Assembly (NCBI GenBank): GCA_016873165.1 | Contig: VGXV01000036.1 | Span: forward strand, 1 to 33,056 | Origin: Planctomycetota bacterium | GTDB lineage: Bacteria > Planctomycetota > Brocadiia > Brocadiales > Brocadiaceae | Direction: 5' to 3' | Length of the DNA stretch: 33,056 nucleotides | Part shown: positions 1-33,056 of the stretch, one piece after another | How positions within the stretch are numbered: position 1 is the stretch's first letter | How the letters are laid out: each line of letters opens with the position of its first letter | Position numbers and translations under genes: made by a program | Notes under the pieces: generated by a model | The model's input: the letters and a program-made list of their open reading frames with translations, nothing else | The model's database searches: none | Told to the model about the DNA's origin: nothing

Positions 1-120
1 AAAGAGGTGGCAGCATGGCAGAAATCCAGAAACAACAAAAATGCTAAGGTCAATTGGCAATTCACTGCCGAAAAGGCCAGGATAAAACTATCTCGTCTTT
101 ATCCGACACTTGAAAGTTGA
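1..120 (+). pseudogene. IS630-family transposase, C-terminal end (cut by window edge)
   Basis: Frame 1 is open from the first base and ends in TGA at 118-120, giving 39 codons that end ...KLSRLYPTLES. The segment WQFTAEKARIKLSRLYP matches the C-terminal pattern of IS630/Tc1-type transposases (W-x-FT-x-x-x-AR-x-KL-x-x-LYP), recalled from family knowledge. The catalytic DDE core would lie upstream, outside the window, so it cannot be said whether the copy is intact. The element end should lie shortly after 120; a TA target duplication is expected for this family but was not identified. Confidence 0.6.
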
Positions 121-156
121 CGAGACACTAGGCTTTCGGCGACTTTTAACAGCATA

Positions 157-240
157 GTAGCAAGGCACGCCTTGCCGCTACATGAACAGTTTGAAAGTCC
201 TTAACGTTTAATTAGATTCTTCGCTCCGCTCAGAATGACA
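157..240. repeat. Two dispersed palindromic repeats in the 121-381 spacer
   Basis: The stretch 121-381 holds no convincing gene. At 157-181 lies a GTAG...CTAC-bounded palindrome with the core CAAGGCACGCCTTG. The same core recurs at 25446-25463 and 25482-25496. At 216-240 lies a copy of the repeat with core TTCGCTCCGCTCAG, which recurs at 14827-14851, 25012-25036, 25062-25085 and 25562-25640. The rest of the spacer (241-381) is A/T-rich with a G/C-rich patch near 265-300. The promoter of the ABC genes is presumably in 300-381, but no good -35/-10 pair was found. Confidence 0.6.
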
Positions 241-381
241 TTATGGCAATAAAAGTGTCATCTGAGGAGGGACGACCCCTGCCCGTCCAACAGGCGGGGA
301 AGAATTCCGACTTTGAAATTTCCTGTATTTAGCTTTTTTGAAAAATGCAACATAATTAACTTTTATCGATAGCAGGTTTTT

Positions 382-2169
382 ATGAAAAAACTGAAGGACA
401 TTTGGCTAAAGAGTATTATTTACCGGGTCTTTATACAAAGATACCGGCGTTATTTTATCATAGGAACAATTTCACTGATAGCTGTGGATATCATTAATAT
501 ATTTCCCCCCCTCATTATAAAAAAAACAATAGATATTCTTTCCGGTGATATTAACATGCGAAGTGTTGCTTATTATTCCGGATTATTCCTTCTGGCAACG
601 TTTTTTCAGGGTGTATGTCGCTATTTTTGGAGGATAAATTTTATAGGAACCTCTTTTCGTTGTGAATATGATCTCCGCATGGCTTTTTTCAAACATATAG
701 AAACATTATCACAAAATTTTTTTCAGAAATATACAACAGGCGATTTGATGTCAAGAGCTACAAACGATATGAATGCCATCCGCATGGCAGTAGGGCCAGG
801 AATATTAATAGGCCTTGATGCATTGTTGTATTTTATTGTTATTCCTCCCATCATTATATGGTTATCCCCTAAGTTGTCGTTGTTTACCTGCATATTGATG
901 CCTCTTACCCCCTTTATTGCCTATAAAATCAAAAATGTTATCGATCGTCAGTTTTGCAGTGTTCAGGAACAGTTTTCAAGAATCTGCGAGAAAGTAAGAG
1001 AGAATATCTCCGGTATTCGTGTGGTAAAGTCCTTCAACATTGCACCGCAAGAAGAAGCGGCTTTAAGGAAGTTATCCCAAGATTTCGTAAAAAAAAATCT
1101 TACACTTGCCATACCGCAGTCCCTTCTGGGTCCCGCCTTTGAGTATATTACATATTTGGGAATAATTATATTGCTTTGTATTGGGGGAAGGATGGTAATT
1201 CAGGGTGATATTACACTTGGCACTATGGTCGCTTTCCAAAGTTACATATCCATGATGATTTGGCCTATGACAGCCGTAGGATGGTTTTTATCGCTGTCAC
1301 AGCGCGGCAATGCATCTATGAAACGCATTGACGAAATTATGGCGGAAAAAGCGGAATTTGATATGAACCATACAGCAAACAAAAAATTGACATTGAAAGG
1401 AGATATTGAATTCAGGGATATCCGTTTTCAATATCATGAAAAAGACAAATGGATATTAAAGGGCATAAACCTGAAAATACACGCAGGACAACGTGTGGCA
1501 ATCGTAGGGCCGATTGGCAGTGGCAAAACGACGCTAATCAGTTTGTTGCCACGTATACTACCGGTAAAAGACGGAAATGTATTTGTGGATGGCATGGATA
1601 TCAATACTATGGATATTAAATTACTGCGGAAATGCATTGGGTTTGTGCCTCAGGAAGCGTTTTTGTTTTCCGAACGAATTGCCGATAATATCTTGTTTGG
1701 CAGTGAATCCAAGGAATCTGACAAAAGTGTAAGAGAATTCGCTCATATGGTAAAAATAGAGTCAGAGATTCAAAAACTCCCCGATCAATATGATAGCTTT
1801 TTAGGCGAACGCGGGATCAATTTATCAGGAGGACAGAAACAAAGATTAACCATTGCGCGTGCGCTTGCGGTACATCCCGACATTGTTATTATGGATGATT
1901 GTCTTTCCGCAGTGGATGTGCAGGTAGAAAACATTATTATAAAAAACATCATAACACGATTTCCCAATAAAACACTTATCATTGTTACCCACAGATTGCC
2001 CGCTATCAGAGATTTTGATTTAATCGTTGTTATGAAAGATGGAATAATTATTGAAAAGGGTACGCATGCGGAACTTATGAAAATCAATGGAGAATATTCG
2101 GCGCTTTATACGAGAGAATTGCTGGAAGAAGGGCTGGAAATACAACATGAGCAGAAGGAGAACAAATGA
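382..2169 (+). CDS. ABC exporter half-transporter, MdlA/BmrC-like (degenerate-site subunit)
   Basis: This 595-residue protein has an N-terminal six-helix transmembrane domain (about residues 20-310) fused to an ABC ATPase domain (about 340-580), the usual size for this family. Visible motifs are Walker A GPIGSGKT (376-383), Q-loop Q424, signature LSGGQ (481-485), Walker B IVIMDD (D505, D506) and switch H537. The catalytic position after Walker B is Asp (DDCLSAVD) instead of Glu. This is typical of the degenerate-site partner of heterodimeric exporters such as MdlA or TM287. The next gene encodes the complementary half. It probably exports a lipid or hydrophobic compound across the inner membrane; the substrate cannot be told. 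The ATG is preceded by a weak AGCAGG. Confidence 0.9.
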   Translation: MKKLKDIWLKSIIYRVFIQRYRRYFIIGTISLIAVDIINIFPPLIIKKTIDILSGDINMRSVAYYSGLFLLATFFQGVCRYFWRINFIGTSFRCEYDLRMAFFKHIETLSQNFFQKYTTGDLMSRATNDMNAIRMAVGPGILIGLDALLYFIVIPPIIIWLSPKLSLFTCILMPLTPFIAYKIKNVIDRQFCSVQEQFSRICEKVRENISGIRVVKSFNIAPQEEAALRKLSQDFVKKNLTLAIPQSLLGPAFEYITYLGIIILLCIGGRMVIQGDITLGTMVAFQSYISMMIWPMTAVGWFLSLSQRGNASMKRIDEIMAEKAEFDMNHTANKKLTLKGDIEFRDIRFQYHEKDKWILKGINLKIHAGQRVAIVGPIGSGKTTLISLLPRILPVKDGNVFVDGMDINTMDIKLLRKCIGFVPQEAFLFSERIADNILFGSESKESDKSVREFAHMVKIESEIQKLPDQYDSFLGERGINLSGGQKQRLTIARALAVHPDIVIMDDCLSAVDVQVENIIIKNIITRFPNKTLIIVTHRLPAIRDFDLIVVMKDGIIIEKGTHAELMKINGEYSALYTRELLEEGLEIQHEQKENK

Positions 2170-2243
2170 TTATCATGAAAAGTGTGATTTCCATTAAACA
2201 CATTTATTATCTTAATTACTTTATTTAACAGCAATAATTGAAT

Positions 2244-4046
2244 ATGCAAAAGGCAAACTACTTCAGCGATGATGGAACACCGGCAAGAGGTTTCGACCGG
2301 GTTGTGATAAGAAAATTATCGTCTTACATTGTACGATATAAGGCGCTAGGCATATTATCTCTCGTTATTGTAGTGGCCGCCACCATTCTTTTTTTAATGG
2401 GGCCGTATCTTTTTGGTTATGCGATTGATCATGGCATTGGCAAAGGGAATCTGCCGTTATTATACAAAATGGCAATTGTGTTGTTTGGAATTAAAACGGC
2501 ACGGCTGTTGTTGATAGTAATTCAAAGCTATAATTTACAATTGATTGGACAGAAAGTAACCATGGATATGCGTATGGAGCTTTTTCACCATATCCAATCA
2601 CTGCCGGTCTCATTTTTCGATAAAAATCCTGTAGGCAGAACTGTCACCCGGTTAACAAATGATATTGCTTCCATCAGCGAACTTTTTTCAGCAGGAGTTA
2701 TCACCGTAATAGGAGACATATTTATAATTATCGGAATCGTTGTTGCAATGTTTCTCCTGAATGTAAAACTTGGGTTATTGAGCCTTGTGGCATTTCCCAT
2801 AATGATATTAATAACATGCTGGTTCGGCACGCGTATGAAACATTCGTTTCGTGAAATACGTCGTAAACTTGCGAGAATAAACTCTTATCTTAATGAAAAT
2901 ATTACGGGAATGAAAGTGATACAACTTTTTAACCGTGAAAGAAAAAACTACGAGATATTTGGAGAAATTAACGATGATTATCTGAATGACCAAACAAAAT
3001 ATATCAGATATTTTGCTATTTTTCAGCCGTCGATTCATATGGTAAGCGGTTTTACTATTGCCATTATTCTATGGTATGGAGGCATGCGTTATTTGCATGG
3101 TTCTCTTACTTTAGGGGTGTTGGTGACATTCCTGGCGTATATTCAAAATTTATTTGATCCTATACGGGATATAATTGAAAAGTACAATATTTTTCAAGGT
3201 GCCATAGCTTCTTCAGAACGGGTGTTTGGTTTAATGGAAGAATTGCAGGAACCGGATTATATTATTTCAAACCCTCAAAAGGAAATCTCCAAGAGAAAAT
3301 TTAAGGGAGAGATAGTGTTTCGCAATGTATGGTTTGCTTACAATGAGAATGATTTCGTATTGAAGAATATTTCTTTTCAGATAAAACATGGCCAGTCAGT
3401 TGCCCTGGTAGGTGTGACCGGAAGCGGCAAAACGTCTGTTGCAAATGTGTTGACTCGGTTTTATGAAATTCAAAAGGGCACTATCTTTATTGACGGGATC
3501 GATATAACAAAAATAGAAAAGATCGGATTGCGATATTTGATTGGATATGTCACTCAGGATGTTTTTTTATTTGCCGGCACTTTACGGGAAAATATTACGT
3601 TGTTCAGGCATATGAAAGATACCGAGTTATTGTCTATAATCAATTCTCTTGGATTAATGCCGTTTGTTAATCGTATGAATGACGGATTGGATACGAAAAT
3701 ATCTGAGCGGGGAACAAATCTTTCGGTAGGAGAACGCCAATTTATTTCATTATCACGGATTATTCTTTACGATCCCCAGGTCATCATTTTGGATGAAGCA
3801 ACCTCCAGTATGGATACCATTTCCGAAGTTTTAATCCAGGAAGCAATTCATAAAATTACAAAAGGAAAAACGTCCATTCTGATTGCCCATCGACTGTCTA
3901 CCATACTCCATTGTGATAAAATAATCGGATTAAGTAAGGGAGAAGTCATCGAAGAGGGAACCCATGAGGAATTATTGAAAAAAGACGGCTTGTACAGCCA
4001 ACTCTACAAACTTTATATGAAGGAAGAATTAATGGGATATTGTTAA
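2244..4046 (+). CDS. ABC exporter half-transporter, MdlB/BmrD-like partner
   Basis: About 600 residues, with a transmembrane domain (about 30-330) followed by an ATPase domain with Walker A GVTGSGKT (near 390-397), signature LSVGE (near 493) and Walker B IIILDEA with an intact catalytic Glu. The switch His is in IAHRLST. The signature departs from LSGGQ while the Walker B is canonical, exactly complementary to the preceding gene. A heterodimer would therefore have one consensus site (this Walker A/B with the partner's LSGGQ) and one degenerate site. The gap to the upstream gene is 74 bp, so the two are probably one operon. ATG at 2244 is chosen; an in-frame TTG at 2238 is also possible, and neither has a clear ribosome site. 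The stop lies 11 bases before the end of the convergent lipoprotein gene. Confidence 0.9.
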   Translation: MQKANYFSDDGTPARGFDRVVIRKLSSYIVRYKALGILSLVIVVAATILFLMGPYLFGYAIDHGIGKGNLPLLYKMAIVLFGIKTARLLLIVIQSYNLQLIGQKVTMDMRMELFHHIQSLPVSFFDKNPVGRTVTRLTNDIASISELFSAGVITVIGDIFIIIGIVVAMFLLNVKLGLLSLVAFPIMILITCWFGTRMKHSFREIRRKLARINSYLNENITGMKVIQLFNRERKNYEIFGEINDDYLNDQTKYIRYFAIFQPSIHMVSGFTIAIILWYGGMRYLHGSLTLGVLVTFLAYIQNLFDPIRDIIEKYNIFQGAIASSERVFGLMEELQEPDYIISNPQKEISKRKFKGEIVFRNVWFAYNENDFVLKNISFQIKHGQSVALVGVTGSGKTSVANVLTRFYEIQKGTIFIDGIDITKIEKIGLRYLIGYVTQDVFLFAGTLRENITLFRHMKDTELLSIINSLGLMPFVNRMNDGLDTKISERGTNLSVGERQFISLSRIILYDPQVIILDEATSSMDTISEVLIQEAIHKITKGKTSILIAHRLSTILHCDKIIGLSKGEVIEEGTHEELLKKDGLYSQLYKLYMKEELMGYC

Positions 4047-4057
4047 ATCAGGCTACG

Positions 4058-4888
4058 TTAGTTTTTAGATAATGACTTAATTTTTTCTTTGGTGATTTCA
4101 ATATTAAATTTCGATTCAAGGTTATCCGGTTCTATCTTGAGCACCTCTTCCCATTTTGTAATGGCGTCTTCGTAGTTTCCCTCCCGATAATGCTCCAATG
4201 CTTCGTCTAACAATTTTTGAAGCTGCGTATCGGATAAAGCCTTTACCTCTTCTTTTACAAGCGCTTTTTCTGCTGTTTCAACGGCTTTGTCTTCTGCCTC
4301 TGCCTCTGTTTCTGTTTGTTCCTCTGCCAGAACATCTTCTTCGTCTTTTTCTTCTACGAACTCTATTTCCTTTTTCGTTTCTTTAATTAGTTCATTGCTT
4401 TTGCGAGAAGTTTCTTTCTTGTGTGCTTTTTTTGCTTTTTCTTCAGGGACTGTTTTTGAACTGATTATTCGGGACCGCTGGTTTTGCAAAACTACAATTT
4501 GGTTTTTTAAATCGGCATTAACCTGTTCAACGTCATCCAGATGTTTTCCAATATTCTCTACATCGGTTGTGAGGGAAGAAAGGGAGGTTTCCAGCGTGCT
4601 GTTTTGTGATTCAAAATCAGCACTGAGCGTGTTCAGCATTTCAGACAAATTCGAATATTTTGTATCCATGCTTATATTCTTTTGCGTGAGCATTTCAATG
4701 CGCGTGGTTAGATTTTTCGTATTGTAATCCAAATCCTCAAGTTGTTTTTGGAAGTCATCCATCTTTTGATCAATTGATGACAAACGTTCCTCATTTTCTT
4801 TATCAGTTTTTGTCTCAACAGTAATGCAACCAGTTAGTGTAAAAGGCAATACGAATGATCCTATAACGAATATGACAAATTTTGACAT
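4058..4888 (-). CDS. Lipoprotein with coiled coil and C-terminal TPR
   Basis: 276 residues from ATG 4888, chosen because AAAAGGGGG precedes it at good spacing and the resulting N-terminus is a lipoprotein signal peptide with lipobox LTGC (near residues 18-21). Earlier in-frame starts would add a non-signal extension. Residues about 30-150 are rich in heptad-like Leu/Ile/Asn and should form a coiled coil. A Lys/Glu-rich linker follows, then a single TPR-like hairpin (ALEHYREGNYEDAITKWEEV) near the C-terminus. The layout resembles periplasmic CpoB/YbgF-type proteins, but no orthology is claimed. It probably sits in an envelope membrane and works in cell-wall or envelope organisation. It heads convergently into the ABC genes. 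Confidence 0.8.
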   Translation of the reverse strand: MSKFVIFVIGSFVLPFTLTGCITVETKTDKENEERLSSIDQKMDDFQKQLEDLDYNTKNLTTRIEMLTQKNISMDTKYSNLSEMLNTLSADFESQNSTLETSLSSLTTDVENIGKHLDDVEQVNADLKNQIVVLQNQRSRIISSKTVPEEKAKKAHKKETSRKSNELIKETKKEIEFVEEKDEEDVLAEEQTETEAEAEDKAVETAEKALVKEEVKALSDTQLQKLLDEALEHYREGNYEDAITKWEEVLKIEPDNLESKFNIEITKEKIKSLSKN

Positions 4889-4981
4889 AATCGCCCCCTT
4901 TTGGGTTAAATTTAGAGGTAACGTGCTAATCTTTTTAAGCATTACAGTATCTTCCGAATATATGCGGCAGGAACGAAATAT

Positions 4982-5581
4982 TTATTTTATCTTTGCCAAA
5001 TCGAAAGGAAATGATACCTCATCGCCTTCCGGATCAAAAACAACTAAAGTTATTGGTGTATTTAAATCGATATCGTAAACAGGAAATTTAAACACCATTC
5101 GCGCCATATGACTTGGAGTGTTTGGCCAAAATTCACTGGCATCGGCTATGTCAGGCTTGAACGCATAGATAGGTTTTATTTCCAAATCTTTTTGGCAAAG
5201 TTTTGCGGTTTGAAAAACTGCGAAATTGAACACATCTCCATAAACAGTCACCGTAAAAACAAGCTCATTCCCGATTTCTAATGCCTGAAAGATTTCACGG
5301 TTTGAGAGATCTCTGTGTTCTATTTCAAATTTTTTTGCCTTATAGGCGACGTTGTGGTAAGGGGTGAATAATGTCGCAAAACCTTTTCCCTTTCCGAGGG
5401 ATACCGTCCAGTCTTTTGAAAACGAAATAAAATCAAGATTTTTATTTTGTTTTCCGTATTGAATTGCTTCTTTTACCTGATCGGGTGGCAGATTTAAAGA
5501 AGTTGCCTGTGCAGGTGTTAAAAAACAAAGACCAAAAACAAATAAGATACTGTTCGGTATCAGAAGTATTTTTTTTACCAT
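4982..5581 (-). CDS. Secreted protein of unknown function (paralogue of 31991-32599)
   Basis: 199 residues from ATG 5581; the reading frame is open to 5614, but the 5581 start gives a clean signal peptide (MVKKILLIPNS...TPAQA) with AAAAGGG just upstream. The mature part begins with DQVKEAIQYGKQNKNLDFISF, which matches EQITQAVEYGQKNKDHDYVFF in the protein at 31991-32599. Both also share an internal FQ/FTV-VYG strand, a proline-containing Tyr/Phe-rich C-terminal half and an ending of the ITLVVFDP/VILVIISP type. No known domain is recognised. The beta-rich pattern suggests a soluble periplasmic protein. Confidence 0.75.
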   Translation of the reverse strand: MVKKILLIPNSILFVFGLCFLTPAQATSLNLPPDQVKEAIQYGKQNKNLDFISFSKDWTVSLGKGKGFATLFTPYHNVAYKAKKFEIEHRDLSNREIFQALEIGNELVFTVTVYGDVFNFAVFQTAKLCQKDLEIKPIYAFKPDIADASEFWPNTPSHMARMVFKFPVYDIDLNTPITLVVFDPEGDEVSFPFDLAKIK

Positions 5582-5640
5582 ATCCCTTTTACTTTCACAA
5601 CGTCTGAACAACATTGATAAAGAAGATAAAATTCCGTAAT

Positions 5641-5961
5641 TTATTCTTCTTCGCCTTCACTTGACTCTTCTTCGGTTTCTTCTGCTTCTGTGTCTGCAGA
5701 TTCTTCAGTTTCTGCTTCTTCAGACGCTTTGGCTTCGGTTGCTTCAACTGCCGGCCTTACCACATAATTCTTACCGGTTTTCATTAAACTTGCGGTACAC
5801 ATGATAAAAACCACGCCAAAAGCAATTGCGCCGAGGAAGGCAGCTGCTCCGCCAACATTATTCACCAGGCCTTCCACTTTTTTGTTGGTCATTACCTTGT
5901 CTGATTTCTCAGAAACTACTCCATTTAGTTTGTTTATTATTGCATCGATCTTGTCGATCAT
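5641..5961 (-). CDS. Small single-span membrane protein with acidic tail
   Basis: 106 residues from ATG 5961; an overlapping GTG at 5964 is also possible. A strong AAAGGAGGAG lies just upstream. Residues about 1-35 are charged and helical (MIDKIDAIINKLNGVVSEKSDK), about 38-60 form one hydrophobic span (GGAAAFLGAIAFGVVFIMC), and the last about 35 residues are almost all Glu, Ala, Ser and Thr. No family is recognised. The low-complexity acidic tail may bind cations or basic partners. It lies between two secreted-protein genes in the same direction, so it probably belongs to this envelope cluster. Confidence 0.7.
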   Translation of the reverse strand: MIDKIDAIINKLNGVVSEKSDKVMTNKKVEGLVNNVGGAAAFLGAIAFGVVFIMCTASLMKTGKNYVVRPAVEATEAKASEEAETEESADTEAEETEEESSEGEEE

Positions 5962-6030
5962 CACTCTCTCCTCCTTTGGATTTTTACACCTTTTATGTTA
6001 ATGTCAGAAAAATAACCTATAAAATGTTTT

Positions 6031-6831
6031 TTACCTCATTTCCCTTGTTAGGGCATTGTACTTAGATAATTCTTCATCCGCTTCTTCTATCAGTCCTTTT
6101 TGCCGATAAACCGATTCCAGATTTTTATACGCCTTAAAGTAATATGGATCAATGCTAATGGCTTCTTTAAATTCACGTATCTGATCTTCAATCATCTTCA
6201 TTTCGCCATATGCAATGCCAAGATTAAAGTGAATCTTGGCGTTGTCCGGGTCTAACGCCAGCGCCTTTTTATATTGTAATATCTCTTCAGCTACCATCCC
6301 TTTTTGGCCATAGACCACACCCAAATTGAAATATGCATTGAGATAATCAGGATACAATTCCGTTACTTTTTTGTATGCGGAAATAGATTCATCATATTTT
6401 TCTTTCGCACGATAAGCATGCCCCAGATTATACAAACCCTCCAGATTCTCCGGGTCAATATTTATTAATTTTTGGTACGTGGAGATTTCCTCGTCCACCA
6501 TTCCTTTTAAACCGTATGCAATTGCCAGGTTAAAATATGCGTCTTTACATCCGGCATCCACGTCTATTGCAGTTTTGTATGACTGAATTTCTTCATCAAA
6601 CATTCTTTTTTTGCTGTACGCGACTCCCAAATTATTGTAAATATTGGCATGATAGGAGTTTATTTTTATTGCCTCTTTGTATTCCGCAATTGCCTCTTCG
6701 AGCATTCCCCGATTATTATATTCATTTCCTAGCTTATAATGTATTTCAAAATCATCAAAGAACTCTGTTGCAAAGCTTTGAAATACACAAAACGAGTTGA
6801 AAAGTACCAGAATAAAAGCAATTTTGATCAT
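6031..6831 (-). CDS. Secreted TPR-repeat protein
   Basis: 266 residues from ATG 6831. The start is chosen because the ATG overlaps the TGA of the upstream gene (ATGA, 6828-6831) and gives a signal peptide (MIKIAFILVLFNSFCVFQSFA). The rest is made of about seven tandem 34-residue TPR units with the pattern A-x-x-x-Y-x-x-A-I-x-I/L-D-P and N-L-G-x-A-Y. TPR arrays are protein-binding scaffolds, here probably periplasmic. The 4-base overlap implies translational coupling to the 97-residue gene upstream. The partner is unknown. The frame is open further upstream, but that extension lies inside the neighbouring gene. Confidence 0.85.
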   Translation of the reverse strand: MIKIAFILVLFNSFCVFQSFATEFFDDFEIHYKLGNEYNNRGMLEEAIAEYKEAIKINSYHANIYNNLGVAYSKKRMFDEEIQSYKTAIDVDAGCKDAYFNLAIAYGLKGMVDEEISTYQKLINIDPENLEGLYNLGHAYRAKEKYDESISAYKKVTELYPDYLNAYFNLGVVYGQKGMVAEEILQYKKALALDPDNAKIHFNLGIAYGEMKMIEDQIREFKEAISIDPYYFKAYKNLESVYRQKGLIEEADEELSKYNALTREMR

Positions 6832-7121
6832 AAGTTTACCTGGTCTGGATAAAACCAAAACAACTTCTTGTTTTTATCATCGATTTTTTTAACGATTTCA
6901 TGAAACTCTGTTTTAGAAAGGTCTTCTATTTTTTTGCCGTATGTTTTGACGGTTTCATTAAAAGCCATTACCTTTTCAACAAGGTTGTCATGAGTCTTGG
7001 TAGATCCTCCAAGTATATAAAAATTCTCTCCGGTGGTAATTCTTTTATGATTATCTTCATTATCGAATGCAAGGCCAAGTAAAACAATATTTTCGCTTGA
7101 AGATTTACGTGAATACGACAA
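6828..7121 (-). CDS. Small hypothetical cytoplasmic protein
   Basis: 97 residues starting at a TTG (7121), well supported by AAAGGAG seven bases upstream. There is no signal peptide or membrane segment. The sequence is hydrophilic, with an N-terminal strand-like part (ENIVLLGLAF) and a Lys/Glu-rich helical part (LVEKVMAFNETVKTYGKKIEDL). No family is recognised. It is translationally coupled to the TPR gene by an ATGA overlap and is the first gene of this group, so the promoter should lie in 7122-7226. That stretch is A/T-rich and also separates the group from mgtE. Confidence 0.6.
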   Translation of the reverse strand: MSYSRKSSSENIVLLGLAFDNEDNHKRITTGENFYILGGSTKTHDNLVEKVMAFNETVKTYGKKIEDLSKTEFHEIVKKIDDKNKKLFWFYPDQVNL

Positions 7122-7226
7122 TGGCGACTCCTTTCTAATTCATTGCGATTTATTACATTATTAATGTATCACAGAATACCATTGGTCAAAAAAAAAGTCA
7201 AGTTTAGTTTAAGTTTAAGGCAAATG

Positions 7227-8591
7227 CTATCGGGTAGTTATTGCAAGTATCCTCCTTGCGATTTCGAAATAAATAATCAGCCCTGTTGCGTCCAATAAGG
7301 TTGCAATCAATGGTGCGGATACAAACGCAGGGTCCAATTTTATCAACCGGAAAAACAACGGGATCGAAACGCCCACAATATTCCCGACACTTACCACGGA
7401 AAACAGGGAAATACCTACCGTTATTGCCAGGGCAATTTGTTTTGTAGACAGCGCTGCTATGGAAAAAGCGATAAATCCCAGAATCAATCCTAGCACAACT
7501 CCTACCCGTAATTCCCGTAATAAAATTTTCCACCACTCTTTTGTCTTTATTTCTCCGGTAGCCAACGCCCTGATCACAAGGGTAGAGGATTGCGATCCGG
7601 TATTGCCGCCGGAACCGGTCAACATGGGAATAAAATATGCAATAGCTATCATCGAACTTAAAATTTCTGAATACCCCTTCAGTATTGTTTGCGAAATTGT
7701 TGCGGCAATAACAAGCACAACGAGCCAAACTATCCGGTTAACCACGCGTTTTGATACCCCAACGCGGAAATACTCGTCCTCAATAGTTTGAACACCTGCC
7801 ATTTTCTTAAAATCTTCAGTTACCTCTTCCTCTACAATATCAAGAACATCATCTACCGTCACAATGCCAACAAGTCTGTTTTCGTTATCGACAACCGGCA
7901 CTGCAAGAATATCGTATTTTTGCACTACTTTTGCAGCTTCCTCCTGATCATCTGTGGTATGAACGAATAAAACATTTTCATTCATTATTTCTTTAATTAA
8001 TTGGTCAGGATTTGCAAGGATAATATTTCTAAGAGAAGTAACGCCCCGTAATTTTTTTGCTTCGTCAACGATATAGCATATATAAATAATTTCACGATCC
8101 AATCCTGTCTTGCGTATATGTTCAAGCGCTTGTGAAATGGTCATATGCATTTGAAGTCCCACATACTCCGGGGTCATTATGCGGCCTGCGGAATTTTGCG
8201 GATAATTCAAAAGTTCGTTTGCCGATTTTCGTTCTGCGGGAGGAAGCAGTTTCAGCAGCTTCTCCACAACATCTCCGGGAAGTTCATCAAATAACTGGGT
8301 TCTGTCATCCGGTTCCATTTCTATCAAGAGGGTCTTCACATGTTGTTCCGTGAATTGTTTAAGGAGCTCTTCCTGCTCTGAAGCATTAAAAAGTGCAAAG
8401 ACCTCGGAACTTTTAATCTTGTCAAGCAGCCTGAAGCTTACCACCTTCTCCGCCGGCTCAAGACCTGCAAGAAGGTCAACGATATCTGCTGAATGGCGTT
8501 CACGAAGGAACTCTCTCAGCCGCCTGAAATTTTTTGTCGCAATTAATTCCTTAATTTCCGGAAGAATGATATTTATCCACTGAAGTTCCAT
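7227..8591 (-). CDS. mgtE: Magnesium transporter MgtE
   Basis: 454 residues, the normal length for MgtE. The N-terminal cytoplasmic domain (about 1-130) carries the helical repeats typical of the family (LLAGLEPAEKVVSFRLL, LLIEMEPDDRTQLFDELPG). A pair of CBS domains follows (about 135-255, with NPDQLIKEIMNENVLFVHTTD and LAVPVVDNENRLVGIVTVDDV). The C-terminal membrane domain (about 280-454) contains the family signature GSGGNTGSQSS. In known MgtE dimers, Mg2+ binding to the N/CBS domains closes the pore. No Mg-sensing RNA is evident upstream, and no clear ribosome site precedes the ATG. Confidence 0.95.
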   Translation of the reverse strand: MELQWINIILPEIKELIATKNFRRLREFLRERHSADIVDLLAGLEPAEKVVSFRLLDKIKSSEVFALFNASEQEELLKQFTEQHVKTLLIEMEPDDRTQLFDELPGDVVEKLLKLLPPAERKSANELLNYPQNSAGRIMTPEYVGLQMHMTISQALEHIRKTGLDREIIYICYIVDEAKKLRGVTSLRNIILANPDQLIKEIMNENVLFVHTTDDQEEAAKVVQKYDILAVPVVDNENRLVGIVTVDDVLDIVEEEVTEDFKKMAGVQTIEDEYFRVGVSKRVVNRIVWLVVLVIAATISQTILKGYSEILSSMIAIAYFIPMLTGSGGNTGSQSSTLVIRALATGEIKTKEWWKILLRELRVGVVLGLILGFIAFSIAALSTKQIALAITVGISLFSVVSVGNIVGVSIPLFFRLIKLDPAFVSAPLIATLLDATGLIIYFEIARRILAITTR

Positions 8592-8658
8592 TTTTTTATA
8601 GAAGCATTAAATTATTATTAAAAATACCATTATTTTGCATTTTGTATACCGAAAGAAT

Positions 8659-9855
8659 TTATTCCACCTTTTCCACTCCCAATGCCTTTGCCATTCCGAG
8701 CAAAGTTCTGCCAACCAGAGAGCGTTTCATCTCTATTGCCTGAAAATCGCATACTTCATCACAGCAAAAACAACCGATACATTTCTTTTTGTCAACAATC
8801 ACTTTTCCCGTTTCCTTTGACATTGCGCCAGCCGGACAATTCCTTACACATTCATAGCACCGTGTGCAATTCGAATGGTTTACCGTAGAAAAAGTAGAGC
8901 ATGTATTGTCAAACATCATTGCAAGAAGGAAGTCAGGGAGATACTTTCCCGCAAAGTCCTGCGCGCCGCTGGAGGGTTTTTTAAAATCATGCACTGCTAC
9001 ATTTTGAATAGATTCTCCCGCTACGGTAATATTGCTAAACTCACCCATGCCCAAACCGCGCTGATGCGCAAAACGGATAGTCGGCACGGCCATAGGTTCG
9101 AAACCAATGATATTGCTGGCTACGGCATCCAGGGCAACGCTATCCTTGCTGGAAATAATTAAACCGACCTTTTTGGGATTCCCTGCGTTAGGGCCGTTTC
9201 CTTCCATGCCAACAACCGCATCCATTATGATAAGATGAGGCGGCACCATCTGATAGATATCCACCAGCGCCTTGGCAAAGACCGTTGGTTTCGGCGCTAT
9301 TAAATGAACATTCTTTTTGCCATTGCCGGGTATGGCGCCAAGCATATTTTTTATTGCCCCGGTGTACTGTGTGAGACCATGTGTCTTCAACTTAGGCACA
9401 GAAACAATAAAATCTACCTCTCGCAGTGTTCTTGCAATACGGAATTTATCCAGGATTTCATAATCCTTGTTGTGAACGTCTATATAGTTGTCTTTGTCAA
9501 AGTTTACAATCTTCGCGCCGGTATTTTCGGCAATTTCGTTTATGCGGGTAACCCGAAAGGCATTAAACGTAGAGCTGTTCTTTACGCTTCCCGATGAATC
9601 CCCGATATATACTTCACATCCAAAATCCTTCTGAAATATATCCACCAACGCCCTCACTACGGCAGGATGGGTATTTACCGCTCTTTCCGGAGGCTGGGAG
9701 GAGGAAAGGAGATTGAGTTTTAACAGCACTTTCTTTCCCGGCCGTACAAGTTTTTCAGCGCCATTAAGCATGCTTAAGGACTGATGTATCGCATGATAAA
9801 CCTTTTCCGGCGTATAATCGTCACATTTTGCAATTGATACTATAGGCATAGGCAA
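8659..9855 (-). CDS. DUF362 domain protein with C-terminal 2x[4Fe-4S] ferredoxin
   Basis: 398 residues. The N-terminal about 300 residues match the DUF362 family: VLLKLNLLS near the start, an IGDSSGS loop, PKLKTHGLTQYTGAIKNMLGAIPG, and MDAVVGMEGNGPNAGNPK. The C-terminal part has two four-cysteine clusters (CTRCYECVRNCP and CIGCFCCDEVC), each able to bind a [4Fe-4S] cluster. No signal peptide is seen, so it should be cytoplasmic. DUF362 proteins are thought to be redox or sulfur/iron-related, but their reaction is not settled, so no specific function is given. The start gives MPMPIVSI; the ATG two codons in is an alternative. Confidence 0.9.
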   Translation of the reverse strand: MPMPIVSIAKCDDYTPEKVYHAIHQSLSMLNGAEKLVRPGKKVLLKLNLLSSSQPPERAVNTHPAVVRALVDIFQKDFGCEVYIGDSSGSVKNSSTFNAFRVTRINEIAENTGAKIVNFDKDNYIDVHNKDYEILDKFRIARTLREVDFIVSVPKLKTHGLTQYTGAIKNMLGAIPGNGKKNVHLIAPKPTVFAKALVDIYQMVPPHLIIMDAVVGMEGNGPNAGNPKKVGLIISSKDSVALDAVASNIIGFEPMAVPTIRFAHQRGLGMGEFSNITVAGESIQNVAVHDFKKPSSGAQDFAGKYLPDFLLAMMFDNTCSTFSTVNHSNCTRCYECVRNCPAGAMSKETGKVIVDKKKCIGCFCCDEVCDFQAIEMKRSLVGRTLLGMAKALGVEKVE

Positions 9856-9986
9856 CCCTCGTAAAAATTTTTCGTATCTACGTTATAACTTTTTCATATG
9901 CCAGATACGTAAACAAAACAGATTAATACATTCATTTTTTTCCCCGCCCCTGCCACAAAGAAGATTGCCCCCCAGACAAGTTTTAG

Positions 9987-10001
9987 AATCCTGTCAGGAT
10001 T
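9987..10001. repeat. Short palindrome of the CCTGTCAGG family
   Basis: AATCCTGTCAGGATT is a perfect 15-base palindrome around a central T, in the gap between the radical SAM gene and the DUF362 gene. The same core, as AACCCTGTCAGGGTT and its mate, forms the large hairpin at 23039-23080. It may act as a weak terminator or be a relic of a dispersed repeat. Confidence 0.5.
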
Positions 10002-10015
10002 AATTCAAATCAAAT

Positions 10016-11479
10016 TCAAAAGAATTTATTCATTGCTTCGGCTTTTTCCATATCTTCATTGTATAGTTCCCTCTCGCTTCGTTTATTTTGAAACAAGTTG
10101 TTTTTTAGCCGCAGAAATGGCCGTCTGAAATATTGTCTGTAATAATAAGCGAGGGGATAATTTTTGATAAATGCGGGTGTGGTGCATATGTAATTAGCAT
10201 ATTTTTTGTTATATTTCCATCTTAAAAATTGAAGATCATCAGATTCTAAATAGTTTGTCTTCACATTTGCCCAAAAGCAGTTATAGCGGCTGTAGTCGTA
10301 TTTGTTCGTTATCAGGCCCGATTTTAATAGCTCTTCACGCATACCGGTCTTGGGGTAAGGCGTCAGGATTTGGTCTGCAAAAAAGTCTATTTGCAAGTCC
10401 CCAAAGAACTCATAATTTCTGGCAATATCTTCTTCTTTATCGTTCGGATTCCCGATTATCATCCCTCCAACAATCATAATGTTGTGCTCGTGAAGACGTT
10501 TTACCGCAAGTTTTGTCTTTTCGATGATATTTCCCTTCTTCATCAGTTTCAGATTTTCTTCCGATGCGTTTTCAATGCCAAGAAAAACGATCCTGAAACC
10601 TGCCTTTGCCATTTTTCCGGCAAGAGTTTCCGACGATGCAATCCCGGCGCTGCTTGCCTGGATGATATAGCGAATGTCGTTATGTCCCGCATCCACAATC
10701 GCATCGCACAGCGATTCGAATCGTTTTATATCCAACGCGAAATTATCATCGGAAAAGATGATAAAATTCGCGCCATGTTGCTTGGCATTGGCAATATCGG
10801 CAAGAATTCTTTCCGTGCTGAATCTTCGGAAGGTTTTGCCATACATTTTATCCATACTGCAAAAATTACAGGGCATCACACATCCGCGGGAAGACTCTAT
10901 GATATCGAGGGTAAAGCCGTAATATTTATATCCTTTCCATATCCGCTTCGATCTGTCGGGAATTTTTATTTTATCCAGATCCTCCAAAGGGCGTTGCGGA
11001 TTGTGAACAAATACACCGTTCTTGCGGAAAGAAACACCCGCGATGCTTTCTATTGCCTTCGTGCCGTTTATCGCCGCAATCAGTTCATTGAAACACAAAT
11101 CGCCTTCTCCCCGGACGAGAAAATCAAATGGGGCGGAATCGTCACACTGGCACAATTCGTTATACATAAGTGTTGCGTGGTAACCGCCTAAAACGGTCTT
11201 TATATTTTTATCGGATCCCTTGATTAATCCGGCTATCCTCCTTGCGGTGGCAAATTGCATACTCATTGCAGATAAACCGACTACGTCCGGGCGATATTGA
11301 GCAACCAGTTCCTTTATCGTCTCAGTAATAGCATTTCTCCGCAGGACAAGATCGGCTACAGAGACATTATGCCCCTCGATATTGCCCGCAATTGATGAAA
11401 TGGCAAGATTGGGAGGTTTCCATCGTCGGGCATTAAAATGCGGCGCGCAATCAGGCATTGATAATAAAAGAATATTCAT
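10016..11479 (-). CDS. B12-binding domain radical SAM protein
   Basis: 487 residues from ATG 11479, ten bases after the stop of the upstream peptidase gene. Residues about 1-140 form a cobalamin-binding-type Rossmann fold (MNILLLSMPD, DVVGLSAMSMQF, VLGGYHAT). The radical SAM domain follows with C200-x3-C204-x2-C207 (CVMPCNFC) binding the catalytic cluster, and FSDDNFALD and GIENASEENL match the usual barrel strands. The C-terminal part is basic and aromatic. The family includes methylases and ring-forming enzymes acting on lipids, tetrapyrroles and antibiotics. The substrate cannot be deduced, since the neighbours (M50 peptidase, DUF362) give no clear pathway. The frame is open further upstream, but that region overlaps the upstream gene. 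Confidence 0.9.
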   Translation of the reverse strand: MNILLLSMPDCAPHFNARRWKPPNLAISSIAGNIEGHNVSVADLVLRRNAITETIKELVAQYRPDVVGLSAMSMQFATARRIAGLIKGSDKNIKTVLGGYHATLMYNELCQCDDSAPFDFLVRGEGDLCFNELIAAINGTKAIESIAGVSFRKNGVFVHNPQRPLEDLDKIKIPDRSKRIWKGYKYYGFTLDIIESSRGCVMPCNFCSMDKMYGKTFRRFSTERILADIANAKQHGANFIIFSDDNFALDIKRFESLCDAIVDAGHNDIRYIIQASSAGIASSETLAGKMAKAGFRIVFLGIENASEENLKLMKKGNIIEKTKLAVKRLHEHNIMIVGGMIIGNPNDKEEDIARNYEFFGDLQIDFFADQILTPYPKTGMREELLKSGLITNKYDYSRYNCFWANVKTNYLESDDLQFLRWKYNKKYANYICTTPAFIKNYPLAYYYRQYFRRPFLRLKNNLFQNKRSERELYNEDMEKAEAMNKFF

Positions 11480-11489
11480 CTTCAGGATA

Positions 11490-12305
11490 TTAAAATTTAA
11501 GAGGAACAGGTGTAAAAGATATAAGAAAAACAATAAAAAGAATTATGCCAAGTATCTTTCTCTTACGGTCAAGAGAAGTGATTTCATCTGCGGGCGAAGG
11601 ATGCCGAAATCCAAAAATCAGCAGAAGTATGGCAAATAGTATCCAGCCCTTGTAAAAAAACACCGCAATCACACAAAAAATAAATATCCCTATGCGATAC
11701 ACGATATCGCTCTTTTTCCCCAATAGTGCATACATAACGTGTCCCCCGTCGAGTTGTCCGATGGGCAAAAGATTGAGCGCAGTCACAAACAATCCCGCCC
11801 AGCCTGCAAACGCAAGAGGATGAAGGTAAATATCCATCCCTTCCGGTAATGTCCCGAATACAATCTTAGCGATAAAGGAAAAGAGAAGGGGTTCTCCGAG
11901 CCCCAGGTAATGGGAGGAATCACTTGGCGCCGGTCGCACATCGGAAAGGATAAGGCCAATTATGATCGTAGGAATGGCAAATACTAACCCCATTAACGGT
12001 CCTGCCGCTCCGATATCAAACAACGCCTGTTTATTGGGTATGTGCCCTTTCATTTTAATCACTGCTCCGAATGTTCCAAAAGGCGGAAGCGGCAGCGGCA
12101 GAAAATATGGCATAGTGGCATCCACGCGGTATTTTCTGCACATAAAGAAGTGTCCTAATTCATGGGAAAGGAGGATTGACATTATGGCAATTGAATACCA
12201 TATCCCATTAACGTAATACGTTGTCAGAGAAGTGGCAATAAAGAGTAAAACATGAATTCGCACCTTTTTAAAAAAATTCGAAGACTTCCGTGCTTCTAAT
12301 GTCAT
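11490..12305 (-). CDS. M50 family membrane metallopeptidase (site-2 protease-like)
   Basis: 271 residues, polytopic. The zinc motif HELGH is at 48-52 inside a hydrophobic helix, and the third ligand is in LNLLPIGQLDGGH (D186). The segment MPYFLPLPLPPFGTFGAVIKMKG is typical of the M50 group related to plant EGY proteins and bacterial S2P homologues without a PDZ domain. It is expected to cut a transmembrane substrate in the inner membrane; the substrate is unknown. The gene overlaps no other and is followed ten bases later by the radical SAM gene, so the two are probably cotranscribed. No strong ribosome site precedes the ATG. Confidence 0.9.
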   Translation of the reverse strand: MTLEARKSSNFFKKVRIHVLLFIATSLTTYYVNGIWYSIAIMSILLSHELGHFFMCRKYRVDATMPYFLPLPLPPFGTFGAVIKMKGHIPNKQALFDIGAAGPLMGLVFAIPTIIIGLILSDVRPAPSDSSHYLGLGEPLLFSFIAKIVFGTLPEGMDIYLHPLAFAGWAGLFVTALNLLPIGQLDGGHVMYALLGKKSDIVYRIGIFIFCVIAVFFYKGWILFAILLLIFGFRHPSPADEITSLDRKRKILGIILFIVFLISFTPVPLKF

Positions 12306-12478
12306 TTAATCGTATGTGCCCTTTCGCAAAACAATAGCGCTGTATCGTTCTGTAATTTTAAACCTTAATCATGGGGAAATTCGTAATCAACTATTTGTCT
12401 ATAAACCCTTACATTGTAAAGGTTAATTTACTGCGTCACTTTAACATAATTTCTTTACAATAACATGTAACCTAAATT

Positions 12479-12506
12479 CTGCAAACAAGGCGAAGCCTTG
12501 TTGCAG
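12479..12506. repeat. Hairpin near the left end of a truncated IS1380-like element
   Basis: CTGCAAACAAGGC and GCCTTGTTGCAG pair across a GAA loop, with one bulged A. It lies about 85 bases before the transposase fragment's ATG and is followed by AAAAGGAG (near 12572). The element's end probably lies just upstream, near 12470 (CCTAAATT...). No matching right end is visible because the element is truncated. The stretch 12306-12470 shows nothing recognisable. Confidence 0.4.
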
Positions 12507-12590
12507 GAATAGGCTGGAAATGGTAGAATCATCAAGGGTTTTAAGGTGTTTTTAAGAACGAAAACAATCAAAAGGAGATTCACCAGATCC

Positions 12591-12848
12591 ATGAAGAATA
12601 TACCACAAAAAGAGGGAAGAAACCAACCGAAAATTAAGACGGAGATGAATGGGAAGGGATTAACAGTCCTGCTGCCGGTATTGACGTTCATGGGGAAGTT
12701 GTTGTTTCGGGAAAGAATCCATGATGCAGTGGATAAGGAGTGTGGCGCAAATGCGGAATATCAGTTTGCAGACATAGTGCAAATGGTGGTAATCGGGCTG
12801 ATAGCGGGAGCGACTCACCTCCTGCGGTCGGTGAAACGACATCAGATG
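12591..12848 (+). pseudogene. IS1380-like transposase, 5' fragment joined to CRISPR array
   Basis: From ATG 12591 the frame reads MKNIPQKEGRNQPKIK..., then LTVLLPVLTFMGKLLF and FADIVQMVVIGLIAGATHLL, which resembles the N-terminus of IS1380-family transposases (DLL-x-x-LV-x-G-x-LAG pattern). The family is normally over 400 residues. Here the similarity stops after about 80 residues, where the sequence runs into the CRISPR repeats. Reading on, the frame simply translates a CRISPR repeat, so the gene is dead. The last recognisable transposase codons contain GGGAGCGAC (12806-12814), identical to the end of the CRISPR repeat. Homology to this family was judged by eye. Confidence 0.55.
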
Positions 12849-13274
12849 GTTTCAATCCACGCTCCCGCATGGGGAGCGACACGTTGTCGGACATGATTGG
12901 CACAAATAGCCTGGTTTCAATCCACGCTCCCGCATGGGGAGCGACACCGGGACATGTACGACGCCCTCGGCTTTGACGCGTTTCAATCCACGCTCCCGCA
13001 TGGGGAGCGACGAGATATTATGGGCGATGCTTTAAAAGACGTATTGTTTCAATCCACGCTCCCGCATGGGGAGCGACTCGGGGAGCGGGGTAAGTACACG
13101 ACATTTGATGAGTTTCAATCCACGCTCCCTCATGGGGAGCGACCAATCGTATAAGATCATCATCGCGCAACGACGGGTTTCAATCCACGCTCCCGCATGG
13201 GGAGCGACCGACTTATCCTCTCAGGCTGTCCTCAAGCGTAGTGTTTCAATCCACGCTCCCGCATGGGGAGCGAC
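12849..13274 (-). CRISPR. Type I-C CRISPR array, 7 repeats, 6 spacers
   Basis: Seven 32-base repeats start at 12849, 12914, 12980, 13046, 13112, 13177 and 13243, separated by spacers of 33 or 34 bases. Six are identical; the fifth (13112-13143) has T for G in the loop. On the minus strand each repeat begins GTCGCTCCC, has a 7-bp stem (CGCTCCC/GGGAGCG) around a 5-base loop and ends in the 11-base tail TGGATTGAAAC. That tail fits the 5' handle left by Cas5 cleavage in type I-C. The minus strand is therefore the crRNA strand, and the leader is on the high-coordinate side next to cas2. A partial repeat end (12806-12814) followed by exactly 34 bases precedes the first full repeat. Confidence 0.97.
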
Positions 13275-13463
13275 CCCCCCCTGCACGTATAACATAATAC
13301 GTGCATACAACTTATATAGTATTTTTTGCGAACCTTTCTTTTTCAGGATAACAAATCATTATATTGCCAAAGATCATTTTTCTAACCTTCCTATTGGTAA
13401 TATGATATTGATTTGCGAACCTTGCAGAAAAACTCTGTGAACTTAGGGTTCGCAATGCTCTTT
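13275..13463 (-). promoter_or_regulatory. CRISPR leader
   Basis: This 189-bp A/T-rich stretch lies between the end of cas2 and the first repeat in the direction of array transcription. It holds three copies of the 9-mer TTGCGAACC: 13326-13334 and 13413-13421 on the plus strand, and inverted at 13447-13455. A perfect 8-bp inverted repeat, GCACGTAT/ATACGTGC (13283-13304), sits nine bases from the first repeat. The minus strand includes a TATAAT-like word in the middle (GGCAATATAATG), but no good -35 partner was found. Leaders of this kind carry the array promoter and the docking site for new-spacer integration. Confidence 0.8.
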
Positions 13464-13751
13464 TTAAACAATAAGCGGCCCATCCTGGTCTATTGATTTT
13501 TTAGCGCCTACATGCTCTACACGATGTTTCCAGTTTGAACCTAAAAAGTAAAATCGCAGACTGTCTTTTTCAGCATCTATTTCATCAATGAGTCTCTGGC
13601 GTAAGACCGTCCATTGTGCAGGGTCAACGATGCACTCAAATACCGAATACTGCACTCTCTGTCCATAGTCAAGGCACGCACGTGCAACCCTGCGAAGCCG
13701 CTTTTGTCCTTTATCCTCGGAAGCAACATCATAACTGACCAGTACAAACAT
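13464..13751 (-). CDS. cas2: CRISPR-associated endonuclease Cas2 (type I-C)
   Basis: 95 residues, standard size. It opens with the ferredoxin-fold strand MFVLVSYDV, whose Asp is the conserved active-site residue, followed by the basic RRVARACLDYGQRVQYSVFEC segment typical of Cas2. It forms the spacer-integration complex with Cas1. The ORF starts nine bases after the cas1 stop, and a GGAGG lies inside the end of cas1. It is the last gene of the operon and is followed directly by the leader and array. Confidence 0.97.
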   Translation of the reverse strand: MFVLVSYDVASEDKGQKRLRRVARACLDYGQRVQYSVFECIVDPAQWTVLRQRLIDEIDAEKDSLRFYFLGSNWKHRVEHVGAKKSIDQDGPLIV

Positions 13752-13760
13752 GATTTTATT

Positions 13761-14792
13761 TTACCTCCATATAAATGGCGGATAGGCGTCAAGATCACCC
13801 CTTACGTGCCGCGCCAGAAGCATTGCCTGGATATGAAAAAGCAGTCCAATCGTTACTTTTTCATTAAGGAACGGATGCAGAATCTCATCCTGTTTTCGTG
13901 TCTGATATGCGGTAAGTACGGTTTTTCTTGTTTCGTCATCCATCAGCACTGCGCCATTTTCTTTCTTTTCAAAGCCTTTTCCCTTTACCTGTCCCAGATT
14001 AATCAATGAAAGGATAAGCCGGTCTGCAAGAAACGGTCGGAATTCTTCCATAAGATCAAGGGCAAGGCCAGGCCTTCCCGGACGGTCTCTGTGGAGAAAC
14101 CCAACCGCCGGGTCAAGGCCTACTGCCTCTAAAGCCGACCTGATATCGTGCATGACAATTGTATACATAAATGACAGCAGGCAGTTTACCGTATCCAAAG
14201 GAGGCCGACGGTTCCGTTCCTGAAAGGTAAAATCTTCTTTCTGTGAAAGAATCAAATGATCAAATGCGCCAAAATAGGTCAAAGCGGCTTCTCCTTCTAT
14301 CCCGCGTAAGATGTCCGGCGACGGCTCCGATTGCAATCGTTTCATAGAGGTTGCGAGCTTTCTTGAAGCAGTGGTCAAGGCTTCAGCGTTGACTTTATCA
14401 GGGTGATCCCGAAGGACACGTTCAATCACTATGCGGCAATTAGCGATCTTGCCGGTTAATATCGCCCGTGCAACACATGCGGATGTTTTAGGATCATCTG
14501 CCTGACGGTACTGTTCACGCCTCAGGAGAACGTTACCGGATACAGGCCCCTGCACTTTTGCAAGGAAACGTCCGTACTCCGTCAGAAAACTTATGGAAAC
14601 ATTCTGCTCGGCGCAGTAACCCATCAGGTAAGGGCTGCAGGATACCTGCCCGAAACAGACAATACCCCCGATGGTATGCACCGGGAGGCGCAGGCGCACT
14701 TCGTTTTCCACTTTGACAATAACGGACTCTCCCTCCTTTGCAAGATATGCCCCTTGTGTTGTTACGAATAAGGTATTCAGGTGTCTTTTCAT
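13761..14792 (-). CDS. cas1: CRISPR-associated integrase Cas1 (type I-C)
   Basis: 343 residues, typical of Cas1c. The N-terminal beta domain (KRHLNTLFVTTQGAYLAKEG) precedes the helical catalytic domain. Metal-ligand residues are visible: E166 (ILRGIEGEAA), H234 (GFLHRDRPGRPG) and D246/E249 (LALDLMEEF). It inserts new spacers at the leader end with Cas2. Two 60-base lines that I counted (14101-14160, 14281-14340) are 55-57% G+C, clearly above the cas3 and cas8 genes of the same operon. A dispersed repeat separates it from cas4, and no ribosome site is evident before the ATG. Confidence 0.97.
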   Translation of the reverse strand: MKRHLNTLFVTTQGAYLAKEGESVIVKVENEVRLRLPVHTIGGIVCFGQVSCSPYLMGYCAEQNVSISFLTEYGRFLAKVQGPVSGNVLLRREQYRQADDPKTSACVARAILTGKIANCRIVIERVLRDHPDKVNAEALTTASRKLATSMKRLQSEPSPDILRGIEGEAALTYFGAFDHLILSQKEDFTFQERNRRPPLDTVNCLLSFMYTIVMHDIRSALEAVGLDPAVGFLHRDRPGRPGLALDLMEEFRPFLADRLILSLINLGQVKGKGFEKKENGAVLMDDETRKTVLTAYQTRKQDEILHPFLNEKVTIGLLFHIQAMLLARHVRGDLDAYPPFIWR

Positions 14793-14826
14793 AGTAAGTG
14801 TATTTTAAAGAATATTAATGTTTGTT

Positions 14827-14876
14827 GCACTTCGACTTCGCTCAGTGTGACGTTATTCCGGGCGGAGTCGGGGAAT
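14827..14876. repeat. Dispersed repeat inside the cas operon (cas4-cas1 gap)
   Basis: The 114-bp gap between cas4 and cas1 contains a copy of the CTTCGACTTCGCTCAG repeat (14827-14851), followed by a partial inverted mate (GGCGGAGTCGGGG, ending near 14872). The same family occurs in gaps at 216-240, 25012-25085 and 25562-25640. The pair could form a hairpin in the operon mRNA upstream of cas1. Confidence 0.65.
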
Positions 14877-14906
14877 TTTTGTCATAATAGCGGCCTAACT
14901 TGTTCG

Positions 14907-15569
14907 TCATAGCAGATCAGATTCTGCATCCTGCTGGTCAATAAATCCTGTCAGATATTTACTCGCCCTTCCCTTTGTATCACAAACCTTTGGCATGCAT
15001 AATTCAACCAGTGAACAGCTTTTACACTTTTTTGAGTATTCCGGTTTAGGGGTTATTCCTGAGCGAATGAGTTCATGAACATTTCTTGCAGTTTCTTCCG
15101 TCTCTGTTCTCAAAGCCGTGTCAAATATAACACCCTGCCTGTGTCTGGTAGTACCGTAGAACAGGGCGCCTTCGTTAATGGCACAATTGAGCATTTCCTC
15201 AAGGCACATGGCTTGTGCGCAGAGTTGTACCTTATCGCAGTTGTCCGCTTTTGGTTTTCCTCTCTTATATTCTACGGGGAACGGATGCCACGTATCTCCC
15301 TGCCGGTGAAATTCCACGACATCGGCCTTACCGATCAGGCCAAGTCGCAATGATCTGAGAGGAACGCCGTATTCGATGCGGATGTTTCCTCTCGATTCTC
15401 TGTCTGCCGTATCAACCTTGTCGTGCAGGATTCTGCCTTCGGCAGTAAACTGATTTTCATTCCACAACTGCTCAATGTGAATCAGGGCGCATTGCCGTTT
15501 GCAGAACACGAAGTGCTGCAAAGCAGAAAGCTGAATCAAATCATCTTCATTATATGTACAATAAGTCAT
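14907..15569 (-). CDS. cas4: CRISPR-associated exonuclease Cas4 (type I-C)
   Basis: 220 residues from ATG 15569. The frame is open to an ATG at 15635, but that start would overlap the upstream gene by 59 bases and add 22 residues not expected in the family. Cas4 features are LSALQHFVFCKRQCALIH near the N-terminus (C23 as the first cluster ligand), a RecB-type nuclease core (GKADVVEFH, FPVEYKRGKPK) and a C-terminal CKSCSLVELC trio completing the Fe-S ligands. Cas4 trims prespacers and selects for the PAM. The first residues, MTYCTYNE, are unusual and come from a short repeat shared with the upstream gene. AGGAG (15588-15592) is 18 bases from the ATG, longer than ideal. Confidence 0.95.
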   Translation of the reverse strand: MTYCTYNEDDLIQLSALQHFVFCKRQCALIHIEQLWNENQFTAEGRILHDKVDTADRESRGNIRIEYGVPLRSLRLGLIGKADVVEFHRQGDTWHPFPVEYKRGKPKADNCDKVQLCAQAMCLEEMLNCAINEGALFYGTTRHRQGVIFDTALRTETEETARNVHELIRSGITPKPEYSKKCKSCSLVELCMPKVCDTKGRASKYLTGFIDQQDAESDLL

Positions 15570-15576
15570 ATACGTC

Positions 15577-16140
15577 TTATTTTTTTCTCCTCTCAGACCG
15601 CACCCGATAAAGCCTTTCTGTAAATCCACCCTCATTTAAAAAATCCTTTTCCAGCGTTCTTAACTGCTGGTCAAGCAGGTAGTTTGTCTGGTGAATCAGG
15701 CAGATCATGGTGTTTGCAGCAACCTCCGGAGGCGAAGCCTCAATATAGGTCTTATAAGTCAAATAAGACCTATTTTTTTGGTAGCAAAGATTTCTGACTT
15801 CTTTAGACCGAGGATAATCTTTTGTCCAGAGAGTAAGCCCTTTTTGCCTCAAAAAATCCTGAAAATCCAGAAGCAGTTCTTCAAGGCTTGCCCGTGCCAC
15901 GCCGATAAGTTTTAGCTCAGTCTTTTTAGAAGTGCCCGAAGCCATACTCCCTTCAGCGATATTCTGCTTGCCGCTGCGCGCCGCCTGCACCATCTGGTCA
16001 TGGGTGCGGGAGCGGCGGTCGATGAAACGGTTGCAGAATACTATCGTAGCATCATACACAATCTCCGCCATTTTGTAAGACTGTAGTTCCCGATACCCGC
16101 CGTGCGGTGGTATGAGTTGGGATTCTTTTGGGTCAGTCAT
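15577..16140 (-). CDS. Four-helix-bundle protein (S23/Avd-like) embedded in the cas operon
   Basis: 187 residues with the hallmarks of the four-helix-bundle family (23S rRNA intervening-sequence protein; also Avd of diversity-generating retroelements): the LQSYKMAEIVYDATIVFC helix, DQMVQAARSGKQNIAEG, and KKTELKLIGVARASLEELLLDF. It is basic overall and ends in RVRSERRKK, suggesting nucleic-acid binding. A variable insert (KNRSYLTYKTYIEA) lies before the last helix. The ATG immediately follows the cas7 stop with no gap, its ribosome site AAAGGAT lies inside the end of cas7, and cas4 starts seven bases after its stop. It is therefore an integral operon member, though not a standard type I-C gene. 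Its role is unknown. Confidence 0.88.
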   Translation of the reverse strand: MTDPKESQLIPPHGGYRELQSYKMAEIVYDATIVFCNRFIDRRSRTHDQMVQAARSGKQNIAEGSMASGTSKKTELKLIGVARASLEELLLDFQDFLRQKGLTLWTKDYPRSKEVRNLCYQKNRSYLTYKTYIEASPPEVAANTMICLIHQTNYLLDQQLRTLEKDFLNEGGFTERLYRVRSERRKK

Positions 16141-17046
16141 TTAAATCCTTTCAATAACAACATTGTTCGGATTAAATATTATAGGCTCTAATCCAGAAAG
16201 ACTCTTAAGTTTGATTGAATAATCCTCGATCTTCTTCGGGTCAGTTACTCCATCTTGAGGCGCAACGCTCAACGACCGATGAACCACAGCAGAGGAATAT
16301 TGACCATTATTAGAATTATGTTGCCACCATATTACAGCTACAACCTCCATGCTGCCAGCAGGCCGAGCCGAAGATTCATCGTTGTCAAACAGATGTTCAA
16401 GCGCATTTTTAACGGCGGTAGCATCCTCATCTTTAAACCATGTTTTTGATGCAAGCTGGGGATTTATGGTGCCATAAGATACATACACTCCATGATCAAC
16501 ACGATGTTTCATTCCCATAGTATCTGACGCTTTCTTCGTTCCATCTCCTTCACCGCTAACACTTTTTGTAATCTGTATGCTGCTAATACGACTATTGACT
16601 GGTGCAACGCTAAAGGCTGAATGAATTGAAACTGGACCCCGGATACCAACAGATACGCCTTCACCTTTCTTTTCGCTTCCATAAGCAAATACCTGTCCGA
16701 AAGCCCGTATATCAAGCCATTTTTTGCAAACAGCTTCCCTAAATTTTTTCTCATCTTTCCAAACATCTTTTGGCAATTCCCCTTCAGCTCTGGTTCTAAG
16801 GCTGGGATAATCATCCAATTTATTGTCATCGGATTGAACAAAAACGCTGTATAAATATTCACCCTTGTCATTTTTCATCTCCATAAGACGATTTCTGATT
16901 TTTCTTTTAATACAGACATCAGATAGCTCGCCAAAGCCGTCGTAATTCGTCCTCGGACGATTGCCATTTAACGGATCCCCATTAGGGTTAGCTCCTTTCA
17001 CGCTGAACACGACCGCAAAATCAATTTTATTTTTCAACGTTTCCAT
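16141..17046 (-). CDS. cas7: Cascade backbone protein Cas7 (type I-C, Csd2)
   Basis: 301 residues, typical of Csd2. The N-terminus carries the RRM-type start and family signature ANPNGDPLNGNRPRTNYDGFG followed by SDVCIKRKIRNRL. Further conserved parts are DIRAFGQVFAYG and GIRGPVSIHSAFSVAPV. Multiple copies coat the crRNA in the interference complex. AAGGAGG sits seven bases before the ATG, and the gap to cas8 is 14 bp. The gene's own 3' end contains the ribosome site of the four-helix-bundle gene. Confidence 0.97.
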   Translation of the reverse strand: METLKNKIDFAVVFSVKGANPNGDPLNGNRPRTNYDGFGELSDVCIKRKIRNRLMEMKNDKGEYLYSVFVQSDDNKLDDYPSLRTRAEGELPKDVWKDEKKFREAVCKKWLDIRAFGQVFAYGSEKKGEGVSVGIRGPVSIHSAFSVAPVNSRISSIQITKSVSGEGDGTKKASDTMGMKHRVDHGVYVSYGTINPQLASKTWFKDEDATAVKNALEHLFDNDESSARPAGSMEVVAVIWWQHNSNNGQYSSAVVHRSLSVAPQDGVTDPKKIEDYSIKLKSLSGLEPIIFNPNNVVIERI

Positions 17047-17060
17047 AATTAATCCTCCTT

Positions 17061-18986
17061 TTATTGATCTGTTTCTGATAATGTTTCTTGTTCGCTTTCA
17101 TTGGTGTTACTGCTACCCTTTGGCCTGAGTGCTTCACGCTGACAGTGATAGCCCAACAAAAATTCTCCACTTAACGGTCTATCACTTGTAAAGTCTTCGA
17201 TTGGATCAAATTTGCACATCACCTCATCCATCATGTCCTTGTAATATTTGGCACCCCCTAACCTCGACATATAAGGAGAGAGGGAAAGATATATCTGTCT
17301 CCATGTCTTGTTAGGACGATCAGCGAATTGTTGCATGTAGCGTGCTGCATTAGTATCTCGTTTTTCTCCGGAATTGTAAAGTGCATGCCCTTCAAGCCGA
17401 TCCGCAATTGCAAGCAGTCTTCCATAAAGATAGTCCCTTGTCTTTCTGTCTGGATCTAACGCCATGCTGTAGCCCTCCTTTTCGTTAAATTTTTTATAAA
17501 GTGCGCAAGCTATACAGAGAGTTTTGTTCCATTCCCAACCCTCCATGCCTGCCCGATTACATGCACGCCGAACCGTTGATACTACAATATCTCGCGGTAT
17601 TTGCTGACCGTCAATAATGCAAGGTAAAAGGCGTTCAACCGTTGACTTCTTTAATTTATCATCTACCTTGCTTCCATATGCTGCTTCCGCGATGTCTTTG
17701 GGAGCAGGCGCGCCGACAAATTTAATGCGTTTTTTTGTTTCGGGATTGTATCCATAGTCATGAACCCAAGCACAGGTATCATGCCATTTCTCTAAACGCT
17801 CAAGAAATTCCGATCCTGTCAGTTCACGATAAAAAGTAATTGCCATCCGACCTTGAGTTGCTGAATCAAGTCCCATAACCACGACACTGCTTGTATCTCC
17901 CAAGTCGGCTTTGTAACCAGCTATTTTCTGTCTTAATTTTATAGCAAGATTCTGTGCGACCGATACGTTATCAGAATCATCACTTTTAAGGTTATCTTCT
18001 CCTAAAATAGCCAGAGAGTCGGCAAAAGGGTCTGGAATGTCTGTGCCTGAAGTAGACCATGCAACAATAGCTTGATCTCCATTACGATAACCTTGCCGGC
18101 TGATAAGCCAACGTAATGTGCCGTGCGCTTTCTGGGTTACCTCAAAACCAACTCCACAAGTCTGATATGTGTTATGTTTTTTTGTATCCGTAAATCTACC
18201 CCTAAAAGTGAATCCGTCCCAGTCATTTGAGGATATGAGCTTTGCCTTATCGCCATCATTACGTAATTTTGCTGGATGAAGATCAGCCATAAATAATTCC
18301 TTACCTGTAACATAACAAAGAGATTTCTCTTTTTTAGTGCCTGAGTAATAGTCAATCCAACTCTTCCAAAGAGTTTCATCCTCCCATGTTTTTGAACAGT
18401 GATCGTTGGGGTTTTCAACTTCCCACCGAATAAACGCATCTGCTTGCCAAGCCTCATTCTGAAACAACGCAAAGATAATAGGTTTAGCTTTCCTATCCCC
18501 TTCCCATTTTTTTAACAACTTGCCGTCATCACCAGCAATCAATATTTTCTCGTCAATCAAATCTTTAGCAACAGTTCCCTTATTGACATAATTGAGAACT
18601 ACTTTTGCCTTTGGGTGGCTGCTCTTTGATTTACACCATGCCTCAAGATTTGATATATACGATTTAAAGTAGGGTTTTTTATCTCCCCCATAATCTTTAT
18701 AGTCTTTTGCAACATATTGCAGTTTGTCTGATAACGGGTGTGGAGCCTCTCCGCTAGTCCGACCACCCGAGCTTTTTTCAGTACATGGAATAATCGTTCT
18801 TGCATCGTCTTTAGGCACTACTCTGGCTCTCTTAAAATTCCCTTGATGATCAATCACAATTTCAATTTGCGCCTTGTTCGTTGTGTGACAGATCGGAAGA
18901 AGCGGTACCTCTCTTTCAGAAGCAACCTTACCTATCACGGACTGACAATTCTCATAGGTTTCGTATAATTTCTGTATCCAACTCAT
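17061..18986 (-). CDS. cas8c: Cascade large subunit Cas8c (Csd1)
   Basis: 641 residues, near the usual Csd1 size. Recognised by the opening MSWIQKLYETYENCQS, the central CYVTGKELFMADLHPAKLRNDGDKAKLISSND and GFTFRGRF segments, QGYRNGDQAIVAWS, and the C-terminal half with DPDRKTRDYLYGRLLAIADRLE and MQQFADRPNKTWRQIYLSLSPY. In type I-C, Cas8 recognises the PAM and also supplies an internal small-subunit (Cas11) product. An internal start for such a product is likely in the last third but was not assigned. The ATG overlaps the cas5 stop by four bases (ATGA). Base composition varies along the gene; lines I counted are 30% and 48% G+C. Confidence 0.96.
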   Translation of the reverse strand: MSWIQKLYETYENCQSVIGKVASEREVPLLPICHTTNKAQIEIVIDHQGNFKRARVVPKDDARTIIPCTEKSSGGRTSGEAPHPLSDKLQYVAKDYKDYGGDKKPYFKSYISNLEAWCKSKSSHPKAKVVLNYVNKGTVAKDLIDEKILIAGDDGKLLKKWEGDRKAKPIIFALFQNEAWQADAFIRWEVENPNDHCSKTWEDETLWKSWIDYYSGTKKEKSLCYVTGKELFMADLHPAKLRNDGDKAKLISSNDWDGFTFRGRFTDTKKHNTYQTCGVGFEVTQKAHGTLRWLISRQGYRNGDQAIVAWSTSGTDIPDPFADSLAILGEDNLKSDDSDNVSVAQNLAIKLRQKIAGYKADLGDTSSVVVMGLDSATQGRMAITFYRELTGSEFLERLEKWHDTCAWVHDYGYNPETKKRIKFVGAPAPKDIAEAAYGSKVDDKLKKSTVERLLPCIIDGQQIPRDIVVSTVRRACNRAGMEGWEWNKTLCIACALYKKFNEKEGYSMALDPDRKTRDYLYGRLLAIADRLEGHALYNSGEKRDTNAARYMQQFADRPNKTWRQIYLSLSPYMSRLGGAKYYKDMMDEVMCKFDPIEDFTSDRPLSGEFLLGYHCQREALRPKGSSNTNESEQETLSETDQ

Positions 18987-19708
18987 TTATGCACCTCCCA
19001 TTCTTCACAACCTTCCAGCAATCCTTCCTCTGCTAATCCCACAGATTGAGGCGGATTGGCTTTCATTGATCTGACGAGTTTTAGAATAGAACATTCTTCG
19101 GGTCGGACAAAATCAATTTTGCCGTCAACCATCTTTGGACGCCAGAACCTGGCGTGAAGCTCTTTTCCTCCAAGCTCGTCAGGATAATCAAAGCCATGAA
19201 ACATCAGGTCGAATGCTATCTCGCCATAATCATCATAATCACCTTGTCCTTCGCCAAACTTACACGGCTCAACATATCCCTGGCACTCCCGCGCACCTAA
19301 AAATATATCCCGTCTTCCGCCTTTTTCTATCATTCGTCTGGCAACGCAATGATGTTTGTTTTCATTCCTGTCTTTCTCCATGTCTTTCCGATTCATGTTC
19401 CACTCAAAGTGTGCCTGAACCTGATATTCAACATCAGCCAGATAAGTATAGATCGCAAGAGAATTACCGCCACCATACTCAACAGGTTTTGCACTTCGTG
19501 TCTGAGTCCTGATACGATTCACAACTCTGACCTTATCAATAATCCAAACTATAGTCGGCTTCCAATAAACCGAGCTCAATACACCCTTCAATGCCTCGTA
19601 TGTGGGGATGTGATAAGAACATTTTTCTCCACCGAGCTTTGTCAGCGGGTCTGTGAAAAGGGCGTATTTACCTGAAACTTTAAATTCCACCTTGTTTTCT
19701 TTTTCCAT
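18983..19708 (-). CDS. cas5c: crRNA-processing endoribonuclease Cas5c (Cas5d)
   Basis: 241 residues, normal for the catalytic Cas5 of type I-C. The N-terminus VEFKVSGKYALFTDPLTKLGGEKCSYHIPTYEALKGVLSSVYWKP is characteristic. FFLGARECQ-like (DIFLGARECQGYVEP) and GEIAFDLMFHGFDYP follow. In this subtype Cas5 cuts the pre-crRNA at the base of the repeat stem, consistent with the 7-bp stem and 11-base tail seen in this array. A strong AAGGAGG precedes the ATG by five bases. The gene lies 13 bp after cas3 and overlaps cas8 by four bases. Confidence 0.97.
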   Translation of the reverse strand: MEKENKVEFKVSGKYALFTDPLTKLGGEKCSYHIPTYEALKGVLSSVYWKPTIVWIIDKVRVVNRIRTQTRSAKPVEYGGGNSLAIYTYLADVEYQVQAHFEWNMNRKDMEKDRNENKHHCVARRMIEKGGRRDIFLGARECQGYVEPCKFGEGQGDYDDYGEIAFDLMFHGFDYPDELGGKELHARFWRPKMVDGKIDFVRPEECSILKLVRSMKANPPQSVGLAEEGLLEGCEEWEVHK

Positions 19709-19721
19709 GAAAACCTCCTTT

Positions 19722-22208
19722 TTATGCGTTTAAAAAATCCATGTTTCTTACTGGCTTTTCGCTTAATCCGAACTCATCGCTATAATACTGCTCATCAAGG
19801 CACAAAATCCCCGAACCTTTTTGTGCCTCATAAACAGCCTTTTCTTTTTCTTGCAATCGTTTTAAGACATCAGGGAATACATTTACCGAATAACGTTGCG
19901 CCTGCCGGATTAGTTTATATTGCTTTTCTAATTCTTGAACAGAGCAAAGTTTACTAATAATCTCTTTTCCTTCTTGTCCATATGGCACAACGATTCCGCG
20001 CGTTATAGACTCAATAGCCTGAAAAGATTTGGCAGCCGTCATAAAAGCTTGCTTCAAAGGGATTGACGGATATTTATCATTGTTGATTCGCCTGTACTCA
20101 GCAACTGATAACGAATTAACTGAAAGAAGATTGAACAAATTATCTTCTTGCCCGACTGGGGAATTAGCTGTGACAGGATAATTCATTTCATCTTTCCTTT
20201 GATAGAAATAGTATTGATAATACTGTTCCATTGCTTCGGGACTTATCATGTCATTTCCAAGTCTTGCCGGGTTGTCTTTAAATTCACCAAGCAGGCGCTC
20301 AGTTTTCTCTTTGCCGATTCTGATATCCTCAAGCCTATTTATATTTTCTTCCGCAGGATTTATTATGAATACCTCGCCCCGCTTTGGATACAGCTCATTA
20401 TGACGATTGCATCTTCCAGCGGCTTGTGCAATTGAATCAAGTCCAGCCACAAAGCGAATGACCGAACCAAAGGAAATATCCACTCCTGCCTCAATAAGTT
20501 GGGTGCTTACACAAATAACTGGCTTTGGGTTTTTTGGATCAAGACACTTCTTTACTTGATTTAACACATCAAGCCTATGAGCAGGACACATATAAGTGCT
20601 TAAGTGATACGTTTCTACGTTGTCTATCTGCTTACATTGTTGATAAATCTCCCGAGCCGATGTCTTCGTATTTACAACCACCAGAACACTGCCTGCCTCA
20701 ACAACTTTTTTACTTGCAAGTTCTTTTATTTCATCGTTGTTCCAGCCACCGGTTTTTGTTTTGTCATAAACCTCAACGCGCTTTAGATCATCGAATAACT
20801 GTCTCGCATTAGGAATCATTTGTTGTTCTGAAGTAATAGTCAATGTCCTTGACTTCGGCTCAATCTTATCCAAGAGCGGCTGAGTTGCCGTGCAAAGCAC
20901 AATTGTCGAGCCGCAATTATTTACAAAAAAATTAACAGCCATATTAAACAATTGCACACACTTTACCGGCAATGTCTGGACTTCATCAAAGATAATTACG
21001 GCATTTGCAAGCTGATGCATTCTGCGTGGGCCTCTTGTTCCAGAACCAAATAAAGCCTCAAGAACCTGCACATTGGTCGTTAGCACAACAGGTGCATCCC
21101 AGTTTTCAGAAAGAACCTTTTGCCTTGCTGTCTCTTTATCAGGCAATAAATTGGAGTGATGTTCCAAGATAATGCTGTCTAGGAAATTACCATTTTTATC
21201 CCTTTCTTCCAATACCTTGCGTATCTCGTCAGCGTTCTGATCAATAATAGTTGTATAAGGAAGCACATAAACAATTCTGTCCATCTTGTGCTTGTCCGCA
21301 TGATGTAAAGCAAATCGCAGGCTGGCAAACGTTTTGCCCCCGCCCGTAGGGACTGTCAGTTGATATAAACCTTTCCGCCTGTCAGCAAAACCATAACACG
21401 CTTGTGATATTTTCTGTCGTATAGCATTAATTCCAGTTGAGTCAAATTCATCCAACTTTTTATTTAATCTGCTTATCAAAACTTTCCAATCCATATAGTT
21501 CCCATAATGCCTTAATTTCTTTAAGGCCTGCTCCTCAAAATCAGCCGTGTCCAACCGGTCGGCATCAATAAGACAGCTAAAAAGAAACCGTAACATTAGT
21601 CCGTATTTAAAACACAGTGTTTCTTTAGAATCATCATTGGTTCTCAATGACTTAAATCTTTCAATGAGAGTTTGTGTAAAATCTTTAGATTGCAACCGAT
21701 TTCTAATATACTCTTTAGCCTGATCGCTGAGTTTTTTGAATACTGCATCAATATGTGTTTTTTCTTCCTGTTGGTGCATGCGCTTAGAATAGGTATCTTT
21801 GCCGTCAGGAGTAATACAATCAATCAAGCCGGAATGATGTGAGGCTAAACATGTTGATAAAACTTGTGCAACGAATCTTTCTTCTGTCCCTTCATCAGCA
21901 AGATTTTTATAAATCCATTGTGCGCTTGCTGTAGAATGATCAATTTTACCCTTCTTTCCCTCAGCATCAACATAATCGTCTTCATCTGGATCAATAAGGC
22001 CAACAGCTGATTTAATGTATTGCTGAAATTCTTGACTTGCTTTACCGACGTCGTGTAGAAGCCCAAGCAGTTCGCCTTGTTCTTTCATATTAACTTTTGA
22101 AGCAAACTCACCAGATAGCGTTGAAACCGCTTCGAGATGATGTGACAGCCAGTGTACTTCACAGTCTTTTTCTCTGCGATGAGCTATATAATCAACATTT
22201 TGAAACAT
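19722..22208 (-). CDS. cas3: CRISPR helicase-nuclease Cas3 (HD + DExH helicase)
   Basis: 828 residues from ATG 22208, chosen because AAAAGGAT precedes it by eight bases and it aligns with known Cas3 starts (DYIAHRREKDCEVHWLSHHL). HD nuclease: H23/H24, H52-D53 (GLLHDVGK), H91, H124-H125. Helicase: Walker A PTGGGKT (287-293), DEVQ box (408-411), TATQP (440-444), and motifs STQLIEAGVDISF and QAAGRCNRH. It unwinds and degrades the DNA bound by Cascade. Two counted lines are 30% and 43% G+C, much lower than the cas3 remnant just upstream. It is the first intact gene of the operon. Confidence 0.97.
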   Translation of the reverse strand: MFQNVDYIAHRREKDCEVHWLSHHLEAVSTLSGEFASKVNMKEQGELLGLLHDVGKASQEFQQYIKSAVGLIDPDEDDYVDAEGKKGKIDHSTASAQWIYKNLADEGTEERFVAQVLSTCLASHHSGLIDCITPDGKDTYSKRMHQQEEKTHIDAVFKKLSDQAKEYIRNRLQSKDFTQTLIERFKSLRTNDDSKETLCFKYGLMLRFLFSCLIDADRLDTADFEEQALKKLRHYGNYMDWKVLISRLNKKLDEFDSTGINAIRQKISQACYGFADRRKGLYQLTVPTGGGKTFASLRFALHHADKHKMDRIVYVLPYTTIIDQNADEIRKVLEERDKNGNFLDSIILEHHSNLLPDKETARQKVLSENWDAPVVLTTNVQVLEALFGSGTRGPRRMHQLANAVIIFDEVQTLPVKCVQLFNMAVNFFVNNCGSTIVLCTATQPLLDKIEPKSRTLTITSEQQMIPNARQLFDDLKRVEVYDKTKTGGWNNDEIKELASKKVVEAGSVLVVVNTKTSAREIYQQCKQIDNVETYHLSTYMCPAHRLDVLNQVKKCLDPKNPKPVICVSTQLIEAGVDISFGSVIRFVAGLDSIAQAAGRCNRHNELYPKRGEVFIINPAEENINRLEDIRIGKEKTERLLGEFKDNPARLGNDMISPEAMEQYYQYYFYQRKDEMNYPVTANSPVGQEDNLFNLLSVNSLSVAEYRRINNDKYPSIPLKQAFMTAAKSFQAIESITRGIVVPYGQEGKEIISKLCSVQELEKQYKLIRQAQRYSVNVFPDVLKRLQEKEKAVYEAQKGSGILCLDEQYYSDEFGLSEKPVRNMDFLNA

Positions 22209-22243
22209 GTTTAAAATCCTTTTCGACAGAAATTTATTTAAAA

Positions 22244-22399
22244 TCAAAATCCTGCCAGACAAGCCCATTCACCTGACCCGAATTCATCTGCAAACGATTT
22301 GGCGAGTCCGGCAACCCCTGGCAGATGATCTTCAAGCAGGTGCCATTCCTCAACGGGCTTGCCTTCCATACTGTGCGCGAAATACTTCTTTTTAATCAT
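22244..22399 (-). pseudogene. 5' remnant of a second, different cas3 gene (HD domain start)
   Basis: From ATG 22399, with GAGGG six bases upstream, 51 codons read MIKKKYFAHSMEGKPVEEWH, then LLEDHLPGVAGLAKSFADEF and GSGEWACLAGF, ending in TGA at 22244-22246. This matches the start of Cas3 HD domains (YFAHS-x-x-G-x-P-x-x-EW-x-x-L-x-x-HL ... W-x-x-LAG-x-WHDLGK). It stops exactly where WHDLGK should follow, and no continuation exists in any frame before the intact cas3 starts 35 bases later. The segment is about 55% G+C (33 of 60 in each of two counted lines). It is not a duplicate of the intact gene: the sequences differ throughout. Confidence 0.75.
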
Positions 22400-22430
22400 T
22401 TTTTCCCTCAAAAACAAAAAGTTATTTTTT

Positions 22431-22477
22431 ATTATAGAGTGATGACCTGTATTACTTTTTTGTAAGTTTTTTTACAA
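22431..22477 (-). promoter_or_regulatory. Candidate cas operon promoter with adjacent inverted repeat
   Basis: On the minus strand a perfect TATAAT (complement of 22431-22436) lies 31 bases before the ATG of the cas3 remnant. No good -35 box is present at 16-18 bases. Instead an inverted repeat TTGTAA-N6-TTACAA (22460-22477) is centred about 35 bases upstream of the -10 centre, a position where an activator could bind. All of this is inferred from sequence alone. Confidence 0.4.
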
Positions 22478-22538
22478 CCCCCTTGCCCCCTTTTTTAATG
22501 GGGATTTTGTGGAGACTTTACGGCAGTGTAAAAAACCA

Positions 22539-22595
22539 AAAAAGGCCAACTGCAAAAAAGATGGAAAGGAGGCTTTTTCTGCAGCCGGCCTTTTT
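22539..22595. terminator. Long hairpin with T-runs on both strands (candidate two-way terminator)
   Basis: The left arm (22539-22560, beginning AAAAAGGCC) pairs with the right arm (22573-22595, ending GGCCTTTTT) over about 20 base pairs, with one two-base mismatch and one bulge around a 12-base loop. The arms end in A/T-runs, so RNA of either strand would end in U's. It lies between the cas operon start and the cstA end and could stop read-through from cstA into cas. Confidence 0.45.
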
Positions 22596-22622
22596 CAAAA
22601 TTCCCGCTAAGAGTTCTCAAAA

Positions 22623-22812
22623 GTGTGTCATACCATTGTGTCATATTTATATAATATCAAATAACATGCCATTCATATGTATTGAGGCGCTGCATTCTTT
22701 ATATTGTTGTTATATAAATATTTACGTATATTCATACTGTGGAATGAAGTTTTTTTGCAGGGGGGAAAAAGTGTGTCATGACACACTGTGTGTCACATGT
22801 GTCACTGTGTCA
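22623..22812. promoter_or_regulatory. Cluster of GTGTCA words upstream of the cas operon
   Basis: GTGTCA occurs at 22625-22630, 22638-22643, 22773-22778, 22790-22795, 22799-22804 and 22807-22812, and inverted (TGACAC) at 22779-22784. The inner pair makes a perfect 16-base palindrome GTGTGTCATGACACAC at 22771-22786. The density is far above chance for a 190-bp A/T-rich stretch and suggests binding sites for a repressor or activator. No regulator gene is adjacent. The rest of 22400-23136 holds hairpins but no convincing gene. Confidence 0.4.
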
Positions 22813-22920
22813 CGTTTTTCATGTTATCGTTTTTGCCTGAAAAAAATGAAACACCCATGACCTAACGGTCACTAGGGGATGAAAATAATCCAAAGGTTGC
22901 AGATCGGGGAAATATTAAGC

Positions 22921-22944
22921 AGGGGTTCAAAATCTTGAACCCCT
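22921..22944. repeat. 10-bp stem hairpin (GGGGTTC family)
   Basis: AGGGGTTCAA and TTGAACCCCT pair perfectly around a four-base loop. A related hairpin (GGGTTCAGGTC/GACCTGAACCC) is at 25347-25371. No T-run follows, so it looks like a dispersed extragenic palindrome more than a terminator. Confidence 0.5.
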
Positions 22945-23038
22945 ACTAATCTGTGCCTGCCTCATGAAATTGTTTTTATTTCATCGGGGTAATCTGCGGA
23001 TAAAAATTGTGACAACATGAGGTAAATCCTGCTTGCCG

Positions 23039-23080
23039 TTTTAACCCTGACAGGGTTTCAGAACCCTGTCAGGGTTAAAA
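23039..23080. repeat. Perfect 19-bp inverted repeat downstream of cstA
   Basis: TTTTAACCCTGACAGGGTT (23039-23057) is the exact reverse complement of 23062-23080, with a four-base loop. Each arm is itself a near-palindrome (AACCCTGTCAGGGTT), so cruciform or cloverleaf folding is possible. It lies 56 bp after the cstA stop. The core recurs at 9987-10001 with two changes. Confidence 0.65.
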
Positions 23081-23136
23081 CATAGCTGAGAAACCATGTT
23101 TTTTCAAAAAACTAAAGTGTTACCGGTAGTTTTAGT

Positions 23137-24897
23137 TTATGATTTTTTCGGAAGGGGGGAGGAGGGGATTTTTTTGTAATTCAGGAGCGTTTTTACTGCA
23201 ACTGAGATGATTCCCGTAGAAAGTCCCAGAAGCACAATATCCGCGATAATAAGTGGCACATTGCCCTTTGGGATAAAATGGGTGATAAGCAGCGCCACGA
23301 GCATTGTCACCGTAGTGACGATCATAAACGCTGCCGGAACCGCAGTGAGCCATATATTTCTTTTTTTCGAAAGCAGCCAGAATGAAATGATTATCAGGGT
23401 AAAGGCGGCAAGGAGCTGGTTGCTTGTCCCGAAGATTGACCATATATTGCTTACGGTGTTTTTGTATGCAAGCCCCAGCATTAAACCGACTGCCAGCGCC
23501 GAATTTACCCAATAGTATCCAAGTATCTTTGGGGTGCGTTTGAAAATGGTTCTCCACAGTTCTTCAAAAAGGTATCGGTTTAAACGAACGGCGGTGTCAA
23601 GTGACGTGACAACAAAGCCCTCAAGAAGGAGCATTCCGAAGAGTATTCCGAAGGGCAGCGGCAATCCTAGGCCGGTGTGAAGCGAGCGGCCAAGCGCCAG
23701 GGCAAAGGTCAATATCGGGTTGCAGGTATATCCTGATTCTTCAGCGGGGAAGACAAGCTGTTTGTACTGGGTCATGTCGAGTCCCATAATGACGGTGATA
23801 ATGACACACAGGGCAAGGAATGATTCAAGGAGCATTCCGTAATATCCTACTTTATGGGCTGCGATTTCGGATTTGATTTGTTTTGCGGTTGTCCCTCCGG
23901 CGCAAAGCGCGTGGAATCCTGAAATTGCCCCGCACGCTATGGTGATAAAAAGTCCCGGCCACATGAAGCCGATATGCGACGTGCCTTCTTTTATATTATT
24001 TGCGGGAAAATGCACTTCCACGCCCCGTATTCCCGATGCAATAATGCCCAGAAAAAGCAATATAAGGCCGATATAAAGGAGATGTACGTTGATAAAATCC
24101 CTTGATTGCAAAAATAACCAGACGGGGACGCCTGCGGCAACAATTGTGTACAGGGAAATGATGAGCATCCAGTATATCGGTTTCATGGTGATCGGAAAAA
24201 AGAATCCGGCAAGAACAGAGATAACGCAAATGAGAATGGCATACAGGGAGCATTGTATAACGGAAACGTTGCGTTTAATATAAAGGTATCCAATCAGCGG
24301 CGCAAAGACGGTGATAATAATCACCGACATTGAGGCTATTCCTCCGACAACGACCTTTCCTCCGGCTTCATCTGCCCACCGGAAGAACATTTGATCTTTG
24401 ACCAGTCCGATTTGTGCGCTCCCGATCACCGATGTCAGGGCGGTAGCCGATGCGTTGAGAAATGTGGCGTTTACCAGAACCAGCATGACGATGGCAAAGG
24501 AAATGATCATGATAAATGTGGTGGCGCCAAACGATTTCCTTGCAATTTCGGCAATGGATTTTCCCCCTTCACGCACGCTGATGTAAAGAGCGGAGAAATC
24601 ATGCACGGCGCCGAAGAAAATTCCACCAAGTAAAATCCATAACCAGGCCGGCCCCCATCCGTAGATCAAAGCCATAACGGGACCTATAATCGGCCCTGCG
24701 CCTGCAATGGCGGCAAAATGATGGGCAAAAACAATGGGCGTGGCGGTAGGAACGTAATCGCGTCCGTCATTTATTTCTACCGCAGGAGTTTTCCTCCGGG
24801 AATCGACTCCCAGCGATTTCGATACAAACCGCGCATAGAATCTGCCCGCCAGCAAAAAGCAGGCAACGGAAATACACAGAATAATAATCGGGTTCAT
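23137..24897 (-). CDS. cstA: CstA-family carbon starvation / pyruvate-peptide transporter
   Basis: 586 residues with about 16 hydrophobic spans. The N-terminal half has the family's conserved DGRDYVPT, FAHHFAAIAGAGPIIGP and WGPAWLWILLGGIFFGAVHDF; further on are SGFHALCAGGTTAKQI and SLDTAVRLNRYLFEEL. E. coli CstA has about 700 residues; shorter forms near 550-600 are common in other phyla. Known members import pyruvate or peptides by cation symport. The gene stands alone, with its 3' end facing the cas operon's control region and about 900 bp of repeat-rich DNA upstream. Confidence 0.93.
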   Translation of the reverse strand: MNPIIILCISVACFLLAGRFYARFVSKSLGVDSRRKTPAVEINDGRDYVPTATPIVFAHHFAAIAGAGPIIGPVMALIYGWGPAWLWILLGGIFFGAVHDFSALYISVREGGKSIAEIARKSFGATTFIMIISFAIVMLVLVNATFLNASATALTSVIGSAQIGLVKDQMFFRWADEAGGKVVVGGIASMSVIIITVFAPLIGYLYIKRNVSVIQCSLYAILICVISVLAGFFFPITMKPIYWMLIISLYTIVAAGVPVWLFLQSRDFINVHLLYIGLILLFLGIIASGIRGVEVHFPANNIKEGTSHIGFMWPGLFITIACGAISGFHALCAGGTTAKQIKSEIAAHKVGYYGMLLESFLALCVIITVIMGLDMTQYKQLVFPAEESGYTCNPILTFALALGRSLHTGLGLPLPFGILFGMLLLEGFVVTSLDTAVRLNRYLFEELWRTIFKRTPKILGYYWVNSALAVGLMLGLAYKNTVSNIWSIFGTSNQLLAAFTLIIISFWLLSKKRNIWLTAVPAAFMIVTTVTMLVALLITHFIPKGNVPLIIADIVLLGLSTGIISVAVKTLLNYKKIPSSPLPKKS

Positions 24898-25011
24898 GGC
24901 AGTATATATGTAAGGGGCAAAGCATTTGCCGTTTGAGGCATTATGGGCACATTTATGCCAATATAGCCAAACAAATCCGTTTTCGAAAATTTATATCGTA
25001 ATGGCCTTTTT

Positions 25012-25085
25012 ATGCTTCGGCTTCGCTCAGATGACATGCTTTTTCATAGATGACATTCACAGTCACCCTGAGCGGAGTCGAAGGG
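25012..25085. repeat. Inverted pair of the CTTCGxCTxCGCTCAG repeat
   Basis: A plus-sense copy (25012-25036, ATGCTTCGGCTTCGCTCAG then ATGACA) and a minus-sense copy (25062-25085, containing CCCTGAGCGGAGTCGAAGGG) face each other. This lies in the 920-bp gene-free stretch 24898-25817 upstream of cstA, in which I see only repeats and no convincing gene. Confidence 0.7.
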
Positions 25086-25346
25086 TCGTGTTTTTGCGTG
25101 AAAACCATATCTGTTTGACTATATAGCAAATGCTTTGCCCCTGCTTTTTCAAAAAACCAGGTATTGCAAAAAATCAGCAATATAAAAAATCATTATATCA
25201 GGTTTACCCCGTAAATTATACATTATGTTTTGATGCCTTCGCCTTGCACTTCTTTTGCATGTATCCTTACAGACATACCCGTTTTAGGGTATTGAAAAAC
25301 AGAAAAAATGATTTGAAATATACCTATGGTTGTTACGTTCCCCGGC

Positions 25347-25371
25347 GGGTTCAGGTCTGTGACCTGAACCC
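25347..25371. repeat. 11-bp stem hairpin (GGGTTCAGGTC)
   Basis: GGGTTCAGGTC and GACCTGAACCC pair perfectly around TGT. Related to the hairpin at 22921-22944 by the shared GGGTTC arm. Confidence 0.55.
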
Positions 25372-25445
25372 CATGTTTCATGCGTGGTAATTTAGCCATG
25401 AAATGTATATATCGCCCTATTGGGGAAAATATTTTTTCTTGTAGT

Positions 25446-25496
25446 GGCAAGGCGTGCCTTGCCCCGTAAAATATTCGCAATGGCAAGGCACGCCTT
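25446..25496. repeat. Two copies of the GGCAAGGC(G/A)(T/C)GCCTTGCC palindrome
   Basis: Copies at 25446-25463 and 25482-25496 (the second shortened) share the core found at 157-181. Each copy is nearly self-complementary. They belong to the same repeat-rich gap. Confidence 0.6.
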
Positions 25497-25561
25497 ATTT
25501 CTTGCAGGCGGGTTTTTTCAAAAAACTAAACTGCTACAATAAATCTGGTTTTTGATTAACA

Positions 25562-25640
25562 ATGCTTCGACTCCGCTCAGATGAGGCTTGCCGTCGCCCT
25601 GAGCCCTTCGCTTATGTTATGCTGAGCGGAGTCGAAGCAT
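25562..25640. repeat. 19-bp perfect inverted pair of the CTTCGACTCCGCTCAG repeat
   Basis: ATGCTTCGACTCCGCTCAG (25562-25580) and its exact reverse complement (25622-25640) enclose 41 bases. A further degenerate copy (CCGCTCAGCATAAACTCC) follows near 25647. The remaining sequence to the cytochrome gene (25680-25800) is A/T-rich and should hold its promoter. Confidence 0.7.
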
Positions 25641-25817
25641 CTTTTACCGCTCAGCATAAACTCCGTAGAAGGGCTGTGTTTCTGAGTAAAAACTTATTTG
25701 ATATTTCGAAAACCAGACTTATTTGACGATATGTTACGTTTTTTCAAATGTATTTTGCATTTTTATGCAATTTCAAATTTCTCTTTTTATATTGCAGGCG
25801 AAAGGAGGCGTTGAATT

Positions 25818-26351
25818 ATGAAGCATCTTGTGCTGTTTGTTTGTCTTTTAATCGGTAATTTTGTTTTAAACGTTCCTGTGACCTCTAAAGTTATTGCGGA
25901 GGAAGGGAAAGCAATGGAACATGAAGGAGTGATTGCGCCGACAAAGGAGCTTATGCGAGAAGTGGAAAATCGTTTAAGCAATATGCTAACGGGAATACTG
26001 GAGAACAATTTAAAGTATGTTGCGAATGAAGCTGGCGCTGTTGTTGATCAGAGTTACAAGATAAACCAGATTTTCTTTGATTTTAATATGAAAGAAAACA
26101 GATGGTTTGAACGCGCAGGCATTGATCCGGGCAATGCCAATGAAATTTCAAAATTAAAAGAAGACTTTTCTTTTTATCAGAAAGAAATAGTGGATAAGGC
26201 GTTAAAAATGCGAAAGAAAGCGTTGGCAGGGGAGCAGGGAGAGACGTTCAGGGCATTTACGGAACTGGTGGAAAAAACCTGTCTTGCCTGTCATAGTAAA
26301 CACAGAAATTGGTTGTTTGATCAACCCGGCTTCCATGACCCCGGCAGGTGA
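25818..26351 (+). CDS. Periplasmic cytochrome c'-like monohaem protein
   Basis: 177 residues with a signal peptide (MKHLVLFVCLLIGNFVLNVP...) and a single haem-binding CLACH (C155, C158, H159) near the C-terminus. Four predicted helices precede it. The C-terminal position of the haem site and the helical layout are those of class II cytochromes (cytochrome c'), which bind NO or CO at an open haem face. AAAGGAGG lies nine bases before the ATG. A second protein of the same type follows 132 bp downstream, then a globin. Confidence 0.8.
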   Translation: MKHLVLFVCLLIGNFVLNVPVTSKVIAEEGKAMEHEGVIAPTKELMREVENRLSNMLTGILENNLKYVANEAGAVVDQSYKINQIFFDFNMKENRWFERAGIDPGNANEISKLKEDFSFYQKEIVDKALKMRKKALAGEQGETFRAFTELVEKTCLACHSKHRNWLFDQPGFHDPGR

Positions 26352-26483
26352 GCTAACGGCAATGGAAAGGTAAGGAAAAGGAAAAGGACAGGTATTTGTG
26401 GTTTTAAAAAATACGATATGTGTTTAACAACGAATAAAACGTTATTCCTTTCTAAACATAATTTTTACGAGGAGGAAATGAAC

Positions 26484-27047
26484 ATGAGACGAAAGAATAA
26501 AAAGCGCATCACAGTGCTTATTGTATCGTTTGCCGCTTTGTTAAGTGTTACGACTGTTTTAACCGGCGGTAGTAGTGCATCGGGGAAGGATATTGAGAAA
26601 AAACATACGGCAGAATATGCGCCAATACGATCATTGATGTTTATAATAAGTTCTCATACATCAAATATTTTAGATGCGATTATGATAGGCGACTTTGATT
26701 CGGTAAAAAAGGAGGCAGATATTGTTGTTGAGAAAAGTGAAAGCTTGTTGAAAAGTTTTTTCCCCGAAGGGGAACCGATTGGTAAGTGGCTGGGTGAGAC
26801 GGGTATGGCGGGCATAGATCCAAATAATCCGAAGATGATAAAAGCCATAAAAGAGGATGTTGAAAAATACGTGTCTAAGATTAAAAGTTCGGCTACGAAC
26901 ATAGCAGAAACTTCCATGAAGGGGAATATTGTTGAGACGTATAATAATTTTGATGCAATGTTGAGAGAGGTTTGTTTTAAATGTCATGAAACATATCGTT
27001 CCAAATGGCCTGAATGGCCTGAATGGATGCAGATAAGCGGAGGTTAA
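26484..27047 (+). CDS. Second periplasmic cytochrome c'-like monohaem protein
   Basis: 187 residues from ATG 26484, eight bases after AGGAGG; an ATG at 26478 and a longer frame from 26418 are less likely. A basic N-terminus plus hydrophobic span (ITVLIVSFAALLSVTTVL) makes a signal peptide or anchor. The haem motif CFKCH (C164, C167, H168) is near the C-terminus, followed by ETYRSKWPEW, the class II cytochrome ending. The shared FERAGIDPGN/GMAGIDPNN segment shows it is a distant paralogue of the preceding protein. A role in binding or buffering nitric oxide is inferred from family and neighbours. Confidence 0.8.
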   Translation: MRRKNKKRITVLIVSFAALLSVTTVLTGGSSASGKDIEKKHTAEYAPIRSLMFIISSHTSNILDAIMIGDFDSVKKEADIVVEKSESLLKSFFPEGEPIGKWLGETGMAGIDPNNPKMIKAIKEDVEKYVSKIKSSATNIAETSMKGNIVETYNNFDAMLREVCFKCHETYRSKWPEWPEWMQISGG

Positions 27048-27086
27048 AACGGCATTTTCAAAGTTTAGGAAATTCAAAGCGATACC

Positions 27087-27156
27087 GTAGCGCGGGGGTT
27101 TATCCCCCGCTGGGCGCGCATTCCCCGCCATTGCCAGCCATAAAGGCCGGCGCTAC
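27087..27156. repeat. Composite G/C-rich repeat bounded by GTAGCGC/GCGCTAC
   Basis: Between the second cytochrome and the globin lies a 70-bp element with inverted ends GTAGCGC (27087-27093) and GCGCTAC (27150-27156). Inside is a hairpin GCGGGGG-TTTAT-CCCCCGC. Its ends resemble the GTAGC/GCTAC ends of the element at 157-181. Its composition contrasts with the A/T-rich surroundings, which suggests a mobile or REP-like sequence. Confidence 0.6.
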
Positions 27157-27229
27157 AAGTCGCCGAAGACCTAATTACAAATTCGGAAGAATTTTATTAT
27201 GTACTGTTAGCACATAGCGGGAGGAAATG

Positions 27230-27643
27230 ATGAAGGCTGAGCAAATAGCGTTAGTGCAGAAAACATTTGCAAAAGTTCAACCTGTTTCCGATAAGGCGGC
27301 AGAAATGTTTTACCAGCATTTGTTTGAGTTGAATCCTTCGTTTAAATCACTTTTTAAAAAAGATATGAAGAAACAAGGAAGGATGCTCATGCAAATGATT
27401 GAATTTGCAGTGAAAGGATTAGATGATCCGGAAACGATTCTGCCGGCAATTCAGGATTTGGGGAAACGCCATGTGGGCTATGGAGTAAAAGAAGAAGATT
27501 ATGCCACGGTAGGCGAGGCATTGCTTTGGACTTTAGAGCAAGGGTTGGGTTCTGGGTTTACTCAAGAAGTAAAGGAAGCATGGGGTGAGGCATATAAATT
27601 ACTGGCAGGTGTCATGATAAATGCTGCAAAGGGGTGTAAATAG
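27230..27643 (+). CDS. Single-domain bacterial haemoglobin
   Basis: 137 residues from ATG 27230, five bases after GGGAGG; the ATG one codon earlier is possible. The fold matches Vitreoscilla-type and flavohaemoglobin globins: QKTFAKVQPVSDKAAEMFYQHLFELNPSFKSLF (Tyr28 at B10), proximal H81 in DLGKRHVGYGV, and a helix with EALLWTLEQGLG. There is no reductase domain. Such globins bind O2 or NO in the cytoplasm and need a separate reductase. The position next to two cytochrome c' genes supports an NO-related role. Confidence 0.92.
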   Translation: MKAEQIALVQKTFAKVQPVSDKAAEMFYQHLFELNPSFKSLFKKDMKKQGRMLMQMIEFAVKGLDDPETILPAIQDLGKRHVGYGVKEEDYATVGEALLWTLEQGLGSGFTQEVKEAWGEAYKLLAGVMINAAKGCK

Positions 27644-27785
27644 GTTATATCATTATGTATTTTGAAGCTTCAATTTGAAATAAAAAGGAGAAATCTTGTT
27701 TCATTTGCACGCATAGTAAAAAAGTATTTTGTGAAATGCAGAACTCATACTATGAGGAATGATTCATTCTATTATTGCCTTTTTT

Positions 27786-28430
27786 CTATGTTTTTCCCGG
27801 CAGCATTTTTGCCATGGAAACAATGCCTGTTTGCAGTTGATCTCTTAATACCTTTACGGAAAGTTCCTTTCGGGTGACGATTTGTTCCAGAAAAGTTTTA
27901 TCGGCATCGTCGGTGCCGATTGCCATGATTTCAATTCCATGTATCTTTGCTTCCTTTGCCGCATCGAGGGTTGTGTCTTTATTGTCAGGCATTCCGTCCG
28001 TCACAATGCAAATTACTTTGTCACCCGTAGTATCCGATAATTTTTCCTGCGCCATGTGGATTGCGGCGGTCATGTTTGTTGAGCCTTTTGGGGATAAATT
28101 TTCAATGGCGGCAATGACGTCTGCCGGTTCTTTCCGTGGTTCAAGTATATGTTCCGCGTTTATTGAGAAAAAAATCAACCCTACCGCATATTCCTTTGAC
28201 TGTGCTTCGGTTGCAAAGCCGGCAGCCCCTTTCTTTGCCTGATCAAGTTTGCTCCCCTCCGACATGCTTCCCGAACAATCCATAAGAAGATACACTGTTT
28301 TTTTCGGTTTGTTGAACATCATTGATTTTCCTGAAGCGGACTCAAGTTTTTTCACCCATGATTTGCCCTGAAATTTTTTGAGAGGAAGATTTTTATCTGT
28401 TGAATTATTTGTGATTTTATTGTTGTTCAT
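27786..28430 (-). CDS. von Willebrand factor A domain protein
   Basis: 214 residues. The VWA domain starts at TVYLLMDCSGSMSEGS; the metal site (MIDAS) is complete, with D51-x-S53-x-S55, Thr in GSTNMT (near 118) and D145 in IVTDGMPD. The N-terminal 40 residues are basic and polar (KKFQGKSWVKKLESASG). There is no signal peptide. VWA proteins bind partners through the bound Mg2+. It lies 12 bp after the J-domain gene in the same direction, so the two are probably one operon and may work together. The protein resembles stand-alone VWA proteins of the TerY type, but orthology is not claimed. Confidence 0.88.
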   Translation of the reverse strand: MNNNKITNNSTDKNLPLKKFQGKSWVKKLESASGKSMMFNKPKKTVYLLMDCSGSMSEGSKLDQAKKGAAGFATEAQSKEYAVGLIFFSINAEHILEPRKEPADVIAAIENLSPKGSTNMTAAIHMAQEKLSDTTGDKVICIVTDGMPDNKDTTLDAAKEAKIHGIEIMAIGTDDADKTFLEQIVTRKELSVKVLRDQLQTGIVSMAKMLPGKT

Positions 28431-28442
28431 TTTCTTTTACGA

Positions 28443-29654
28443 TCAAAAATTTTTTACTTTTCGTAAGATATTGTATGCCCGGTTAATTTCTTTAAACCGT
28501 TCTTCTGCCAATTTTCGGATGCTTTCGGTTGTTTGTTCCGCATTGTCAGGATGGTAGTTGAGCGCCAGTCTCCTGTAGGCATTCTTTATTTCTGCAATAG
28601 TTGCCGCAGGCGCTATTTCCAGGGTGTTATAAGCTTTCTCTTCATCGGCAATGTTTGCAGTGTTGCGGAATTCTTCGTCAAGGGTTTCTTCCTGGTATTT
28701 AATTGCCAGATCCCTTAGTCGGGACAGATCCTTCATTATTTCTTCAGCAATCTCATGAAATTCATTCCATTTTTTATCTGATAAAAGGGATTTCAGATTT
28801 TCCGAGGTTAAACCTTCATAGTAGTATTCCATTTCTTTTATAAGAGGAATACTGCATGTCCAGTTTACCTCTATGGCAACAACCGTGTATAATTTCATAG
28901 CTGCCCCATAATGATTATTTGCCTCACGCAACTTTATCAAATCGTTTTCCGCCTGTTCAATGTTTTTTGCAACCAATCGGTTGAGATCGGTAGCGTCGGC
29001 GATGAGTTCTTTCTTGTGCAGATTGACGAATTCCTGAATATTTGCCCTGAAATCAACGGGAAAAGAGGTTTTTAGCTGAGAAGCAAGCGCTTTGATGGAA
29101 GACTCCAGCGATGCTAATTCCTCCGTCCTCTCAAGGGAGATATTGATCTGTTCAACCAGGGTAATGGCACGCTCCCCTATTGCATATTTAAGAGTTTTGA
29201 CGGGTTTTATTTTTATTATTGTTGCGATAATGACTATTCCTGAGAAGATATAACTGATAGTATGATTCGCCGCCGGTGAATAACCGGTGTTATGGTTAAT
29301 AATGCCGGTTTCATTCACGGCATTTAACAATAACCAGGAGGAAAGCATTCCCGTTATTATACTGCACAGTGTTGCGATTTTGGCCTTTGCGTAAGAATCT
29401 ATTTTGGTATTTTCCAGTTCCCAGTCCAGTTTTTTCCCGTCAAAATGTACGCTGATAACTTTTGCCAATACTCCATGTGAATTTAAATGATTGATTTTTT
29501 GTATACGAAAGAGATACAACACCAGAAGCATAATAGAAACGGCGGAGATACAAACAGGGAGCGAGATTATTGCAATCGGAAGGAATCCGATGGCCAATAA
29601 AAAAATAAGGAGGATGAAAATAGTGATCGCTATAAAACTTATTAACTCTTTCAC
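28443..29654 (-). CDS. Membrane protein with C-terminal J domain
   Basis: 403 residues. Two N-terminal hydrophobic spans (about 5-55) and two more around 95-150 anchor it. A long helical region (about 165-330, with [18 protein letters not shown]) follows. The C-terminal 60 residues are a J domain ([30 protein letters not shown]) with an intact HPD at 368-370. The J domain should recruit and stimulate an Hsp70 at the membrane. A J domain at the C-terminus is the reverse of DnaJ itself and common in specialised co-chaperones. It is the first gene of the probable pair with the VWA gene; 29655-29851 upstream shows no gene. Confidence 0.85.
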
Positions 29655-29851
29655 CGTATAATAGTTTCTATAGAAATTGTTTTTACTCAGGGTAACAGGC
29701 GCAAATGGATGCTTATTTTGACATTCTTATAACGTCATCCTGCCTGTGAGCACGGAAAACCACAAAGAATAGAGTTATCAGTTAATTGTTATCTGCGTCT
29801 GCCGGTATTAAAGGTTCGGCAGATTGCAGAATTTTGGCATGAAGTAATTTA

Positions 29852-31156
29852 TCAGGCGGATGCTAAATATTTTTCTATATTCTCCGTAATGGTATTCCAC
29901 GTCCATTTTCGTTTTTCATCATCGGTTTCCAGAAGGGTGACCCGGAATCCTTTTCTCGTGCAGCAAAAACCCGTTAGAGGCACAACGCATATGCCCGTTG
30001 CCCCGAGAAGATAATAAACAAACCGTTTGTCTACCTCTACCCCGCTTACTTTATCCTCAATATATTTTTTTACTGCTATATTTTTGATCGGCAACACCTG
30101 TTGATCGTTTAAAACATTGTCCCGGAACACAATCGACATATAGAATGCCCCCTGGGGCTTTACCACATGTATGCCGTCTACTTTCGAAAATACTTCGCAT
30201 GCTTCGTATGCGCGGTGTTCGTACATCTTTCTTCGTTTTTCCAGGTGTGCCTGATAATTCGGATTGCCCATTACCAGCGGGATAGCATATTGGGGGAGGC
30301 TGGTGGAGCACACCTCAAGCATTTTTGCGTTGATTAAACTTTTGATATAGTTTTTGAATTCGGGATTTGATTCCTGGTTGAACACCTCAATCCACCCGCA
30401 TCGGGAGCCTGGCCATGGGAATTCTTTTGAAATGCCGCGCATTGCCATGCCGGGCACGTTTCCGATTATTTCACTGAGATTTGCCGTTTCAGCGCCGTTA
30501 TAAACGATGTTGGCATATATTTCATCACAGATGAGAAATAGCCCGTACCTCTTTGCAATATCGACAATTTTTTTGAGGAAAGGGCGCGGGTATACCGCCC
30601 CTGTTGGGTTGTCGGGATTGATGAGAAGCATGCCGGCGATGGAATCATTATACTTTATTTTATTTTCAATGTCATTAAGGTCAGGCAGCCAGTTGTTTTC
30701 AGGGTCAAGATCGTAAGTGAGGTGATCATATCCCGAATGGGCAGCCTCCGCAGACGAATGGGTGGAATATGCCGGTGACGGGCCGATTACCCGTGCTTCC
30801 CTTTTTAAAAGACTGAATATGGTGGAAACAGCGTCGCCTAATCCGTTGAAGAAGATAATATCATCCGGAGAAATCTGATACCCGCCGCGCTTGTTTACCT
30901 GGTCTGCAAGGAACTTTCTCGTTTCGGGAACCCCCTGCGTCGCTACGTATCCGTATGTTTTATCTTCCGAAACCAACCGGATGACAATATCTTTTATCCA
31001 TTGAGGAATTTTTTCTCCTTTTTGTACGGGGTCTCCGATGTTTTCCCAGGTAATTTCGACGCCTAATTTTTTTAATTCGTTCGCTACCGCTACGATCGCC
31101 CTTATTTCATAGGTAAGGTGTCTCCAGCCTTCATGCTCAATGCTTCTGCGCATCAT
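29852..31156 (-). CDS. PLP-dependent class I/II aminotransferase
   Basis: 434 residues, fold-type I. Visible are NPDNPTG (180-186), the cofactor-phosphate and ring contacts D211 and Y214 (CDEIYANIVYNG), the Schiff-base lysine K244 in RGISKEFPWPGSR and R252. The substrate-carboxylate Arg should be in the C-terminal GFRVTLLE. It is longer by 30-40 residues than AspC/AlaA, and the insertion PLTGFCCTRKGFRV contains two adjacent Cys. The amino donor is not determinable from sequence. It stands alone, and 31157-31442 upstream is the divergent control region shared with the next gene. Confidence 0.92.
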   Translation of the reverse strand: MMRRSIEHEGWRHLTYEIRAIVAVANELKKLGVEITWENIGDPVQKGEKIPQWIKDIVIRLVSEDKTYGYVATQGVPETRKFLADQVNKRGGYQISPDDIIFFNGLGDAVSTIFSLLKREARVIGPSPAYSTHSSAEAAHSGYDHLTYDLDPENNWLPDLNDIENKIKYNDSIAGMLLINPDNPTGAVYPRPFLKKIVDIAKRYGLFLICDEIYANIVYNGAETANLSEIIGNVPGMAMRGISKEFPWPGSRCGWIEVFNQESNPEFKNYIKSLINAKMLEVCSTSLPQYAIPLVMGNPNYQAHLEKRRKMYEHRAYEACEVFSKVDGIHVVKPQGAFYMSIVFRDNVLNDQQVLPIKNIAVKKYIEDKVSGVEVDKRFVYYLLGATGICVVPLTGFCCTRKGFRVTLLETDDEKRKWTWNTITENIEKYLASA

Positions 31157-31442
31157 AATCTTGCATACCCTTTAATAAAAGTATTTTACAAAAAAGTTAT
31201 TACGTATTTTCTAATATAGTATGGAAAAATATTTTACATACTATATTTGCCGGGAATCAAAATAGGAAAAACAAAAAAGTGATTTTACAGTTGTCTTGGT
31301 GTACATGCAAGAAATATGTTTGAAATGCATTTTCGATAGTTTGAATTAATGAAAAATCTCTGCGAAGAAGATTAGACAACAGGTTTTTGAAATGGTAAAC
31401 TCGATCGGTGCAGAAAGCCATTTCAGACGAAAGGAGCTATGC

Positions 31443-31994
31443 ATGATATCCTTTAAATCGTATCTGCCCAGGGTGCGGCAAAGCAAAACAAAGAATACGC
31501 TGGTATTGTGGGGAAAGTCTCTGCTGAATGCCTTCCTGTTCCTTTTGATATTTATGGTGGTTTTGCCATGGGTGGCGTACCGTATAATTCCTGTAAGGCT
31601 GCCGATTCCTCCTGTGATTGGCAAGTGGGGTGGAGGAATTCTTGTGATATCCGGTGTAGTGATGTGGATTCATTGTCTGGGAGTATTCAGCCATAAGGGC
31701 AGGGGAACACCACTGATGCTGGATGCGCCGCAAAATCTTGTAACCAGCGGACTTTTCAGTATTGTACGCAATCCGATTATGATAGCGGAACTCATGGTGC
31801 TGTGGGGAGAGGTTATCTTCTTTTCGAATCCGGGAATGCTTATGTATGCGGTTATGGTGAGTGGTATTGCGCATATGTTGGTTGTTTACGTTGAAGAGCC
31901 TGAGTTGAAGGGACGTTTCGGCAAGGAATACGAAAAGTATTGTCAACAGGTTCCACGATGGTTTCCCGAAATAAAAAGGAAAAATGAACAATGA
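31443..31994 (+). CDS. ICMT/PEMT-like membrane methyltransferase
   Basis: 183 residues from ATG 31443, six bases after AAGGAG; an ATG at 31392 in the same frame lacks such a site. About four membrane spans. The C-terminal part carries the isoprenylcysteine carboxyl methyltransferase pattern: LVTSGLFSIVRNPIM and VEEPELKGRFGKEYEKYCQQVPRWFP. Bacterial members of this family methylate unknown small or lipid substrates with S-adenosylmethionine. Its stop overlaps the next gene's start by four bases (ATGA), so the two are translationally coupled. The divergent region 31157-31442 is A/T-rich without a clear promoter pair. Confidence 0.87.
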   Translation: MISFKSYLPRVRQSKTKNTLVLWGKSLLNAFLFLLIFMVVLPWVAYRIIPVRLPIPPVIGKWGGGILVISGVVMWIHCLGVFSHKGRGTPLMLDAPQNLVTSGLFSIVRNPIMIAELMVLWGEVIFFSNPGMLMYAVMVSGIAHMLVVYVEEPELKGRFGKEYEKYCQQVPRWFPEIKRKNEQ

Positions 31995-32599
31995 ATAGAA
32001 TGGTGCGAAAACCGATTGTTTTTTCAGTGATACTGGCAATTTCAATGATTTCGCAAAGCGCTGCTCATGCGGTTTTTTACGACCTCACTGATGAGCAGAT
32101 TACACAGGCAGTTGAGTACGGTCAGAAAAATAAAGATCATGATTATGTGTTTTTCCTGGCCGAATGGGTAAGCACTTCAAAAGATTGGTATGAATGGGCG
32201 GCAATAAATACAAAATTCAGCATCGTGGCATATGAGTCCAAAAATGCGGCATTGGCGGGAAAAACATTGACGGATGAGGAAATCACACAATTCATGTTTG
32301 AGGCGGAGGGTATTTTTTCGTTTCAGGTGGTTCTCTACGGAAGTTCACCGGATTTTACGAAAGACTATCATGCAGTATTGCTTTACGGAGATAAACCGAT
32401 TCAACCCGTCTTGGAACAAAATGACATGAATGCAAAAATGATGAACATCGGTTTGAGAAAACCGTCATACTACCGCGCAATCTGCCGGTACGATTTCCCC
32501 AATTATTTTGTAGACCCTAATGCAGAAGTTATTCTGGTAATTATCAGCCCGTTGCATAAAGAACGAAGGTTCTTTTTTAATCTGGGAGGGATTCGTTAA
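31991..32599 (+). CDS. Secreted protein of unknown function (paralogue of 4982-5581)
   Basis: 202 residues with signal peptide (KPIVFSVILAISMISQSAAHA). The mature N-terminus LTDEQITQAVEYGQKNKDHDYVFF closely matches the protein at 4982-5581, and both share FQVVLYG/FTVTVYG and the C-terminal VILVIISP/ITLVVFDP strand and final F-F-L block. No catalogued domain is recognised. Coupling by ATGA overlap to an ICMT-like methyltransferase gene hints that the two products act together, but no reaction is proposed. Confidence 0.78.
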   Translation: MNRMVRKPIVFSVILAISMISQSAAHAVFYDLTDEQITQAVEYGQKNKDHDYVFFLAEWVSTSKDWYEWAAINTKFSIVAYESKNAALAGKTLTDEEITQFMFEAEGIFSFQVVLYGSSPDFTKDYHAVLLYGDKPIQPVLEQNDMNAKMMNIGLRKPSYYRAICRYDFPNYFVDPNAEVILVIISPLHKERRFFFNLGGIR

Positions 32600-32687
32600 T
32601 AGTGATGTTAAGGTCGATTAGATTTCCTGATAGGTCAATTCATAGGAGGAGACTTTTACATTTGGAAAGGAAAAAATACGTAAAGAA

Positions 32688-32885
32688 ATGAAAACAAAAT
32701 TGGATGGTTGGCATAAATTTATCATAGTGGTTTCATTTTTCTGGGCAATATTTGTTGTCTACATGAGCACACGATATGGAGCGCCCAGCGCAACTGCCGC
32801 GTTTATCGTCCTCTTTTTCCCCATAGGAGGCATCTTTGGACTAACATGGCTTGTCCGATGGGTTGTGAAAAGATTTAAGAAGTAA
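32688..32885 (+). CDS. Small two-helix membrane protein
   Basis: 65 residues: a short basic start (MKTKLDGWHK), two hydrophobic spans (FIIVVSFFWAIFVVYMS and AAFIVLFFPIGGIFGLTWLVRWVV) and a basic end (KRFKK). No family is recognised. No ribosome site is at ideal distance. Instead a nine-codon frame (TTG 32662 to TGA 32691) with AGGAGG upstream ends in an ATGA overlap with this ATG, so coupled re-initiation is possible. The 3' stretch 32886-33056 shows no gene. Confidence 0.6.
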   Translation: MKTKLDGWHKFIIVVSFFWAIFVVYMSTRYGAPSATAAFIVLFFPIGGIFGLTWLVRWVVKRFKK

Positions 32886-33056
32886 AGGACACCAACAATT
32901 TTTAGCGAAAAGGTACGCGTAAATTATAACATTATTTTGTTAAAGAATGCGTCTGAAAAAATATTTTTAAGTCGTAAGTCGAGTCGGCCACAACTTATGA
33001 CTTTTCAATGCTTTGCGACAAATATTTGCACTTGATTTTGTTCGTTACTTCCGGTA

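What the first reader, a model, noticed from the sequence alone, without database searches (positions are those of the whole stretch)
15577..16140. A four-helix-bundle (S23/Avd-like) gene is built into a type I-C cas operon between cas7 and cas4
The gene starts directly after the cas7 stop with no spacer, its ribosome site lies inside cas7, and cas4 begins seven bases after its stop, so it is made with the Cas proteins. The family includes Avd, the basic nucleic-acid-binding partner of reverse transcriptases in diversity-generating retroelements, and the proteins encoded in 23S rRNA intervening sequences. It is not a standard type I-C component. It sits at the border between interference genes (cas3-5-8-7) and adaptation genes (cas4-1-2). 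Possible roles are binding crRNA or prespacer nucleic acid, or a passenger that settled at a module boundary. This is my best candidate for an undescribed accessory Cas protein.
Basis: partly seen in the sequence, partly recalled or inferred. Interest (0 to 1): 0.78.

Follow-up and report, generated by a model that had tools for sequence, protein, structure and literature searches.

The report
Helix-bundle gene at CRISPR module boundary
A small, probably nucleic-acid-binding helix-bundle protein is encoded between the "attack" and "memory" genes of this bacterium's CRISPR system, and relatives sit at the same kind of boundary in other CRISPR types and next to restriction-enzyme genes in several phyla, so it looks like a shared but still uncharacterised helper or hitch-hiker of bacterial defence operons.

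Summary
ORF 15577-16140 (-), 187 aa, lies between cas7 and cas4 of a complete type I-C operon. It belongs to TIGR04258 ("four helix bundle suffix"), a long subfamily of the S23/IVP fold (AF2 pLDDT 87.6; 2gsc Z 16.3).

It is not a chance insertion. In the same order, 13 of 22 type I-C Cas1 loci carry an intact copy, 2 a decayed one and 7 none; no non-I-C Cas1 locus carries one. cas7-4HB-cas4-cas1 recurs in MAGs labelled Planctomycetota, Nitrospirota, Desulfobacterota, Lentisphaerota and Verrucomicrobiota. Copies also sit at the effector/adaptation border of type I-E, after Cmr6 in III-B, between cas12a and cas4 in V-A, and directly upstream of hsdR. Short S23 genes also flank cas1 and cas2.

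The gene is under purifying selection but dispensable, and moves between cas lineages (85-88% identity where cas1 is 45-48% identical). That argues against an obligate Cas-complex subunit. I favour a cis-acting, nucleic-acid-binding boundary cassette; adaptation co-factor and selfish passenger are close rivals. No function was tested.

The broad link is not new: Altae-Tran 2023 (Fig. 6B) lists "23S rRNA IVP" with CRISPR adaptation modules. The boundary rule, exchange and R-M link are what this adds.

The parts
15577..16140 (-). 4HB gene (TIGR04258 four-helix-bundle suffix protein, 187 aa)
15583..15729 (-). suffix domain = fourth long helix plus basic tail (residues 137-185)
15745..15773 (-). 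palindrome in the helix 3-4 loop: 11-bp stem, 7-nt loop, encodes NRSYLTYKTY; the only match of its pattern in the genome
15547..15586 (-). second, weaker copy of the loop repeat (78% identical) spanning the 4HB stop and the cas4 start
16141..17046 (-). cas7 (Csd2), last effector gene, abuts the 4HB start
14907..15569 (-). cas4 (start at 15569 chosen by homologues)
13761..14792 (-). cas1 (type I-C)
13464..13751 (-). cas2
17061..18986 (-). cas8c (Csd1)
18983..19708 (-). cas5c
19722..22268 (-). cas3
12849..13281 (.). CRISPR array, 7 repeats of about 32 nt

Best explanation
The gene encodes an S23/IVP-fold protein of the four-helix-suffix subfamily. It is a horizontally exchanged, dispensable but selected cassette that settles at the border between the effector genes and the adaptation (nuclease/integrase) genes of CRISPR operons, and upstream of the cutting subunit in type I restriction-modification operons. 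Shown: anatomy, recurrence, position, exchange, purifying selection and decay. Inferred: it forms a basic homo-oligomer (homologue 2gsc is a ring of five bundles) that binds structured nucleic acid, most likely the hairpin in its own stretch of the operon mRNA, and so tunes or insulates translation or processing of the downstream nuclease genes in cis. A cis role explains why the same protein works beside unrelated Cas1, Cas4, Cas12a and HsdR partners.
For: Position in different architectures: cas7|cas4 in many I-C loci, after cas3 in a divergent I-C locus cut by its contig end (L158), cas5e|cas1e and a second type I-E operon (L131, L133), cas12a|cas4 (L069), cmr6|csx1 (L208) and upstream of hsdR (L054-L056, L140). 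Census: 13/22 I-C against 0/45+ non-I-C Cas1 loci, p 2e-8. Tree: cas label needs 8 changes against 28 shuffled; at least four entries into I-C operons. Exchange: 4HB 85-88% identical (pS 0.54-0.65) where cas1 is 45-48% (pS 0.82-0.85). dN/dS 0.05-0.13. Hairpin excess over synonymous recoding in the loop: 22% against 8% of windows at z<-2; best window of the window's own gene z -5.8. Topoisomerase Zn ribbon in four members tested. Tight coupling: 26 of 30 cas-linked copies are within 60 bp of the next same-strand gene. Short S23 genes also near Cas1 (10 of 104, 0.23 expected) and HsdR (3, 0.2 expected).
Against: No binding, expression or phenotype data. The hairpin is not over-structured in every member, differs in sequence between subfamilies, and may come from 9-nt repeats tolerated in a loop. 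The junction copy next to cas4 folds weakly (z -1.0). Several relatives sit beside housekeeping genes (L059, L066, L146, L147), so the defence bias is not absolute. The defence bias outside CRISPR rests on about 20 inspected loci and the HsdR scan.
Confidence: 0.42

Rival explanations
1. Adaptation co-factor: the bundle acts in trans with Cas4-Cas1-Cas2, for example binding prespacer ends or the repeat, as Avd does with a reverse transcriptase.
For: Always at or inside the adaptation side, never between cas3, cas5, cas8 and cas7 in the I-C loci read; I-E, III-B and V-A copies lie next to or a few genes before cas1; IVP listed with CRISPR adaptation modules (PMC10910872); basic protein, Avd-type fold.
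Against: Same subfamily upstream of hsdR with no Cas1; exchanged between operons whose Cas1 and Cas4 are under 50% identical; missing or decayed in 9 of 22 I-C loci, mostly beside intact cas1-cas2-cas4.
Confidence: 0.25
2. Selfish or neutral passenger: a mobile gene of unknown transfer mechanism that survives at operon junctions where it does little harm, enriched in defence islands because these are traded often.
For: Several entries, tandem and truncated copies (L041, L045/L048, L047, L137), pseudogenes (L210, L215), cas4 stub carried into a type I-E operon (L133); housekeeping contexts for some relatives.
Against: Low dN/dS in intact copies; repeated landing on the same border rather than on other junctions; no recombinase, terminal repeats or target-site duplications recognised; palindrome pattern unique in the genome.
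Confidence: 0.28
3. Chance insertion in one strain.
For: The two other genomes of the genus lack it.
Against: Linked homologues in many I-C loci of several phyla.
Confidence: 0.01

Closest known systems
TIGR04258 four helix bundle suffix domain-containing protein (NCBIfam)
   Same: Full-length suffix match over the curated cut-off (86.7 bits, cut-off 40) plus the TIGR02436 bundle; the window gene is a member.
   Different: The family name carries no function. The cas-border clade, exchange between CRISPR types and R-M linkage are not part of what the library says about it.
S23 / 23S rRNA intervening-sequence protein (PF05635; structures 2gsc, 2rld)
   Same: Same four-helix fold, Z 16.3 and 14.3.
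   Different: Below the Pfam gathering score; has an extra helix 3-4 loop and C-terminal tail; not inside an rRNA gene.
Avd of diversity-generating retroelements
   Same: Distant fold relative (4DWL and 2GSC are related according to PMC10053308).
   Different: No reverse transcriptase noticed among the ORFs of the window; the Pfam bAvd model is not hit by the window protein.
'23S rRNA IVP' among CRISPR adaptation-linked genes (Altae-Tran 2023, PMC10910872, Fig. 6B)
   Same: Association of an IVP-type protein with CRISPR adaptation modules.
   Different: Only the legend and main text could be read; subtype, subfamily, position rule, exchange and the R-M link could not be compared.

Membership tests
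TIGR04258 four-helix-suffix family | 49-position suffix over the curated cut-off after a four-helix bundle | tested here: met
   86.7 bits, cut-off 40, residues 137-185; TIGR02436 over cut-off
S23/IVP fold (PF05635) | four-helix bundle matching solved S23 structures | tested here: met
   2gsc Z 16.3, rmsd 2.0 over 114; 2rld Z 14.3, rmsd 1.5 over 104
S23/IVP fold (PF05635) | Pfam gathering score | tested here: not met
   27.8 bits, cut-off 33.8
S23/IVP fold (PF05635) | encoded inside a 23S rRNA intervening sequence | tested here: not met
   inside a cas operon
DGR Avd | reverse transcriptase and template/variable repeats nearby | tested here: inconclusive
   no RT recognised by eye among the ORFs; flanks were not scanned with RT profiles
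Type I-C Cas component | present in most I-C loci | tested here: not met
   13 of 22 intact in the order; I-C-like loci L111-L115 in other families lack it
Pentameric nucleic-acid-binding bundle | oligomeric state and binding | not testable with these tools
   only homology, pI 9.4 and the Zn ribbon of relatives

The most novel reading that the evidence does not exclude
S23-fold proteins form a general class of boundary genes in bacterial defence operons: a bundle gene with a hairpin in its coding sequence is placed before the cutting or integrating genes of CRISPR (I-C, I-E, III-B, V-A) and type I R-M systems, and controls their expression in cis. This would also suggest a function for the long-unexplained 23S rRNA intervening-sequence proteins.
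Probability: 0.3. Interest if true: 0.85.

Novelty: new variant of a known kind. Interest (0 to 1): 0.6.

Why it matters
S23/IVP proteins have had solved structures since 2006 but, to my knowledge, no known function, while Avd shows the fold can serve a nucleic-acid machine. A recurrent place beside CRISPR adaptation and restriction genes, together with exchangeability, gives a testable hypothesis for the family and a candidate regulator or helper of spacer acquisition.

Tried and rejected
Chance insertion: rejected by recurrence. Genome-wide palindromic element carrying the gene: the loop-repeat pattern occurs once in the genome. Phage or plasmid origin: no phage record, one distant Prevotella replicon (40%), one 54% viral contig. 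A different effector subtype in relatives with 30% Cas7: those tested are type I-C by NCBIfam, except the L095 Cas7, which is below the cut-off. Paper searches for 'four helix bundle suffix', TIGR04258 and R-M links gave nothing specific. Solved-structure sequence search gave only a chance hit. First hairpin script timed out.

Full report
Observation. The gene is real and placed as described. The 187-aa ORF starts on the base after the cas7 stop, and its Shine-Dalgarno-like sequence lies in cas7. The cas4 start supported by homologues is 7 nt after its stop; the longer automatic cas4 ORF is not. The operon cas3-cas5-cas8c-cas7-4HB-cas4-cas1-cas2 is type I-C throughout, with a 7-repeat array.

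Identity. TIGR04258 (four helix bundle suffix) matches end to end over its cut-off; TIGR02436 is over cut-off; PF05635 is below. The AF2 model (pLDDT 87.6) has long helices 19-38, 44-66, 71-98 and 137-169, so the 'suffix' is helix 4 plus a basic tail, with a 38-residue loop before it. Only the S23/IVP structures 2gsc and 2rld stand clear of the helical background. The protein is basic, pI 9.4. Four of the more distant members, all of those tested with a C-terminal Cys-rich extension, have a topoisomerase-type Zn ribbon.

Recurrence in the order. Of 18 other copies in the 13 of 59 relatives that carry the family, 14 lie in I-C cas operons; 3 of the 4 others lie directly upstream of hsdR and one next to a SNF2 helicase. 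Taken from the side of cas: 20 Cas1c loci over cut-off plus 2 contig-end loci; 13 have an intact 4HB, 2 a decayed one (L210 with stops and a deletion, L215 frameshifted) and 7 none; none of at least 45 other Cas1 loci has one. An earlier count gave 12 intact and 6 empty over-cut-off loci; the recount is 11 intact, 2 decayed and 7 empty, plus 2 contig-end loci with an intact copy.

Recurrence beyond. A genome scan (80 best of more than 560 relatives) and tblastn found cas7-4HB-cas4 in MAGs labelled Scalindua (Planctomycetota), Nitrospirota, Desulfobacterota and other deltaproteobacteria, Lentisphaerota and Verrucomicrobiota; MAG binning errors are possible for single cases (L162, labelled Chloroflexi). 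Profile searches showed type I-E (L131: cas7e-cas5e-4HB-cas1e-cas2e; L133: cas5e-cas6e-...-4HB-cas1e), type V-A (L069: cas12a-4HB-cas4-cas1), type III-B (L208: cmr6-4HB-csx1) and the end of a divergent I-C effector set (L158). Outside CRISPR: HsdS-4HB-UvrD/PDDEXK, Fic-4HB-HsdR, 4HB-HsdR, OLD-like AAA-4HB and 4HB-N6-methylase, but also kinases, transporters and metabolic genes.

Phylogeny and exchange. In a 130-protein tree the cas label needs 8 changes against 28 in shuffles (0 of 500); a main clade with all nearest cas-linked copies has SH-aLRT 89, and L041/L045/L162, L145 and L170/L172 are separate entries at the same junction. L131, labelled 'non' there, is the type I-E copy, so that clade is entirely cas-linked. 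Many inner branches are weak and the tree was a quick search. Against the window, L043, L044, L050 and L053 have 4HB 85-88% identical at pS 0.54-0.65, but cas1 45-48% and cas4 44-49% at pS 0.76-0.86, so the gene was exchanged after these cas lineages split. In L133 the 4HB is followed by a stub of about 34 aa of cas4 and then cas1e: a fossil of transfer out of an I-C operon. dN/dS is 0.05-0.13 where dS is finite.

The loop hairpin. The helix 3-4 loop is encoded by 9-nt repeats that form a palindrome in the window (11-bp stem; z -3.6 against dinucleotide shuffles; -5.8 against synonymous recoding). Across 119 members 22% of loop windows against 8% elsewhere are below z -2. Repeat sequences differ widely between subfamilies (SYLTYKTY, SDRSDLSDKSD, STLSTKSTQST). 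A second imperfect copy lies at the cas4 start in the window; L163 has a similar one. This is suggestive of a nucleic-acid-level role, not proof.

Short S23 genes. In 15 relatives 10 of 104 short TIGR02436 copies lie within 1.5 kb of Cas1 (0.23 expected) and 3 of HsdR (0.2 expected). Some flank cas1 on both sides (L097, L107), and in G017, G021 and G032 a short copy follows cas1, so S23 genes sit at up to three successive junctions of one operon.

Mechanism. Shown: boundary placement, coupling, exchange, selection, dispensability. Inferred: nucleic-acid binding and cis control of downstream nuclease genes. Exchange across divergent partners speaks against a specific Cas interface, and purifying selection against a purely neutral passenger, but the three models remain close (0.42 cis cassette, 0.28 passenger, 0.25 adaptation co-factor).

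Prior knowledge. The Fig. [quoted passage not shown] its supplement could not be read. The Avd relationship and the five-bundle quaternary structure of 2gsc are taken from PMC10053308 and its reference list. That the IVP family lacks a known function is my own background knowledge.

Noticed in passing
L047:2034-2354, L048:2617-2937, L107:10544-12314, L097:9664-11523: Short S23/IVP genes sit between cas1 and cas2 or on both sides of cas1, including non-I-C Cas1 loci.
   Followed up: partly
L133:8552-8670: A stub of about 34 aa of I-C-type cas4 follows the 4HB gene inside a type I-E operon, just before cas1e.
   Followed up: yes
L069:4714-10901: Type V-A operon cas12a-4HB-cas4-cas1.
   Followed up: partly
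L058:4038-5849: 4HB suffix protein in one open frame with a peptidyl-arginine-deiminase domain (604 aa); L146 has an in-frame DUF1848 domain.
   Followed up: partly
L068, L074, L084, L087: Subfamily of 4HB suffix proteins with a C-terminal topoisomerase Zn ribbon.
   Followed up: partly
L078:376-1896: Very long S-I/M-P/Q-S repeat expansion in the helix 3-4 loop, present in two tandem copies.
   Followed up: no
L163:8509-9170: cas4 start carries a copy of the loop repeat (NRSYMTYKTY) and cas4 appears frameshifted.
   Followed up: no
L218:6001-6564: A 54%-identical 4HB suffix gene on an IMG/VR contig, the only viral-collection hit.
   Followed up: no
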